Assembly: GCA_018402765.1 (NCBI GenBank)
Contig: JAGYIE010000003.1
Coordinates: forward strand, 186,001-250,000
DNA length: 64,000 nt
Source: Vicingaceae bacterium
GTDB taxonomy: Bacteria; Bacteroidota; Bacteroidia; Flavobacteriales_E; Vicingaceae
Reading direction: 5' to 3'
Part shown: positions 1 to 64,000 of the stretch, piece by piece
Layout: each line of letters opens with the position of its first letter
How positions within the stretch are numbered: the stretch's first letter is position 1
Made by a program: the position numbers and the translations under genes
Notes under the pieces: generated by a model
The model's input: only the letters and a program-made list of their open reading frames with translations
The model's database searches: none
What the model was told of the DNA's origin: nothing

Positions 1-368
1 ATCCTGAGAGGTTAACCCAAAATGGATAAACTCGCTACTTTCTCCTAAGCCAAAACCATCGATTTTTTCTTTTATGAAATATTCAACTGCCTTAACATCA
101 TGATTGGTAATTCTTTCTATATCCTTTACACGCATGGCATCCTCATTTTTGAAAGTAAGGTATAAATTACGCAAATCAGGAAATATGGAGGGGTTTACAT
201 TCTTAAGTTGTGGGAGCGGTAATTCACAAAGGGCAATAAAATATTCTACTTCTACTTTAATTCTATATCGAATTAGTGCCGCCTCAGAAAAAAATGGTTC
301 AAGTGATTCAGTATGTCTTCTATACCTTCCATCTATGGGAGATATAGCATTGAGATTGTTAAAATCCA
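1..368 (-). CDS. purB: Adenylosuccinate lyase, N-terminal part (runs off the window)
   Basis: This is the first ~122 codons of a minus-strand gene whose 3' end lies before base 1. The protein opens MDFNNLNAISPIDGRY, the usual adenylosuccinate lyase start, and then reads NHDVKAVEYFIKE and FIHFGLTSQD, which are substrate-binding segments of the fumarase/aspartase superfamily enzyme. PurB acts twice in purine synthesis, releasing fumarate from SAICAR and from adenylosuccinate. ATG is at 368-366. It starts 30 bases after the pepF stop on the same strand, so it is probably the last visible gene of a DUF5606-pepF-purB transcript. The catalytic C-terminal region is not visible. Confidence 0.93.
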
Positions 369-398
369 TTGGTAATAAATATGGTAGTCGTTTGTTAA

Positions 399-2111
399 TT
401 ATTTTAGTTTAGCTAACTCGCTCCAAACGAAGTCGATTAACTCTTTTACATAAGTTGACGAAAAGTCAAATTGGATTCCGGCTGTTTCGTAGATTTCTCC
501 AATAGATTTAGTGTATCCAAGTTCTAAAGCAGCTTTGTAATTTGCAATAGCTTTTGATGGGTCTGATTTGTAGTTTCTCCAAACCGCAATCGCTCCAAGC
601 TGCGCCATTCCATATTCTATATAATAAAATGGAACTTCGTATAAATGAAGCTGTCGTTGCCATGAATTCAATTTCGCATCTTCCCATCCACTCCAATCTG
701 TTAAGGTGCCTGAAAATTTGTCGTTTATTCTTTCCCAAGCTTCGTATCGCTCAGGTAGGTTATGTGTTGGATTTTGATAGATCCAATGCTGAAAATTATC
801 AATTGTAGCTACCCAAGGGAGGGTTTGTAAAACACCTTCAAGTTGCTCTATTTTTGCTCGTTTTAGGTCTTCTTTATCATCAAAAAATACATCCCAATGA
901 TCCATGCTTATTAATTCCATGCTCATAGATGCCAATTCGGCAACTTCAGATGGTGTATTTTGGAAATCGACTAATGGTAAATTATGCATCAAAAAGGAAT
1001 GAACAGCATGGCCTCCTTCGTGCATCATAGTAACCATGTCTCTGAACGTTCCAACTGCATTCATGTAAATAAATGGAATTCCACTTTCATAAAGAGGATA
1101 GTTAAATCCACCTGGCGCTTTACCCTCTTTTGACTCTAAGTCCAAGTAATTTCGGTCTCTCATGGTAGTTAAACACTGCCCGAAATAGGAATCAATTTTG
1201 GTAAAAACTTCAATTGACTTTTGCAATAATTCAGCTCCTGTTTCAAACGGTTTTAATGGTGATTTTCCTGTTAAATCAACACTTTTATCCCAAGGTTTAA
1301 GCGTACCTAAATTTAAGGCTTCTTTTCTTTCTTGATCCAATTTATGCATATAGGGCATCAATGCTTCTTCAATGCTTTCATGAAAATCAAAGCAGTCTTG
1401 AGGAGAATAATCGAATCGACCCATAGCATCAAACATATAATCACGGAAATTTTCATAACCAGCATTTACTGCTACTTGGTGTCTGTCCGTTATAAGCTCA
1501 GAATATAAATTATTTAGCTTGTCTTTATCAGTAAGGCGACGTGTATTTATTTTTTCAAATGTTTCTTTACGAAGAGACCGATCAGTGCTTTCATAGAATT
1601 TAGCAGCCCTTTGAAGTGTCATTTTTTCGCCTTGAATCTCCACCGACATGTCAGCAGCAATAGCCCCAAATTCTTGTGATTTTTGTTCTAGCCGAGTTTG
1701 AATAGGAATATTCTCTTCTCTAAATAATTCTACGCTCTTTCTAATCCCTCGAATCATTATATAGTGAGTTCCCTTTTCTAACTCATCAATAAATGAGGAA
1801 CTCAATAATTTTTTCTCTAGTAAGTTGTTTAATGGAGCAACTTTGGGACTAATCTCCGTTACAAAAAAATTGAAGGATTGCTGTAGTCCTTCATCTTTTG
1901 TATTGATATTCATTTTGATATATCGCCAAGCCATGTCTTCCTCGAGGAAAGCATCTAGCTCACTTTTATTTTTTAACCATTTTTCTAATTCCGTTTTAGA
2001 GCCAATAGATTTATCTAAAAGTTGCTTAAAAAAGGGTTCAATTTGACTCCATGCATTTAGGGAGAAATCTAAAGGTAAAAATGAACGTGATATATGCGTT
2101 AAATTATGCAT
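399..2111 (-). CDS. pepF: M3 family oligoendopeptidase (PepF-like)
   Basis: The 570-residue protein carries the zinc-peptidase motif HEGGH (an HExxH of the M3 type, inside TMMHEGGHAVHSF) at about residues 362-366, followed by the downstream glutamate region SEVAELASMSMELI that supplies the third zinc ligand in M3 enzymes. The length matches bacterial oligoendopeptidase F (~560-600 aa). No signal peptide is seen, so it should act in the cytoplasm on short peptides. It lies 34 bases downstream of the DUF5606 gene and 30 bases upstream of purB, all on the minus strand, which suggests co-transcription. An imperfect -7 box (TAAATTTT) is present upstream of the ATG. The family is certain; the exact substrate range is not. 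Confidence 0.92.
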   Translation of the reverse strand: MHNLTHISRSFLPLDFSLNAWSQIEPFFKQLLDKSIGSKTELEKWLKNKSELDAFLEEDMAWRYIKMNINTKDEGLQQSFNFFVTEISPKVAPLNNLLEKKLLSSSFIDELEKGTHYIMIRGIRKSVELFREENIPIQTRLEQKSQEFGAIAADMSVEIQGEKMTLQRAAKFYESTDRSLRKETFEKINTRRLTDKDKLNNLYSELITDRHQVAVNAGYENFRDYMFDAMGRFDYSPQDCFDFHESIEEALMPYMHKLDQERKEALNLGTLKPWDKSVDLTGKSPLKPFETGAELLQKSIEVFTKIDSYFGQCLTTMRDRNYLDLESKEGKAPGGFNYPLYESGIPFIYMNAVGTFRDMVTMMHEGGHAVHSFLMHNLPLVDFQNTPSEVAELASMSMELISMDHWDVFFDDKEDLKRAKIEQLEGVLQTLPWVATIDNFQHWIYQNPTHNLPERYEAWERINDKFSGTLTDWSGWEDAKLNSWQRQLHLYEVPFYYIEYGMAQLGAIAVWRNYKSDPSKAIANYKAALELGYTKSIGEIYETAGIQFDFSSTYVKELIDFVWSELAKLK

Positions 2112-2145
2112 TCGGTGCTATTAAAATTTATAGAGCAGTATAAAT

Positions 2146-2643
2146 TTACTTCTCTGCATCTTTATTGGTTGGTTTCTTTTTTGAAGTAGGCTTTTTTGCT
2201 GTAGTTTTTTCTGCTTTAGGTTTAGCAGCCTTTTTTTCTTCTTTCACTTCATCTTGTTTTGCAGGGTGAAGCAGATCATTTTTAATTAGAAGATTGTACC
2301 ACTGAACGATTTTCTTTATATCAGAAGCATAAACTCTTTCCTTATCATAATTGGGTAAAGCTTCTTCTACTTTTGCAGACAATTCAGCAGCAGATGATTT
2401 GTGATTTATAGAGGCTTTACCACCTTCAATTTCATAAAGTTTACCAAATACCTCAGAAAGTAAAACATCATCTTCATACGTGTAAATACTTATATCTTCT
2501 AAAGCAGAAATTTGCTGATTTGAATAAACAGGAAAACGCTTATTGTCAATTAATGACTCCGCAATAAGTCCATTTTTTGTTTGAGAGATAACTTTGTGTA
2601 ATCCGGGTTTTCCTGAAATTGAGATGATTCCTTTTATTTCCAT
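2146..2643 (-). CDS. DUF5606 domain protein with Lys-rich tail
   Basis: I place the start at the ATG at 2643, giving 165 aa beginning MEIKGIISISGKPGLHKVIS. This is the characteristic start of the DUF5606 family found across Bacteroidota. A longer reading frame extends 19 codons upstream but runs through the -7 promoter box TATATTTG (2671-2664), so it is unlikely to be translated. The first ~70 residues form the conserved domain (KNGLIAESL, ALEDISIYTY), then comes a helical middle (EALPNYDKERVYASDIKKIV), then a low-complexity tail of Lys, Ala, Pro and Glu. That basic tail resembles those of nucleic-acid-binding proteins, but the function is unknown. It is the first gene ahead of pepF and purB. 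Confidence 0.85.
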   Translation of the reverse strand: MEIKGIISISGKPGLHKVISQTKNGLIAESLIDNKRFPVYSNQQISALEDISIYTYEDDVLLSEVFGKLYEIEGGKASINHKSSAAELSAKVEEALPNYDKERVYASDIKKIVQWYNLLIKNDLLHPAKQDEVKEEKKAAKPKAEKTTAKKPTSKKKPTNKDAEK

Positions 2644-2663
2644 AGCTAAAATTTGATTAACTG

Positions 2664-2671
2664 CAAATATA
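2664..2671 (-). promoter_or_regulatory. -7 promoter box for the DUF5606 gene
   Basis: On the minus strand the bases read TATATTTG, an exact match to the Bacteroidota TAnnTTTG -7 element. It lies 20 bases upstream of the ATG at 2643. I see no TTG at the -33 position. It supports the shorter start for the gene. Confidence 0.5.
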
Positions 2672-2728
2672 CAGAATTGTCTATTTGTTGTGCCGCTCAT
2701 TTTGTAATGAAGTCAAGCAACTTATAAA

Positions 2729-2758
2729 TTTGAATTACGTCTGGGATTAGTATATTTT
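2729..2758 (+). promoter_or_regulatory. Candidate promoter of the giant T9SS gene
   Basis: TTTG at 2729-2732 is followed after 18 bases by TATATTTT at 2751-2758, one base off TAnnTTTG. The ATG at 2801 follows 42 bases later. Spacing is near the Bacteroidota norm; the last base of the -7 box deviates. Confidence 0.35.
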
Positions 2759-2800
2759 CGTATTTTTAACGTTTATTTGGTTAATCAATCTATTGGTTTA

Positions 2801-5800
2801 ATGAAAAATTTCTATAAGTCCTTCATATTCTTTCTTTTCCTACTCATTAGTTATAATGCATCTGCGACACACTACATGGGAGGTGAAATCACTTGGGTCT
2901 GTGATAATCAAGGTAGATACATCTTTACAGCAAAAGTTTATAGAGATTGTAATGGAGCATTTTTAGTTGGTAATATTTCATTACGAGCTCATAATTATCC
3001 AACTCCTGGACTTCGCAATACTACAATTCCACTGACAAGGCAAGTAATTAATGACATTTCAGCTACTTGTGGAGGCTCGCCTTGCTCTCCAACGAATACT
3101 AGAATTACTACTACTACAGCAGGAGCAGTAGAAGAACATATTTTTGTTTCAGCGCCTACAAGTCTAAATGGAGTTCCAGGTGCTGCAGGATGGATTTTTA
3201 CTTTCGAAGGGCCTACTAGAAATAATGCAATTGATAACCTTGTTAATCCTGGAGGTAGAACACTGACATTAAGAGCAAAAATGTTTGCTTTTAATGGTCA
3301 AAACGCATCCACTTGCTATGATAATTCACCAAATTTTGCAGAAGTTCCTTCTTCAGTTCTATGTACTGGAGACGCATTTACTTACAATCACAATGCGCAG
3401 GATGATGAGTTGGATTCACTGGTTTATTCGTGGGCTGAGCCATTAGATGCCTTGAGTGGACTGTATGTTGAAGCTACAAATCCGAGGGTTCCTTTTGTTA
3501 ATGGATACTCATTCACATCACCATTTCCAAGTGCTTTTCAAAACCCTAACAATGTGCCAGCTTTCTTAAATACTGAGAACGGGGAGATAAGTTACACTTC
3601 ATTTACCGATGGAGAGTTTGTCTCTTGTGTTCGAGTAGAGGCCTATCGTTGTGGGCAAAAAATAGCAGAAATATACAGAGATATACAAACAGTACTTCTG
3701 AGCAGCGCAATCTGCAGTCCAAATGATCCTCCTTTAATTCGTGCACCTTTTGAATCAGCTCCTGGTGTTTTTAATGTTTATAGAGATACAGTAAAAGCAG
3801 GAGATTTAGTAACTTTTAACTTGCAAGTTGCTGACTTTCCATCGGCCACAAATCCAAATGCAGATTCTGTTCGTGTGTTTGCAAGTGGATTGCAATTTGG
3901 AGCTAATTTTTCAGACCCTAATGTCGGTTGTTTAAATCCTCCTTGTGCAACATTGAGTACTTCTTTACCCGGAACAGGTTTTTTAGCTTATCAAAGTGTA
4001 TTTAATTGGCAAACATCATGCAACCATATTTCTTACAATGATGGTTGTGTAAGTTTGAATAATACCTATAATTTTGTAATTAGAGCAACTGACAATGCTT
4101 GCCCCGCGCCCGGCCAAACGGTTACCACTATTTCAATTACTGTGTTAGCTGAAGATGTAATTGAGTCACCTGATATCTATTGTTTAGATGTAAATGCAAA
4201 TGGAAATGTTGACCTCTCCTGGAATCAACCAATCGATACTACAAGCTCATTTGATGCATGGATGATCTACAGTTCTTTAAATCCAACAGGTCCTTTTGCC
4301 ATAGTTGATAGTATATTCAATTACAATACCTTAAGTTATACTCATGTTGGAGCAGGGGCGAATATTGCTCCCATATACTATTACATTAGAAGTAGATCGG
4401 GATGTAATGATGCTGTTTTAAATGTGGCAAAGGATACATTATCAACACTTTTTGTGAATGCTACATTAGATGCAGCGAATAGTTGTGCTGATGTAAATTG
4501 GAATTTATTTAATTCTCTCGGTTCATCAGGAAATTATCGAATTTTTAAAGATGGGGTACAGATTTCAACTACCATTGCAACAACGAGTAATATATGTAAC
4601 CCTTTAACGAATTGTGCAGATACCATAACCTATCGAATTGTTAGAGATAACAATTTAAATGCATGTTCTTCTTCATCAAATACATTCGAATTTATTTATA
4701 AAGCGCCGGACCCTGTAGCTGACTTTTCTTTTACAGCGACTTGTTTGGTTGACTCTGTAACTTTTAATGATTTATCTACCTTAACCACAGGGACTATCAC
4801 GAATTGGTCTTGGGATTTTGGAGATGCTACAGGTGTTTCTACTCAACAAAATCCTACTTATACTTATGTAACTCCTGGCACCTATACCGTTGAGCTTACT
4901 GTTAGAACCAATCTTAATTGCGAGGCTACAGTAACCAAAAATATAACGCTTAATCCTGGACCACCTGCTGATGCAGGAGTTAATAAATCAATTTGTGTTG
5001 GTCAAAGTACCACTATTGGTGGTGCTCCAACTACTGCTACAGGAAATACTGTTACTTGGTCACCTGCTGCAGGATTGAGTAGTATAACTGCTTTTAATCC
5101 AATAGCAAGTCCAACATTAACAACCACTTACACCGTTACCGTTACTGATGGTACCGCTTGTTCTAATGTAGATCAGGTTACCGTTACCGTATCACCAATT
5201 CCTTCAGCTAATGCAGGTACTGATAAGACAATTTGTTCGGGAGCAGGCACAACTCTAGGAGGCTCTCCAACAGGTCCTCCAACTTCCACCTTCCAATGGA
5301 GTCCGACAGCGGGTTTGTCCAGTACCACTGTGGCTAATCCAACAGCAAGTCCTACCGTCACTACTACCTATACTGTGACTGTTACAACTGGTCCAAATTG
5401 TACGGCAACTGACCAAGTTACAGTTACCGTAAATTCAACTCCAATTGCAGATGCAGGAGCAGACCAAACAATTTGTGCTGGCTTATCGGCGACCATTGGT
5501 GGGTCACCAACAGGCCCAATAGGAGTTACTTTTGCATGGACTCCATCTGCAACATTATCTAGTGCAACTTTAGGGAATCCTGTAGCTACACCAACTACAA
5601 CTACAACTTACACCGTAACCATTACTGATGCGAATGGATGTACTTCAAGTGACCAAGTTATCGTAAACGTAAATCCAAACCCAATAGTTGATGCAGGAGC
5701 GGATCAAGCCATTTGTCCGGGGGGTAGTGTAGCCATTGGAGGAAGTCCAACAGGTCCAACAGGTTCTACTTACTCTTGGAGCCCTTCTGTTACTTTGACT

Positions 5801-8800
5801 GGTGCGAATACAGCAAATCCGGTTGCAAGTCCAACAGTTAATACCACCTATACAGTTATCGTAACTGATGGAAATGGATGTACTAGTACTGATGATGTAG
5901 ATGTAACTATAAACGCTATACCAACAGCAGACGCAGGTGCAGATCAAGTAATCTGTAATGGAAGTTCAATAATCATCGGAGGAAGTCCAACAGGACCAAC
6001 AGGAGCTACTTATCTTTGGAGTCCATCAACAGGTTTATCGAGCACAACTGCAGCGAATCCAACAGCGAATCCAACAATTACGACTCAATATACAGTAACT
6101 GTAACAAGTGGAGTAGGCTGTACGTCTACAGACATTGTGAATGTGACTGTAAATCAAAATCCAATTGCAGATGCAGGAGCAGATCAAACAATTTGCGATG
6201 GTTTTTCAGCAACCATTGGTGGGTCACCAACTGGCCCAATTGGAGTTACTTTTGCATGGACTCCATCAGCAACATTATCTAGTGCAACTTTAGGGAATCC
6301 TGTAGCTACACCAACTACAACCACAACTTACACCGTAACCATTACTGATGCGAATGGATGTACATCTAGCGATCAAGTAGTAGTAAACGTCAATCCAAGT
6401 CCTATTATAAATGCAGGTGCAGACCAAGTATTGTGTACAGGAGGCTCAATTGTACTCGGTGGAAGCCCAACAGGCCCAACAGGTTCTACTTATTCTTGGA
6501 GTCCTTCTACAACATTGAATAATCCAATTTTAGCAAATCCTACAGCGACACCAACTGCTACAACAACGTATAGTGTTACAGTAACAGATGGAAATGGTTG
6601 CACAAGTATTGATGATGTAACAATAACATTAAATGCATTGCCAACTGCAGATGCGGGTTCAGATGTTTCAATTTGCATAGGAGGATCAATAACAATTGGA
6701 GGAAGCCCAACAGGTCCAACAGGTTCTACTTTTGCATGGAGCCCTTCCGCAGGTCTCAACAGTTTTGTTACTGCAAATCCAATAGCAAGCCCAACAGCAA
6801 CTACTACATACGAAGTTATTATCACCGACTTGAATGGGTGTTCAGATACTGATGAAGTCGTTGTAACTGTCAATCCACTACCAACTGTAGATGCAGGAGC
6901 AGATGTTTTTGCGTGTATTAATGATACAATTCAAATTGGTGGTGCTCCAACAGGTCCTTTAGGATCTACTTTTTTATGGAGTCCTTCTTCAACCATTGTG
7001 GATGCAACCGCAGAAAATCCGCTTGTTTTTCCTCAGGTAAATACAGTTTACACAGTTACGGTTACAGACGTAAATGGATGTACCAATACAGATGATGTTC
7101 TTGTATCAATAAACCCCTTACCAACAATAGATGCAGGAGATTCAGCTTATGTTTGCCCAAGTTTTTCTGTTCAATTAGAAGCTAATGGAGGTGTAACTTA
7201 TGTTTGGGATGTTGATCCAACCTTGAGTAACTTAAATATATCCAATCCTTTAGCAATACCAATAGCTTCAACTACCTATTTTGTAACGGGCACAGATGCT
7301 AATGGTTGTAGAAACAGAGACTCAGTTTTTGTTTTAGTTGCACCTGATATTCCTAGTGAAGCAGGTCCTGATCAATCTATTTGTTTAAACGATAGTGTTA
7401 GGTTAGGGGGTAATCCAACTGCACCATTGAATACAATTTACACTTGGAGTCCAACTGCAGGATTAAGTGATCCTTCGGCTGCAAACCCTATGGCTTCGCC
7501 AACAGTTGCAACTAAGTACTTTTTGGCAACAACAAATGACACGTGTACGGGTATTGATTCGGTAACCATTACAGTAAATCCAATTATTACAGCTGACTTC
7601 TTATTTAGTACAGTTTGTCTAAATGATTCCACAACTTTCACTGATTTATCTTCGATTACCTCAGGAACAATTACCAATTGGGCTTGGGATTTTGGCGATG
7701 GATCTGCAATATCTACAGCTCAAAATCCTAAACATCTATATTTAACAGCAGGGGTATTTGACGTTAAATTAATTGTCACTTCAGATTTTGGATGTTTAGA
7801 TTCAATAAGTAAATCGGTGTTAGTTAATCCAAACCCAACTTCAGAAGCAGGCCCTGATCAGATTATTTGTTTTAGAGATACAGTCCTGATTGGCGGAAGT
7901 CCTACTGGAGATCCTGCTAATAGCTTTAGCTGGTCACCAAATTTAGGTTTGGATGATGCGAGTATTGCAAACCCAAGAGCTTTCCCACAGACAACCACCA
8001 AGTATTTCGTTACTGTGACTGATGCAAATGGTTGTACAGGATTAGATTCTGTTACTGTAACCGTAAATCCTCTTCCACTTTTAGATGCAGGCGCGGATAT
8101 TACTATTTGTAATCAAGAGTCGGCTCAATTACAAGCTACAGGTGCTGTTACATATACATGGACTCCTTCAGCAACATTATCAGATCCAACCATTTCAAAC
8201 CCTGTCGCAAATCCTAGTGATACGACGATATATTTTGTTGTTGGAATTGATGCGAATGGATGTCAGAATATAGATTCAATAACTGTATTCGTTAGTCCAC
8301 GACCTGTAGCGCTATTTATTGCTGATACTGTTTGTGAAGGCAATTCTACATCATTTACTGATTTGTCAACGATAACTTCCGGTAATATTACAGGATGGGC
8401 TTGGGACTTTGGTGATGGCTTAGGAAGTTCAACTCTGCAAAACCCCACTTATACTTATGCTGCTGATGGGGAATATGCCGTTCAATTGATTGCAACTTCT
8501 GGTTTAGCTTGTAGCGATACGTTTAGTTTACAAGTTAAAGTTGATTCATTACCAATTGTAGACGCAGGTGCTGATTTAGCATATTGTATAGGTGATACCC
8601 TCCAGCTTCAGGCAAGTGGAGCTGTAAGCTACACGTGGACACCTGCTGTAGGATTAAGTGATCCAACAATTGTGAACCCTAAAGTATTTGTAATCAATAC
8701 AACCACTTACACAATAACTGGCGTAGGAGCGAATGGTTGTTTTGCAACTGATGACATCACAATTACTGTAAATCCATTGCCTGTGATTGACGCGGGTAAC

Positions 8801-9997
8801 GACTTAGAAATTTGTTTTGGAGATACAATTATATTAGGGGGTGTCCCATCGGGACCTGCTGGTGCAGAATATAAATGGACTCCTTCTACAGGATTAAATT
8901 TCGACACTGTGCCTAATCCAGTAGCATATCCTCAAGTAACAACTAAGTATTTCCTAGAGGTTATTGATGATAATTCATGCGTATCTGTAGATTCAATTGA
9001 ATTAATTGTGAATCCTTTACCGGTAGTTGATGCAGGCAGAGATACTGCTATTTGTAAAAATGCCTCACTACAATTAAACGCAACAGGTGCTAATACTTAT
9101 TTATGGACACCAAGTACTGGATTATCTGATCCATTTATTGCGAACCCAATTGCTTCTTTAGACACAACTACACAATATATTGTTATTGGAACTGATGTTA
9201 ATGGATGTATTGACCAGGATACAATCCTTATTAATGTATTAGATGTAGACTTTCTCTCTGATATAGAAATTTGTGAGGGGGAGTCTGTAAGGTTAAACCC
9301 TATTTTAACAGGAGATACAGCAGGAATTACGTTTTTGTGGACACCAAACCGTGAAATTAGTTCACCTACAATTAGAAGCCCTATCCTGAGTCCGTTGGCA
9401 ACTACCAAATATTTCTTAGAAGTAACAAATGCTGTAGGATGTGTTGCTACTGATAGTATCACCATTACAGTTAAAATTGCACCCATAGCAGAGTTCGATG
9501 TTACGTTTACTCCTGAGTGTTCAGGTCTTTCTTCTAAAGTAAATAACTATACCATAAATGGTATAGTTCACCTATGGAACGTAAATGGTAGCTCAGACAC
9601 TATAATTTCTTTCGAACCCGATTTAGGTTTAAGATTCAATTCTAATAATAGAATTACATTAATAGCAGTAAATAATACATGTGCTGATACAATAATTAAG
9701 GATATAGAAATAGGTGAAATTGAAGACTATTTAAATCTTGTTCAAACAAATGTATTCTCACCTAATGGTGATGGTATAAATGATTTGTTTAAAATTGAGT
9801 TTAACGGAGATTTAGTGAACTGTGCTGAGATTATCATTTTCAATAGATGGGGTGATGTAGTATATACATCAAATGTAGAGAGAAGTGGATGGGATGGTAG
9901 AACACAAAGTGGTGATAAAGCCGCACCTGGCACGTACTTTTATGTTATTAAATTGCAAGATGCTGAAATTAAAGGTAGCGTAATGCTTACTCGATAA
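2801..9997 (+). CDS. Giant T9SS type-B repeat surface protein (PKD/Ig-like)
   Basis: The start chosen is ATG 2801 (MKNFYKSFIFF...ASA|THYMGG), eight codons inside the longest frame, because it puts a clean signal peptide first; the product is ~2398 aa. Order of parts: signal peptide; a ~330-residue N-terminal module (HYMGGEITW, DSLVY, YRCGQKIAEIYRD); a short fibronectin-like region; three classical PKD domains (WSWDFGDA, WAWDFGDG twice); about 17 related 76-80 residue units with consensus DAGADQxICxG...IGGSPTGPxG...WSPS...TTTYTVTVTDxNGC; and a C-terminal type-B sorting domain (VFSPNGDGINDLF...FNRWGDVVY...PGTYFYVIKL...GSVMLTR). It should be exported by Sec, then by T9SS, and attached to the cell surface. 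Each unit has two Cys (in xIC and NGC) that could form a disulfide. The role is probably adhesion or gliding-related, but no ligand can be inferred. A strong terminator follows. Confidence 0.9.
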   Translation: MKNFYKSFIFFLFLLISYNASATHYMGGEITWVCDNQGRYIFTAKVYRDCNGAFLVGNISLRAHNYPTPGLRNTTIPLTRQVINDISATCGGSPCSPTNTRITTTTAGAVEEHIFVSAPTSLNGVPGAAGWIFTFEGPTRNNAIDNLVNPGGRTLTLRAKMFAFNGQNASTCYDNSPNFAEVPSSVLCTGDAFTYNHNAQDDELDSLVYSWAEPLDALSGLYVEATNPRVPFVNGYSFTSPFPSAFQNPNNVPAFLNTENGEISYTSFTDGEFVSCVRVEAYRCGQKIAEIYRDIQTVLLSSAICSPNDPPLIRAPFESAPGVFNVYRDTVKAGDLVTFNLQVADFPSATNPNADSVRVFASGLQFGANFSDPNVGCLNPPCATLSTSLPGTGFLAYQSVFNWQTSCNHISYNDGCVSLNNTYNFVIRATDNACPAPGQTVTTISITVLAEDVIESPDIYCLDVNANGNVDLSWNQPIDTTSSFDAWMIYSSLNPTGPFAIVDSIFNYNTLSYTHVGAGANIAPIYYYIRSRSGCNDAVLNVAKDTLSTLFVNATLDAANSCADVNWNLFNSLGSSGNYRIFKDGVQISTTIATTSNICNPLTNCADTITYRIVRDNNLNACSSSSNTFEFIYKAPDPVADFSFTATCLVDSVTFNDLSTLTTGTITNWSWDFGDATGVSTQQNPTYTYVTPGTYTVELTVRTNLNCEATVTKNITLNPGPPADAGVNKSICVGQSTTIGGAPTTATGNTVTWSPAAGLSSITAFNPIASPTLTTTYTVTVTDGTACSNVDQVTVTVSPIPSANAGTDKTICSGAGTTLGGSPTGPPTSTFQWSPTAGLSSTTVANPTASPTVTTTYTVTVTTGPNCTATDQVTVTVNSTPIADAGADQTICAGLSATIGGSPTGPIGVTFAWTPSATLSSATLGNPVATPTTTTTYTVTITDANGCTSSDQVIVNVNPNPIVDAGADQAICPGGSVAIGGSPTGPTGSTYSWSPSVTLTGANTANPVASPTVNTTYTVIVTDGNGCTSTDDVDVTINAIPTADAGADQVICNGSSIIIGGSPTGPTGATYLWSPSTGLSSTTAANPTANPTITTQYTVTVTSGVGCTSTDIVNVTVNQNPIADAGADQTICDGFSATIGGSPTGPIGVTFAWTPSATLSSATLGNPVATPTTTTTYTVTITDANGCTSSDQVVVNVNPSPIINAGADQVLCTGGSIVLGGSPTGPTGSTYSWSPSTTLNNPILANPTATPTATTTYSVTVTDGNGCTSIDDVTITLNALPTADAGSDVSICIGGSITIGGSPTGPTGSTFAWSPSAGLNSFVTANPIASPTATTTYEVIITDLNGCSDTDEVVVTVNPLPTVDAGADVFACINDTIQIGGAPTGPLGSTFLWSPSSTIVDATAENPLVFPQVNTVYTVTVTDVNGCTNTDDVLVSINPLPTIDAGDSAYVCPSFSVQLEANGGVTYVWDVDPTLSNLNISNPLAIPIASTTYFVTGTDANGCRNRDSVFVLVAPDIPSEAGPDQSICLNDSVRLGGNPTAPLNTIYTWSPTAGLSDPSAANPMASPTVATKYFLATTNDTCTGIDSVTITVNPIITADFLFSTVCLNDSTTFTDLSSITSGTITNWAWDFGDGSAISTAQNPKHLYLTAGVFDVKLIVTSDFGCLDSISKSVLVNPNPTSEAGPDQIICFRDTVLIGGSPTGDPANSFSWSPNLGLDDASIANPRAFPQTTTKYFVTVTDANGCTGLDSVTVTVNPLPLLDAGADITICNQESAQLQATGAVTYTWTPSATLSDPTISNPVANPSDTTIYFVVGIDANGCQNIDSITVFVSPRPVALFIADTVCEGNSTSFTDLSTITSGNITGWAWDFGDGLGSSTLQNPTYTYAADGEYAVQLIATSGLACSDTFSLQVKVDSLPIVDAGADLAYCIGDTLQLQASGAVSYTWTPAVGLSDPTIVNPKVFVINTTTYTITGVGANGCFATDDITITVNPLPVIDAGNDLEICFGDTIILGGVPSGPAGAEYKWTPSTGLNFDTVPNPVAYPQVTTKYFLEVIDDNSCVSVDSIELIVNPLPVVDAGRDTAICKNASLQLNATGANTYLWTPSTGLSDPFIANPIASLDTTTQYIVIGTDVNGCIDQDTILINVLDVDFLSDIEICEGESVRLNPILTGDTAGITFLWTPNREISSPTIRSPILSPLATTKYFLEVTNAVGCVATDSITITVKIAPIAEFDVTFTPECSGLSSKVNNYTINGIVHLWNVNGSSDTIISFEPDLGLRFNSNNRITLIAVNNTCADTIIKDIEIGEIEDYLNLVQTNVFSPNGDGINDLFKIEFNGDLVNCAEIIIFNRWGDVVYTSNVERSGWDGRTQSGDKAAPGTYFYVIKLQDAEIKGSVMLTR
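4961..7120 (+). repeat. Nine in-frame tandem repeats of exactly 240 bp
   Basis: Nine consecutive units begin at 4961, 5201, 5441, 5681, 5921, 6161, 6401, 6641 and 6881, each 240 bases (80 codons), with no insertion or deletion between them. Each opens with a Pro-x-x-x-Ala-Gly box. From 7121 on, the units become irregular (76-80 codons) and are interrupted by PKD domains. Units three and six are much closer to each other than to the rest. Confidence 0.92.
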
Positions 9998-10015
9998 CAA
10001 TTAAGTTAATGATAG

Positions 10016-10049
10016 AGCCCTTCTTTATTTTTAAGAAGGGCTTTTTTTT
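10016..10049 (+). terminator. Rho-independent terminator after the giant gene
   Basis: A 10-bp perfect stem (AGCCCTTCTT at 10016-10025 with AAGAAGGGCT at 10033-10042) and a 7-base loop lead into a run of T up to 10049, 19 bases after the stop codon. Confidence 0.9.
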
Positions 10050-10081
10050 GACCTTACCTCGCTTAATTCTATCTGATAAAC

Positions 10082-10089
10082 TAACTTTG
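10082..10089 (+). promoter_or_regulatory. -7 promoter box of the FAD-linked oxidase gene
   Basis: TAACTTTG matches TAnnTTTG exactly, 17 bases before the ATG at 10107. The -33 element is not convincing. Confidence 0.5.
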
Positions 10090-10106
10090 GTAAAATAGTT
10101 TATATT

Positions 10107-11510
10107 ATGAATTATAATCGACTCCATCAGCAACATATTGAACAACTAATATCTATGTGTTCAGTGCATCATCTTACAGAAGATACTGAAGCAATACTCT
10201 TTTATTCAAAAGATTATACAGAAGATCTTTCGTTTGAGCCTGAAATTGTTCTTAAGCCTAAAAGTGTTGATGAGATTAGTAAAGTTTTAGAATATTGCAA
10301 CAGTAATGCAATTCCCATTACACCTAGAGGCGCAGGGACAGGTTTAAGCGGAGGAGCTCTTCCTGTTAAAGGAGGGGTTTTGCTTTCGACCGAACTTTTG
10401 AATAACATTATTCAGATTGACGAAGATAATCTCCAAGTAATAACTGAGCCTGGAGTAATTACTGAGCTTTTGCAGAATGCAGTAAAGGAAAAGGGATTCT
10501 TTTATCCACCTGACCCTGCAAGTAGAGGAACTTGCTTTATAGGAGGTAATGTTGCTGAAAATTCTGGAGGACCGAAAGCTGTGAAGTATGGAGTTGTTAA
10601 AGATTATGTGCTGAATCTCGAAATGGTATTGCCCTCAGGAGAAATTATTTGGACAGGTGCTAACGTTTTAAAAAATTCTACAGGATATAATTTAACTCAG
10701 CTTATAGTTGGAAGTGAAGGTACATTAGGAATCGTAACTAAGATAGTTCTTCGGTTAATTCCTCATCCTAAATTTGATGCACTACTTTTAGTTTCGTTTA
10801 ATTCTGTAAATGAAGCTGCTAAGGCAGTTTCTGCAATATTCAAAGCAGGTGTAACTCCTTCGGCATTGGAATTAATGGAGCGAGATGCAATAGTTATGGC
10901 ACAGCAGTTTATAGATGACTTTTCATTGACATTATCTGATACAACTGAAGCCCACTTATTAATAGAAGTAGATGGAAATAATGAGTCAGTGCTGATGGAC
11001 GAAATGGAACTTATCTATAATACACTTGAGCAATTTGACTGTGGAGAAGTGTTGATGGCCGATAGTGAGAGCCAAAAGACAAATTTGTGGAGGTTACGTC
11101 GAGTTGTGGGAGAAGCAGTGAAAAAACAGTCGATTTACAAAGAAGAAGATACTGTTGTGCCTAGAGCTGCCTTACCTGAACTTTTGAAAGTGGTAAAAGG
11201 AATTGGGACTGAGTATGGATTTAGATCTGTTTGTTATGGACATGCAGGAGATGGAAATCTTCATATTAATATATTGAAAGATCAACTTTCAGACGAATTT
11301 TGGAACACAGAATTAAACAAAGCCATAAGAGAGCTTTTTCAAGAAGTAAAACGATTAGGAGGAACAATATCTGGAGAACATGGCATTGGTTTAGTCCAAA
11401 AGGACTATATGGATATTGTGTTTAATACTACTCAGATTGAATTGATGAAGGGTATTAAAAAGGTGTTCGATCCTAATGGTATTATGAACCCAGATAAAAT
11501 ATGGGTTTAA
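10107..11510 (+). CDS. glcD: FAD-binding oxidase, glycolate/D-lactate dehydrogenase type (GlcD-like)
   Basis: The protein has 467 residues. The N-terminal PCMH-type FAD domain shows the flavin-binding stretch TPRGAGTGLSGGALPVKGG (~residues 71-89) and GNVAENSGGPKAVKYGVVKDY (~148-168). The C-terminal cap has the metal/substrate motifs HAGDGNLHINIL and SGEHGIGLVQKDYM. This is the layout of GlcD, D-lactate dehydrogenase (Dld/LDHD) and D-2-hydroxyglutarate dehydrogenase, which oxidise a 2-hydroxy acid and pass electrons onward. No GlcE or GlcF partner is adjacent, so a stand-alone D-lactate or related dehydrogenase is as likely as true glycolate oxidase. It is monocistronic between a terminator and a convergent gene. 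Confidence 0.88.
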   Translation: MNYNRLHQQHIEQLISMCSVHHLTEDTEAILFYSKDYTEDLSFEPEIVLKPKSVDEISKVLEYCNSNAIPITPRGAGTGLSGGALPVKGGVLLSTELLNNIIQIDEDNLQVITEPGVITELLQNAVKEKGFFYPPDPASRGTCFIGGNVAENSGGPKAVKYGVVKDYVLNLEMVLPSGEIIWTGANVLKNSTGYNLTQLIVGSEGTLGIVTKIVLRLIPHPKFDALLLVSFNSVNEAAKAVSAIFKAGVTPSALELMERDAIVMAQQFIDDFSLTLSDTTEAHLLIEVDGNNESVLMDEMELIYNTLEQFDCGEVLMADSESQKTNLWRLRRVVGEAVKKQSIYKEEDTVVPRAALPELLKVVKGIGTEYGFRSVCYGHAGDGNLHINILKDQLSDEFWNTELNKAIRELFQEVKRLGGTISGEHGIGLVQKDYMDIVFNTTQIELMKGIKKVFDPNGIMNPDKIWV

Positions 11511-11554
11511 GCCTATATTGGTCCTGTAAGCGTGAAGTTTTTTGTTTAATTAAC

Positions 11555-12883
11555 CTACTTTGTCAAAATTATTTTCTTCGTGGTTATATTATTTATTGAT
11601 TTTACAGAAATGAAATAGATGCCCGGAGAATGGGAAGATAAATCAAAATCGACAGTTTTATGTATTGGATAAATCTCTTCTACTATTTGCCCTGTAAAAG
11701 ATTGAATGGTAATTAAAGAAACCTCTAAATCTTTAGGAATTGATATATTTAGTACACCGTTTGTTGGGTTAGGGTAAAGCGTAAAGCTTTCTTTCTTGTT
11801 TTCTTGAATAGATGTGGTAATGCAGGAGTCAAAACGAATCGTAAATACTTCTGAATTCACATTACACCCGCTCGTAGCATTTACATAAAAGTGGTAAGGC
11901 TCATTTAGTTTAAATGATCCATTTGGAATAAGCTTGAAATAGCTGATTCCATTTGTAGTAACCACTGTTGCATTGTATTTATTACTGTCAAGAGTAATAG
12001 CAGCTGGATTAATTCCTGCAGTACCTTTGAATTGAAAGTGCACGGTGTCATTGATACAAAAAGTCGTGTCATAGCCTTGGTTATAATTTATTTCAGAAAT
12101 TATAACAGGAGGAAAATTATTTGTAAGATAGAATAATGACCAAACTCTATGAGTCTTACTAAGTAAAGTTTGATTCCTGTATTCTTCTATTTCCACGCTC
12201 AACAAAAGTGGTGAACTAGCTACGCTCGCCTTTAAAATACCTGTAGAAGAATCCAAAGAGCAAAATTGGTTGATTCCAAAAGGATTCTTAGTAGAATATC
12301 CAATCTGGAAACTACCTGGAGGCTGAGTTAATTTGTAAACTAAGCTGTCTCCATCAGGATCTATAGAATGAAGATTGTAGCTACAAATATTATTAGTGGT
12401 AGTTAGGTATTTTGGAACATTAATAATTTTAGGAGAACTGTTAGAAATTGAGCCAACGCCATTAATAACTATACCCTTTCTATTATTTGAATAAACTACG
12501 TTTGTGTAATAATTATGATTAATTAAATCTAAAAAAAGAGTAAAATCTGAACAACCATTAACAGGAAAAGTAAAGTTTCCTGAGAAGCTAGTTTTGGACA
12601 TTGGTGAAGGAAGCAAACTACAAGCTGGTGGAAGTGCGATGGTGTTCATTTGATTATAGATACTAAATCTTCCTGCATTGCCACAGAGACTAAAAACATC
12701 AAAGCTTACACTATCTGGAGGGGACGCAGCAAAGTCATAAAACTCTAAATTAAACTCATAAGTTCTTCCTGAAATGTGCTTAAAGGAAATATCGTATCCA
12801 TTAAAGTGAGAAGCATTAACAGATGAAGTTAAAAGTAAAATTGATAGCGATATAAATATTTTGTTTGATAAATACTTAAGCAT
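11555..12883 (-). CDS. T9SS type-A cargo protein with the giant protein's N-terminal module
   Basis: This 442-residue protein has a signal peptide (FISLSILLLTSSVNA|SHFNGYD) and a C-terminal type-A sorting domain (FTLYPNPTNGVLNIS...SPGIYFISVKS...KKIILTK). The mature N-terminus is related to that of the giant gene at 2801: A-(T/S)-H-(Y/F)-x-G-x-(E/D)-I, then DxDxDSLVY, then an EEYRNQ/VEAYRCGQ segment and a following PPVI/PPLI. It therefore looks like a stand-alone version of that module, about 330 residues, without the long repeat stalk. It should end up on the outer surface or be released. The function is unknown. It is transcribed toward the FAD oxidase gene; the 44-base gap between the convergent stops has no clear terminator. 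Confidence 0.82.
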   Translation of the reverse strand: MLKYLSNKIFISLSILLLTSSVNASHFNGYDISFKHISGRTYEFNLEFYDFAASPPDSVSFDVFSLCGNAGRFSIYNQMNTIALPPACSLLPSPMSKTSFSGNFTFPVNGCSDFTLFLDLINHNYYTNVVYSNNRKGIVINGVGSISNSSPKIINVPKYLTTTNNICSYNLHSIDPDGDSLVYKLTQPPGSFQIGYSTKNPFGINQFCSLDSSTGILKASVASSPLLLSVEIEEYRNQTLLSKTHRVWSLFYLTNNFPPVIISEINYNQGYDTTFCINDTVHFQFKGTAGINPAAITLDSNKYNATVVTTNGISYFKLIPNGSFKLNEPYHFYVNATSGCNVNSEVFTIRFDSCITTSIQENKKESFTLYPNPTNGVLNISIPKDLEVSLITIQSFTGQIVEEIYPIHKTVDFDLSSHSPGIYFISVKSINNITTKKIILTK

Positions 12884-12936
12884 ATAGAACGGTTTCTTTA
12901 CAGACGAAGTTATTTCTGCTTAAGTTGCAACTCAGC

Positions 12937-12969
12937 AAAAAAAAAGCAGCAAGTTTTATACTTGCTGCT
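12937..12969 (-). terminator. Terminator after tRNA-Leu
   Basis: On the minus strand AGCAGCAAG (12969-12961) pairs with CTTGCTGCT (12953-12945) around a 7-base loop, followed by nine T. It begins two bases after the encoded CCA of tRNA-Leu. Confidence 0.88.
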
Positions 12970-12970
12970 T

Positions 12971-13057
12971 TGGTGCCCCGAACGGGACTCGAACCTGCAC
13001 ATCCATACGGACACATGGCCCTCAACCATGCCTGTCTACCAGTTTCAGCACCGGGGC
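12971..13057 (-). tRNA. tRNA-Leu (anticodon GAG)
   Basis: The minus-strand sequence folds as a class-II tRNA: acceptor GCCCCGG pairs with TCGGGGC, D-arm CTGGTAGAC, anticodon stem CATGG/CCATG around TTGAGGG (anticodon GAG), a long variable arm (TGTCCGTATGGATGTGCA region), T-loop GTTCGAGTC, and an encoded 3' CCA. It reads CUC and CUU leucine codons. A hairpin and a weak promoter-like element separate it from tRNA-Lys, so it may be transcribed separately. Confidence 0.96.
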
Positions 13058-13067
13058 AATTTTTGTC

Positions 13068-13096
13068 TAAAGTTAGACGATTTTGCTTAAATCAAA
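13068..13096 (-). promoter_or_regulatory. Possible own promoter of tRNA-Leu
   Basis: On the minus strand TTTG (13096-13093) is followed after 17 bases by TAACTTTA (13075-13068), one base off the -7 consensus, 10 bases before the tRNA. The -7 box sits in a small palindrome, GTCTAA-AG-TTAGAC (13065-13078). Confidence 0.35.
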
Positions 13097-13126
13097 AAAA
13101 GGACGAATAAAATATTCGTCCTTTTT
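13096..13126. terminator. Hairpin between the two tRNA genes (bidirectional terminator shape)
   Basis: GGACGAATA (13101-13109) pairs with TATTCGTCC (13113-13121), extended by a run of five A against five T. On the minus strand it follows tRNA-Lys by three bases and is trailed by seven T, so most tRNA-Lys transcripts could end here. Confidence 0.8.
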
Positions 13127-13129
13127 CTG

Positions 13130-13202
13130 TGACTTGTCTGGGGTTCGAACCCAGGACCCCATCCTTAAAAGGGATGTGCTCTACCAGCTGAGCTAACAAG
13201 TC
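13130..13202 (-). tRNA. tRNA-Lys (anticodon TTT), no encoded CCA
   Basis: A 73-base class-I tRNA on the minus strand: acceptor GACTTGT pairs perfectly with ACAAGTC, D-arm GCTC-AGCTGGTA-GAGC, anticodon stem CATCC/GGATG around CTTTTAA (anticodon TTT), T-arm CTGGG-TTCGAAC-CCCAG, discriminator A at 13130. The next bases are CAG, so the CCA tail must be added by the nucleotidyltransferase, unlike the neighbouring tRNA-Leu. Confidence 0.97.
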
Positions 13203-13221
13203 CTGCTTTGGTAAGCGGATG

Positions 13222-13252
13222 CAAATATAAAACGATTATTCAAACTGACAAA
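13222..13252 (-). promoter_or_regulatory. Strong consensus promoter of tRNA-Lys
   Basis: On the minus strand TTTG (13252-13249) is followed after exactly 19 bases by TATATTTG (13229-13222). Both boxes match the Bacteroidota -33/-7 consensus and the spacing is ideal. The mature tRNA starts about 20 bases downstream. This is the best promoter in the window. Confidence 0.75.
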
Positions 13253-13314
13253 GCTAAAATAAAGGATTTTTGAAATTATTTTATCTTTTTTTTAACTCTT
13301 TTTAATTCAGCAAT

Positions 13315-14478
13315 TTATTGAATTATTTTGGATCTTTCAAAAGGCTTATTTCGATCGAAGAGGTAGCGATAGGTGCAAAGAGTGCGCAATTTATGTCCCC
13401 CTAAATTCTCAATAACATGAATCATCTTCGGATTGAAGTCGCCAATCCAAGTAATCACCACATCTTTATACTTGTTTTTTAGGGCTACTTGCTTTTTTAT
13501 ATTGTTAAAAAGAGCTCCTTCTAATCCTTTACTTTGGTGATCGGGATCAATCCCAAATGCCAAACCAAAGAACGTATTACAAACCCCCATTTTTTGGTAC
13601 ATTAGGAATTTTAGCTTTCCAATCCAATTGAAATTATCTCCAATTCGTTTAAAAATTTGATTAATTTCAGGTAATGCTATAAAAAATCCTACAGGAACAC
13701 CTTCATAATATGCAAAATGGATTAAGTCTTCATCAAGTATGGGCTTAATGGTTTTCATGATCGTCATCGCTTGTTTTTGTTCCATAGATCTGAAAGCTTC
13801 ATGTTTTACCCACGCTCTATTGTAAATGGTTCTGAAGTCCTCTGCATATGCATTAAGGTTAGACTTGTCAATAATTTTAAAGCTATATCCCGGAGTTTGT
13901 GCAATTCTGTTCGCTTTATCGATTAATACTTCAGCTAATGGATCAATTACATTTCGAGTATAGATATATTGTTCATAATAGACTTTAAACCCATAATTTT
14001 CAAAAAATGGCACATAATAGTCAGGATTATAATTTTGACAATAGTAAGGTGCTGCAGAAAAATTTTCGGTAACTAATCCCCAATACTTATCTTTTTCACC
14101 GAAATTAATGGGTCCATCCATAGCTTCAATTCCTCTTTCTTCTAGCCATTTTTTTCCTGTGTCAAATAGTAAGAATGCTGCTTCTTGATTATTGATACAT
14201 TCAAAAAATCCAATTCCTCCAGTTGGTTGCTTGAAACTTTTGGCAGTTCGTTTATTTATAAAAGCAGCTATTCGGCCGACTGTTTTTCCTGCTTCATTTA
14301 CTATTATCCAACGAATAGCCTCTCCATGACGAAAGTATTTATTGGACTTTTTATCAAAAACTTTCTCGATATCTTGTCGCAAATGTGGAACCCAGTTTGG
14401 ATCATTTTTGTAAAGCGAATTGGGGAAATCTAAAAATGCTTTTGTATTTTTTTTGTCGTTAACTTCAAGAATCTTCAT
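13315..14478 (-). CDS. GNAT-like acetyltransferase family protein
   Basis: The 387-residue protein begins MKILEVNDKKNTKAFLDFP and contains FPNSLYKNDPNWVPHLR, VGRIAAFINKR, a central DGPINFGEKDKYWGL segment and a C-terminal part (GVPVGFFIALPEINQIF, GIDPDHQSKGLEGALFNNI) that resembles the acetyl-CoA-binding half of GNAT folds. It belongs to a family common in Bacteroidota, usually annotated as hypothetical or GNAT-like. No signal peptide is present. It is divergent from the SDR gene. Substrate and reaction are unknown, and I base the GNAT label on the GxxxG-type pattern only. Confidence 0.65.
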   Translation of the reverse strand: MKILEVNDKKNTKAFLDFPNSLYKNDPNWVPHLRQDIEKVFDKKSNKYFRHGEAIRWIIVNEAGKTVGRIAAFINKRTAKSFKQPTGGIGFFECINNQEAAFLLFDTGKKWLEERGIEAMDGPINFGEKDKYWGLVTENFSAAPYYCQNYNPDYYVPFFENYGFKVYYEQYIYTRNVIDPLAEVLIDKANRIAQTPGYSFKIIDKSNLNAYAEDFRTIYNRAWVKHEAFRSMEQKQAMTIMKTIKPILDEDLIHFAYYEGVPVGFFIALPEINQIFKRIGDNFNWIGKLKFLMYQKMGVCNTFFGLAFGIDPDHQSKGLEGALFNNIKKQVALKNKYKDVVITWIGDFNPKMIHVIENLGGHKLRTLCTYRYLFDRNKPFERSKIIQ

Positions 14479-14530
14479 TGGAAGTGTACATTTACGTTAG
14501 TATTTCAACTAGCAAAGAAATACACTTTAT

Positions 14531-14548
14531 CTTTATTTTCAAATAAAG
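14531..14548. promoter_or_regulatory. AT-rich palindrome in front of the SDR gene
   Basis: CTTTATTT-TC-AAATAAAG is a perfect inverted repeat ending 7 bases before the ATG at 14556, and it overlaps a near-consensus -7 box (TATCTTTA, 14527-14534). It may be an operator, or chance in AT-rich sequence. Confidence 0.25.
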
Positions 14549-14555
14549 TAATACT

Positions 14556-15371
14556 ATGAAAGGTAAGGTTGTCATCGTTACAGGCGCAACATCAGGAATT
14601 GGAAAAGCTACAGCTGCTCATTTTGGGACACATGGGAGCAAGGTGGTCGTGGTTGCAAGAAACACAGAAAATGTTTCTTCAACTGTAGATGAATTTACTT
14701 CTCGTTCGATTGATTGCATAGGTGTAGTTGCGGATGTAAGTATTAAAGAGGACTGTAAACGAATAGTAGATGAGTCTATTAAAGCCTTTAAAACAGTTGA
14801 TGTCTTGGTTAATAACGCAGGAATATCGATGAGGGCTCTGTTTGTAGATGCAGATATAAGTGTAATTGAAAAGTTGATGCAAGTAAACTTTTGGGGAACT
14901 GTTTATACCACAAAGTATGCGTTGCCATATATTTTGAAAAATGGAGGTTCAATAATAGGCGTATCCTCCGTAGGAGGTTTAATTGGATTGCCTGCTAGAA
15001 CAGGTTATTCTGCTTCTAAATATGCGATGCAAGGATTTTTAAATGCTTTGCGGGCAGAAAATAAAAAATCAGGTTTGCATGTAATGGTTGCTTGTCCAGG
15101 ATTTACGTCCTCAAATATTCGGAATACTGCATTAACAGCAGATGGAACTCCTCAAGGGAAATCTCCTAGAGAAGAGGGAAAGATGATGAGCGCAGAGCGG
15201 GTTGCTGAATACATCTACAATGGAGTGATCAAGCGTAAGCGAACGGTAACGATGACATTAGACGGTTTGCTGATAAGAGCAATTGGTAGGGTTTTTCCAA
15301 AGTTATTTGAACGTGCAGTCTATAATACTATGGCTAAAGAGCCAGATTCTCCATTTGAAAAATTAGATTAA
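14556..15371 (+). CDS. Short-chain dehydrogenase/reductase (SDR)
   Basis: This 271-residue protein is a classical SDR. The Rossmann motif TGATSGIG lies at residues 9-16, the NNAG motif near residue 88, the catalytic Ser in SSVGGLIGLP, and the Tyr-xxx-Lys pair in GYSASKYAMQGF. A segment toward the C-terminus (RVAEYIYNGVIKRKRTVTM) resembles that of membrane-associated DHRS7-like SDRs. It should reduce or oxidise a carbonyl or hydroxyl group using NAD(P). The stop codon abuts the aroK start with no spacer, so the two are translationally coupled. The substrate cannot be deduced. Confidence 0.9.
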   Translation: MKGKVVIVTGATSGIGKATAAHFGTHGSKVVVVARNTENVSSTVDEFTSRSIDCIGVVADVSIKEDCKRIVDESIKAFKTVDVLVNNAGISMRALFVDADISVIEKLMQVNFWGTVYTTKYALPYILKNGGSIIGVSSVGGLIGLPARTGYSASKYAMQGFLNALRAENKKSGLHVMVACPGFTSSNIRNTALTADGTPQGKSPREEGKMMSAERVAEYIYNGVIKRKRTVTMTLDGLLIRAIGRVFPKLFERAVYNTMAKEPDSPFEKLD

Positions 15372-15869
15372 ATGAAGTTATTCTTCCTTGGTTTTATGGG
15401 GTCTGGAAAATCTAAATTGGGTAAAAAAGTTGCCAAACAACTTAATTTACCTTTTTTTGATTTAGATCACGAAATAGAAGTAGAAGAGGGTCTAACTATT
15501 CTGCAACTTTTTCAAGAGAGGGGAGAGGCTATGTTTAGGCAGTTGGAAGCACAGAAACTCGCTAACCTAATTATCAATAATGAGTCTTTTGTGCTATCTA
15601 CCGGAGGTGGAACACCTTGCTTTTTACAAAATATGTCGCTGATGAATCAATCAGGTACAACCATTTATTTGAATGTATCTACTGATATATTATTTGGACG
15701 ATTAAAGACTGGCAGAATTAAACGGCCATTAATCGCCAATCTTTCTGATGAAGAATTGCGGCTCTTTATCGATAGCAGTTTAAATAAAAGAACGGACTTT
15801 TATAATCAAGCCTCAATAATTGCTGATGAGGCCAATCTGACAGCCAAAAAAATAATTGAACTTATTTAA
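15372..15869 (+). CDS. aroK: Shikimate kinase
   Basis: The 165-residue protein has the P-loop GFMGSGKS at residues 7-14, the shikimate-binding FFDLDHEIE (Asp of the DxD), a FRQLE segment (shikimate-binding Arg), and the STGGGTPCF motif near residues 77-85. It phosphorylates shikimate at the 3-OH on the route to aromatic amino acids. The length is typical. The ATG follows the SDR stop directly. Its last eight bases overlap the end of the convergent phosphoribosyltransferase gene. Confidence 0.93.
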   Translation: MKLFFLGFMGSGKSKLGKKVAKQLNLPFFDLDHEIEVEEGLTILQLFQERGEAMFRQLEAQKLANLIINNESFVLSTGGGTPCFLQNMSLMNQSGTTIYLNVSTDILFGRLKTGRIKRPLIANLSDEELRLFIDSSLNKRTDFYNQASIIADEANLTAKKIIELI

Positions 15870-16371
15870 GGTAAACGTTATGTTTTCCCTTTACATTGAA
15901 TGTTACTTCTACGTGGTTTTTTAATGTGGTCGATAAAGAAGTGCCCACATAATTTGCATGAATTGGAAATCTTCGGTGATTTCGATTAACTAAAACAGCA
16001 GTAGATAATTTACGAATAGGGCCATTCAAAAAGTAATTAACTCCATAAATCAAAGTTCTACCTGAGTTTAGCACATCGTCTACTACTATGATAACTTTAT
16101 CAGAAAGGTCTTTTTCATGAAGTGTTAATTCTATTTTACTATCAATAGGTAGTTCTTTATTGATTTTTAATTCTACTAATTTGATCTTTATTTTTGAGAT
16201 TCGCTGAAGTGTGTCACTGAGCAGTTCTGCAAATTCATATCCCCTAGAAGCTATTCCCGCTAGGATTATTTCTTTCTCCGTGTGGTTGTCCTCATAAATT
16301 TGATAAGCGATCCGATTCACCTTTTGAATGATTTTTTCGTTATCCAGAATAAGTGTTTTGGTTGTTGCCAT
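15862..16371 (-). CDS. Phosphoribosyltransferase (PyrR-like)
   Basis: The 169-residue protein has the PRPP-binding loop VIIVVDDVLNSGRTLIYGV near residues 93-111 and the GIASRGYEFAELL segment of type-I phosphoribosyltransferases. The fold and length resemble PyrR (uracil phosphoribosyltransferase / pyrimidine regulator), but no pyrimidine gene is nearby, so a general purine/pyrimidine PRTase is also possible. It ends eight bases inside aroK on the opposite strand. It has its own -7 box (TAAATTTG) just after the methyltransferase gene. Confidence 0.82.
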   Translation of the reverse strand: MATTKTLILDNEKIIQKVNRIAYQIYEDNHTEKEIILAGIASRGYEFAELLSDTLQRISKIKIKLVELKINKELPIDSKIELTLHEKDLSDKVIIVVDDVLNSGRTLIYGVNYFLNGPIRKLSTAVLVNRNHRRFPIHANYVGTSLSTTLKNHVEVTFNVKGKHNVYLK

Positions 16372-16387
16372 ATCAAATAATTGAATT

Positions 16388-16395
16388 CAAATTTA
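16388..16395 (-). promoter_or_regulatory. -7 promoter box of the PRTase gene
   Basis: On the minus strand TAAATTTG (16395-16388) matches TAnnTTTG, 16 bases before the ATG at 16371. It lies in the 27-base gap after the methyltransferase stop, so the PRTase gene can be transcribed separately. Confidence 0.4.
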
Positions 16396-16398
16396 ACT

Positions 16399-16983
16399 TT
16401 ATTTCTGAAGAATAATAAATAATTCTCTCCCTGATCTCGGTTTAATGCTGTTGTAACTTTCCTCCATTGTTCGTACTTCAAATAATTCATTAAAATAACC
16501 AATATATTCTTCTCTAGTTCCGCCAAAGGGAGGGGCATCTACTCCAAAATCTTCGCTCCAAAGTAAACCAACTAATTTCCCATCTGGATTAAGAAGTTGA
16601 TGTGTTTTTTCAGCGTACTGTTTCCTTAAATTCCTGTCAATTGCACAAAAGAATGTTTGCTCTACGATTAAATCAAATTGGTCTTCTAGTTCAAAATAGT
16701 TGCCTTCAATTAAGTACCTCTCATCAATTGATGGATTATTTTTTTTGAAATTAGCCAATGCTGTAGGCGATAAATCGATGAGGTAAGAATTGGTAAACCC
16801 ATTTTCATGTAAGTATGCGAGTTCATAGGCATTTCCACCACCTGGAATTAAGATTTTCTGCGTTTTATCTTCTAGTTGGTCTATGTACGCTTTTAAAGCT
16901 GGGCTAACTCCGCCTAAGTCCCAACCTGTGCTTCCTTCTTGATAGCGACTATCCCAATAATTTTTATCTAAAGCTGCCTTCAT
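16399..16983 (-). CDS. TPMT-family SAM-dependent methyltransferase
   Basis: The 194-residue protein starts with the thiopurine S-methyltransferase family signature YWDSRYQEGSTGWDLGG and continues with the SAM-binding motif ILIPGGGNAYELAYL (~residues 44-58) and a VEQTFFCAID segment. Such proteins methylate thiols, halides or selenols. The start codon overlaps the rlmD stop by four bases (ATGA), giving tight translational coupling with rlmD. The physiological substrate is unknown. Confidence 0.87.
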   Translation of the reverse strand: MKAALDKNYWDSRYQEGSTGWDLGGVSPALKAYIDQLEDKTQKILIPGGGNAYELAYLHENGFTNSYLIDLSPTALANFKKNNPSIDERYLIEGNYFELEDQFDLIVEQTFFCAIDRNLRKQYAEKTHQLLNPDGKLVGLLWSEDFGVDAPPFGGTREEYIGYFNELFEVRTMEESYNSIKPRSGRELFIILQK

Positions 16984-18410
16984 TTTCTTTCTAATAAAAC
17001 TACATTTTCAATATGGTGCGTATGCGGAAACATATCTACTGCTTGAACCTTCACCACTTTGTACTTTACATCTAAAGCTTGTAGATCCCTAGCTTGAGTA
17101 GCAGGATTGCAACTTACATATACAATACGCTTAGGGTTCATTTCTAGCATTCGCTCTATTACGGATGGGTGCATGCCTGCTCTTGGTGGATCAGTAATGA
17201 TTACATCAGCTGAACCATTATCTGCCACAAATTCAGCCGTTAGTACATCCTTCATATCACCCGCATAAAATATGGTATTGGCGATTCCATTCAATCTTGA
17301 ATTGTGCTTGGCATCTTCAATTGCTTCAGGGACATATTCTACTCCAACAACTTTTTTAGCCGATTTGGCTATATAATTTGCAATTGTTCCCGTTCCTGTA
17401 TATAAGTCATATACTGTTTGGTTAGGTTCAATGTCTGCAAACTTTGCTGTAATATGGTAAAGATTTTCTGCTTGCTCAGAGTTGGTTTGATAAAAAGATT
17501 TAGGGCCAACTTTAAACTGAATCTTCTTCGATGGGTCTTGGAAGTCAGTCATTGCCTCAAGCATGTGATCGTTTCCTTTAAAAGTAATTACTTCTTGATC
17601 GCCAATAGTATCATTCGCTTTACCATTAATCACATACAATAAACTAGTTATTTCAGGGAATTTATCAGCTAAATGCTGCATTAAACCAATTCTATTTTCT
17701 TTTTCTTCTTGAAAGAAAACAACGATCACCATTAGTTCACCTGTTGAAGATGTTCTAATAATGAGATTTCTTAAAAGTCCATGCTGATCACGAATATCAA
17801 AAAAAGTTAGCTGATGTGCTAATGCATAAGCTTTAACCGCTAGTCTAATTTGATTGGATGGGTCAGCTTGTAAGTAACAGTGATTAATATCTAAAACCTT
17901 ATCAAATCTCCCTGGTACATGAAATCCCAATCCATTTTGATCCAATTCATTTTCTTCAGTTATTTCATCTTCAGTAAACCACCGTTTGTTAGAAAAGGTA
18001 AATTCTAATTTATTCCTGTAGTAAGTTGTCTTAGGGGCGCCTAGGATAGGTTCAAATTCAGGAAGTTCTATTTTAGCCAACCGTTCTAAATTGTCTTTTA
18101 CTTGTTTGGCTTTGTAGCCCAATTGATCCTCGTAAGAAATGAATTGCCATTTACAACCACCGCAAGTGCCAAAATGCTCACAAAAAGGCTCAACCCTTTT
18201 GTCTGAGTATGAATGAAATTTGATTGCTTTGCCTTCTACGTAATTTCTTTTTTTTTTGGTGACTTGTATGTCAACTACATCACCAGGAACGGCATTACTT
18301 AAAAAGATAACCAAATCGTCTACTTTTGCTAGCGTCTTACCTTCAGCTACAGCATCCAAAACCGTTACCTTTTCCATGATTGGAATGTGTTTTCTAATTC
18401 TTCTTCCCAT
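16980..18410 (-). CDS. rlmD: 23S rRNA (uracil-5-)-methyltransferase RlmD
   Basis: The 476-residue protein begins MGRRIRKH, the usual start of Bacteroidota RlmD. A TRAM domain comes first, then the [4Fe-4S] cysteines C77, C83 and C86 (CEHFGTCGGCKW) plus one near INHCYLQ, the SAM motif VYDLYTGTGTIA, the DPPRAGMHP motif and the catalytic Cys in VYVSCNPATQARDL. It methylates C5 of a 23S rRNA uridine, U1939 in E. coli for RlmD; paralogues such as RlmCD share all these motifs. A -7 box (TAATTTTG) ends only five bases before the ATG, suggesting a nearly leaderless mRNA. It overlaps the next gene by four bases. Confidence 0.93.
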   Translation of the reverse strand: MGRRIRKHIPIMEKVTVLDAVAEGKTLAKVDDLVIFLSNAVPGDVVDIQVTKKKRNYVEGKAIKFHSYSDKRVEPFCEHFGTCGGCKWQFISYEDQLGYKAKQVKDNLERLAKIELPEFEPILGAPKTTYYRNKLEFTFSNKRWFTEDEITEENELDQNGLGFHVPGRFDKVLDINHCYLQADPSNQIRLAVKAYALAHQLTFFDIRDQHGLLRNLIIRTSSTGELMVIVVFFQEEKENRIGLMQHLADKFPEITSLLYVINGKANDTIGDQEVITFKGNDHMLEAMTDFQDPSKKIQFKVGPKSFYQTNSEQAENLYHITAKFADIEPNQTVYDLYTGTGTIANYIAKSAKKVVGVEYVPEAIEDAKHNSRLNGIANTIFYAGDMKDVLTAEFVADNGSADVIITDPPRAGMHPSVIERMLEMNPKRIVYVSCNPATQARDLQALDVKYKVVKVQAVDMFPHTHHIENVVLLERK

Positions 18411-18415
18411 GTGGG

Positions 18416-18423
18416 CAAAATTA
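18416..18423 (-). promoter_or_regulatory. -7 promoter box abutting the rlmD start
   Basis: On the minus strand TAATTTTG (18423-18416) matches TAnnTTTG and is followed by CCCAC and then ATG at 18410. Transcription would be expected to begin at or within a base or two of the start codon. Confidence 0.5.
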
Positions 18424-18450
18424 GTTTTTTTCGAACGTCTTTTTGGTGAT

Positions 18451-20412
18451 TTATCGTTGCAAGTTATCCAACTCTTGTAATCTATTTTTTGCCTGAACGT
18501 TATTTGGACTCAATTTTAACACAGCATTCAGAGCGACCTTTTCTTTTTCAAGTTCTCCTAGTTGACTATATGAAATTGCTAGATTGAAATAAGCCTCTAT
18601 ATTTCTGGGATCTAATTGCAGCGCTTTTTTGTAGTATTCCACCGCTCGCGAAGGATTGCCTAATAAACCTTCTGCTGTACCAACATAATTATATGCTTCT
18701 ATGTTATTTGGCTGTATATCAATTACTTTGAGAAAATATATTTTTGCTAATTCAAAGTCGTTTAAAGAACCTGCTATGTTGCCCATTGAACTGTAAGCTT
18801 CTACAGAAGGAACTACATTGGTGTATGCTATAAAATGATCTAAAGCCTCTTTTCCTTTCTCTTGTGCAAGCTCTACAGTAGCAATATTGAAATAGCCTTT
18901 TGTGTAGGTTGGATTTTTTTGAAGGAGTAATTCGAATACCTTTTCAGAAAGCTCCAATTTGTTATCGTATTTATATACCAAGCCTAAATTGTTGTAAGCG
19001 TCCCAATATTTGGGATATATTTCAATGGCTTTCTGCAAATAGACAGCACTTTGATTGTAATATTCTCTTCTTTTGAGTTGGTCGCTAACTGAATTTCCTA
19101 ATTGGGTTAAAGTACTGCCATAGTTGTAATTAATTCGTGCACTTGCACCTCCCGCTTCTATGTCCGCTGCGTAAAGTGTCTGGTTGTTTTTCCAGTCTGC
19201 ATTTCTACTAATTGTTTTAGAGCCATATAGGAGTAGTGCTACTACAAGAATTCCATTAAAAGTAGCTTGTTTGTTGTGTAAAAAATAATGTAAAATATAA
19301 GCTAACCCAATACAGAATGCAATTGAAGGAACAAACAAAAATCGCTCAGCAAATAGCGCCCCAATAGGAATTATGAGCTGAGAAACTACCGCTATTGACA
19401 CTAAATAAAAAGCGCATAGTATTCCTAAGATGTTTCTTTTTAATACTCCATAAATAGCGCCAATTACCAATAATAGAAATACAATTAATCCACTTATGCC
19501 TTTTGCCGTTGCGATTGAAATTGTTGGGATTAAATTGTAAGAATAATCGTGAAGTAATTCTATTGGAAGAAACAGCTTACCCAAATAAAGTAATTGAAGG
19601 TAGAATGCTGTTCCATATTGTATTAAAGGGTCATTAGCTGCAGCTATGGGATTGTTTAAGACATCAAATAATCCTGCATCTATAGGTTTAGCCATTGAGC
19701 TAATTATGTAATCATGAAAAGCATAAAAACCAATTGAAAGCACTAGCATTCCTATGGTGGGAAGTAGTAGCTGTTTTAGCGATACATCTTTTTTAATCCA
19801 AAGCAGCAGAGGGATTACTGCAAAGTAAGTTATCGCAGATTCCTTTGAAAATAATGCCAAAGCATAAAATAGAAACGCAAATGTTAATTGACTTTTATTG
19901 TCGAAAACAATCGTTTTTATAAAAAACCAAAGACTACTTAACAAGAATACGGTGGCAAATAGCTCATCTCTGCTTTTAATGTTGGCTACTACCTCCGTAT
20001 GGATGGGATGGAAGGCATAAATGAGTGTTCCGAAGAAAGCTACCGCAAGTAAACTTTCAGGCAATAAAGCTTTTAAGTTTTTGAAAAGCAACAGACATAT
20101 ACTTGCGAATAGCGTAATATTTATAAAATGGCTAATACTAGGCTTTTGGCCGAATAATTCATATTCAATAGCGAATGTCAGAGGTGCAATGGGTCTATAT
20201 AATCCATCATTAAATCCGGCTACGCCATGCAGCAAATTAGTAGTCAGTATTTTTTTAATTCCTGCAAAGCCTGAGTTGACATTTGTGTTATCTAAAATTA
20301 CGGCAAAATCATCCAAGGTATATTCATGGTTAAGTGTATTGGCGTACAGTAAAAAGGCAACTATAAAAAATAACCATTCAGCGTATTGATGGCGAATTAG
20401 TTTGTTGATCAT
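18451..20412 (-). CDS. TMTC-like multi-span membrane protein with C-terminal TPRs
   Basis: The 653-residue protein has about ten hydrophobic segments in residues ~10-410 and at least five TPR units in residues ~445-645 (PKYWDAYNNLGLVYKY, PNNIEAYNYVGTAEGLLGN, PRNIEAYFNLAISYSQLGE). The first loop carries TLDDFAVI (the Asp-Asp of GT-C enzymes) and is followed by FHPIHTEVVANIKSRDEL, very like the signature of eukaryotic and bacterial TMTC / DUF1736 proteins, which transfer mannose to proteins. It may therefore be a polyprenyl-sugar-dependent protein glycosyltransferase; that is inference. It lies 40 bases upstream of rlmD. Confidence 0.82.
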   Translation of the reverse strand: MINKLIRHQYAEWLFFIVAFLLYANTLNHEYTLDDFAVILDNTNVNSGFAGIKKILTTNLLHGVAGFNDGLYRPIAPLTFAIEYELFGQKPSISHFINITLFASICLLLFKNLKALLPESLLAVAFFGTLIYAFHPIHTEVVANIKSRDELFATVFLLSSLWFFIKTIVFDNKSQLTFAFLFYALALFSKESAITYFAVIPLLLWIKKDVSLKQLLLPTIGMLVLSIGFYAFHDYIISSMAKPIDAGLFDVLNNPIAAANDPLIQYGTAFYLQLLYLGKLFLPIELLHDYSYNLIPTISIATAKGISGLIVFLLLVIGAIYGVLKRNILGILCAFYLVSIAVVSQLIIPIGALFAERFLFVPSIAFCIGLAYILHYFLHNKQATFNGILVVALLLYGSKTISRNADWKNNQTLYAADIEAGGASARINYNYGSTLTQLGNSVSDQLKRREYYNQSAVYLQKAIEIYPKYWDAYNNLGLVYKYDNKLELSEKVFELLLQKNPTYTKGYFNIATVELAQEKGKEALDHFIAYTNVVPSVEAYSSMGNIAGSLNDFELAKIYFLKVIDIQPNNIEAYNYVGTAEGLLGNPSRAVEYYKKALQLDPRNIEAYFNLAISYSQLGELEKEKVALNAVLKLSPNNVQAKNRLQELDNLQR

Positions 20413-20447
20413 CTGGTAATATTCAAAGTTTTCAGTTCAAATATAGA

Positions 20448-20455
20448 TATATTTG
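20448..20455 (+). promoter_or_regulatory. -7 promoter box of rocD
   Basis: TATATTTG is an exact TAnnTTTG match 36 bases before the rocD ATG at 20492. No clear -33 TTG is visible. Confidence 0.5.
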
Positions 20456-20491
20456 TACTTCAATTTTTTGTAAAATAAAAGAAGACGATAG

Positions 20492-21775
20492 ATGAGTTTA
20501 TTGATGGAAAAGATTACCGCTTCAGAGCAAGCAATTAAAATGGAAGACCAATATGGAGCGCATAATTATCATCCTCTTCCGGTTGTATTAGCAAAAGGAG
20601 AAGGTGTGCACGTATGGGATGTAGAAGGGAAGAAATATTATGATTTTTTATCTGCATACTCAGCAGTTAATCAAGGACATTGCCATCCAAAAATTGTAGA
20701 GGCTTTAGTTGAACAAGCAAAAACATTAACACTTACTTCTCGTGCTTTTTACAATGATGTGTTAGGTCCTTTTGAAAAGTACATTACCAATTACTTCGAT
20801 TATGATAAAGTTTTGCCTATGAATACAGGAGCAGAAGCAGTTGAGACGGCTATCAAGCTTTGTCGTAAGTGGGCTTACGAGAAAAAAGGCATTTCTGAGG
20901 ATGCAGCTAAAATTATCGTTGCAAATGGTAATTTCCATGGAAGAACAACTACCATCATTTCTTTTTCTAATGATCCTGATGCACGCAAGAACTTTGGCCC
21001 ATATACGCCTGGTTTTGTTAATGTTGCCTATGATGATTTATCTGCGTTAGAAGCTGCTTTAAAAGAAGAGAACGTAGCTGGATTTTTAGTTGAACCAATT
21101 CAAGGAGAAGCAGGAGTTTATGTTCCCTCTGATGATTATATGGCTGAAGCAGCTCGTTTATGTAAAGAAGCTGGTGTTTTATTAATGGCTGATGAGGTAC
21201 AAACAGGAATTGGTCGTACAGGTAGCTTATTAGCTGTATGCAAAGGGTGTACTTGTGCAGGAAAGACCTGCGAAAGTAAAGCAGGATACAAACCAGATAT
21301 TTTGATATTAGGTAAAGCTGTTTCAGGTGGTGTCTTTCCAGTGTCGGCAGTATTGGCGAATGACGAGGTGATGATGGTGATTAAACCTGGTCAGCATGGT
21401 TCAACATTTGGTGGAAACCCACTTGGATGTAAAGTAGCAATTGCAGCACTAGATGTAATCGCTGATGAAGATTTAACAGCAAAAGCAGGAACTCTTGGGG
21501 AAATTTTTAGAGCCGAGATTAACAAATATGTAAATGAATCTAAATTGGTTTCATTAGTAAGAGGTAGAGGGTTATTGAATGCTATTGTAATTAACGATTC
21601 TGAAGATAGTTCCACTGCTTGGGATATTTGTGTAGCCTTAAAGAATAACGGATTATTAGCAAAGCCAACTCACGGGAATATAATTCGTTTTGCTCCACCA
21701 TTAGTGATGACTGAAACGCAATTAAGAGAATGCATTGATATTATTATTTCTACGTTAAAGCAATTCGAGAAGTAA
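20492..21775 (+). CDS. rocD: Ornithine--oxo-acid transaminase
   Basis: The 427-residue protein is a class-III aminotransferase: [20 protein letters not shown] (~110-129), [19 protein letters not shown], the PLP-binding Asp in [12 protein letters not shown] (D234) and the Schiff-base Lys in [10 protein letters not shown] (K275). The RocD-type N-terminus ([15 protein letters not shown]) identifies ornithine aminotransferase, which converts ornithine and 2-oxoglutarate to glutamate semialdehyde and glutamate. Together with the arginase at 51058 it would complete arginine catabolism. Unusual is a short insertion with four Cys (C250, C253, C255, C260; [11 protein letters not shown]) just before the active Lys. 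A second ATG four codons in is possible. A terminator follows. Confidence 0.93.
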
Positions 21776-21799
21776 TTAATTGAGATTTAAAATAAATTT

Positions 21800-21833
21800 A
21801 AATCCGCTAGGCCTAGGTTTAGCGGATTTTTTT
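21800..21833 (+). terminator. Terminator after rocD
   Basis: AATCCGCT (21801-21808) pairs with AGCGGATT (21821-21828) around a 12-base loop that contains CCTAGG, followed by a T run. It reaches the stop codon of the convergent HTTM gene. Confidence 0.85.
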
Positions 21834-23133
21834 ATTTCAATTCTTCCACATAATCTCTAGGTTTAAATATTCCTTCTTCTACTTTCGATAAGTCAAGATC
21901 TCTATAAAGTGACTGATAAGCGCGATTATTAAAAGAAACGATTACTTCCGCTTTTACTTCTATATTTTTTAAACCTTTTTGTTCGGCAGTTTTCCGAATT
22001 GCTTTTGCGAAAGTAATTCCTGTTTCAGGGTGCATGCTGAGTAGCCTAATTTGGTCATCATTTAATCCAAAGCTAGCTACATTTACATTGATAATTTCTT
22101 TTTTATCATAATTTAATACACTAAATGTTAGCTTTTTAGTCTCTCTAGTTTGGATTTTCATCCGCCAAGAGAAATACTGTGCTTTCCCTGTCCATTCAGT
22201 ATTTCCTTTGTATAGAAAATGACGTAGCGGAAGCAAAAGTTGAAATACAAAATAGATAGTAAATAAGTAAATTAAACTGTTATTAGTTGTCGATTTTACT
22301 TCTGTTGGCTCTTTTAATTTTATAGTTTTATTGAGGAATTTTCTAAATTCAGTTGGGTCTATAAATAGGACCAATGCGCCCATCATCATAAAAGGGAAAA
22401 TATTGATATCGTCAAAAATCCATGCGTTAAGGACATTAAAAATTAGCGCAGAGATTAATCCAAATTTTCGTGTTGGGCGATAGAAAAGTAAAAAAGCTAT
22501 TCCTAAATCAAATGCAAAACCACCATAGCTAATAAAATAAACAGCAAAATCTGTTTGCAGTAAGGAAGAGAGCATGCTGTCTGATGCACGCTGATGAAGA
22601 ATTGTTTTTACAGGTTCAAATCGGCTCAGCCAATCGCTGTTTATCTTAGCTACACCACCGTAAAAATAGACGATACCTAATTGTAATTGAAATAGAAGTA
22701 GCTGCCAGAGAGGCACTTTTCTTGGATTTCCTTTTTTAAAGCTTAAGGATTCTTCAGAATTTGTAATGGCAAAGAAAAAAGCAAATAAACAGATGAGGTA
22801 CAAGTGATTGTTATAATATGCTTTGTCAATTAAAAATAGGTAGCCAAATGCGATGAAGATGAACCATGAAGATAACTTCACGAACTTGCCCGCAATAATA
22901 AACAGTGAGCCAGCTATTAAACCAACGAGAAGTAATGCCAATATTGGCTGCGGTAGCGGTTGGATAAAAGGAGCAAAGTCATAATTGAAATGCACCTGTG
23001 GTTGAGTAATGAACAACTTAATGAAGTCAATTCTTAGAAAATAAATAGACTCCCAAAGAAAACAAATGCCGAATACAATTCGGAAAAAGCTTAGTGTTAT
23101 AGGGTCTGTAGGTTGATTTAAAAAGGACTTCAC
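21832..23133 (-). CDS. HTTM (vitamin-K gamma-carboxylase-like) membrane protein
   Basis: The 433-residue protein starts at GTG (23133). It has several membrane spans in the first ~300 residues with HTTM-family features: TLSFFRIVFGICFLWE near the start, DKAYYNNHLYLICLFAF, and GGVAKINSDWL, which matches the KxxxDW region of vitamin K-dependent gamma-carboxylase. The C-terminal ~130 residues are a soluble domain (FLYKGNTEWTGKAQYFSWRMK) typical of Bacteroidota HTTM proteins. The function of bacterial HTTM proteins is largely unknown. It starts 30 bases after the EamA transporter stop, so the two are probably one transcript. Confidence 0.83.
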   Translation of the reverse strand: MKSFLNQPTDPITLSFFRIVFGICFLWESIYFLRIDFIKLFITQPQVHFNYDFAPFIQPLPQPILALLLVGLIAGSLFIIAGKFVKLSSWFIFIAFGYLFLIDKAYYNNHLYLICLFAFFFAITNSEESLSFKKGNPRKVPLWQLLLFQLQLGIVYFYGGVAKINSDWLSRFEPVKTILHQRASDSMLSSLLQTDFAVYFISYGGFAFDLGIAFLLFYRPTRKFGLISALIFNVLNAWIFDDINIFPFMMMGALVLFIDPTEFRKFLNKTIKLKEPTEVKSTTNNSLIYLFTIYFVFQLLLPLRHFLYKGNTEWTGKAQYFSWRMKIQTRETKKLTFSVLNYDKKEIINVNVASFGLNDDQIRLLSMHPETGITFAKAIRKTAEQKGLKNIEVKAEVIVSFNNRAYQSLYRDLDLSKVEEGIFKPRDYVEELK

Positions 23134-23163
23134 TTTTTTAGTCTAAGATAAACTAAAAATAAA

Positions 23164-24051
23164 TTAATTCAAGCGAGCTTGTTTATAATTCATCAGCACA
23201 ACAGCAGATAAAATTAAAAGAATCCCCACCCATTGGCCTAATTGAACTACTTCATGTAATATAAAATAGGCCATCAAAACAGAGACGGGCAATTCTACTG
23301 CACCAATAATGGTTCCTACTGCTGTTCCTGTAGAAGGCATGCCGTAAGCAAACAAAATAGGAGGTAGAATGGTGCCAAATAAAGCTAAAGGTATGCCGTA
23401 AGACAGTAAAATATTGGCATTAAAACTTCCTGAAAAGGTAATAGCTCCATAGATTAATACGATAATAAAACCTCCTGTTAACATCCAAAAGCTGCGCTCC
23501 AATGCAGGTAAGGAAAGAGCAGTCTTTCCTGATGCAAAAACAGTTACGGTATAGCTAACTGCTGCAATCAATCCAAACAATATTCCCGTTAGGTTTAATT
23601 CTAGTTCGCTGTTAAATAACTGTGCTGCCAAAGTAGTCCCAATTAGCACAATAATTGCTGCCACTACTTTCCGAATTGGTGGACGTTGTTTTTCGATTAG
23701 CCATTCAGTAACCACGCCCATCCATGTGCTTTGCATTAACAATACAATGGCGAGAGAAACGGATACATTTTTTACACACAAGTAATAAAAAACACCTGTT
23801 AATCCCATAGAAGTGCCGGCTAGCATTAAGTTGCGTTTTTTTTGCATGTTAGCTGTAGAGAGTAGTCTAGTCTTCTTGTGGAATAAAACAATGAATAGCA
23901 GAGTAAACCACCCAATCGCAAACTGCCCGAAGGTAATCTCAAAGGTGTTAAAGCCTGCGATATAACCTAATTTCACAATAGTGGCCAACACGCCGTAACT
24001 ACATGCGCCTAAAAAAACGAGAATTGCTCCCCAATAAAATGATTTCTGCAT
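23164..24051 (-). CDS. EamA/DMT-family transporter
   Basis: I take the ATG at 24051 as the start (MQKSFYWGAILVFLG, 295 aa); the slightly longer frame begins with TTG. Ten hydrophobic segments and an internal duplication of two EamA domains mark a drug/metabolite exporter. Recognisable parts are GACSYGVLATIVKLGYIAGF in the first helix pair and VGTIIGAVELPVSVLMAYF in the second half. Members move amino acids, nucleotide derivatives or toxic compounds out of the cell; the substrate here is unknown. A perfect 13-bp inverted repeat lies about 25 bases upstream of the start. The HTTM gene follows on the same strand. Confidence 0.87.
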   Translation of the reverse strand: MQKSFYWGAILVFLGACSYGVLATIVKLGYIAGFNTFEITFGQFAIGWFTLLFIVLFHKKTRLLSTANMQKKRNLMLAGTSMGLTGVFYYLCVKNVSVSLAIVLLMQSTWMGVVTEWLIEKQRPPIRKVVAAIIVLIGTTLAAQLFNSELELNLTGILFGLIAAVSYTVTVFASGKTALSLPALERSFWMLTGGFIIVLIYGAITFSGSFNANILLSYGIPLALFGTILPPILFAYGMPSTGTAVGTIIGAVELPVSVLMAYFILHEVVQLGQWVGILLILSAVVLMNYKQARLN

Positions 24052-24075
24052 AGTTGGTCTGCTATTCAAAATACA

Positions 24076-24105
24076 ACAGCCGATAAAGGTAACTTTATCG
24101 GCTGT
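24076..24105. promoter_or_regulatory. Perfect 13-bp inverted repeat with GTAA loop upstream of the EamA gene
   Basis: ACAGCCGATAAAG (24076-24088) and CTTTATCGGCTGT (24093-24105) are exact complements around a four-base loop. There is no proper T run on either side. It could be a weak terminator for the alcohol dehydrogenase gene upstream, an RNA leader structure, or an operator. Confidence 0.6.
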
Positions 24106-24244
24106 ATATATTGGTTAATTTTGATTTTATTACTGCATCTCAATATAAATAAATTCTTTCCATCGCTCAATTCTCAAAGGCAGTAATTCACCACAGTGAT
24201 TTGCTGATTGCTCACCTATGGAGGATAGTCTAGGGCAAATTGTT

Positions 24245-24333
24245 ACATTGAGCGCTAGTCGAAATGAATAATTAATCATTCACCATTAATACGATTGACG
24301 GTAGTCAAGAGCAATTAACAATTAACCATTATT
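24245..24333. repeat. REP-like intergenic repeat remnants
   Basis: The 282-base gap between the alcohol dehydrogenase and EamA genes holds ACATTGAGCGCTAGTCGAAAT (24245-24265 region), a motif I recognise as a recurring intergenic element in Flavobacteriales, then AT-rich near-repeats (ATTCACCATTAATA at 24278-24291; ATTAACAATTAACCATTATT near 24312-24331). No gene is visible in the gap. Recognition is from memory. Confidence 0.4.
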
Positions 24334-25494
24334 CTAATAACTCATTTCAATTATTTTTTCTACATCTGTCGGGGTAATGTCTTTTCGCTCACCCATGGCT
24401 ACCCAGCCTCTTTCTTCAAATCGCGCCTTAATTTTCTGAGCAAAACCATCATAATCTTTTGTGTAGTCTGATAGTTTCGTATCGATTCCTAAGCTGTGCA
24501 TAAACGCTACTGTTTTATCGATTGCTGCTGTTGCTTTCTCTTCTAATGTTCCTGATGTAATTCCCCAAACACGCTCGCCAAATTGCGCTAACTTTTCTTT
24601 TTTATTGTCTAGTTTATAGCGATATAAGTTAGGGCCGATAATGGATAATGTACGTGCATGATCAATTTCAAAAGCTGCGGTTAGTTCATGACCAATTCCG
24701 TGTGTTGCCCAATCCGTTGGAACGCCTTTTTGAATCAAGCCATTCAATGCCATAGTACAGCACCACATAAAATTACTTGCGGCTTCGTAATCCGAAGTGT
24801 TTTTCAGGATTCTTGGAGCAATTTCTACCAACGTTTGTAAGATACCTTCCGCTATTCGATCTTGTAAAAATGCACCTGCAGGGTACGTAATATACTGCTC
24901 TAAAACGTGTGTAAATGAATCCATGATTCCATTGGCTAATTGTCGCTGAGGGATGGATTGAATTACTTCAGGATCTAACACAGAAAACTGAGGAAATAAT
25001 CCGGGGCCACCCATTCCGAGTTTTTCTTTTGTTTCTTCATTTGAAATTACGGCTCCCGAGTTCATTTCAGAGCCAGTAGCAGGTAACGTTAAAACCGTTC
25101 CAAAAGGCATTCCTACTTCTGTTCTGATTGCTTTCTTTAAGATATCCCAAGGATTATCGCCTTCATATAGCGCTGCGCTCGATAAGAATTTCGTTCCGTC
25201 AATTACAGAACCGCCGCCAACAGCCAAAAGGAATGTAATGTTTTCTTTTTTAATGATCTCTAATGCCTTAAGTAAGGTATGATATTTTGGGTTGGCTTCT
25301 ATACCGCCAAACTCTAATACAGTATGATTGCTTAATGCTTTTGATACTTGATCATATATGCCATTTTTTTGGATACTTCCACCACCATAGAGCATCAGCA
25401 CTTTTGCATCAGCAGGAATTTCAGAAGAAACTTTTTCTATTTGGCCTTTACCAAATATGATTTTTGTTGGGTTTTTATAATCGAAATTTAACAT
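24334..25494 (-). CDS. yqhD: Iron-containing alcohol dehydrogenase, YqhD type
   Basis: The 386-residue protein closely follows E. coli YqhD in layout: NPTKIIFGKGQIE at the start, VLMLYGGGS, LEFGGIEANP, FLLAVGGGSVIDGTKF (nucleotide-binding GGGS) and LTLPATGSEMNSGAVIS. The metal ligands are visible as D192 and H196 (MDSFTHVLEQ), H265 (DWATHGIGHE) and H279 (DHARTL). YqhD enzymes reduce toxic short-chain aldehydes with NADPH. The upstream region has a near-consensus -7 (TACCTTTA). It stands alone between a divergent T9SS gene and the EamA-HTTM pair. Confidence 0.92.
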   Translation of the reverse strand: MLNFDYKNPTKIIFGKGQIEKVSSEIPADAKVLMLYGGGSIQKNGIYDQVSKALSNHTVLEFGGIEANPKYHTLLKALEIIKKENITFLLAVGGGSVIDGTKFLSSAALYEGDNPWDILKKAIRTEVGMPFGTVLTLPATGSEMNSGAVISNEETKEKLGMGGPGLFPQFSVLDPEVIQSIPQRQLANGIMDSFTHVLEQYITYPAGAFLQDRIAEGILQTLVEIAPRILKNTSDYEAASNFMWCCTMALNGLIQKGVPTDWATHGIGHELTAAFEIDHARTLSIIGPNLYRYKLDNKKEKLAQFGERVWGITSGTLEEKATAAIDKTVAFMHSLGIDTKLSDYTKDYDGFAQKIKARFEERGWVAMGERKDITPTDVEKIIEMSY

Positions 25495-25702
25495 GAATGG
25501 GTTCGTTTTAGTTGTTGTGATAAAGGTACAAGTTGAGACTAGAAATGTTTGTCAAGAAAGGTTAATTCTTTTGCAGGGTGATTTCAATTTAAGAGGAGTA
25601 TAGACCATTTTTTCTGAGGCCTAGTCGTTGAATGTTTAAAAATAATTTACTCAAAATAGGATATTTAGATATAAAATAATTATTTTAAAAAAATACTGAA
25701 CT

Positions 25703-26905
25703 ATGAAAACTTTATATATAACATTAATCACCTTCTTATTTTCATTTTCACTTATTGGCCAATCCAATTGGCGACAAGTGAACACGAATACCCAAGAACA
25801 GATTGGGAGTGTCATATTTCAAGATAGCTTGGTTGGTTATGCTACTGCAGGGAATAAAATTCTAGCATCTACCGATGCAGGTGAAAATTGGTCTCTTTTT
25901 TATGAAGATACTACGTTGCTTGCATATTCATCTATTACTGTAGTTAATGACAGTATCTTTATAATAGGAGCTGATACTGGAATAAACTCTCAAACTAGAA
26001 CTTTTTCTATCCAATTAATTAATACTTTCAGTAAACAATTAAGAGAGTTTAGTTTAAGTTTTTTTCCCAAACCTGGAAGCTTATTACTTTCAAGGAGTAA
26101 TAGCGTATTAATACTTAGTAATTCTGGAGATTTATTAGAATATAGAAATGGAAGTTTTAATATTGTGTTAAGTAATTGCAAGCATTTTAGTTACAATAAT
26201 AATATTCTTTTAGGTGTAGCAAATGATAAAATTTTTATAAGTTCAAATCTGAGTCAGAATTGGGATACTATTTCTATTCCTTTATATAGTTATCCTATTT
26301 CTAATTCATATTTTAATGGAGGTGACACAATTGTATTATCATTCCCAACCTTTCCAACGCACTATAGCATATCTTATAACAGAGGTTTAACATGGAATGA
26401 TCAAACTATTGTAGCTTTAGCAAACACACAATTTTTAAATAGTAAACGTTTTTTTGGACTACATTCTTATTTTACTCCTGCGGTTGTTAAAACTACTACA
26501 AATGGAGGAATTAATTATTTATCTGATACATTATCTTTGAGTAAAAAACTTTTTGGAGTTTACCAATATTCTCGTCAACTCGCTTTTGTCTACGGTGAAA
26601 ATGGCCTACTATTCAAATCCACCAACCTTGGAGGTTTAGTTGGCATAAATGAACACCAAAGCTTTAAAGAAAGCGACTTCACCATTTTTCCCAATCCATC
26701 ACAAGATTATTTGCAAATTAAACTAGCCGATAAAGATCGTTTTAGTGTAAATCAAATGACCATTTTAAGTACTAATGGAGCTGTTTTAGATAGATTCGAT
26801 GCTTACCAAGATCGCATAGAATTAAGCAACTATCCAAAAGGAATGTACGTGATACAGCTGCAAACAGATAATGGAAGTGCTTCTAAATCGTTTGTGGTGA
26901 AGTAG
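25703..26905 (+). CDS. T9SS type-A cargo protein with BNR/YCF48-like propeller
   Basis: The 400-residue protein has a signal peptide (FLFSFSLIGQ|SNWRQV), a body with repeats of the sialidase/photosynthesis-stability type (VGYATAGNKILASTDAGENWS; SSNLSQNWDTISIP; SYNRGLTWNDQT), and a type-A sorting domain (FTIFPNPSQDYLQI...YPKGMYVIQLQTDNG...KSFVVK). It is probably a beta-propeller exported by T9SS to the surface. Its ligand or substrate is unknown. No promoter box of the standard type is evident in the very AT-rich leader. Confidence 0.82.
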   Translation: MKTLYITLITFLFSFSLIGQSNWRQVNTNTQEQIGSVIFQDSLVGYATAGNKILASTDAGENWSLFYEDTTLLAYSSITVVNDSIFIIGADTGINSQTRTFSIQLINTFSKQLREFSLSFFPKPGSLLLSRSNSVLILSNSGDLLEYRNGSFNIVLSNCKHFSYNNNILLGVANDKIFISSNLSQNWDTISIPLYSYPISNSYFNGGDTIVLSFPTFPTHYSISYNRGLTWNDQTIVALANTQFLNSKRFFGLHSYFTPAVVKTTTNGGINYLSDTLSLSKKLFGVYQYSRQLAFVYGENGLLFKSTNLGGLVGINEHQSFKESDFTIFPNPSQDYLQIKLADKDRFSVNQMTILSTNGAVLDRFDAYQDRIELSNYPKGMYVIQLQTDNGSASKSFVVK

Positions 26906-26920
26906 AAACTAAAAAAATGA

Positions 26921-27375
26921 ACTACTGTTGTCCGATTAAAATCTTTAAGTTTTTAAGCTTAAAGATTTGATATAATTTACTCCTATTCTTTTGATAAGAA
27001 AATTGATTGCCATAGTACTAGGGCTTTCATTTTTGTATTTTTCATTTTAACTCTATTTTTTTAGTGAACGGAACGGCCTTGAAAAATCTTTAAGAATTTC
27101 GAATTTAGGCCTTAGAAAGTTTGACTAGCTCCGAAGAATTGAGGAGATCCGTTAAACGTCTTAGGGGTAAAGAGTAATTTGAAGAAGAAATTTCACAGCC
27201 TTGAATTTCCTGCCTGCGGCAAGGCAGGTTGGTTCATTTTGGACCCTGTCCGCCATCTGGAGGAAAGACAAAAGAACATTAAAGAAATATTCATTTTCCA
27301 AGAAACTAATTCAAGGGACAATCTTCAAATAATCATTGGTGTATTTAAAGCATTTTTTTATCGGACAATAGTAAT
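26921..27375. mobile_element. 455-bp non-autonomous element with terminal inverted repeats (MITE-like)
   Basis: The two ends are imperfect inverted repeats of 21 bases, at 26921-26941 and 27355-27375. They differ at three positions and share the core TTGTCCGAT. Inside there is no credible gene: the only longer open frame (27179-27406) starts with TTG, is Lys/Phe-rich and runs out through the right end. Just inside the left end is an 11-bp palindrome (AAATCTTTAAG ... CTTAAAGATTT). The middle holds two REP-like palindromes. No target-site duplication can be seen. It is most likely a transposon remnant or MITE mobilised by a transposase elsewhere. Confidence 0.55.
27209..27264. repeat. Two REP-like palindromes inside the element
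   Basis: CCTGCCT...AGGCAGG (27209-27228) and TCCGCCA-TC-TGGAGGA (27249-27264, one mismatch) lie 20 bases apart. They are much richer in GC than the surroundings and resemble the CCTGCC / TCCGCC palindromes scattered in Bacteroidota genomes. Confidence 0.5.
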
Positions 27376-27382
27376 AATACAT

Positions 27383-27426
27383 ACAAAAAACGCCCTTCGA
27401 TTCTAAAATCGAAGGGCGTTTTTTGT
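27383..27426. terminator. Bidirectional terminator downstream of gap
   Basis: A perfect 20-bp stem (27383-27402 with 27107-type complement at 27407-27426) with CTAA loop, GC-rich in the middle (CGCCCTTCGAT) and bounded by A and T runs. It lies 15 bases after the gap stop on the minus strand. Confidence 0.9.
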
Positions 27427-27441
27427 ATTCCTAAAGATCTA

Positions 27442-28914
27442 CTAATAGTAAATCAATCTTCTAACTTTAGAAACGTGTTTCGCTAAACGAATTACTTGCT
27501 TGGTATAGCCAAACTCATTATCATACCATACATAAAGAACCACGTTCTTTTTGTCAGGAGATACAATAGTTGCAGGACTATCGAATACTGAGCAACAAGA
27601 GTTACCAACAATATCAGAAGAAACCAATTCAGGATCTACTGAGTAGTAAATTTGGTTCACCAAGTTACCTTCCAGTGCCGCATTTCTCATTACTTCATTT
27701 ACTTCTTCGAAAGAAGTTGCTGTTTTCAATGAGAGATTCATAATCGCTAATGAACCGTTAGGTGTAGGAACACGCACTGCATTTGCAGTCAATTTATCTT
27801 GTAGCTGAGGTAATACTTTAGTTACCGCTTTTCCTGCACCAGTCTCTGTAATTACCATGTTAATGGCTGCCGAACGACCTCTACGAGTACTGCTGTGCAT
27901 GTTGTCCAATAAGTTTTGGTCATTAGTATAAGCATGTACCGTTTCGATGTGTCCTTTTTCAATTTTGAACTTGTCTTCAATTACTTTAAGAACAGGAACA
28001 ATAGCATTTGTCGTACAAGAAGCCGCTGAGAAGATATTCTCTTTTTCAATATCCGTCTCTCCTTGATTAACACCATAAACGATGTTTGGAATCTCTTTTC
28101 CTGGAGCAGTTAATATCACACGTTCAACACCTTTTGATTTCAAGTGACGACTTAAAGCTGTTCGATCTTTGAATACACCTGTGTTGTCTATTACTAAAGC
28201 ATTATTGATTCCAAAAGCAGTGTAATCAATCTCATCGGGATTGTTTGCATTGATCATTTGAATCACTTGACCATTTACAGTCATTGTGCGTTCAGCAGTG
28301 TCAACTTCTACAATACCTTGGAAAGCTCCGTGTACTGAGTCATTTCTCAATAAGGCAGCTCTTTTCTCTAATGCTACTTCATTGTCACCTCTTGTAACAA
28401 TTGCTCTTAATCTCAACTGCTGACCTTTCCCAGCTTGTTTGATCAACTCTCTAGCTGCGATTCTTCCAATTCGACCAAACCCATAAAGGATTACGTCTCT
28501 TGGTGCTAAGTGGCTTTTTTCTTGACCAATCATAGCCTCTAGTTTGTTGGATAGAAAATCTGCCTTGGTTGCAAAGTTTTCTTCCTCTAAGGTCCACTCA
28601 CTAGCTAATTTACCAATGTCAATTTTTGACGGAGCAAGGTCTAATTTTAATAATTCCTGCGCCAATTCATTGGTCTCGTAAATGCTTACAGGACGATTGG
28701 TAAAGTTTTGTGTAGTGTTGTGAAGCTTTAAAACTTCTGAAACACTTTCATCCACTAATGTGTGGCGAAAAAGGACTAATTCTACTGATTTGTTGTAAAG
28801 TAAACTTCCAATCGAGTTGATTAATTCTACAGCCTGCATCTTGTGGTCGATCCAATTGTTTAACTCGCTTTCAAATTCACTTGTAACCACAGGTTTTCTC
28901 ATTTCTGTGCTCAT
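27442..28914 (-). CDS. gap: Glyceraldehyde-3-phosphate dehydrogenase, long form
   Basis: The 490-residue protein has a ~135-residue N-terminal extension before a normal GAPDH domain. The NAD-binding GFGRIGR is at residues 145-151, the catalytic Cys in SAASCTTNAIVP, the following HAYTNDQNLLDN, and the C-terminal WYDNEFGYTKQ. It oxidises glyceraldehyde-3-phosphate in glycolysis or runs in reverse. The long form is common in Bacteroidota and other groups. The extension is helical and of unknown role. It starts 49 bases after the rpoD stop on the same strand, and could be co-transcribed. A strong terminator follows. Confidence 0.95.
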   Translation of the reverse strand: MSTEMRKPVVTSEFESELNNWIDHKMQAVELINSIGSLLYNKSVELVLFRHTLVDESVSEVLKLHNTTQNFTNRPVSIYETNELAQELLKLDLAPSKIDIGKLASEWTLEEENFATKADFLSNKLEAMIGQEKSHLAPRDVILYGFGRIGRIAARELIKQAGKGQQLRLRAIVTRGDNEVALEKRAALLRNDSVHGAFQGIVEVDTAERTMTVNGQVIQMINANNPDEIDYTAFGINNALVIDNTGVFKDRTALSRHLKSKGVERVILTAPGKEIPNIVYGVNQGETDIEKENIFSAASCTTNAIVPVLKVIEDKFKIEKGHIETVHAYTNDQNLLDNMHSSTRRGRSAAINMVITETGAGKAVTKVLPQLQDKLTANAVRVPTPNGSLAIMNLSLKTATSFEEVNEVMRNAALEGNLVNQIYYSVDPELVSSDIVGNSCCSVFDSPATIVSPDKKNVVLYVWYDNEFGYTKQVIRLAKHVSKVRRLIYY

Positions 28915-28963
28915 AATATATCTATTAGATTTGTATATGTGAAAAAAAATAATTGCATTTCAA

Positions 28964-29827
28964 TTAACCCAAATAGTCTTTTAATAAGTTACTTCTGGAG
29001 GTATGCTTCAATTTATTGATTGCTTTTTCTTTGATTTGTCTTACACGTTCTCGAGTCAATTCATATCGCTCACCGATTTCTTCTAATGATAGGCAGTTCT
29101 TGCAATTGATACCGTAAAATAATTTTAATATCTCTCGCTCTCTGGCAGTTAGGGTTGCTAAGCTTCGCTCTACTTCTGCACAAAGCGATTCGTTCATTAA
29201 TAAGTTATCTGAACTCAAACAGTCCAAATCTTGCAACACATCTAACAGTGTTCCATCTTCGCCTTCGCTAAATGGAGCATCGACAGATACACTTCTGCCT
29301 GAAACTTTCATGGATTCATGAATTTTATCTTCAGTCAATTCTAATACCTCTGCTATTTCATTCGCCGTTGGTTCTCGTTCATATTCTTGTTCTAGTTGAG
29401 AGAAGGCTTTTCTTATTTTATTGATAGACCCTACTTGGTTAAGGGGTAATCGTACCATTCTAGATTGATCCGCAATAGCTTGTAAGATTGACTGTCGGAT
29501 CCACCAAACAGCGTAGGAAATAAACTTAAAACCGCGGGTTTCGTCAAATTTCTGTGCTGCTTTAATCAGTCCTAAATTTCCTTCATTAATTAAGTCAGGA
29601 AGCGTTAATCCTTGATTTTGATATTGTTTAGAAACAGAAACTACAAAACGTAAATTTGCCATTACCAATTTGTCCAAAGCAATTTGATCTCCTTCTCTAA
29701 TTCTAACAGCTAGCTCTACTTCTTCTTCGGCTGTAATAAGACCTTCTTTGGAGATGTCCTGGAGATATTTCTCAAGAGAAGCACTTTCTCTATTGGTAAT
29801 CGACTTGGTGATCTTAAGTTGACGCAT
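28964..29827 (-). CDS. rpoD: Primary RNA polymerase sigma factor (RpoD/SigA, short Bacteroidota form)
   Basis: The 287-residue protein has sigma-70 regions 1.2 to 4.2: [71 protein letters not shown] (region 2.3-2.4), VRLPLNQVG, a region 3, and [20 protein letters not shown] (4.2). Region 1.1 is missing, as is usual for the Bacteroidota housekeeping sigma factor that recognises TTTG/TAnnTTTG promoters. A -7 box (TACATTTG) is 35 bases upstream. The gap gene follows. Confidence 0.95.
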
Positions 29828-29862
29828 CTAAAAAGTTTGAATTAGCCTTTGTTAAGGGGATG

Positions 29863-29870
29863 CAAATGTA
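29863..29870 (-). promoter_or_regulatory. -7 promoter box of rpoD
   Basis: On the minus strand TACATTTG (29870-29863) matches TAnnTTTG, 35 bases before the ATG at 29827. Confidence 0.45.
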
Positions 29871-30203
29871 CCTTTTTTCCTTAGATTAACTGAATGTTAT
29901 GGAGCAATACTTTTATTGAATCAATATGTCAATCAATATATCTATACAACAATATTACGACGAATCAATCCGCCTGCCGGTGTGCAGGAAAATAAATGTG
30001 GCAATGTTTATTTGCTTCGTAATCTTTAAGAATTAACCTGTATGCTTAAGATTAGCTGAAAATATTGAATTATGAAAAAATAATATATGGAAGATAAATT
30101 CGAAGGAGAGGCATGGATATAAAAATATAATTGTAGGAAATACAGTTAAATGAATGCTTAGAACTATTAAGGTTGGGATATTTTACCTTAGTTGGCCGGA
30201 AAG
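29871..30203. other. Gene-free spacer between rpoD and degP with one REP-like palindrome
   Basis: Every frame is closed quickly by stops and no RNA gene is recognised. The only structure is CCTGC-CGGTGT-GCAGG (29973-29988), a GC-rich palindrome like those at 27209. The rest is AT-rich. Confidence 0.5.
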
Positions 30204-30207
30204 TAAC

Positions 30208-30234
30208 AAAAAAAGGCGGGAATACTCCCGCCTT
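30208..30234 (-). terminator. Terminator after degP
   Basis: On the minus strand AAGGCGGGA (30234-30226) pairs with TCCCGCCTT (30221-30213) around a four-base loop, followed by seven T. It lies 25 bases after the degP stop. Confidence 0.9.
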
Positions 30235-30259
30235 CAATCAAAACTAATCAATCATCAAT

Positions 30260-31723
30260 CTATAAACCTAATCCGTAATATGCGCGCTGTCCATCAGGAT
30301 AAATTCCTTCTAATAACACACCTCCTGATTTTCCTTCAATAATAGTGGTGAACTCATCTGCACTATTGATTGGCTCGTTATCTACTTTTAGAATAATAAA
30401 GCCATTATTCATACCTGTACTTTTCATTTTTCCAGGAAGCAATTCTTGAACTTTTACTCCATAATCGATTTCTAGCTTTTTCATTTCCTCTTTTTCAACT
30501 TCAGCTAATCGAACACCTAACATTCTAAGAATTTCTTTTTCTTCTTTTTTGAGAATAGCTGTGTTTCCGTCTATATTTTTAAGGGTAACTTCTTTAGTTA
30601 AAAATTCTCCATCTCGCTCAACCGTTACATTTACGATATCACCTGGACGTTTTTGACCTAATTTCTCCTGTAGTTGAGGTACATTTTTTACTGAGACGTT
30701 ATCGATTTTCTTAATTATATCTCCCTCTTTTAGTCCTGCTTTTTTAGCAGATCCACCATCGGTAATTCCTGAAATATAGACTCCATTTAAGTCAGTCAAC
30801 TCTTTTTCTTTAGCTAATGCTTCATCGATATTACGAATATTAATACCGATAAATGCACGTTGAACGGATCCATATTCTTTAAGATCTTCCACTACTTTCT
30901 TCACCAGATTTGACGGTATCGCAAATGAATAGCCTGCATATGAACCTGTGTTTGATTTTATAGCCGCATTAATTCCTACTAGCTCTCCTTTTGTATTTAC
31001 TAATGCTCCTCCACTGTTTCCGGGGTTTACAGCTGCATCAGTTTGTATAAATGATTCTATTGACGAAGCTCCCGTATATGGATCATTTCCCAAAATATTT
31101 ATATCTCTTGCTTTAGCTGATATAATTCCTGCTGTTACCGTTGAGGTTAAGTTAAATGGATTTCCAACAGCCAATACCCATTCGCCTATTCTTGTAGCAT
31201 CAGAGTTTGCAAAGACTACAGCAGGTAATTCCGAAGCATCAATTTTCAACAAAGCTAAATCAGTGGTTGGATCTAAACCAATTACTTTCGCCTCATACGT
31301 TTTGCTATCGTTTAGTGTAATGTTTATTTTTTCAGAATGCTCCACTACGTGGTTGTTGGTCACAATGTATCCATCAGGAGAAATTATCACTCCTGAACCT
31401 GCACCTTTAATTGGCTGAGAATACTTGCGCTCAATGTTCCCATTTCCATAAAATAATTCTCTAAATGGATCAAAACCGTATTGTGTTAACTCTCTTGTTC
31501 CTTCTGTTTTTACATGAACTACAGCATTAACGGTCATCTCGGCTGCAGTTACATAATCTGCTCCTACTTCAGGAGATCCTGAAATAAGGTTTACCATTTT
31601 GGTCGGGATACTTTCTTCAGCTATCACACTTTTGTTATTGTTACTTTCAAAAATCTTATAAATGCCTACAGAGGTTATACCTCCCGCAAGCGCAGCGATA
31701 AAAACTAATCCTATTTTTTTCAT
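30260..31723 (-). CDS. degP: Periplasmic serine protease/chaperone DegP/HtrA
   Basis: The 487-residue protein has an N-terminal signal/anchor (KIGLVFIAALAGGITSVGIY), a trypsin-like domain with the triad H125 (TNNHVVEHS), D155 (TTDLALLKID) and S237 (NPGNSGGAL), and two PDZ domains (~275-375 and ~400-487). The first PDZ has GSAKKAGLKEGDIIKKID. It degrades or refolds damaged envelope proteins. It is divergent from dapF, with -7 boxes for both genes in the shared gap. Confidence 0.95.
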   Translation of the reverse strand: MKKIGLVFIAALAGGITSVGIYKIFESNNNKSVIAEESIPTKMVNLISGSPEVGADYVTAAEMTVNAVVHVKTEGTRELTQYGFDPFRELFYGNGNIERKYSQPIKGAGSGVIISPDGYIVTNNHVVEHSEKINITLNDSKTYEAKVIGLDPTTDLALLKIDASELPAVVFANSDATRIGEWVLAVGNPFNLTSTVTAGIISAKARDINILGNDPYTGASSIESFIQTDAAVNPGNSGGALVNTKGELVGINAAIKSNTGSYAGYSFAIPSNLVKKVVEDLKEYGSVQRAFIGINIRNIDEALAKEKELTDLNGVYISGITDGGSAKKAGLKEGDIIKKIDNVSVKNVPQLQEKLGQKRPGDIVNVTVERDGEFLTKEVTLKNIDGNTAILKKEEKEILRMLGVRLAEVEKEEMKKLEIDYGVKVQELLPGKMKSTGMNNGFIILKVDNEPINSADEFTTIIEGKSGGVLLEGIYPDGQRAYYGLGL

Positions 31724-31752
31724 CTATTTGTATTTTTTGAATTGAATAATAA

Positions 31753-31760
31753 CAAAATTA
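31753..31760 (-). promoter_or_regulatory. -7 promoter box of degP
   Basis: On the minus strand TAATTTTG (31760-31753) matches TAnnTTTG, 29 bases before the ATG at 31723. Confidence 0.45.
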
Positions 31761-31801
31761 ACGCTGTAAGTGCATTTAAATTAGATGGATGCAGTTAAAA
31801 A

Positions 31802-31832
31802 TTGTTAACCCTTAAATAAGTGATTACCTTTG
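31802..31832 (+). promoter_or_regulatory. Promoter of dapF
   Basis: TTG (31802-31804) is followed after 20 bases by TACCTTTG (31825-31832), both matching the Bacteroidota consensus. The ATG at 31864 is 31 bases further on. Confidence 0.6.
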
Positions 31833-31863
31833 TAGTTGATTTAAACGATCAGTATAAAACTTT

Positions 31864-32643
31864 ATGAAAATAGACTTTTTTAAATATCAAGGTACTGGGA
31901 ATGACTTCATCATGATTGATGATCGGAAAAGTGAAGTTCGGTTTACTATTAATGACATACAGAAGTTATGTGATCGGCGTTTTGGTATCGGAGCAGATGG
32001 AGTAATTCTGCTTAGAAATCATCCTGAGGTAGCTTTTGAAATGGTATATTATAATTCTGATGGTAGTCAGAGCTTTTGCGGAAATGGAAGCCGATGTTCA
32101 TTGGCATTTGCTAAACGCTTAGGGATTTTTGAAAACGAAGCTGACTTTGTAGCTATCGATGGGAAGCATCTAGGCAAATCGGAAAATGGAATTTATGCAA
32201 CTAAAATGGGTGATGTGTCAACTGTGGAAATAGGAGACGGATATTATTTTATACATACGGGTTCTCCACATTACATGATTTGGAAAAGTGATTTAGATCA
32301 GTTGAATGTAGTCAAAGAAGCTAGAGAGATACGCTATAACGACCGCTTTAAGGCTGAAGGAACCAATGTGAATTTTGTGCAAGATTTAGCAAATAATCAA
32401 TTAAGAGTTAGGACCTACGAAAGAGGAGTGGAGGGAGAAACCCAATCCTGTGGCACTGGAGTTACTGCAGTCGCTATTGCCAATGCAGTAAAGAAAAATA
32501 GTATGGCAACTGAAACTCAATTGCAAGTAGAGGGCGGAAGTCTTCAAATTACATTTGAAAGAAATGGAAATGCCTTTACGAATATTTGGTTAATTGGACC
32601 TGCAGAACTAGTTTTTGAAGGAGTAATCAATTGGCCTTTATAG
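31864..32643 (+). CDS. dapF: Diaminopimelate epimerase
   Basis: The 259-residue protein has FFKYQGTGNDFIMID at the start, the first catalytic Cys in FCGNGSRCSLAFA (~residues 74-86) and the second in TQSCGTGVTAVA, along with ERGVEGET. It interconverts LL- and meso-diaminopimelate, feeding lysine synthesis and the peptidoglycan of this group. No other dap gene is adjacent. guaA follows after 68 bases with its own promoter box. Confidence 0.95.
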   Translation: MKIDFFKYQGTGNDFIMIDDRKSEVRFTINDIQKLCDRRFGIGADGVILLRNHPEVAFEMVYYNSDGSQSFCGNGSRCSLAFAKRLGIFENEADFVAIDGKHLGKSENGIYATKMGDVSTVEIGDGYYFIHTGSPHYMIWKSDLDQLNVVKEAREIRYNDRFKAEGTNVNFVQDLANNQLRVRTYERGVEGETQSCGTGVTAVAIANAVKKNSMATETQLQVEGGSLQITFERNGNAFTNIWLIGPAELVFEGVINWPL

Positions 32644-32699
32644 ACAGATACACGTTAATAAGTCTTATAAAAAAGTAGCAATAGGCTACGCATATATTT

Positions 32700-32707
32700 T
32701 ATCTTTG
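32700..32707 (+). promoter_or_regulatory. -7 promoter box abutting the guaA start
   Basis: TATCTTTG matches TAnnTTTG and is followed by CCCG and then ATG at 32712. A small inverted repeat, GTAGC-AATAG-GCTAC (32675-32689), lies upstream. The spacing predicts transcription starting at the start codon. Confidence 0.5.
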
Positions 32708-32711
32708 CCCG

Positions 32712-34244
32712 ATGTTAGAAAAAATTATTATTGTCGATTTCGGCTCTCAATACACCCAGTTGATTGCTCGTAGAGTAAGAGAGTTGAATGTATATTGCGA
32801 AATTCACCCCTTCAATAGTACGCTGGGGTTGGATGAGAGTGTTAAAGCTGTAATCCTTTCAGGTAGCCCATTTTCTGTGCGCGACGAGAATGCTCCACAA
32901 ATAGATTTAAGTAATATAAAAGGTAAAATGCCTTTGTTAGGCGTTTGTTATGGTGCTCAATATATGGCGCAGCATTTTGGTGGTCAAGTTTTGCCATCAG
33001 AAACAAGAGAGTATGGTCGAGCGAATCTATCGTATGTAAGTCAGTCCAATTCATTTATGAAAGGGATTTCTGACAACAGCCAAGTGTGGATGTCACATGG
33101 AGATACGATTAAGCAAGTGGCTGATAATTTCGAAATTATCGCCTCTACAGAAGATGTTAAAGTTGCAGCTTACCACATCAAAGGAGAAGATACCTACGGA
33201 ATTCAATTTCACCCAGAAGTGTATCACTCAACAGAAGGACTAGAGTTGCTAAGAAACTTTATTGTTACGGTGGCTGGTTGTTCTCAAAACTGGACGGCTT
33301 CTTCTTTTGCAGAAACTACTGTTGCTGACTTAAAAGAAAAAATAGGGAATGATAAAGTCGTTCTTGGATTATCGGGAGGAGTTGATTCTTCTGTGGCTGC
33401 TATGCTATTGAAAGAAGCTATCGGTGATAATTTATATTGCATCTTTGTTGATAATGGGTTGCTTAGAAAGAATGAGTTTGAGCAAGTGTTAGAACAATAC
33501 AAAGATTTGGGACTAAACATAAAAGGAGTAGATGCAAAATCTAGATTTTATGAGGCATTAGCAGGAGAGTCTGATCCAGAGAAAAAAAGAAAAGCTATTG
33601 GGCGTGTATTTATAGAAGTATTTGATGATGAGGCCAACGAGCTGACCGATATCTCTTGGTTAGCGCAAGGAACTATCTATCCTGACGTAATTGAGTCGGT
33701 TTCGGCTACTGGAGGTCCTTCTGCAACTATTAAGAGTCACCATAATGTAGGTGGTTTGCCTGACTTTATGAAATTGAAAATTGTTGAGCCTTTGCGGTTA
33801 CTTTTTAAAGATGAAGTACGTCGAGTTGGAAAGGCATTAGGTTTGCCTGATAACTTGTTGGGTCGTCATCCCTTTCCAGGGCCGGGGTTGGCAATTCGTA
33901 TTTTGGGAGATATTACACCAGAAAAGGTACGCCTTTTGCAAGAAGCAGATGCAGTATTCATTGATGGATTGAAAAAAGCAGGACTTTACGACAGTGTTTG
34001 GCAGGCAGGAGTTATTCTACTACCTGTACAATCAGTAGGAGTAATGGGAGATGAGCGTACTTATGAAAATGCAGTAGCATTGCGTGCAGTAGAATCTACT
34101 GATGGAATGACAGCTGATTGGGTGCACTTGCCATATGAGTTTTTAGCAAAAACATCGAATGAGATTATTAACAAAGTAAAAGGGGTTAACAGAGTTGTTT
34201 ATGATATTAGCTCTAAGCCACCTGCAACGATAGAATGGGAATAA
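32712..34244 (+). CDS. guaA: GMP synthase (glutamine-hydrolysing)
   Basis: The 510-residue protein has an N-terminal class-I glutamine amidotransferase ([18 protein letters not shown]; catalytic Cys79 in LLGVCYG; His/Glu in FHPEVYHS), then the ATP-pyrophosphatase P-loop [17 protein letters not shown], and the C-terminal dimerisation domain ending in [11 protein letters not shown]. It converts XMP to GMP. The start is secure because the first Met precedes the conserved block as in homologues. The next gene's start lies two bases past the stop. Confidence 0.97.
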
Positions 34245-34246
34245 CC

Positions 34247-36085
34247 ATGGAATTAAGAAAAAAGATTGCTTTCATTTTCTTGTTGGGAATGCTGATCGCA
34301 CTGCCAAATGTACTCTCTGCTCAAGATGGCGCGCCCAACTTGGAGATTCATAAAGTAAATGGAAAGGAGTATTACATTCATACCATTGAGGCCGGGAATA
34401 CCCTATATGCAGTTTCAAGAATGTACGCTATTCCCATTAAAGAATTGCTTAAAGCAAATCCTAGTGCGGCAAGTGGTTACGCTATAGGTGATCGAATTAT
34501 GATTCCGTTAAAAGAGGTAAAGCGAAAGGATTTTACCCAATCGGTGGAAGTAGATGGCAACTATTTGATCCATAAAGTAGAGAAGAAAAACACACTCTAT
34601 GCGATCAGTAAAGAGTATGATGTTGATCAGAAAGATATAATTGCAGAAAACCCTGAAGTAGCTAACGAAGGCTTAAAAGAGGGAATGGAAATACGAATTC
34701 CTGTTGCCAAAATAAAAAAGTCAGAAGAAAAACAGCTGTATCAGCCTGCTCAAGAGAGTAAATGGATGACACATACTGTTCAGCCTAAAGAAACAGTCTA
34801 CTCATTGTCAAAAAAGTATGAGGTTTCAATTGATTCGATATTGGCAGTAAATAACGGGTTAGTTGGAGGATTGCGCATAGGTGAAGACATCAATATTCCG
34901 CTGTTTAAGAAGCCTTCTATGGTGACCAAGTTGGATACACCAATGGTGATTACTGCTCATTTTGATAGCAATGCAATCAAACCTGCATATCGGGTAGCGG
35001 TATTGCTTCCTTTTTTCTTAGAGCAGAATAAAGAGGCTTTAGCTTTGGAGACCGTAAAAGCTTCCGATTTATATGGGATGTCATCTTACGCAATTGAATT
35101 TTATGAAGGCGTATTGGTTGCACTTGATTCATTAAAAAAAGATGGCTTATCTATTCAAATGAGTGTATTTGATACCGGAAACGACACAGCAAAGACAGCA
35201 GCTATTCTAAGAAAACCTGAGATGAAAACGATGGATTTAATCATTGGTCCATTGTATTATAAAAACTTTATTAAAGTAGCTGATTTTGCCAAAAAGCATG
35301 AGATCAATATTGTATCGCCTGTAAAGCAGAGTAATAAAATATTGTTAGGCAACGCTTACGTAAGTAAAGTAGCTACAAGCAGTCCTTTATTGGTAAAGCA
35401 ATTGGCTGATTATACATTTGATAATTGGAAGAAGGAAAACATCATTTTAATTAATCACGAAGGAGAAGAGGATGATGCAAGTATTCAAACTTTTGTGAAG
35501 AGCTACAAAGGGCTGATGCTAGCGAGTAAGGATTCAATGATGTATGCTGTGCCTACTGAACTAATTTATGGAGACAAATCATTTAGTAATTTGAAAAACA
35601 ACTTAAATGAGTTAAAGCAGAATATCATTTATGTACCTTCAGAAAATCAGTCTTTTATTACATCGTTGATGAATCAGCTATACGATATTCGAAATGAGTA
35701 TAACATAACCTTAGTTTTTGGGGATAACATCCAAAGCTATGATAACATTGAGATTGCCTATTTACATGAGTTGAATGTTCATGTATTGACTTCTGAATAT
35801 GTAGATCAAAACAGTGTGGCGGTAGCTAATTTCAAACAAAAGTTTTATGGAGTAAATAAGCACTTGCCAACTAAATACAGTTATTTAGGACACGATGTAG
35901 CCTATTTTTATTTGAGTTTGCTCAATGAGTTTGGAGTGAATTATGACGTAATGTTTTTAGGGTATAAGAAAGAATTGCTGATGCTCAATTTTGATTACTT
36001 TAAAACAGGTATTGAAAGCGGTTATGAAAACCACAGCGTGTTCTTATTAAAGTATGAAGATTACCAGTTGAAGAAAGTATTTTAG
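34247..36085 (+). CDS. Exported protein with three LysM repeats and a periplasmic-binding-like domain
   Basis: I place the start at ATG 34247 (MELRKKIAFIFLLG..., 612 aa), two bases after the guaA stop; an ATG at 34235 overlapping guaA is the alternative. After a signal peptide (ALPNVLSA|QDG) come LysM repeats at ~42-87, ~106-152 and ~174-219 (HTIEAGNTLYAVSRMY, HKVEKKNTLYAISKEY, HTVQPKETVYSLSKKY), then a type-1 periplasmic-binding fold from ~248 (YRVAVLLPFFLEQN ... MDLIIGPLYYKNF). The LysM part should hold it to peptidoglycan. The binding-like domain resembles LpoA/amino-acid receptor proteins. It is followed by a terminator. Confidence 0.85.
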   Translation: MELRKKIAFIFLLGMLIALPNVLSAQDGAPNLEIHKVNGKEYYIHTIEAGNTLYAVSRMYAIPIKELLKANPSAASGYAIGDRIMIPLKEVKRKDFTQSVEVDGNYLIHKVEKKNTLYAISKEYDVDQKDIIAENPEVANEGLKEGMEIRIPVAKIKKSEEKQLYQPAQESKWMTHTVQPKETVYSLSKKYEVSIDSILAVNNGLVGGLRIGEDINIPLFKKPSMVTKLDTPMVITAHFDSNAIKPAYRVAVLLPFFLEQNKEALALETVKASDLYGMSSYAIEFYEGVLVALDSLKKDGLSIQMSVFDTGNDTAKTAAILRKPEMKTMDLIIGPLYYKNFIKVADFAKKHEINIVSPVKQSNKILLGNAYVSKVATSSPLLVKQLADYTFDNWKKENIILINHEGEEDDASIQTFVKSYKGLMLASKDSMMYAVPTELIYGDKSFSNLKNNLNELKQNIIYVPSENQSFITSLMNQLYDIRNEYNITLVFGDNIQSYDNIEIAYLHELNVHVLTSEYVDQNSVAVANFKQKFYGVNKHLPTKYSYLGHDVAYFYLSLLNEFGVNYDVMFLGYKKELLMLNFDYFKTGIESGYENHSVFLLKYEDYQLKKVF

Positions 36086-36105
36086 AAACTGATCAATATT
36101 ATTAT

Positions 36106-36139
36106 AAAGCCATCTTTTTTAGAAAGGATGGCTTTTTTT
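36106..36139 (+). terminator. Terminator after the LysM gene
   Basis: AAAGCCATC pairs with GATGGCTTT (stem 36106-36118 with 36123-36135, one G-T pair), followed by T. It lies 21 bases after the stop codon. Confidence 0.85.
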
Positions 36140-36604
36140 GTTCGGTTAACTTTGATAACCCTAATCAGATTATTGGTTATTGATACTATTTCAGTCGTCA
36201 AATTATTTCCCAACTAATGTATTGTTTATTAATTTTTTAACTTAAAAATAAGCAAATTTTAATACATTTCAGTAGTCAATTTTAGCCATAAGATGTCCAA
36301 GGGAAATTCAATAAGCGTAATTACATTGAGATTTTAAGTTAGAATGTGCACAACATTTTTAACTTCAATAAATAACCCTTTTACTGAAATCTTAAATAGG
36401 ATGCTGTGTTTTACCAATTATACAATTAAACAATTTCTAGAGCCTGTCTCTTTACTGTTTAATCCTACGCTAAAGTTCTCTCTCTCTACGCGAGCAGCGA
36501 TTAAACGAATTCATGCGTCTATGGTTTAAAGGAAGAGGAACCATTTATTGGCGTTTTTATTTGAGTAAATTGAAAATCATATTTTTAAAAATAAATCTTA
36601 TAAA
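36140..36604. other. 465-base spacer before the T9SS island
   Basis: This is AT-rich sequence upstream of the metzincin gene. A 61-codon open frame (36344-36529) exists but has no family resemblance and no promoter. A stretch with a mildly higher GC content (36470-36540, TCTCTCTCTACGCGAGCAGCG) stands out and could be the remnant of a coding gene. No -7 box of the standard type is found near the next start. Confidence 0.3.
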
Positions 36605-39600
36605 ATGAAAAAAGTTAATATAATAGTTTATCTGTTGTTATTGTGTCATGCAACATTTTCTCAAGTCGATAATTTCGGTGGTCATTCATGTGAAATGGAA
36701 GATCCATTATCCAATCTGGATATATTAGGAAGCATAAATAATAGTAGTAGTAATTGCAATAGGAGTTCTAACTTATGGGATGATTATTTATTTTGGGAGC
36801 CCGATTTAAACGAGCCAATAAAATTTGTCAATGTAAATATGATTTTTCTACAAAAGGATGATGGGAGTGGTAATTTTCAGCAAGGAAATATTGAACACGA
36901 TCAACACTGGACTGAAATTGAGGCAAGTGTTAATCAAAGGTTGGCTGGAATTACAACTATACCTGATCCAACATGTGGTGTAGCATATCCTACAAGTCCA
37001 AGCTGCTATAGTTCAATTAATAATATTCCAGATTCCAGAATAAGATTTAAATTCAATAGAATTTATATTCAGGATACACAGGCTTGGAATAACGATGTAG
37101 ATCCTGGTTATAAATGTCCTTCAGGAAATTGGTATTTAGATAATTTAGATAACCAAATAATAAATGACCCAACTATACCCAGAGGGGTGAATTTATACTT
37201 TAGCCAAGGAGAAACTAACTATAATAAAAATTTTCATTTAAGTCAGTGTCCCACTGATACATCAGCATTTGAAATTGCATGTTCACAGTATCCAAGTTAT
37301 TCTAATTATAATCGATCAAGTAGAGTTCATATGCCTGATAGATACTCAAAGTATTATTGGATGAAGAATTGTTACAGTCCTCAAAATAACGTTCCTTGGT
37401 CTGTTGTAAAAGGATGGAATTCGTATAATACTGCTGGTACTATTTTGCATGAAGTAGGCCATTCATTTGGATTGGGACATTGCAATGGATGTGAAAATCA
37501 TATGATGAGCCAATGCGGGAATTGTTCTAGGAGCTATCTAACTCCACGAAATATCTCTCAAATGCATCGAGTTCTTTCAATTACGAATATGAGAACGTTT
37601 GTAGAAGACAATATGGCGCCCAATAATGGTATAAATAGCACTCCAAATAATTTTAATTTCATTTCTTTTAATGGTGTTCAAACGATAGATTTTAACACTA
37701 AATTTTATCGTGACATAGTTGTAGAGCAAGGCGGGGTCTTAAACATTACGTGTAAAGTAATAATGCCCAAAGGAGGTCAAATTATAGTTAAGCCTGGAGC
37801 AAAATTAGTTGTAGATGGTGGAACGATAACCTCAGAAAGTGAAGATTTCTGGGATGGAATTATACTTATGGGAAACAATAGTCATAATCAGTTGCCACTA
37901 AATCAACCAATATATCAGGCTAAACTAGAATTGAAGAATGGTGCAATAATTGAAAATGTGCTTAATGCTATTTCTTTTGGAGGAAGTGGAAGTTGGAGTG
38001 ATTTCGGTGGGCTTGTTCAAGCTGAAGATGCAACTATTAGTGTATGTAGAAGAGCCGTGGAATTTATGAGTTATCCTTTTATAAACCATAGTTATTTTAA
38101 GCGTTGTACCTTTGAATATGTGTCAGCTATTTCTCAGATTCCATTACCATTAGTTACTTTATGGGATACTTATGGTGTAAATTTTAACGGTTGTACATTT
38201 GTTGATAATACCGGGTTAAATCAATATGATATTTCTAATGGAAGTGGAATATTTTCAATTGATGCAGGTTATCAGGTTACGGCAGATTGTAATGATCCTA
38301 GTCAAACTTCTCCATGTGGAGCTCAGTATATTACTAAGTCTTCATTTAGAAATTTGAATGTAGGTGTTAAAGCGACTAGTTCAGGAACTGATAAGACATT
38401 AACGATTACTGATACCGATTTTGAAGATAATTCTGAAGCAGTAGTAATTAATGCATTTGATAACATCCGTTTTGAAAATAACACTGTTATAGTTGGTGGA
38501 CTTTTAAAAACTAACTACACTAATTTTTATACCGAACAGTATGGGATGAAAGTAAATTATTCTTCAGGTTATGAAATAGAGAATAATGTGTTTGAAGGGA
38601 AAAATAATCCTGTATTAGATGTAGTAGGTTTAAGAATAGCTGAGTCAGGCCCCGAGGCAAATGAAGTTTACAGAAACGACTTTAAGAATAATAGAATAGC
38701 TCAATCGTTTCATGGGTTGAATAGGAGTAGGAACCAATTTGAGGGATTACAATTTTTATGTAATACCAATTCTGTTTCGAATTTTAAAGATGTTGAAATA
38801 GAAGTGACAAGTCCAAATTTTAATAATTTTCATGGAATTAGGACTTATCAGGGATCTACTAATCCTGCCCAATCAGCGGGTAATGTTTTTTCATCTAATC
38901 CTTCATCTGTTCATATAGAAAATAACAGGATACAGGGAATAATTTACTATTACAATTCTGCAAGTGAAGCCCCAACTAATTATACTGCTGGTATTGTTAT
39001 GCCTATTCAAGTAGCAAATGCAAACGGATGTCCTGAGCAGACCATAGGTAACTTATCACCTGCACTATTTTACAGTCTTAGGTCACAATATGAAGGGTTA
39101 TTGTATAACTATCATCAACAAATTGATAATGGTAATACAGACTCTTTAGTGAATGCTATAAATATGGCATGGAGTAATGAGGCTGAAGAGCTGCGAAATG
39201 AATTATTGAGCTATTCACCTTACTTATCAGAACAAGCTTTATGGGAGGCAGCAGAAAGTGGTGTGTTAACTGATGCTTTTCTGTTAGAAGTAGCACTTGC
39301 TAATATGGATGCAACCAGAAATGAAGCATTTCTTAATTTTGTCGAGTTTGATATTCCAAATACATTGCCTTCATCTATGGTTCAGCTTATTTATCAAAGT
39401 TGGTCAGGAGAGACTCCAAGAACATTACTTGAGAGCCAATTAGCAAATATTAATAATCAGATGGGTAGCTTTTCAAATAGGTTACTTCATAATTATATGA
39501 CTAATAATTCTAGTAGTACAGATAGTATTTATAGTTTATTGGATGCAAGAAAGAGTACTAAAAGCAAGTACAGAGCAATTGAAGTGGCTATTGCAAATGC

Positions 39601-40177
39601 TGATTATCAGAAAGTAAATAGCTATTTATTACAACTTGATAATATTGAGTTTTCAGAAGCTGATAATGCCGAGCACATTAATTTTCTTGCTTACGTGCAG
39701 TTTAGAGAATCTATGAAGGATAATAGTAAGAATATTTTACAATTAGATGAATCTGAATTAACTTCACTTCGAACAATTGCATCGGCTCAAAGTGGGAGGT
39801 CATCTCAACTAGCTCATAATGTTTTATGTTTTGGATATGGAGAGTGCGACACTAATCAAGAACCTGAAGCACGAATGAAAAGCAGAAGAGTGTACGACAT
39901 GAATAAAGTTAGAAGTAGTGGGATTTTGTCAGCTGATATCCAAATTTCACCAAACCCTGCAAAGGATCACTTTATGCTAACCTTAAACAAATTTGATGAT
40001 TATGTTGCATATACAATAAGAATTACAAACCTTAACGGTCAAAAAATACTAGAAAAGGCATTCTTTGGAAATGTTAATCAGTTTGAAGTTTCTCATTTGG
40101 AAAATGGAGCGTATTTTTATGAAGTTACTTCTAATGATGAGAGCTTACATAAGGGAAAAATTGTAATACTGCGCTAA
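36605..40177 (+). CDS. T9SS type-A metzincin protease with parallel beta-helix
   Basis: This 1190-residue protein has a signal peptide (IVYLLLLCHATFS|QVDN). A zinc-protease domain in ~30-340 has the metzincin signature HEVGHSFGLGH at residues 282-292 and a likely Met-turn at CENHMMSQ (~298-305), most like M43/pappalysin-type enzymes. Residues ~370-790 show the spaced Asn/Ile/Val pattern of a right-handed beta-helix (DTDFEDNSEAVVINAFDNI, YEIENNVFEGKNN). A helical spacer (~800-1090) follows, and a type-A sorting domain ends the protein (IQISPNPAKDHFMLT...ENGAYFYEVTS...GKIVILR). It is a secreted endopeptidase, probably surface-anchored. The stop codon overlaps the next start by one base. Confidence 0.87.
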   Translation: MKKVNIIVYLLLLCHATFSQVDNFGGHSCEMEDPLSNLDILGSINNSSSNCNRSSNLWDDYLFWEPDLNEPIKFVNVNMIFLQKDDGSGNFQQGNIEHDQHWTEIEASVNQRLAGITTIPDPTCGVAYPTSPSCYSSINNIPDSRIRFKFNRIYIQDTQAWNNDVDPGYKCPSGNWYLDNLDNQIINDPTIPRGVNLYFSQGETNYNKNFHLSQCPTDTSAFEIACSQYPSYSNYNRSSRVHMPDRYSKYYWMKNCYSPQNNVPWSVVKGWNSYNTAGTILHEVGHSFGLGHCNGCENHMMSQCGNCSRSYLTPRNISQMHRVLSITNMRTFVEDNMAPNNGINSTPNNFNFISFNGVQTIDFNTKFYRDIVVEQGGVLNITCKVIMPKGGQIIVKPGAKLVVDGGTITSESEDFWDGIILMGNNSHNQLPLNQPIYQAKLELKNGAIIENVLNAISFGGSGSWSDFGGLVQAEDATISVCRRAVEFMSYPFINHSYFKRCTFEYVSAISQIPLPLVTLWDTYGVNFNGCTFVDNTGLNQYDISNGSGIFSIDAGYQVTADCNDPSQTSPCGAQYITKSSFRNLNVGVKATSSGTDKTLTITDTDFEDNSEAVVINAFDNIRFENNTVIVGGLLKTNYTNFYTEQYGMKVNYSSGYEIENNVFEGKNNPVLDVVGLRIAESGPEANEVYRNDFKNNRIAQSFHGLNRSRNQFEGLQFLCNTNSVSNFKDVEIEVTSPNFNNFHGIRTYQGSTNPAQSAGNVFSSNPSSVHIENNRIQGIIYYYNSASEAPTNYTAGIVMPIQVANANGCPEQTIGNLSPALFYSLRSQYEGLLYNYHQQIDNGNTDSLVNAINMAWSNEAEELRNELLSYSPYLSEQALWEAAESGVLTDAFLLEVALANMDATRNEAFLNFVEFDIPNTLPSSMVQLIYQSWSGETPRTLLESQLANINNQMGSFSNRLLHNYMTNNSSSTDSIYSLLDARKSTKSKYRAIEVAIANADYQKVNSYLLQLDNIEFSEADNAEHINFLAYVQFRESMKDNSKNILQLDESELTSLRTIASAQSGRSSQLAHNVLCFGYGECDTNQEPEARMKSRRVYDMNKVRSSGILSADIQISPNPAKDHFMLTLNKFDDYVAYTIRITNLNGQKILEKAFFGNVNQFEVSHLENGAYFYEVTSNDESLHKGKIVILR

Positions 40178-41703
40178 TGGAAAATCTAAATAAACATCTA
40201 CTATTTTTATTCATTTTTGGAATGAAGGTTGAGCTTATGGCTCAACCTTCATATTCAATAGATTCATCATTCATTCCTTTCTTAGATTTTAGATTGGATT
40301 ATATTAATACAGGCGGCCCCGTTGGTGACCTGTGGGAAAATCCTGCTAATGGGAATATATATTTAACTGGCTTTTTTAATCAAACCCATAATGGTAAATT
40401 CTATTTTGGAAATGTATGTTATACTCCCGATGGTTCGTTATGCCCTGATTATAATGGGTATTTTGGTCGAGATTTGCATAGAATTTTTCCAATCAATGAC
40501 ACTACTCTCGTTGTAACTAAGAGTCGTTATATTCGTCACATTGATTTTAATGGAAATTTACAAAATTTAAACTATCTTTTTAATAGAGTTAATAGTGCTC
40601 CTTGTCGAAGTGGAAGTAGCCCTTACGTTTATAAAGACGGTTCGTTTTTAATAGCAAACACATTAGGCTCCATTCCCAATGGATGTTCTCCTATAATTCA
40701 GAATGATACTTTTCCGCACAGATTTTTTGTTAAAGTAGATCCATATGGAGTTTACGATACTACTTTCCAACATAATACCAATCATCAACCAACTGGTTTT
40801 ATACCTTATGATAGTAATCGTTTATTTGTGTATGGATTAAACCATAGGATGACGCAGTATGATGGAGTAACAGTGAATGGGTTATGCAGAATATACCTAA
40901 ATGGTGATTTGGACACTACTTTTGATAATCCCATCTTACCCATCAATAATTATTATGATATTGAATTAGTTGATGAAAAGAGTGGTAAGTTTTTTATAAT
41001 TGGGCAAAAGTTTGCTTTAAAGAATTATCCGAATCAATTATTTTATATCGCAAGATTTAATGGTGATGGAACTCTTGATACGACATTTATGACTATCGGA
41101 CTTGAAGATACTACTAATCGTCCTGAGGCTGGCGTAAATACCATTGCGAAAACAGAGGATAATGGTTACTTGATATCTGGATTTTTTGATAAGTATCAAG
41201 GGTATGCGAAAAATGGATTGGTCAAGGTCGATTCTACTGGGAAAATAGAGCCTCAATATTTTAATAATTTCATTGGACCAGATAGTGGAATTACCCGATG
41301 GGATGAAGCTCAAATTTCAGGTATAAAGCCATCCATTAATGGTGGTTACTATATTTATGGCGATTGGAAGTATTGGGATGGTAAACCTTCACAACCGATT
41401 ATTAAGATTCATGGATTGAGTGTAGGATTGAATGAAAACAAGCAAAGTTTAACAATAAAATTATTGAAAGCTATTTACCCCAATCCTACAAATTCAATGG
41501 TGAACCTAGTATGGTTGCCCAATCAACAGATCAATCAGCTACAAGTAATAGATATAAAAGGAAGAGTGATCCAAACTATTAATCAAGGTTTAAATCAATC
41601 TGAGAGTTACCAGATCAGTTTAGAGAATGTAAATAATGGCATCTATTTTCTAAAAGTTTTTGGTGAAGAGGGTGTTGAAATTAAAAAACTGGTGAAACGA
41701 TAA
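40177..41703 (+). CDS. T9SS type-A cargo with delta-60 repeats
   Basis: The start overlaps the stop of the metzincin gene (TAATG), so translation is coupled. The 508-residue protein has a signal peptide (LLFLFIFGMKVELMA|QPSY), a body with delta-60-type repeats such as FNGDGTLDTTFMT and YLNGDLDTTFDNP, in a beta-propeller-like pattern, and a type-A sorting domain (KAIYPNPTNSMVNLVW...NGIYFLKVFGEEG). Function unknown; a scaffold or binding protein accompanying the protease is a guess from position. Confidence 0.85.
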   Translation: MENLNKHLLFLFIFGMKVELMAQPSYSIDSSFIPFLDFRLDYINTGGPVGDLWENPANGNIYLTGFFNQTHNGKFYFGNVCYTPDGSLCPDYNGYFGRDLHRIFPINDTTLVVTKSRYIRHIDFNGNLQNLNYLFNRVNSAPCRSGSSPYVYKDGSFLIANTLGSIPNGCSPIIQNDTFPHRFFVKVDPYGVYDTTFQHNTNHQPTGFIPYDSNRLFVYGLNHRMTQYDGVTVNGLCRIYLNGDLDTTFDNPILPINNYYDIELVDEKSGKFFIIGQKFALKNYPNQLFYIARFNGDGTLDTTFMTIGLEDTTNRPEAGVNTIAKTEDNGYLISGFFDKYQGYAKNGLVKVDSTGKIEPQYFNNFIGPDSGITRWDEAQISGIKPSINGGYYIYGDWKYWDGKPSQPIIKIHGLSVGLNENKQSLTIKLLKAIYPNPTNSMVNLVWLPNQQINQLQVIDIKGRVIQTINQGLNQSESYQISLENVNNGIYFLKVFGEEGVEIKKLVKR

Positions 41704-41798
41704 GCGTTTTTGAATCTATTAGCAGCTCATAGATTTTTTTCGATTGTTGCTTTTATAAGAATAGGTCTATAAATCATTTAATTAAAATAATAGAACGT

Positions 41799-42695
41799 AT
41801 GAAAAAAATACTACTCCTAAATATTTTTGCAATTATTTGCATAACTGCAACAGCTCAAAATTATTCACAAGTGGGTGCTATTGGGCATTATAACGTCCGT
41901 AGTACTTTTGCTCCCGGTAATTTGTTTAATTCTTATGCAACGTTAGAAACGGTTAAAGATACTTTTATAAACAACTTTCCGTGTAAAAAATTAATAGAAA
42001 CTAATTATGATTTTAATGGTAGAATCCAAGGAAGAGCTGCTCATTTTATTCAAAATAATGGCGCGCAAGTCTTTTTCTTTTATAAGGATAGCACTTCAAG
42101 TTGGGTGAGAGATACGCTTTATAATTTTGCATTGACTCAAGGAGAGTCGTACACATTTTATCAAGATCGATATCAGCCGGTAACTGTTACTATCGACTCT
42201 GTTAGTAGCATGACGATAAACGGAGTTTCTCGTGTAGTACAACATTTAAGAAGTAGCAACGTAGGTGTGTATTTAGAGGATATGGCAGTGGAAGGGCTGG
42301 GTGCCTTATTCTTTTTTATGCCCTGGGCTGATTCAGATCCTAGAGGTGGTTTAAGATGCTATCAAGATTCCACCATTGGTTTTTATCAAAATCTTGCAGC
42401 AGATACCTGTGATTATATATATGTAGGATTGGAAGACTTGCAACTAAATAAGAGCAATGTTTCAATTTACCCGAACCCAACCAAGGCTATAGTGAATATT
42501 AATTATGTTGTGACTGAAAGTGAAGCTGTACGATTAGAAATCATCGATGTAATGGGAAAGATTCAAATATCACGGGAGTTAAATACAGCAGCTATCAATA
42601 CTATCCAACTAAGCGAATTGAAAAATGGAATCTATTTTTATCGTTTAGTTAAAAATGATGCAACAGTGCACAGCGGTAAGCTAGTAATTGAATGA
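41799..42695 (+). CDS. T9SS type-A cargo protein, small
   Basis: The 298-residue protein has a signal peptide (KKILLLNIFAIICITATA|QNYS) and a type-A sorting domain (NVSIYPNPTKAIVNINY...ELKNGIYFYRLVKNDA...GKLVIE). The ~200-residue middle has alternating beta patterns (NFPCKKLIETNYDF, DTLYNFALTQGESYTFYQD), with no domain I recognise. Its stop overlaps the start of the next gene by four bases (ATGA). It sits 95 bases after the preceding cargo gene. Confidence 0.82.
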   Translation: MKKILLLNIFAIICITATAQNYSQVGAIGHYNVRSTFAPGNLFNSYATLETVKDTFINNFPCKKLIETNYDFNGRIQGRAAHFIQNNGAQVFFFYKDSTSSWVRDTLYNFALTQGESYTFYQDRYQPVTVTIDSVSSMTINGVSRVVQHLRSSNVGVYLEDMAVEGLGALFFFMPWADSDPRGGLRCYQDSTIGFYQNLAADTCDYIYVGLEDLQLNKSNVSIYPNPTKAIVNINYVVTESEAVRLEIIDVMGKIQISRELNTAAINTIQLSELKNGIYFYRLVKNDATVHSGKLVIE

Positions 42696-44527
42696 GAATA
42701 ATCAGTGTCATACTACTTTTAATAGGAATCAAGTTTTGCCCCACGGTTATAGGGCAAAATTTGATTCCTAATTATTCTTTTGAGGACACTGTTCCTATAC
42801 CTCCAGGAATACCTTACTACTACAATCTAGCTGCAGAATGGACAATTGCCAATCAGGGTAGTCCTGATTACTTTTCTCCAAAAAATAGAGAAATTGGCTT
42901 GCCAGGTGGATTTTTCTCAAGAGGAGTGCCTTTAAACTCTTTTGCCCATCAGTATCCAAAATCGGGAATTGCTTATATGGGTATATATTCATCGGTGCAT
43001 GCTATTGCTCCATTATTAAGAGAATATCTGCAAGCTCGTTTAAAAAAAACCTTAATCAAAGACAGTACCTATTGTTTGCAGTTCTATGTTAGTTTAGCTG
43101 ATTCTTGCCAAATAGCTTCTAGTAATCAATTTGCAGTACATTTTTCTAATGTAAAAATAAACACAACTACTTCCGAAGTACTTAATCTTGTTCCACAGAT
43201 TATTGTATCTCCCACTACTTATATTACTGATAAAGTGAATTGGCTCGAATACAACTTTCAATACACGGCAAAAGGTAATGAACGCTTTATGGTGATGGGG
43301 AATTTTTAACCTTATAGTTTTGTAGATACTATTCCATTACAAAATGGAGGAGTGGGGTCTAATTTTAAAAATGTTTACTATTACATAGACAATATCTGGC
43401 TCAGCCACTGTGATAGTTTGCCAAAAAGCAATGATATCAAGGTTAGTGCACTGCAAAAAGAACTCTTGTGCTACTCTGATACCACTCAATTATCGATAAA
43501 TATCCAGAACTTCAGTGTAGACTCCATTGATTTTACCAAAGATACTTTAGTCATTTTCACAGAAGTACTTCATAATGGAACGGTTATTCAAAGCTTTCAG
43601 CAAGAAATAGCTGATAATACGCTTAATTATAATGGAAACTTATTGGGGCAAGATAGTAGTATTTCGATTAAATTGAATCCCATTGATTTTTCTCAATTGG
43701 GGAGGTCCTACCAATTAAAAGTTTATGCCCGCTTAAATAGTGATGAAGACACTACCAATAACCTAATTGATACCATTATTACCAATAATTTGTCATTTGG
43801 CACTGTTAGTAGTAGTTCGCCGCTGATTTGCTCAGGAAGCACAGCTACGCTAAAAAGTGAAGGAAGTAGGGGTTTCCCCAAGTGGGAATACAGCATTAAC
43901 CAAACTGATTGGATAACGCTTAGTGAAGATACCATAGCTACTCATAAGCCAGTTGGTTCTACTTTTTACCGTTTTTCTATTTGTGAATTTTATTATTCAG
44001 ACACGCTACTAGTAGAAGTCAATACTCCACCAACACCTGCTGATACTAGTATTCTGTTTTGTACAGGCCTAGCGGTGAATTTAGTTCCTTCTAAGCCATT
44101 GCTTAACCAAAGCTTTAGTTGGTATGCCTCTGTAAATGATTCAGTACCCTTCTTTGAAGGAGACACTTTGGCTATTCCATTTTCTCAAAACCAATTCTTT
44201 TATATCGCTTCAAAAGTAGATAGTTGTATTTCCTTAGAAAAAGGGAAAGTGACGATAGAAACAGAAAATTGTGGTATTATCATTCCGAATATATTTACGC
44301 CCAATGGAGATGGAGTGAATGATTTTTTCTTTTATTCCTTTGCAATAGGGCGTCTAGTGGATGCAGACATATCCACCACTATATTTAACCGTTTGGGGGA
44401 GGAAGTCGCCTCATGGAAAGGCAATAAACCTTGGAGCGGCGATAATTTAATAGATGGAACTTACTTTTATCGAGTAAAAGCAGATGGGATAGAATACAAA
44501 GGCAGTGTGATGATTTTGAGACAATAA
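42692..44527 (+). pseudogene. T9SS type-B cargo gene interrupted by one in-frame TAA
   Basis: Read straight through, the frame codes for ~611 residues: signal peptide (IISVILLLIGIKFCPTVIG|QN), an N-terminal domain starting LIPNYSFEDTVPIPP that is common in Bacteroidota surface proteins, a middle (Ig-like) region and a type-B sorting domain (NIFTPNGDGVNDFFF...IFNRLGEEVA...DGTYFYRVKA...KGSVMILR). A TAA at 43307-43309, codon 206, splits it into a 205-aa front and a 391-aa rear, with no change of frame: the codons after it (PYSFVDTIPLQNGG) continue the same domain. The front half alone has no sorting signal. Explanations are a nonsense mutation, a sequencing error, or readthrough. A GTG at 43352 could restart. 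Confidence 0.78.
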
Positions 44528-44561
44528 AAAAGCGACTAATTCTAAGATTAGTCGCTTTTTT
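44526..44561. terminator. Bidirectional terminator after the T9SS island
   Basis: Perfect 15-bp stem (44526-44540 with 44547-44561; GCGACTAAT core) bounded by A and T runs, shared by the island (plus) and lolA (minus). Confidence 0.9.
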
Positions 44562-44582
44562 ATATTTTATATCAGAAGCTTA

Positions 44583-45230
44583 TTATCGCAAATCAATCAC
44601 TTCTACTTCAGGATGCTTCGCGGTATTAAATTTAAATTTCGAATCAGGAATTTCTTTATTTACTTCAAAAGAAGTGATGGTGTAAATATAGTTAGATCCA
44701 TCTTTTCCTTTTAATTCAATTTTAGCCACTTCGTTCTTTATTTTATCTACATATAATAATGCAGAATGATAGGGTTTGTCATCTGCAGTTTCTGGGAATA
44801 ACTTAATCAGCTGATAGGTTTTTCCATCTTGTGTCATTTCTTTTTCAAACTTATATTTAAAACCATCTTCGTAAATCGTTAAGATTTTTGATGGATTTAA
44901 TCCTTCTTCACCTTCTAATTGGGCATCGTCTATCTGCACTTCTTCTGCATCTGCTATATAGGTCCATTTAGTAGTTCCATCAGATATCACGTTTTGACCT
45001 GCAATGGTCAAGTTGTACATTTCTCCTTTACTCATCATACTCCCTTCTTGCTTTTCGCTGATATCCGCAGTAGGGTTATTGAGTTCGTACATAAAATTTG
45101 CCGAAACCGTTTTAAAGGTTTTCGCTTTTGCACTTAATTTATCGAGAATCACTTTTGCTTTTGCATCTTGCTGTGCCATTAAGCCATTTAAGCTCAAAAT
45201 TGCAATCCCTAGTATTAGTAACTTTTTCAT
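44583..45230 (-). CDS. lolA: LolA-like outer-membrane lipoprotein carrier
   Basis: The 215-residue protein has a signal peptide (LILGIAILSLNGLMA|QQDA) and the LolA-fold pattern: AKTFKTVSANFMYELNN, a GEMYNLTIAGQNVISDGTTKWTYI strand pair, LFPETADDKPYHSALLYVD and ITSFEVNKEIPDSKFKFN. LolA proteins ferry lipoproteins across the periplasm. It starts 24 bases after the ftsK stop, the same neighbour order as in many Bacteroidota, so it is probably co-transcribed. Confidence 0.87.
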   Translation of the reverse strand: MKKLLILGIAILSLNGLMAQQDAKAKVILDKLSAKAKTFKTVSANFMYELNNPTADISEKQEGSMMSKGEMYNLTIAGQNVISDGTTKWTYIADAEEVQIDDAQLEGEEGLNPSKILTIYEDGFKYKFEKEMTQDGKTYQLIKLFPETADDKPYHSALLYVDKIKNEVAKIELKGKDGSNYIYTITSFEVNKEIPDSKFKFNTAKHPEVEVIDLR

Positions 45231-45254
45231 ATTCTATTTTCGTGTTAAATTGTT

Positions 45255-47783
45255 TTACATACTATCCAAATACTGTTCCAAACTTGTTTCATCTTGGATC
45301 AATACCTGTCTAGCCTTGCTTCCTTCAAACTGCCCAATAATTCCTGCAGCTTCTAATTGGTCTATAATTCTACCGGCTCTGTTGTAGCCTAATTTTAATC
45401 TTCGTTGCAATAGAGAGGCAGAACCTTGCTGGTGTTGTACAATAATTCGTGCAGCATCTTCAAATAATGCGTCCCTGTCTGATAAATCTACATCTCCTGC
45501 ATTGCTACTTCCGCCTTCTTCTACGTATTCAGGCAGTAAAAAGGCATCAGGATAGGCTCTTTGGTTTCCGATGTATTCTGTCAGTAGTTCTACCTCAGGC
45601 GTGTCAATAAAGGCACACTGTAATCGAATTAGGTCACTACCGTTAGAAAGTAACATATCCCCTCGACCGATTAATTGTTCCGCACCACCTGAATCTAGAA
45701 TAGTTCTGGAGTCAATTCCCGAAGTTACTCTAAATGCAATACGCGCAGGGAAATTAGCTTTAATGGACCCTGTAATAATATTGGTAGATGGACGCTGTGT
45801 AGCGATAATTAAGTGAATTCCTATTGCTCTTGCCAATTGGGCAATTCGTGCAATTGGCTGCTCTACTTCTTTACCTGCAGTCATAATTAAATCGGCAAAC
45901 TCATCAATTACCACCACAATATAAGGCAGGTACTTATGTCCTTTTTCAGGACTGAGCTTGCGTTTGATAAACTTGGTGTTGTACTCCTTGATGTTTCTTA
46001 CGAAAGCTGTTTTTAGCAATTCGTAACGTGTGTCCATCTCTATACACAGTGAGTTTAGCGTATTAATTACTTTTTGATTGTCGGTGATAATCGCTTCTTC
46101 CGTATCAGGTAGCTTTGCTAAAAAGTGACGCTCAATTTTATTAAACAGCGTCAATTCTACTTTTTTCGGATCAACCAATACAAACTTTAACTCCGCAGGG
46201 TGCTTCATGTAAAGCAGTGAAGCAAGCACAGCATTTAATCCTACGGATTTACCTTGTCCTGTAGCTCCTGCCATTAATAAGTGAGGCATTTTAGCAAGAT
46301 CAAATACGAAAGTTTCATTCGAAATTGTTTTCCCCATTACCACAGGAAGTTCCATTTTTGAGTTTTGGAATTTTTCTGAAGCAATCACAGAGCGCATAGA
46401 AACGATATCAGGATTTTGATTCGGTACTTCTATTCCAATGGTTCCTTTGCCTGGTATGGGTGCAATAATACGAATTCCTAAAGCAGCTAAGCTCAATGCA
46501 ATGTCATCCTCCAAGTTTTTAATCTTCGAAATTCGAACGCCTGGAGCTGGGATAATTTCGTATAGTGTAACTGTAGGCCCTACAGTAGCTTTTATGCTAT
46601 CGATTTTTATGTTGTAGTTTTCTAAGGTTTTGACAATTCTATTTTTATTCGCCTCTAGCTCTTCTTTATCTACTTTTATGGTGGTGCTTCCGTAATCTTT
46701 TAGCAAGTCAATAGTTGGGTAGGAGTAATTCGGTAAATCAAGTGTTGGGTCATATTCACCAAATTCTTTTACTCGATTATCCATGTCGTCTTCATCTAAC
46801 TCTTCTTCCACTATAGGGGCCTCTATTTCTAGATCCAATCCTTTTGCAGTCTCTTCTGTTTCTTTTGTGGCTTCGTCTATTGTTTTTTCTTCTTCTGCTA
46901 CGACAAACGAAAAACCAGCATCTTCTTTTTTCTCTTCTTCAACTGTTTCTTCTTCATCTAAGTCTAGCGGAATAGATTCTTTAGGTTGCTCTTCCGTTTT
47001 TAATGTTGGCATTATTTCTTCTTCACTGTATTCATCTTCGATATCTAGTTCATTATCATCAGTAGCCAATGTGTTAACCTCATTGCCAACTGCAATAGGC
47101 TCTTCATTAGTTTCTTCTTCTTTACTCGACTGCTTGATCAATCCTGAAAATTTTAGGTTGAATGATATAGTAAGAAAAGCTAGAAAAGCAAAACTGATTA
47201 AAAAACCTGTTCCGATGTAGCCTAAAACACTTTGTAACCAAATGTTTATTTGATAACCGAAACCACCTCCTAAATAATATAGGGAATTTGTAAAGAAAAA
47301 GCTTAGTAATAACGAAAGGAATATAAGCGTGAAGAATGCAATTCTAAACGTTCTTCTAATGGGCAATAAAGAAATCTTGAATAGGATTTTAAATCCTACA
47401 ATAAACGATAGAACAACGAATGTAAAAGAGGCAACTCCAAACCATTTATAGATAAATAGATGTGAAATAGCTGCCCCAAATTTACCTAACCAGTTCTCTG
47501 CGGTTATTTCAGGATTCCATAGAAAATCACCTAAAGAGAGCTCAAGTTTGCTTTGATCTGCTTCCCAAGTAAAAATAAAAGAAGTAAATGCAACTAATAA
47601 AAATGCGGATAGGAGTATAAATAGTAATCCTACAATATTTTTTGTTCGTTCATCTTTAATGATTCTATTCACTGACTTAACGGAGCCTGTTGGTTTAGAA
47701 AAAAGCGCTTTCTTTTTATTGGGTTTGCTTTTGTCAACTATAGTCTCCTCAGACTTTTCTGATTTAAATTGATTTTTTGCCAT
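45255..47783 (-). CDS. ftsK: DNA translocase FtsK
   Basis: The 842-residue protein has four membrane spans in the first ~215 residues, an acidic linker (~215-345, rich in Glu and Asp), and an AAA motor with the Walker A GATGQGKS at 506-513, VVVIDEFADLI (Walker B) and RPSTNIITG. It ends in the gamma DNA-reading domain (LLQRRLKLGYNRAGRIIDQLEAAGI). It pumps chromosome DNA through the septum. The linker is Glu-rich rather than Pro/Gln-rich. A -7 box (TACATTTG) is 17 bases upstream. Confidence 0.97.
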   Translation of the reverse strand: MAKNQFKSEKSEETIVDKSKPNKKKALFSKPTGSVKSVNRIIKDERTKNIVGLLFILLSAFLLVAFTSFIFTWEADQSKLELSLGDFLWNPEITAENWLGKFGAAISHLFIYKWFGVASFTFVVLSFIVGFKILFKISLLPIRRTFRIAFFTLIFLSLLLSFFFTNSLYYLGGGFGYQINIWLQSVLGYIGTGFLISFAFLAFLTISFNLKFSGLIKQSSKEEETNEEPIAVGNEVNTLATDDNELDIEDEYSEEEIMPTLKTEEQPKESIPLDLDEEETVEEEKKEDAGFSFVVAEEEKTIDEATKETEETAKGLDLEIEAPIVEEELDEDDMDNRVKEFGEYDPTLDLPNYSYPTIDLLKDYGSTTIKVDKEELEANKNRIVKTLENYNIKIDSIKATVGPTVTLYEIIPAPGVRISKIKNLEDDIALSLAALGIRIIAPIPGKGTIGIEVPNQNPDIVSMRSVIASEKFQNSKMELPVVMGKTISNETFVFDLAKMPHLLMAGATGQGKSVGLNAVLASLLYMKHPAELKFVLVDPKKVELTLFNKIERHFLAKLPDTEEAIITDNQKVINTLNSLCIEMDTRYELLKTAFVRNIKEYNTKFIKRKLSPEKGHKYLPYIVVVIDEFADLIMTAGKEVEQPIARIAQLARAIGIHLIIATQRPSTNIITGSIKANFPARIAFRVTSGIDSRTILDSGGAEQLIGRGDMLLSNGSDLIRLQCAFIDTPEVELLTEYIGNQRAYPDAFLLPEYVEEGGSSNAGDVDLSDRDALFEDAARIIVQHQQGSASLLQRRLKLGYNRAGRIIDQLEAAGIIGQFEGSKARQVLIQDETSLEQYLDSM

Positions 47784-47800
47784 TATTCATTTGTGTGACT

Positions 47801-47808
47801 CAAATGTA
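47801..47808 (-). promoter_or_regulatory. -7 promoter box of ftsK
   Basis: On the minus strand TACATTTG (47808-47801) is an exact TAnnTTTG match, 17 bases before the ATG at 47783. Confidence 0.45.
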
Positions 47809-47893
47809 AGAATTCAGAATGCAATAAAATATATGGCTAGTTGATAACTTCTCGACTATTTGATTGTGAATAACCTTTTGGTGGATTAAGCAA

Positions 47894-48586
47894 TTATTCC
47901 GATACTAAGAAAATTGCTTCTATCTGTGCTTTTAGTTCTTTCGGGCTAACTTTAGCATAGTCTTTACTGATTTCAAACGTGGTCTTGTCTATTTTGTTGG
48001 TTGTTATTTCGTCGGCAGTAAAGTCCATCATTACACCAAAATTCTCAATAGTGTATTTTAGCATTATTCCGGGGATTTGTTCAAACGGTGTGCCTGCATT
48101 CGGATTTGCACCTCCTAACGCCGTTGTGTAATAGACAAGTCTTGGGATACTATCATTTGGGAAGCTAAACTTCACTACTTTGCAAGTATATCCATTTAAA
48201 AGTGTGTCGCTTATGATTTCTTCAAATACAATGTTTTTATATTTTGGATTTAATGCTAAAAAAGTTTCTGTAGTAATTGAAGATTGATACTTCTTATTCA
48301 ATATCTTAACTGTCTGATGAAGATTTTCTGAGTTGGTAAGTTTTATATAAGAAGATTTAAATAAGCCCATGCCCGCTGAGATTTCACTTTTTGTGCCATC
48401 CTCAGAAAAAGAGTATTCCATCGTTTTTGGCATCATATCAAAAAAGATGTTGTTGCTATCTAAGTTCGGATATGCAATGCTGTAAACGATTTCTCCTTCT
48501 ATAGTATTTGAAGTGTTGGTATTCTTTCCGCAGCTAATAAAGCTGTAGATAACCACTACAAAAATGAAAGAGTTAATATGTCTCAT
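47894..48586 (-). CDS. Predicted lipoprotein (DUF4412/GLPGLI-like)
   Basis: The 230-residue protein has a signal sequence ending in a lipobox, VIYSFISC, so Cys19 should be lipidated. The body starts with EGEIVYSIAYP and has TLLNGYTCKVVKFSF and YYTTALGG, the arrangement of small Bacteroidota envelope proteins of the GLPGLI or DUF4412 kind. Function unknown. It begins nine bases after the crotonase gene, so both share a transcript. Confidence 0.7.
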   Translation of the reverse strand: MRHINSFIFVVVIYSFISCGKNTNTSNTIEGEIVYSIAYPNLDSNNIFFDMMPKTMEYSFSEDGTKSEISAGMGLFKSSYIKLTNSENLHQTVKILNKKYQSSITTETFLALNPKYKNIVFEEIISDTLLNGYTCKVVKFSFPNDSIPRLVYYTTALGGANPNAGTPFEQIPGIMLKYTIENFGVMMDFTADEITTNKIDKTTFEISKDYAKVSPKELKAQIEAIFLVSE

Positions 48587-48595
48587 TGGTATGAG

Positions 48596-49369
48596 TTACC
48601 ATGTTAGTTTCTCTTTGTTTAAAAATGCGGAAATACCACTTTTACAATCTTCTGTTTCTCTGGATTTAGCATTTTTATTTGCAGCTAAATCTAGACCTTC
48701 TTTTATATTTAAATGTTGAACTTTAGCTATTAGATCTTTTGTCGAACCCATTGATTGACCCGAATTTTGCTCGCAGAGTCGCTTAGCAAATATAAAAACT
48801 TTTTCATCTATTTCTATCGCGGGTGAAATTTTGTTGATTAACCCATATCTCTCTGCTACTAAGCTATCGATTAGATCGCCTGAGAGCAGTAATTCTTTTG
48901 CTCGTGTTTCACCAATTTTACGCAGAATAAACAAACTTACAATGGCGGGAATGAAACCAATTCTAACTTCGGTATACCCAAATTTTATATCAGGAACTGC
49001 ATAAACAAAATCGCAAACTGTTGCCAATCCGCAACCTCCTGCAATGGCATGGCCTTCTACTTGTGCTATTACAATTTTCTTTAAGAAATAAATCAATTTA
49101 AATAACTCCATTAGGTTATTAGAATCCGCTAAGTTTTCCTCGAAACTATTTTCTTGCAATGATTTAAGATAGCCTAAGTCTGCTCCTGCACAAAAGGCTT
49201 CACCATTGGCTTTTAAAACGATTACTTTAATAGCATTATTTTTTTCGGCTGATTGAAATGCCGCTTTTAACTCCCCCACAAAATCTGCATTAAGCGCATT
49301 TCTTTTGTCAGGTCGATTTAAAATAATATATCCTACGCGTTCTTTTATTTCAACTTCTACAAATTTCAT
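48596..49369 (-). CDS. Enoyl-CoA hydratase/isomerase family protein (methylglutaconyl-CoA hydratase-like)
   Basis: The 257-residue protein is a crotonase: YIILNRPDKRNALNADF, the oxyanion-hole block AFCAGADLGYLKSL (~59-72), and GHAIAGGCGLATVCDF (~103-118). The second catalytic Glu is present in YTEVRIGF, but the first (E144 of rat crotonase) is Gly, as in some branch members. It may hydrate methylglutaconyl-CoA in leucine breakdown; that is inference. A TATATTTG box lies 25 bases upstream. The lipoprotein gene follows. Confidence 0.85.
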   Translation of the reverse strand: MKFVEVEIKERVGYIILNRPDKRNALNADFVGELKAAFQSAEKNNAIKVIVLKANGEAFCAGADLGYLKSLQENSFEENLADSNNLMELFKLIYFLKKIVIAQVEGHAIAGGCGLATVCDFVYAVPDIKFGYTEVRIGFIPAIVSLFILRKIGETRAKELLLSGDLIDSLVAERYGLINKISPAIEIDEKVFIFAKRLCEQNSGQSMGSTKDLIAKVQHLNIKEGLDLAANKNAKSRETEDCKSGISAFLNKEKLTW

Positions 49370-49394
49370 TTAGTTTTTCTTTTATAGCTTCAGA

Positions 49395-49402
49395 CAAATA
49401 TA
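49395..49402 (-). promoter_or_regulatory. -7 promoter box of the crotonase gene
   Basis: On the minus strand TATATTTG (49402-49395) matches TAnnTTTG, 25 bases before the ATG at 49369. Confidence 0.45.
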
Positions 49403-49479
49403 ATCAAGTGTTTTCTATTAGTATTCAGTCTTTTTAGCGGTAGCCTGTTGACGAGAAGGTTTCAAATATCAACTAACGA

Positions 49480-50880
49480 TTAATAGTACCCCAAAGACTT
49501 CAACATTGACTTATGGCTTTGTTCTTTGGAGAATAATCGAGTATGCAAATTTCCTTCTTTGTCTCTGTCAATAACAACATGTTTAGGAGATGGAATTAAA
49601 CAATGTTTTATCCCTCCAAAACCACTTAATGCTTCTTGGTAGGCACCTGTATTAAAGAAACCAATAAAGAGCGGTTGTTCTTTGGGTTCTTCAGGCAAAC
49701 GAGGCAAAAAAACTTGATTTTCATGCGCTTCTGAATTGTAGTAATCTAAGCTATCGCAAGTTAATCCACCAAGATTTACGCGTTGATGAGGGACGTCCCA
49801 ATGGTTGATAGCCATCATAATATATTTCTGGTTGATGCCCCAAACATCAGGAAGTGTGGTGATGAATGAGCTGTCAATCATATACCAACGCTCTGTATCG
49901 TTTTGTTTTTTCTCATCGATAATGGAATAGATAGAGGCACCGCTTTCTCCTACAGTAAATGAACCAAATTCAGTAAAAATATTTGGTTCATCTATTTGAT
50001 GTTTGTCACAAAATTCTTTAATCTGCTTGATGATTTCTTCAATCATATATTCATAATCATATTCGAAACCTAAGGAGTTTTTGATTGGTAAGCCTCCGCC
50101 AATATTCAAGGAGTCTAATTCAGGACATACTTTTTTTAGTTCACCATACACTTGTAGGCACTTCATTAATTCACTCCAATAATAAGTAGTATCCTTTATT
50201 CCTGTATTGATAAAGAAATGGAGCATCTTTAAATTGAACCTGTCGTCGTCTTTAATTTCTTTTAAATAGAAATTTTTAATGTCTTTATATCGAATGCCTA
50301 GTCGTGAAGTGTAAAACTCGAAAGATGGCTCTTCTTCTGACGCAATTCGAATACCTAAGTTGCATGTCATTTGCATGTTTTGTTTGTAGTATTCAATTTC
50401 CTTCATATTGTCCAAGACAGGCAAGACATTAAAGCCCCCATTGCTCAAGTTTACAATATTTTCAAGGTAAAGCGGCCTTTTGTAACCATTACAAATAACG
50501 TAGCGGTCTTTTGAAAGAGATCCGCTTCTATTTAGTTCGTTAACAATTTCAATGTCATATGCAGATGATGTTTCTAAATGTGTATCATGTTTCAATACTT
50601 CATCTAAAACGAAAGAAAAGTGTGAACTTTTAGTGCAGTAACAATAAGTGTATTTACCTTTGTAGTTACATTTAGCCATGGCAACATTAAACCATCGAAT
50701 AGCTTTGTTAATTTGAGAGCCAATTTTTGGTAAGTAAGTTAGTTTTAAAGGCGTGCCGTATTGCTTGATGATGTCTGTAAGACAGATATCATGAAAATAT
50801 AATTCGTTTTCGATCACTTCGAATCCCTCTTGAGGGAAGTCAAATGTTTGTTCGATTAGGTTTTTATACGAGTTGTTCAT
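49480..50880 (-). CDS. speA: Arginine decarboxylase (PLP, fold III)
   Basis: The 466-residue protein is an Orn/DAP/Arg decarboxylase of the short Bacteroidota type. The likely PLP-Lys lies in YCYCTKSSHFSFVL (~81-94), the glycine-rich phosphate site is in LNIGGGLPIKNS, and a late CDSLDYY (~388-394) resembles the active-site Cys segment. It turns arginine into agmatine for polyamines. It is divergent from arginase, so both arginine-consuming enzymes share a 177-base control region. No agmatinase or agmatine deiminase is seen in the window. A mild palindrome (CTTGAT...ATCAAG, 50903-50938) sits in front of it. Confidence 0.88.
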   Translation of the reverse strand: MNNSYKNLIEQTFDFPQEGFEVIENELYFHDICLTDIIKQYGTPLKLTYLPKIGSQINKAIRWFNVAMAKCNYKGKYTYCYCTKSSHFSFVLDEVLKHDTHLETSSAYDIEIVNELNRSGSLSKDRYVICNGYKRPLYLENIVNLSNGGFNVLPVLDNMKEIEYYKQNMQMTCNLGIRIASEEEPSFEFYTSRLGIRYKDIKNFYLKEIKDDDRFNLKMLHFFINTGIKDTTYYWSELMKCLQVYGELKKVCPELDSLNIGGGLPIKNSLGFEYDYEYMIEEIIKQIKEFCDKHQIDEPNIFTEFGSFTVGESGASIYSIIDEKKQNDTERWYMIDSSFITTLPDVWGINQKYIMMAINHWDVPHQRVNLGGLTCDSLDYYNSEAHENQVFLPRLPEEPKEQPLFIGFFNTGAYQEALSGFGGIKHCLIPSPKHVVIDRDKEGNLHTRLFSKEQSHKSMLKSLGYY

Positions 50881-50991
50881 CTAAAATGATTAAAGTAGGT
50901 AGCTTGATTGAATGTATTATTTGATCAAGTAACTAAGTTGAATTGATTTTGTTTATACTAAATTGATAAAGTAAAGTTAATAAGAAATGAA

Positions 50992-50999
50992 TAGGTTTG
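50992..50999 (+). promoter_or_regulatory. -7 promoter box of the arginase gene
   Basis: TAGGTTTG matches TAnnTTTG, 58 bases before the ATG at 51058. The -33 element is weak. Confidence 0.4.
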
Positions 51000-51057
51000 A
51001 CTTAATTATGAAAGCTTATATTGTTAAATAAACGATAATTTAACCAAGAGAAATACC

Positions 51058-52014
51058 ATGAGTAAGATTAAGTTGTTAGAGATAAGGTCTGAAATCGCTG
51101 CAGGGACAAGAGGCGCAAGTCTCGGTATTGATGCACTTAGGGTGGCATCTTTAAATATTGGAAGTGCTTATTTTTCTAAATATACATCGAGTAGAATAGC
51201 CGATAGAAACGACTTATTGTGGGAGCAAATAGCCACTCCTTCAGCTATTCGTATTGAAGGATTGGTAGAAGTTTATCAGAATGTAAGTGAGTCGGTTTTG
51301 AGTGTTTTAAGAGAGGGTAACTTTCCTGTAGTTTTAGCAGCAGATCACGCTAGTGCAGGTGGAACTATAATAGGAATAAAAAAGGCTTTTCCAAATAAGC
51401 GATTGGGAGTAGTTTGGATAGATGCACATGGTGATTTGCACTCTCCCTATACGTCACCTACTGGAAATATGCACGGAATGCCTTTAGCTACTGCTTTGGG
51501 CGTAAATAATGAAAACTGTCAGGTGAATACGGTTAAGGATATTACCCTAGAGAAATGGAATGAATTAAAGAATATGGGCGAAATGTCGCCTAAAATTCTG
51601 CCTGAAGACTTAGTTTTTTTTGGTGTTCGAGATACTGAGGAGCCTGAAAATTATCTAATGAATAAGTACGGCATAAAAAATTATACAGTTTCTGAGACTC
51701 GGCAATTAGGATTGAAAGCAGCCGTTGGGGCAGCACTAGAAAAATTAAGTGCATGTGATATAATATATATTTCTTTTGACGTAGACTCTATGGATCCTGA
51801 TGTGGTAAGTTATGGAACAGGAACTCCCGTAAAAGATGGTTTTAAGCCAGAAGAGGCACAAGAAATTATTCGTTTACTCGTGGAGTCGAAGAAAATCGTA
51901 ACGTTTGAAATGGTAGAGATCAACCCCACTTTGGACAATAAATGCAATAAAATGGCTGAAACAGCTTTTGAAATTTTAGAACAAACAACTCGATTAATCG
52001 AGAATAATCTATAA
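51058..52014 (+). CDS. rocF: Arginase
   Basis: The 318-residue ureohydrolase has the Mn-binding residues H97 (AADHASAGG, replacing the usual GGDHS), D122, H124 and D126 (WIDAHGDLHS), and the SFDVDSMDPD motif (~237-246). SPTGNMHGMPLATALG (133-148) is the arginase-type substrate loop rather than an agmatinase one, so I call arginase despite the adjacent arginine decarboxylase. It hydrolyses arginine to ornithine and urea, feeding RocD. argS starts five bases past its stop. Confidence 0.87.
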   Translation: MSKIKLLEIRSEIAAGTRGASLGIDALRVASLNIGSAYFSKYTSSRIADRNDLLWEQIATPSAIRIEGLVEVYQNVSESVLSVLREGNFPVVLAADHASAGGTIIGIKKAFPNKRLGVVWIDAHGDLHSPYTSPTGNMHGMPLATALGVNNENCQVNTVKDITLEKWNELKNMGEMSPKILPEDLVFFGVRDTEEPENYLMNKYGIKNYTVSETRQLGLKAAVGAALEKLSACDIIYISFDVDSMDPDVVSYGTGTPVKDGFKPEEAQEIIRLLVESKKIVTFEMVEINPTLDNKCNKMAETAFEILEQTTRLIENNL

Positions 52015-52018
52015 ACCA

Positions 52019-53800
52019 TTGAATAAAATAGAAACAATTTTATATTCGAGTGTAAAAAAAGCATTACTTGCACTTTATTCAATTGAAGCTGATGTGAAAT
52101 TGGTTCAGTTGCAAAAAACACGAAAAGACTTTGAAGGCGATATTACGTTAGTCGTATTTCCATTATTAAGAGCCTCTAAAAAATCGCCCGAACAAACTGC
52201 TGAAGAAATTGGCAGTTGGATGGAGCAAAATGAACCAATGGTTAAAGGGTTTAATGTTGTTAAAGGCTTTTTAAATTTAGAAATTCACCAATCGTATTGG
52301 ATACAGTTTTTAGCTGAAGTATCTGCTGATCAAAATTTTGGATTTGCAGTGCCAAATTCTTCTACTCCAATAATGGTAGAATATTCCTCTCCAAATACCA
52401 ATAAGCCTTTGCATTTAGGACACTTAAGAAATAACTTTTTAGGTTATTCGGTGAGTGAATTGCTAAAAGCTAATGGCCATGTGGTAACGAAAGTGCAGAT
52501 TATCAACGATAGAGGTATTCATATTTGCAAATCGATGATTGCGTGGGAGAAATTTGGAAATGGAGAAACTCCTCAATCTACAGGATTAAAAGGAGATAAG
52601 TTGGTAGGGAACTATTATGTAAAATTCGACCAAGTCTACAAGGAACAAATTGCTGCATTAATAGCAGAAGGTAAAGACGAAGAGGAAGCGAAAAAAGTAG
52701 CACCAATTTTATTGGAAGCCCAAGAAATGCTTGTTAAGTGGGAGAATAACGATTCTGCAGTCCGAGCGCTTTGGAAAAAAATGAATGGTTGGGTGTATAA
52801 TGGTTTTGAGAGTACGTATAAGACCATGGGTGTTGACTTTGATAAATTGTATTATGAATCTGAAACTTTTCTGCTCGGGAAAGATGAAGTGCTTAAAGGA
52901 CTGAAAGCCGGCAAGGCTTTTAACAAAGAAAATGGTTCTGTTTGGATCGATTTATGCAATCAAGGATTGGACAATAAGCTACTGCTCAGAGGTGATGGAA
53001 CTTCTGTGTATATGACACAAGATATTGGCACAGCTATCATTCGACACAATGAGTTTAATTGCGAAAAGTATCTTTATGTGGTTGGCAATGAGCAAGACTA
53101 CCATTTTCAAGTTCTAGGTAAAGTGTTGCAAGAGTTTGGGCATGATTGGGCTAGCGGTATTCAGCATTTGTCTTACGGAATGGTGGATTTACCAACCGGA
53201 AAAATGAAAAGCCGTGAAGGTACTGTAGTAGATGCTGATGATTTAATGTTAGAAATGAAGACTACTGCTCAAGAAATATCAGAAGAGTTAGGTAAGTTAG
53301 AAAGTCTAAGTAAAGAATCAAAAGATCAACTTTACCATCAGATAGGTATGGGAGCTTTGAAATATTATATTTTAAAAGTTGATCCTAAAAAGCGTATGCT
53401 ATTTGATCCAAAAGAATCAGTAGACTTTGCCGGGAATACTGGTCCATTTATCCAATACACTTATGCAAGAATTCAATCTATTTTGCGCAAAGCAGGGGAA
53501 GTACATGTTGATTTTAATGCCATTTCTGAATTAACCTCTTATGAAATGGATTTAATTAAGTGGATGCATGATTTTCCTGAAACGGTAAAGTTAGCAGGTG
53601 AAAATTACAGTCCTGCAATTATTGCTAATTACACGTATGATTTGGTCAAATTGTACAATTCATTTTATCAGAATGTATCTATTTTTAATGAAAAAAATGA
53701 GGTGCTTAAACTAATGCGTGTGCAATTATCGGCAGCAGTTGGCGACATAATAAAAAGAAGTATGTATGTTTTAGGAATATCGGTTCCTGAGCAAATGTAA
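52019..53800 (+). CDS. argS: Arginyl-tRNA synthetase
   Basis: The 593-residue class-I synthetase starts at TTG (52019), four bases after the arginase stop; the next in-frame ATG would cut away much of the N-terminal ArgRS-specific domain. It shows EYSSPNTNKPLHLGHLR with HLGH at 132-135 (HIGH), SYGMVDLPTGKMKSREGTVV (KMSKS region), and a C-terminal anticodon-binding helical domain. Pairing with arginase on one transcript links arginine breakdown and use. Confidence 0.95.
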   Translation: MNKIETILYSSVKKALLALYSIEADVKLVQLQKTRKDFEGDITLVVFPLLRASKKSPEQTAEEIGSWMEQNEPMVKGFNVVKGFLNLEIHQSYWIQFLAEVSADQNFGFAVPNSSTPIMVEYSSPNTNKPLHLGHLRNNFLGYSVSELLKANGHVVTKVQIINDRGIHICKSMIAWEKFGNGETPQSTGLKGDKLVGNYYVKFDQVYKEQIAALIAEGKDEEEAKKVAPILLEAQEMLVKWENNDSAVRALWKKMNGWVYNGFESTYKTMGVDFDKLYYESETFLLGKDEVLKGLKAGKAFNKENGSVWIDLCNQGLDNKLLLRGDGTSVYMTQDIGTAIIRHNEFNCEKYLYVVGNEQDYHFQVLGKVLQEFGHDWASGIQHLSYGMVDLPTGKMKSREGTVVDADDLMLEMKTTAQEISEELGKLESLSKESKDQLYHQIGMGALKYYILKVDPKKRMLFDPKESVDFAGNTGPFIQYTYARIQSILRKAGEVHVDFNAISELTSYEMDLIKWMHDFPETVKLAGENYSPAIIANYTYDLVKLYNSFYQNVSIFNEKNEVLKLMRVQLSAAVGDIIKRSMYVLGISVPEQM

Positions 53801-53840
53801 ATGATGCAAAATCAAATTTTATAAACGTTGCTAGAATTGT

Positions 53841-53848
53841 TAATTTTG
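53841..53848 (+). promoter_or_regulatory. -7 promoter box of ffh
   Basis: TAATTTTG matches TAnnTTTG, 25 bases before the ATG at 53874. It lies in the 73-base gap after argS. Confidence 0.45.
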
Positions 53849-53873
53849 CAACCTATTAATAAGACGAAATTCA

Positions 53874-55214
53874 ATGTTTGATAATTTATCGGATAAGCTA
53901 GACAGGGCCTTTAAAGTTCTAAAGGGACAAGGCCAAATTTCTGAAGTAAACGTAGCAGAAACTTCTAAGGAAATTAGACGTGCGCTATTAGATGCGGATG
54001 TTAACTATAAAATAGCCAAAAACTTTGCAGATAGTGTAAAAGAGAAGGCCCTAGGTCAAAATGTACTAACATCAGTGTCTCCTGGTCAACTATTTACCAA
54101 AATTACTCATGATGAGTTAGCCTCGTTAATGGGTGGAGATAATACTGATATTAACCTACAAGGGAGTCCTGCTGTAATACTTATCGCAGGATTGCAAGGT
54201 TCTGGAAAAACAACTTTCTCTGGAAAATTATCAAACTATTTAAAGAAAAAGAAAGGAAAAAACCCAATGCTGGTAGCTGCTGATGTTTACCGTCCTGCAG
54301 CGATAGATCAGCTTCATGTTCTTGGTGAGCAGATAGGTATAGAGGTATACTCTGATAAGGAAAGTAAGAGTCCTGTCGATATTGCAAAAGCAGGTATTAT
54401 TCAAGCAAAAAGCAAAGGGTTTGATGTAGTGATCATCGATACCGCCGGTCGATTAGCTGTTGATGAACAAATGATGAATGAAATTGCTGCTGTAAAACAA
54501 GCAATTAATCCCTCTGAAATTCTATTTGTTGTTGATTCAATGACGGGGCAAGATGCAGTTAACACGGCAAAGGCATTTAACGATCGCTTAGATTTTGATG
54601 GAGTTGTATTAACCAAGTTAGATGGAGATACGAGAGGTGGAGCAGCTTTATCTATTCGTTCGGTAGTCAACAAGCCTATAAAGTTTGTAGGTACAGGAGA
54701 GAAGATGGAAGCACTTGATGTTTTCTATCCTAAACGTATGGCCGACCGTATTTTGGGTATGGGAGATGTTGTGTCTCTTGTAGAAAGAGCGCAAGAGCAA
54801 TACGACGAAGAGAAGGCGCGTAAACTACACAAGAAAATCGCTAAAAATCAATTTGATTTCAATGACTTTTTAGATCAAATTTCTCAGATTAAGAAAATGG
54901 GAAATATGAAAGATTTGATGGGTATGATTCCTGGAGTTGGTAAAGCATTAAAGAATGTAGATATTGATGATGATGCGTTCAAACACATTGAGGCCATGAT
55001 TCATTCCATGACTCCCACAGAGAGAGAGAATCCAAAGCTGATTGATGGAAGCAGACGAAAAAGAATCGCTCAAGGTAGTGGAACTACAGTGCAAGAACTA
55101 AATAAGCTATTGAAGCAGTTTGATGAAACAAGCAAAATGATGCGCATGATGGGCAATAAACAGAACTTAGCTAAGATGATGCGTAATATGCCAAAAATGC
55201 CCGGTAAGCCATAA
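53874..55214 (+). CDS. ffh: Signal recognition particle protein Ffh
   Basis: The 446-residue protein has an N domain, a GTPase domain with P-loop [13 protein letters not shown] (~105-117), [23 protein letters not shown] and [10 protein letters not shown], and a Met-rich M domain ([15 protein letters not shown] ... [15 protein letters not shown]) that binds SRP RNA and signal sequences. It targets nascent membrane proteins. folD follows 22 bases later and likely shares the transcript. Confidence 0.96.
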
Positions 55215-55236
55215 AAAATAAATAGTTAGAGAACGG

Positions 55237-56115
55237 ATGCAACTGATAGACGGAAAAAGAACAGCAACAATTATTAAGGAAGAAGTTGCAGCAGAAATTA
55301 CAGCACTGCAGGAAAAAGGAGCAAAAATACCTCACTTGGTGGCGGTTTTAGTAGGCAGTAATGGAGCGAGCATAACTTATGTAAATGCGAAAATTGAAGC
55401 TTGCCGTAAAGTAGGAATGCACTCAACAATTGTTCGATTAAACGATACCGTATCTGAAAAAGAACTATTAGAAAAGGTTGAAGAACTAAATAAAGATAAG
55501 GGTGTTGACGGTTTTATTGTTCAATTACCTTTACCTAAGCACATCAGTGAGAAAAAGGTAACAGAAGCTATTTCTCCTAAAAAGGATGTTGACGGATTCC
55601 ACCCTTCTAATATTGGTAAAATGATGCTCAATTTACCCACTTTCTTACCGGCAACTCCATATGGAATTGTTCAATTAATGGAGCGATATAATATAGAAAC
55701 CACAGGAAAACATTGTGTTGTAGTTGGAAGAAGTTCAATAGTGGGGTCCCCTATTGCAAATTTAATGTCTCGAAATTCATACCCGGGAAATTGTACAGTT
55801 ACACTTACACATAGCAGAACGGTTAATTTAGCAGAAATTACACGATCTGCTGATATTCTAATCGTTGCATTGGGTAAGCCTGAGTTTATCACTGCTGATA
55901 TGGTGAAAGAAGGTGTAGTAGTTTTTGATGTGGGCATCACCAGAAAAGCCGATAAAACGAAAAAGTCAGGATATAAACTATTTGGTGATGTAAAATTTGA
56001 AGAGGTAGCAGAGAAGTCATCGTTCATCACACCTGTTCCCGGTGGTGTAGGTCCAATGACGATAGTATCGTTATTAAAAAATACAATTTTAGCTGCTAAA
56101 GGAAAGGTAGAGTAA
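55237..56115 (+). CDS. folD: Bifunctional methylene-THF dehydrogenase/cyclohydrolase FolD
   Basis: The 292-residue protein has the active-site Lys in [15 protein letters not shown] (~42-56), [25 protein letters not shown], the NADP loop [14 protein letters not shown] and the late [16 protein letters not shown]. It interconverts methylene- and formyl-tetrahydrofolate, supplying purine and formyl-Met synthesis. A terminator ends the ffh-folD unit. Confidence 0.96.
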
Positions 56116-56147
56116 TTACTAAGTAGATTCTAAACAACTAAATTGAT

Positions 56148-56178
56148 AAAAAAAGTAATGCTAAGCATTACTTTTTTT
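56148..56178 (+). terminator. Terminator after folD
   Basis: GTAATGC (56155-56161) pairs with GCATTAC (56165-56171) around TAA, extended by seven A-T pairs, 33 bases after the stop. Confidence 0.88.
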
Positions 56179-56266
56179 GTTTCTAACTTTACTAGTGGTG
56201 ACCTGCTGTTATCTAGTTCTTATAATTTGATTATGAACTCAATTTATTAGACTCTTTAATATCTGA

Positions 56267-56638
56267 TTAGGTGGCTAAAAAGCTATTAATCTGCGACTCG
56301 GAAAATCGATTACGCACTTTTTCAAAATATTCGTGTTCTTCTTTTCGGATATGTTTTTTAATAAGCATGCTCAATACATTGATTACTTCAAGTGCTTCTG
56401 TGGCATTTTCAGCATCATCTAGTTGATTACATAATTCTAAAATTGCGGTATGCTCTCCCGAAAGTTCATTTGCCATATCATCTAGACTTCTTGAGACACC
56501 TGAAGTTTTTTTAAAGAAATCTTCTTGAATTTTAAAATTTTCGATAATAGTTCCAATTTCAATTGCAGCTAAATCTCTTGATTCTAAAAGTCTAAGATGC
56601 TTATGGTGTTGTTCGAAAAGGTGATTGAGTTGATTCAT
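56267..56638 (-). CDS. HHE/hemerythrin-like protein
   Basis: The 123-residue all-helical protein has H6, H11, H12 and H14 near the start, SGEHTAILELC (~60-70), and IKKHIRKEEHEYFEKV (~92-107), matching the spacing of His and Glu iron ligands in HHE cation-binding proteins. Proteins of this kind bind O2 or NO, or help repair Fe-S clusters. It is divergent from the Crp/Fnr regulator, a frequent pairing. Ligand assignment is by eye. Confidence 0.6.
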   Translation of the reverse strand: MNQLNHLFEQHHKHLRLLESRDLAAIEIGTIIENFKIQEDFFKKTSGVSRSLDDMANELSGEHTAILELCNQLDDAENATEALEVINVLSMLIKKHIRKEEHEYFEKVRNRFSESQINSFLAT

Positions 56639-56724
56639 ATAGCTATTAATTTTAAGTTAAATATACACTATTGTTGCTGTCGACACGTCTTATGCTTATT
56701 TTTATTCTGAATTAAGTTAATAAA

Positions 56725-57408
56725 ATGGCTACTACAGAATCAAAGCTTTGGTATTTAGAGCAGATCAACTTATTTAAAAAGTTGTCGGAATCGGAGATGC
56801 ATAAAATTGATGAACAGTCAATGATGCATACGGTCCATAAGAACCAATTTATCTATTTTCCTCAAGAACCCTCTAAAGTAATATACTTTCTAAAAAAAGG
56901 ACGTGTTAAAATTGGAAGTTATTCAGAGGAGGGTAAAGAGATTTTAAAGACGATTTTATATCCAGGTGAAGTGTTCGGAGAGATGGGTATTATTGGAGAA
57001 AGCAAACGTAAAGATTTTGCAATTGCAATGGATGCAGATACTCGACTTTGTACTTTGAGTGTGGACGAAATGAAAGAAATTATGAGTGGAAATCCTGAAC
57101 TAAGTTTAGGTGTAACCACCATGATTGGGGAGAAGCTTCGAAAAATGGAAATGAAATTAGAATCGGTAATTTTTAAAGATGCGAGAACTAGAGTTATTGA
57201 TTTAATAAAAGAAATGGGCGCTGATTATGGGCAACAAGTAGGAGAGGAGACATTAATAAAGCATAATCTAACACATCAAGATATTGCAAACCTTACTGCT
57301 ACTTCCAGACAAACAGTTACTACCATACTTAACGAATTAAAAGAAATGGATTTAATTTATATGGAAAGGAATCGATTTTTAGTAAGAGATTTAAATGGAC
57401 TTAGATGA
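56725..57408 (+). CDS. Crp/Fnr-family transcription regulator
   Basis: The 227-residue protein has a cyclic-nucleotide-binding fold (FIYFPQEPSKVIYFLKKGRV ... YPGEVFGEMGIIGE, ~42-95), a dimer helix, and a winged HTH (THQDIANLTATSRQTVTTIL, ~188-207). Only one Cys is present, so it is not an FNR [4Fe-4S] sensor. The Arg-Ser pair that binds cAMP in Crp is replaced (ESKRKDFAIA), so cAMP binding is doubtful. It may respond to redox or NO with the divergent HHE protein; that is inference. Confidence 0.9.
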   Translation: MATTESKLWYLEQINLFKKLSESEMHKIDEQSMMHTVHKNQFIYFPQEPSKVIYFLKKGRVKIGSYSEEGKEILKTILYPGEVFGEMGIIGESKRKDFAIAMDADTRLCTLSVDEMKEIMSGNPELSLGVTTMIGEKLRKMEMKLESVIFKDARTRVIDLIKEMGADYGQQVGEETLIKHNLTHQDIANLTATSRQTVTTILNELKEMDLIYMERNRFLVRDLNGLR

Positions 57409-57425
57409 ACTATACCTTATATACC

Positions 57426-57464
57426 AAAAAAACGCCCGATAAGAAACTTATCGGGCGTTTTTTT
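57426..57464. terminator. Bidirectional terminator between crp-like gene and typA
   Basis: Perfect 18-bp stem (57426-57443 with 57447-57464), core CGCCCGATAAG, loop AAA, A/T runs on both sides. Both convergent genes end near it. Confidence 0.92.
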
Positions 57465-57474
57465 AAGGTTTGTC

Positions 57475-59274
57475 TTAGTTTTTCGACATTCTCTTTCTAT
57501 CTGTTTCGTTCAAGAAGATTTTACGTAATCTAATTGACTTAGGAGTCAACTCAACGTATTCGTCATTCTGAATGTATTCTAATGCTTCCTCTAAGCTAAA
57601 CTTAATAGGAGGGGCTAATCTCACTTTATCATCAGCACCTGAAGAACGCATGTTAGACATTTTCTTTGCTTTGGTTACATTGATTACTAAATCTCCATCT
57701 CTAGAGTTTTCACCAATTACCTGACCTGCATAAACATCTTCTCCTGGCTCAATAAAGAATTTACCTCTATCTTGTAGTTTGTTCATTGCATATGCAAAAG
57801 TGTTACCTGCCTCAAGAACAATCATAGAACCGTTGATACGTCCTTGAATTTCTCCTTTATACGGCTGATATTCTTTAAATCTGTGCGACATGATAGCTTC
57901 ACCTGCTGTCGCGGTCATCAATTGGTTTCTCATTCCGATAATCCCTCTTGAAGGAACTTCAAACTCCAAAACCATACGCTCGCCTTTAGGAATCATAGAT
58001 AGCATTTCACCTTTACGCTTAGTAACGATTTCAACAGCTCTTCCTGAAACTTCCTCAGGTAAATCAATTGTTAATTCTTCAACTGGCTCACATTTAACAC
58101 CGTCAATTTCTTTAATAATTACACGTGGCTGACCAACTTGTAATTCATATCCTTCACGACGCATTGTTTCAATTAAAACTGACAAGTGAAGTACACCTCT
58201 ACCATAAACGATAAACGATTCAGCAGTAGCACCTGGCTCAACCCTTAACGCTAAGTTTTTCTCTAATTCTTTTTCTAAACGTTCTTTGATGTGACGAGAA
58301 GTTACCAATTTACCTTCTTTTCCAAAGAATGGAGAATCGTTAATGGTAAATAACATGCTCATTGTAGGCTCATCAATTGCGATACTTTCTAACGCTTCAG
58401 GATTTTCTGCATCGGCAAGGACATCACCAATTTCAAAACCTTCCAATCCTACTATTGCAGCAATATCACCTGCTTGTATTTCTTCAACCCGCACTTTTCC
58501 AAGACCAACAAAAGAATACAATTCTTTAATTTTAACCTTGGTTGACTTACCGTCTCTCTTGATCAAAGCTACGGTCATTCCTTCTTTCAATGATCCTCTT
58601 CTTAATCGTCCAATCGCAATACGACCAGTATAATTAGAGTAATCTAAAGAAGTAATTAATAACTGTGTATTTCCTTCTGGTACTTCGTACGAAGGGATAT
58701 GCTCTAAAATAGAATCTAACAAAGGAGTAATATCATCCGTTTTGTCTTTCCAGTCAAGCGAAAACCACTCTTCTTTAGCAGATCCATAAACTGATGGAAA
58801 ATCCAACTGCTCTTCAGTTGCATCTAATTGGAACATTAGATCAAATACTGCTTCATGAACTAAATCAGGAGTACAGTTAGGCTTATCTACTTTATTGATA
58901 ACTACAATCGGTTTTAATCCCATCGCAATAGCTTTACCCAATACAAATCTTGTTTGAGGCATTGGACCTTCGAAGGCATCTACTAAAAGTAAAACTCCGT
59001 CAGCCATGTTTAATACACGTTCTACTTCACCACCAAAATCGGCGTGACCTGGAGTGTCTATAACGTTAATTTTAACGTCTTTGTAAACCATAGAAACGTT
59101 CTTAGAAAGAATTGTAATTCCTCTTTCACGCTCTAAGTCGTTATTGTCCATAATTAATTCCCCCACTTTTTCGTGCTCTTGAAAAAGTTTACCTGCCGCT
59201 AGTAATTTATCTACCAGGGTGGTTTTACCGTGGTCTACGTGGGCAATAATTGCGATATTTCTAATGTCTTGCAT
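57475..59274 (-). CDS. typA: Ribosome-associated GTPase TypA/BipA
   Basis: The 599-residue translational GTPase has G1 IIAHVDHGKTTLVDKLL (~9-25), the switch motif ERERGITILSKN, DTPGHADFGGEVERVL, and NKVDKPN (G4), followed by EF-Tu/EF-G-like domains and a C-terminal TypA-specific domain (MSNMRSSGADDKVRLAPP). It helps 50S assembly and stress growth. A -7 box TAACTTTG is 19 bases upstream. The gene stands alone. Confidence 0.97.
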   Translation of the reverse strand: MQDIRNIAIIAHVDHGKTTLVDKLLAAGKLFQEHEKVGELIMDNNDLERERGITILSKNVSMVYKDVKINVIDTPGHADFGGEVERVLNMADGVLLLVDAFEGPMPQTRFVLGKAIAMGLKPIVVINKVDKPNCTPDLVHEAVFDLMFQLDATEEQLDFPSVYGSAKEEWFSLDWKDKTDDITPLLDSILEHIPSYEVPEGNTQLLITSLDYSNYTGRIAIGRLRRGSLKEGMTVALIKRDGKSTKVKIKELYSFVGLGKVRVEEIQAGDIAAIVGLEGFEIGDVLADAENPEALESIAIDEPTMSMLFTINDSPFFGKEGKLVTSRHIKERLEKELEKNLALRVEPGATAESFIVYGRGVLHLSVLIETMRREGYELQVGQPRVIIKEIDGVKCEPVEELTIDLPEEVSGRAVEIVTKRKGEMLSMIPKGERMVLEFEVPSRGIIGMRNQLMTATAGEAIMSHRFKEYQPYKGEIQGRINGSMIVLEAGNTFAYAMNKLQDRGKFFIEPGEDVYAGQVIGENSRDGDLVINVTKAKKMSNMRSSGADDKVRLAPPIKFSLEEALEYIQNDEYVELTPKSIRLRKIFLNETDRKRMSKN

Positions 59275-59293
59275 GGTGTTCTAAAATTGGGCG

Positions 59294-59301
59294 CAAAGTT
59301 A
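59294..59301 (-). promoter_or_regulatory. -7 promoter box of typA
   Basis: On the minus strand TAACTTTG (59301-59294) matches TAnnTTTG, 19 bases before the ATG at 59274. Confidence 0.45.
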
Positions 59302-59341
59302 GGGTTTAATTCCTTCTTATTTTGTATTTATTCAATGAAAT

Positions 59342-59373
59342 AAAAAAAGGTGATTAGTTTACTAATCACCTTT
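59342..59373 (-). terminator. Terminator after the RRM protein gene
   Basis: GGTGATTAG (59349-59357) pairs with CTAATCACC (59362-59370), extended by three A-T pairs, with seven T at the minus-strand 3' side. Confidence 0.85.
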
Positions 59374-59394
59374 ATAACGTTCAATTGATGTCTG

Positions 59395-59646
59395 CTATTT
59401 TTCCTCTCTTGGATGAGCTACATTAACTTTTAGGTTTCTCTCCATAAAAGCGTAACCATCTAGTGCTTCTACAGCTTTGCTTCCGGCATCTTCTACTGCC
59501 ATTTCCACAAATCCGAATCCTTTAGATCGACCGCTAAATTTGTCAGTTATAATTTTAACTGATACTACATCGCCATATTCAGCGAATAGATTCCCTAAGT
59601 CATCTTCAGTGCACTTGTAAGGAATGTTTCCTACGTAAATATTCAT
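59395..59646 (-). CDS. RRM-type RNA-binding protein
   Basis: The start is taken as ATG 59646 (MNIYVGNIPYKC, 83 aa); a longer frame adds 18 hydrophobic residues that would not fit the domain. It is one RRM: RNP-2 is IYVGNI, RNP-1 is KGFGFVEM (with RSKG before it). Small single-RRM proteins are common in Bacteroidota and cyanobacteria and bind RNA, sometimes at low temperature. Its target is unknown. Confidence 0.93.
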   Translation of the reverse strand: MNIYVGNIPYKCTEDDLGNLFAEYGDVVSVKIITDKFSGRSKGFGFVEMAVEDAGSKAVEALDGYAFMERNLKVNVAHPREEK

Positions 59647-59755
59647 AATACAAATTAAATAATTTAAGGTACAAAATAAATAAATTATTTCAAACTTCAA
59701 ATACTTTAGCGGATTAATATTGAATGGCCTATATTATGAAAATGTAAAGTAAACA

Positions 59756-60283
59756 TTAAAGTTTGCTCTTAAAGCTTTTTTGATAGTCTTCCCAAGGTAT
59801 TTCTTTATAGTTGTCTTCGCTAAGAAAGTGCAATATAGGTTCTATTGTTTCGGGCGTTTGATACCCAGGGACTGCTTGAATAATGTTAAATGTTTCATCA
59901 AGATACACAATGGTTGGGTAACTCATTTTTCCCTGCATTAAAGCAATTGCCATATTGTGTGGGTTTCTCTTTCTTTCAGGATTTTCGTTTACGAATGTTT
60001 GATTTCCTACAGTTACCGTATCTGTGCGCTCAGCATCTAATTTAACCGCATAAAAATTCTCTGTTATGTATGCAGCTATAGTTGGATCTGAAAAGGTAGT
60101 GGCATCCATTCGCTTGCACCAGCCGCACCAATCGGTGTAAACATCAATTATTATTTTTTTTGGGTTTTCTGATGTCCGTTCAAAAGCCTCTTCAATAGAG
60201 ATCCATTCGATTTTAGAATCTTTTTGTGCCATTGCAGAAAAAGAGAGTAGTAAGAGAACCGAAGCTAGGATATAATTTTTCAT
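59756..60283 (-). CDS. Thioredoxin-like exported protein (CGWC)
   Basis: The 175-residue protein has a signal peptide (ASVLLLLSFSAMA|QKDS) and a thioredoxin fold with DVYTDWCGWCKRMD (active site CxxC, ~46-59), and a cis-Pro in KMSYPTIVYLD. Such DUF255-like proteins reduce or make disulfides in the periplasm. The gene stands alone with no -7 box I can identify. Confidence 0.9.
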   Translation of the reverse strand: MKNYILASVLLLLSFSAMAQKDSKIEWISIEEAFERTSENPKKIIIDVYTDWCGWCKRMDATTFSDPTIAAYITENFYAVKLDAERTDTVTVGNQTFVNENPERKRNPHNMAIALMQGKMSYPTIVYLDETFNIIQAVPGYQTPETIEPILHFLSEDNYKEIPWEDYQKSFKSKL

Positions 60284-60385
60284 GGGTTAAAAATAATCAA
60301 GTTTCTAAATACTATTGAGCTGAGAATGCCAACAATTGGTTGGTTTTTTGTTAAAAAATCAAACTACATTTACAAAATGTATGCC

Positions 60386-60895
60386 TTACTCAGCAACAAA
60401 CGTATAATCCTCACCATCCATGAGGCCTGTAATTAGTCGGCCTTCTGTTTTTACATGGTATTGGTTGGCTCCTTGTTTGGTGTAAATGATTCGCTGAGGA
60501 AAATCATGGCGAGAATTTCTAAAGGTCCACGTATCTTCTTTTCGTTGAGTAAGTGTAAATAATACAGGTCCGCTATTTTCAATCGATACGATATAACACA
60601 AAGCCCCATGAATATTTTTAATACTCAATTGCTCTTGAAATAGGGTGTCATTGCCTTTTAAATGTAGCCCGTATCCTTCTAATTCACTTTGTGAATTGAT
60701 TGCCCAATGTTCTATGATTATAGACCCTTCCTCGTCCATGGATTTCCAATCTCCAACGAGCCAATAAAGGTTCGTGAGTGGTTCATTCTCTAAAGGAAAG
60801 TCTTTTTTCTTATTACCTTTGATAAATACAAAAAGCATAAGGAATAGAACTCCTAAGAAAAGTGCAAAAATGAAATACTTGAATCCGGGTTTCAT
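60386..60895 (-). CDS. DUF6265 family protein with an N-terminal anchor
   Basis: The 169-residue protein has one hydrophobic helix (IFALFLGVLFLMLFVFI) and then a DUF6265-type beta-barrel pattern: LYWLVGDWKSMDEEGSIIIE, LEGYGLHLKGNDTLF and the late RHDFPQRIIYTKQG. The domain resembles small lipocalin-like proteins. Function unknown. It lies between the thioredoxin-like gene and the POT transporter, with terminators close by. Confidence 0.72.
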   Translation of the reverse strand: MKPGFKYFIFALFLGVLFLMLFVFIKGNKKKDFPLENEPLTNLYWLVGDWKSMDEEGSIIIEHWAINSQSELEGYGLHLKGNDTLFQEQLSIKNIHGALCYIVSIENSGPVLFTLTQRKEDTWTFRNSRHDFPQRIIYTKQGANQYHVKTEGRLITGLMDGEDYTFVAE

Positions 60896-60930
60896 AGGGT
60901 TAAAGTACTAAATAAAATATATGTGAAATA

Positions 60931-60967
60931 AAAAAAGGGAAACTCAATTAAGAATTTCCCTTTTGAA
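60931..60967 (-). terminator. Terminator after the POT transporter gene
   Basis: On the minus strand AAAAGGGAAA pairs with TTTCCCTTTT (60933-60942 with 60955-60964), a 12-base loop, then T. It lies 17 bases after the stop at 60981. Confidence 0.8.
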
Positions 60968-60980
60968 AATAATTCAATTT

Positions 60981-62483
60981 TTATTTTACTCCATGCATTA
61001 GTTTCTGTAATGGTTTATTGAAAATAGCAATTAATACTGCAATTCCAAGTAATACATAGCCTATAGTAGAGAATACTTCAGTGTATTTAGCTAGTCCCGC
61101 CTCTATAGAAAGTGCAGCGCCATCTTCACCGTGACCGCCTGTTAGTGCTGCGATCTTACCACCTACATAGTTAGCAATTGCAAAGCTTAAAAACCAAGCT
61201 CCCATAGCTGTTCCTGAAAAGCTTTGAGGAGAAAGTTTAGTTACCATTGAAAGTCCAATAGGAGATAAAAATAGCTCTCCTGTAGTGTGCAATAGATAAA
61301 CAAACACTAAAGTTAATAATGGAACTTGAAAAGATTCATTTACAAACTGTAAACCGATTAGTGTAACTAAGAAACCTAAACCTAATTGAAGAATACCTAA
61401 AGCAAACTTCATTGGAATACTTGGATTCTTACCAATATTTGATAGTTTAACCCACATTACTGAAAAGATAGAACCGAATGTGATTATAAAAAATGGATTA
61501 AAAAATTGAGTCATAGAAGCTGGCATTTCCCATCCAAAGATCAATCGATCTACGTTTCTATCTGCAAATAAGGTTAAAGAAGTACCCGCTTGTTCAAAGC
61601 ATGCCCAGAAGGTTATATTTATAATCATAAAAATAATCAGCGCAATCATTCTGTCCTTCCAGATGGATGTTCCTAGTGTTTTATCTTCTGTCTTTCCTGC
61701 CTTTATCATTGAGAAAGAAATAAATAAGAATAATCCAAGAAGGATATAATCTAAGAATTCATTTCTTAAAATTAATACATAACAAAGTGGAATTAGCAAA
61801 AGAGAACCTAACGTAATTATTTGAACATTTGTTAATGGTCCAACAGATTTCTTTTTACCTTCTTCAGTAATTTCCAACCCTGAAGCAGCAGAATAAGTAT
61901 CTCTAGCAAAGTAAAAGATGGCTAAACCTAATAGCATTCCAAATCCTGCAAGACCAAAACCGTATTCAAAACCATAGGTCTCTCCAACATAAGCAACTAA
62001 TGTGGTTGCCAATAAGGCTCCAACATTTATACCTATATAAAAGATTGTAAATCCTGAGTCTCTACGGGGATCATTTTCACGATATAGCTTACCAACAATA
62101 GTAGAAATATTGGCTTTGAAATATCCATTTCCAATAATTAATGCTCCCATACCAATTAGCATCATGTTTTCGTTACCGCCGAGTAATAGGAATTCACCAA
62201 TAGCCATTAATACTGCTCCTAGCATTACTGCATATCTGTAACCTAGGTATTTATCTGCCATTTTTCCTCCTAAAATTGGAGCAGCATATACTAGACCTGT
62301 GTAAGCACCATAAATCAATGAAGCTTCAGCATCTCCTTTCATAAGAGACTTTACTAGGAATAACGTCAATAATGTTCTCATTCCATAGTAACAGAATCTT
62401 TCCCACATCTCCGAGAAGAATAAGGTCATCAGACCTCTTGGTTGACTTTCCATTTTTTCTATTTGCGTGTTTGCTTCACTCAT
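60981..62483 (-). CDS. POT/PTR-family proton-dependent oligopeptide transporter
   Basis: The 500-residue protein has ~12-14 spans and the POT signatures: EMWERFCYYGMR (ExxERFxYYG), ~24-35, GGKMADKYLGYRYAVM, and FTIFYIGINVGALLAT. It takes up di- and tripeptides with protons. The peptidase genes at both ends of the window (M3 at 399, S9 at 62563) would complement it. It starts 80 bases after the S9 gene on the same strand. Confidence 0.93.
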   Translation of the reverse strand: MSEANTQIEKMESQPRGLMTLFFSEMWERFCYYGMRTLLTLFLVKSLMKGDAEASLIYGAYTGLVYAAPILGGKMADKYLGYRYAVMLGAVLMAIGEFLLLGGNENMMLIGMGALIIGNGYFKANISTIVGKLYRENDPRRDSGFTIFYIGINVGALLATTLVAYVGETYGFEYGFGLAGFGMLLGLAIFYFARDTYSAASGLEITEEGKKKSVGPLTNVQIITLGSLLLIPLCYVLILRNEFLDYILLGLFLFISFSMIKAGKTEDKTLGTSIWKDRMIALIIFMIINITFWACFEQAGTSLTLFADRNVDRLIFGWEMPASMTQFFNPFFIITFGSIFSVMWVKLSNIGKNPSIPMKFALGILQLGLGFLVTLIGLQFVNESFQVPLLTLVFVYLLHTTGELFLSPIGLSMVTKLSPQSFSGTAMGAWFLSFAIANYVGGKIAALTGGHGEDGAALSIEAGLAKYTEVFSTIGYVLLGIAVLIAIFNKPLQKLMHGVK

Positions 62484-62562
62484 ATACTTATTTGTTTGTT
62501 GATTTTTATTTAAGTGCCCTAAAGTAGTAAAATTTAACTTTAGTTATTATTTTATTCTTTTG

Positions 62563-64000
62563 TTATAGATTCTCTTTAATAAAGTTGGTCATTTGGGTGT
62601 ACAAAAAGAAACGTGTATTGCCTCCGTATATACCGTGATTTTTATTGGGGTAAGCAAACTGATCAAACTGCTTATTCGCATTAATTAAGGCTGTTGTCAT
62701 TTCTGCAGTGTTCTGAAAATGAACATTGTCGTCTGCTGTCCCATGAATCAATAAGTATTTCCCTTCTAGTTTCTCTACGTGATTAATTGGGGAGTTGTCA
62801 TCATAGCCTTCAGGGTTTTCTTGAGGTGTTTGCATATAACGCTCGGTGTAGATGGAATCATAAAAACGCCAATTCGTAACTGGTGCAACTGCAATAGCCA
62901 TTTTAAACTCATCAGCACCTTTTAACAATAGATTTGACGACATAAAACCACCATAACTCCAGCCTTGTACGCCAATCCGATCAGCATCTATATAAGGAAG
63001 AGAAGCGAAATATTTAGCTGCTTCTATCTGATCTTCTACTTCTAGTTTTCCTAATTGTTTGTAGGTACACTTTTTAAATTCTGCTCCTCGCGCCCCCGTA
63101 CCTCTATTGTCCACTGATACTACAATATAGCCTTGTTGTGCTAGCATTTGGTGCCAGAAGTAATTAGAACTTCCCCAACTGTCGGTTACTGTTTGTGATC
63201 CTGGGCCTCCATAAATGGTCAAGAATACCGGGTATTTTTTAGAAGGGTCAAAATTTGCTGGCTTAATCATCCATGCATTCAACGATACACCTTGAGAAGT
63301 TTCAAAAGAGAAAAACTCTTTAGGAGCAATTGCTAATTGATCAAGTTTGTCGTTTAGCGTTTTATTGTCTTCTAATACACGTTTAACTTTTCCATTATTT
63401 GTATTTAATGTAATGTAATATGGATGGTTAGCATCTGTATGGTAGTTGATAAAGTAGTCGTAAGAGTTACTAAAAGTTGCGTTATTAGTTCCTGCCTTTG
63501 CGGTCAATTTCTTTTTATCTTTTCCATTTAAACTAATGCTGTAAACATGTCTTTCCATAGGAGAGACCTCAGCAGATTGGAAGTATATTTTTTTATTTTT
63601 AGTGTCAATCCCATAAAGTTCGGTAACATCAAAATCTCCTTTAGTGATCTGTTTAGCTTTGCTTCCGTTTAAAAAATGCTGATAAAGATGATTGAATCCA
63701 TCTCTTTCACTTAAAACAACAAAGCTTTTTTGATCGTCCATAAATTGTATAAAAAATGGCATCTCAATATAGGTTGTAGATGTTTCTGTAAAAGCGGTTT
63801 TTACTTTTCCTGTTTCTGTGTTGGCGATGTTAATGTCTAACTCATTTTGGTGACGATTGCTGCAAAGTAAAGCGAGTTGATTGGCTGTTTTTGTCCAATG
63901 CATCGCAGTAATGTATTCATATGGTTTGTTCAATTCTACATCAACAGTTTTGGAGTTGTCTAGGTGATAGACATGAATACTTACTGTCGAATTCTCTTCT
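62563..64000 (-). CDS. S9 family peptidase (dipeptidyl-peptidase IV-like), 5' end missing
   Basis: The frame is open from base 64000 down to the stop at 62563, so the N-terminus lies outside; an apparent start at 63933 is TTG inside the frame. The visible ~478 residues hold the end of a beta-propeller and the alpha/beta-hydrolase domain: the nucleophile in QGWSYGGFMSS, Asp in IHGTADDNVHF and His in YPNKNHGIYGG. WGSSNYFWHQMLAQQGYIVV is typical of DPP-IV/prolyl tripeptidyl peptidase. It releases X-Pro dipeptides, probably in the periplasm. Confidence 0.92.
   Translation of the reverse strand, partial: EENSTVSIHVYHLDNSKTVDVELNKPYEYITAMHWTKTANQLALLCSNRHQNELDINIANTETGKVKTAFTETSTTYIEMPFFIQFMDDQKSFVVLSERDGFNHLYQHFLNGSKAKQITKGDFDVTELYGIDTKNKKIYFQSAEVSPMERHVYSISLNGKDKKKLTAKAGTNNATFSNSYDYFINYHTDANHPYYITLNTNNGKVKRVLEDNKTLNDKLDQLAIAPKEFFSFETSQGVSLNAWMIKPANFDPSKKYPVFLTIYGGPGSQTVTDSWGSSNYFWHQMLAQQGYIVVSVDNRGTGARGAEFKKCTYKQLGKLEVEDQIEAAKYFASLPYIDADRIGVQGWSYGGFMSSNLLLKGADEFKMAIAVAPVTNWRFYDSIYTERYMQTPQENPEGYDDNSPINHVEKLEGKYLLIHGTADDNVHFQNTAEMTTALINANKQFDQFAYPNKNHGIYGGNTRFFLYTQMTNFIKENL

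Follow-up and report, generated by a model that had tools for sequence, protein, structure and literature searches.

A MITE with IS4-type ends in a Vicingaceae genome and the structured, RNA-like repeat that it carries

Positions 26921-27375 of the window (the whole 64,000-nt stretch of Vicingaceae DNA analysed here) had been read as a small transposon-like element with inverted ends and no transposase. The locus raises the question of whether this stretch is a mobile element of the MITE type or ordinary spacer, and of what its interior consists.

Inverted ends and an IS4-family relative

The inverted ends described in the original prediction were recovered, with ACTACTGTTGTCCGATTAAAA (26921-26941) matching the reverse complement of 27355-27375, ATTACTATTGTCCGATAAAAA, at 18 of 21 positions and sharing the core TTGTCCGAT. 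A repeat search independently returned arms at 26923-26941 and 27355-27373 (19 nt, 89% complementary). The match had been judged too long for chance; the 14-mer TTGTCCGATWAAAA indeed occurs twice in the window, both times at these ends (0 of 100 dinucleotide shuffles). Across the source genome (G000; 3.10 Mb in 16 contigs) it gave nine matches, compared with 0 for a reversed control pattern. When two mismatches were allowed, the end pattern (219 matches) was indistinct from its control (213), and the analysis was therefore confined to close matches and to paired ends. While the ends are real, the best borders lie two bases further in on each side than first drawn. The element and its ends, with the window copy designated M1, are as follows.

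26923-27373, no strand: MITE copy M1, 451 bp, with borders set by sister elements that have target duplications
26923-26941, plus strand: left terminal inverted repeat TACTGTTGTCCGATTAAAA, from direct reading, repeat search and genome matches
27355-27373, minus strand: right terminal inverted repeat, TACTATTGTCCGATAAAAA in minus-strand reading, on the same basis as the left end

Similar ends bound eight short elements in the source genome (M1 to M8) and a 1.4-kb IS of the IS4 family. They stand as convergent pairs around M2 (441 bp), M3 to M8 (279-464 bp) and three IS copies, IS_a, IS_b and IS_c (1.4 kb). The consensus of this group, ~19 bp long, is CAYTRNTGTCCGATWAAAA; M1 carries T instead of the consensus C at both outer positions. 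The ends are therefore not confined to the window: a genome search for inverted copies, proposed as a check, returned further pairs together with two 1401-bp copies that contain a DDE transposase. Short, without a transposase, present in several copies and sharing its ends with a transposase-bearing element, M1 fits the proposed MITE reading. The interiors of the MITEs in this genome are of at least two types.

Target duplications were assessed by comparing 9-bp flanks of 12 elements (M1 to M8, M9 from the congeneric genome G002, and the three IS copies). Flanks were identical at 9/9 positions in six (M2, M3, M5, M6, M8 and IS_b), at 8/9 in M7 and M9, 7/9 in M4, 5/9 in M1, 4/9 in IS_a and 3/9 in IS_c. 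As five of the seven other MITEs of the source genome have perfect 9-bp duplications, we read the missing duplication of M1 as decay.

IS_a and IS_b, each 1401 bp, differ at two positions. Their long open frame encodes an IS4-family transposase (NF033592, E=3e-57, 194.2 bits against a cut-off of 115; PF01609, 7e-22), and DUF4372 was detected in a fragment of IS_c. The motif Y-x2-R-x3-E-x6-K, which we take to be the signature of the IS4 family, was found by eye in the translation of the presumed parent as YKKRWSIELLFKQLK. The N-terminal and catalytic parts of IS_a and IS_b are encoded in different frames; the 345-codon frame recurs in a further copy (L050; 99.6% identity over 1369 bp), and IS_c is interrupted by stops. 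No uninterrupted transposase was seen among IS_a, IS_b, IS_c and the 345-codon frame of L050. Near-identical IS4-family copies occur at L048, L052 and L050, and at the first two the DUF4372-like and catalytic parts are in different frames, which could reflect either a shared break or a programmed frameshift.

The MITEs are not shortened versions of this IS. By blastn (E up to 0.01) similarity to it was confined to 19-29 bp at one end, and was absent in M1, M2 and M8. This near-absence of interior similarity rules out an origin by simple internal deletion. M1 resembles known MITEs of IS4-family ISs in being short, in lacking a transposase, in having the ends of an IS4-family element of the same genome and in the 9-bp duplications of its sister copies. 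Unlike them, its interior is not visibly derived from the IS and consists of a structurally conserved repeat that is also present outside MITEs. The presumed 1401-bp parent shares its transposase with the IS4 family (NCBIfam NF033592, DUF4372 + DDE_Tnp_1) and has ends similar to those of M1, which itself has no transposase. The common ends, the IS that bears them and the duplications at sister copies are direct observations. From these we infer that the IS4-family transposase acts on these MITEs: the ~19-bp ends would be recognised in trans, giving the 9-bp target duplications.

Insertion sites and neighbourhood

Two congeneric genomes (G001 and G002; GAPDH protein 96-97% identical) were compared at the corresponding sites. 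For M2 the empty site is exact: the flanks join over one AAAGGTAAT in G001, and in G000 this 9-mer stands on either side of the 441-bp element. At the window site, both genomes pass from an Fe-alcohol dehydrogenase gene to the terminator-like hairpin of GAPDH with 27 and 45 unmatched bp between. They lack about 25566-27386 of the window, comprising the MITE and the neighbouring sorting-tail gene. Conservation as ordinary spacer, the outcome that would have spoken against the original prediction, is thus not what the relatives show, yet the missing block offers no clean single-insertion empty site. The suggested empty-site comparison accordingly gave an exact result for M2 in G001, while for M1 the absence in G001 and G002 is part of a larger lineage-specific block that includes a gene. 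Around the GAPDH genes of the best 80 named relatives, no blastn match to the M1 element was found (E up to 0.01).

These comparisons decide the first part of our question. If the ends of M1 matched by chance, or served as a regulatory inverted repeat within ordinary spacer, the lack of a clear target duplication at M1 would be natural, and this is the sole point in favour of that explanation. It is contradicted by the nine genome matches against none for the control, by the shuffles, by IS and MITE copies that have such ends together with target duplications, and by the exact empty site of the sister copy M2. We regard it as refuted and give it next to no weight.

The surroundings of M1 have features of their own. 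The gene at 25703-26905, missing with the MITE in both congeneric genomes, encodes a protein with a Por_Secre_tail, a sorting tail for type IX secretion. In G001, two stand-alone copies of the repeat described below (L148 and L150) adjoin an apparent sorting-tail-like coding end (FELYDVLGK, translated by eye). On the other side, the GAPDH gene (27442-28914) encodes 490 aa with an NAD-binding domain from residue 140 only. Its best named relatives are Flavobacteriales, from which the class is presumably Bacteroidia. As the match to most of the best 80 begins near residue 14, the N-terminal extension is kept. The GAPDH gene is followed by a perfect 22-bp, terminator-like hairpin at 27381-27428, the largest nearby and outside M1. 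A counterpart with changed sequence was recognised by eye in both congeneric genomes.

A structured repeat in the interior

The interior had been described as non-coding, with a palindrome near the left end and REP-like palindromes. The first point holds, since the single ORF of at least 60 aa that falls in M1 (27179-27406, 75 aa) has no Pfam match at E up to 0.001. The left-end palindrome was also found (26939-26968). The REP-like palindromes were borne out in part: one, CCTGCCTGCGGCAAGGCAGG, was recognised by eye at 27209-27228, and the largest hairpin nearby lies beyond the element. What this description overlooked is that the interior is not filler and contains a copy of a widespread structured repeat. 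Its parts are listed below.

26939-26968, no strand: short palindrome inside the left end, from the repeat search, absent from sister M2 (by eye)
27072-27279, plus strand: copy of the structured, RNA-like repeat, from a model match at 27072-27234 and by-eye similarity from there to 27279
27075-27200, plus strand: long imperfect hairpin of the repeat with closing helix GGC/GCC, from folding, alignment and covariation
27209-27228, no strand: CCTGCCTGCGGCAAGGCAGG, a REP-like palindrome within the linker, by eye and from alignment
27232-27277, plus strand: 3' hairpin of the repeat, whose arms at 27232-27241 and 27269-27277 enclose an enlarged loop of 27 nt (by eye)
27280-27319, minus strand: apparent remnant, probably the 5' half of an older antisense repeat copy, from alignment of M1 and M2 (reversed) with M3, M4, M7 and M9

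The repeat came to light because the middle of M1 recurs in G001 without the ends in blast searches. Seven G001 copies have ~170 bp in common, with borders judged by eye to be GTCCTTGAG and AAAGAACA; three of them, on contig C19, also have some common flank (by eye). The unit of ~170 nt consists of a ~125-nt imperfect hairpin and a 3' hairpin. Most copies also have a pseudoknot, in which UUGAN after the long hairpin pairs with an NUCAA loop of the 3' hairpin.

Ten copies (eight from G001, M2 and window positions 27072-27211) folded into one long nested hairpin plus the 3' hairpin, with compensatory change at 15 of 46 pairs, and were used to build a covariance model, R1. The window scored 144 bits with R1, part of it (27072-27211) being itself one of the ten model sequences. 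A larger, model-aligned set of 27 copies was drawn from 39 sources by leaving out short, near-duplicate or long-apical ones. RNAalifold predicted 44 pairs in this set, 37 of them with compensatory change. When the named structure including the pseudoknot was scored, 40 of 51 pairs had two-sided compensation and 91.5% of cells paired. The covariation score of 0.531 compared with 0.177 for shuffled and at most 0.154 for slid controls, in an alignment that leans towards the model structure.

We repeated the scoring on a MAFFT alignment, which is not fitted to the model, of 22 of these copies (the window, L174, L186, L192 and L206 left out). Here 33 of 51 pairs were two-sided, 83.0% of cells paired, and the score of 0.434 exceeded those of shuffled (0.177) and slid controls (0.214 at most). 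Shuffles reached the observed number of pairs with a change on both sides in 1 of 500 cases. For further pair types they did so in 62 of 500, making this the one of five measures that was not beyond shuffles. Covariation thus exceeded both shuffled and slid controls, as is asked of a structured noncoding RNA.

The pseudoknot was evaluated separately, as the covariance model itself does not include it. The 5-nt complement was present in 35 of 41 class-wide rows, compared with a shuffled mean of 5.1 and maximum of 11; these rows come from 21 chosen loci and include many near-identical tandem copies, with 17 distinct loops. Among the five pseudoknot pairs, two-sided cells numbered ten in one, one each in two and none in two. 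With the strand taken as written, G-U pairs outnumber A-C mismatches (57:24 and 63:35), a modest hint that the repeat is an RNA read in the plus direction of the window. On this model the cargo would be transcribed.

The copy in M1 has departed from this pattern. Its long hairpin is intact, and by eye the loop of its 3' hairpin has no UCAA(G). With a 27-nt loop devoid of UCAA, the pseudoknot cannot form as it does in other copies. The CCTGCCTGCGGCAAGGCAGG palindrome of the linker is absent from the other aligned copies, and similar ones occur in L138 and in M9 of G002. The linker palindrome, the lost pseudoknot loop and the missing target duplication together suggest an old, probably inactive copy, and M1 is probably immobile now. 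Folded whole, M1 is more stable than shuffles on both strands (z of -4.8 plus and -3.0 minus), an excess that comes partly from pairing of the inverted ends.

Distribution and possible nature of the repeat

In the source genome, cargo and vehicle largely coincide. Six of seven matches to a second covariance model, R2 (E up to 0.01), lie inside MITEs (M1, M2, M3, M4, M6 and M7), the seventh (C9:359352) having no good ends. The two congeneric genomes were tested for ends scoring at least 16/18. In G001, 13 of 20 R2 matches were tested (L349 was skipped and six had no locus), with both ends found in L347 and L348, one end in L333 and neither in ten. All nine were tested in G002, with both ends in L326 and L332, one in L334 and neither in six. 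Flanking duplications of 9/9 accompany L348 and L332, and L326 and L347 lack a full duplication.

Alignment of the MITEs suggests how the present M1 interior may have arisen. M1 and M2 (both reversed) and M9 (as is) start like M3, M4 and M7, and the likeness extends across the 5' half of the repeat copy in those elements; the remnant at 27280-27319 is of this type. From there on they follow the 3' end of another repeat copy, in reverse. The simplest reading of these sequences is that one repeat copy landed antisense in an older MITE already holding another, which would have founded the M1/M2 lineage.

Beyond the genus, R1 matched 18 of 46 genomes of the family and R2 matched 88 of 295 sampled genomes of the class, in 62 of 156 genera; the weakest R2 matches (E near 1e-3) may be false. 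As nine candidates per genome were scored in the class search, copy numbers are lower bounds. Tandem copies were found at L239 (four), at L238 (three) and at L240 (three, in a 333-bp array), and copies also occur at contig ends. The array at L240:8433-9619, in a distant class member, repeats a 333-bp unit 3.6 times and contains three model matches, and more repeat clusters are present in L237, L238 and L239. Context was counted for 52 hand-picked copies, including that of the window (L001): 49 lie outside open frames of at least 150 codons, 34 have an upstream open frame that runs in the same direction, and six are in a divergent setting. A phage collection searched with one stand-alone copy gave no match. 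In a viral collection two stretches matched one degenerate 3'-end pattern, an insensitive one that matches 20 of 352 loci including those two. Matches in plasmids were limited to five records, all Persicobacter (22 places); these match the 3' end of the query, and none covers 80% of it.

Rfam 15 offered no identity for the repeat. At the gathering score, only two tRNAs were found in the window, and at E up to 1 the scanned loci gave nothing relevant. PyrG leader, SpF22, SNORA41, mir-7616 and Leu leader matched below threshold, either outside the core or touching only its border, and were rejected. Candidate RNAs of Rfam such as Flavo-1 and Bacteroidales-1, which are named in PMC2864571, are likewise structured, from Bacteroidetes and of open function; unlike them, our repeat has no relevant Rfam 15 match among copies in the scanned loci. 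No description of the repeat was found in titles and abstract starts of mostly open-access literature, nor in passages of PMC2864571, PMC3733652 and PMC6006769, and it is apparently undescribed so far.

Taken together, we consider it highly probable that M1 is a MITE moved in trans by an IS4-family transposase, with a structured repeat as cargo that is most likely a noncoding RNA gene or an RNA-borne mobile unit. The borders of stand-alone copies bear on how the repeat itself may have spread. Identity between copies of one genome ends no more than about 25 nt from the unit in G007, in G044, in most G030 pairs and in one G119 pair, and close to the unit in G014 and G045. It extends further in G008, G010, G082, G187, G232 and one G322 pair, so a mobile unit is clear in some genomes only. 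We also looked for 5' truncation with a fixed 3' end by pairwise comparison within ten genomes. In both pairs of G322 and in one of the three from G110 the match ended no more than 3 nt from the end of the core, while pairs in G082, G232 and G187 run 10-120 nt beyond it; with 3' borders this variable, we make no claim of such truncation.

The longer identities leave some room for an origin of the repeat as an ordinary small RNA gene or 3'-UTR element that is not itself mobile, was duplicated passively and was caught by MITEs. Structure kept despite sequence divergence would be expected of such a gene, as would the location of 49 of 52 copies outside long open frames and the co-directional upstream frame in 34. 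Identity well beyond the unit in G008, G010, G082 and G187 and the common flanks of the three C19 copies in G001 also agree with it. Passive duplication does not readily give the sharp borders seen in several genomes (G007, G044, G030 and one G119 pair), where most pairs lose identity on either side no more than about 25 nt from the unit. Several G001 copies, moreover, have nothing in common outside the unit. We hold this explanation to be possible, if doubtful. Somewhat less probable still, and offered tentatively, is that the repeat is a mobile, non-autonomous SINE-like RNA unit of the class. Its constant, pseudoknotted 3' end would be recognised by an enzyme supplied in trans, either a reverse transcriptase or some nuclease, and IS4-type MITEs would be one vehicle among others.

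Borders at or near hairpins in stand-alone copies, including pairs in G007, G014, G044 and G045, could instead point to DNA-level mobility, with a REP-like or IS200/IS605-like unit moved by a Y1 (RAYT) transposase that recognises the hairpins as single-stranded DNA. REP and REPIN sequences with a RAYT are likewise dispersed, intergenic, palindromic and without protein, a description that presumably also fits ERIC-like palindromic repeats. The structured repeat differs from REP/REPIN in its ~170-nt length, its pseudoknot and its strong covariation, and none of 25 Y1 loci, each taken with flanks of up to about 1.5 kb and without regard to Y1 subclass, contained a credible copy (best E=0.09). A loose pseudoknot scan of the same loci gave many matches of other sequence and, among those listed, none of the repeat type by eye. 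The 25 loci therefore do not support a link to RAYT or Y1. Two of ten copy-bearing genomes had no Y1 match, nor did the incomplete G002, and the modest excess of G-U over A-C also argues against a unit recognised as DNA. REP stems described in passages of PMC6006769 are far shorter than the unit. The same paper remarks on atypical structures adjoining subclass 2.6 tnpAREP genes in Bacteroidetes, the nearest lead in the literature. We consider RAYT-driven movement unlikely, and prefer the reading of the cargo as a noncoding RNA gene or RNA-borne mobile unit.

For this group of bacteria, the MITE is a vehicle of a known type, and the more interesting object is its cargo, a repeat that is unusual, widespread and RNA-like. 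In practical terms, genome assembly may suffer from its arrays and its copies at contig ends, and the repeat gives rise to spurious small ORFs, that of 75 aa in M1 among them. Should the repeat prove to be functional or mobile as an RNA, the 3' pseudoknot that recurs in it would make both questions directly testable.
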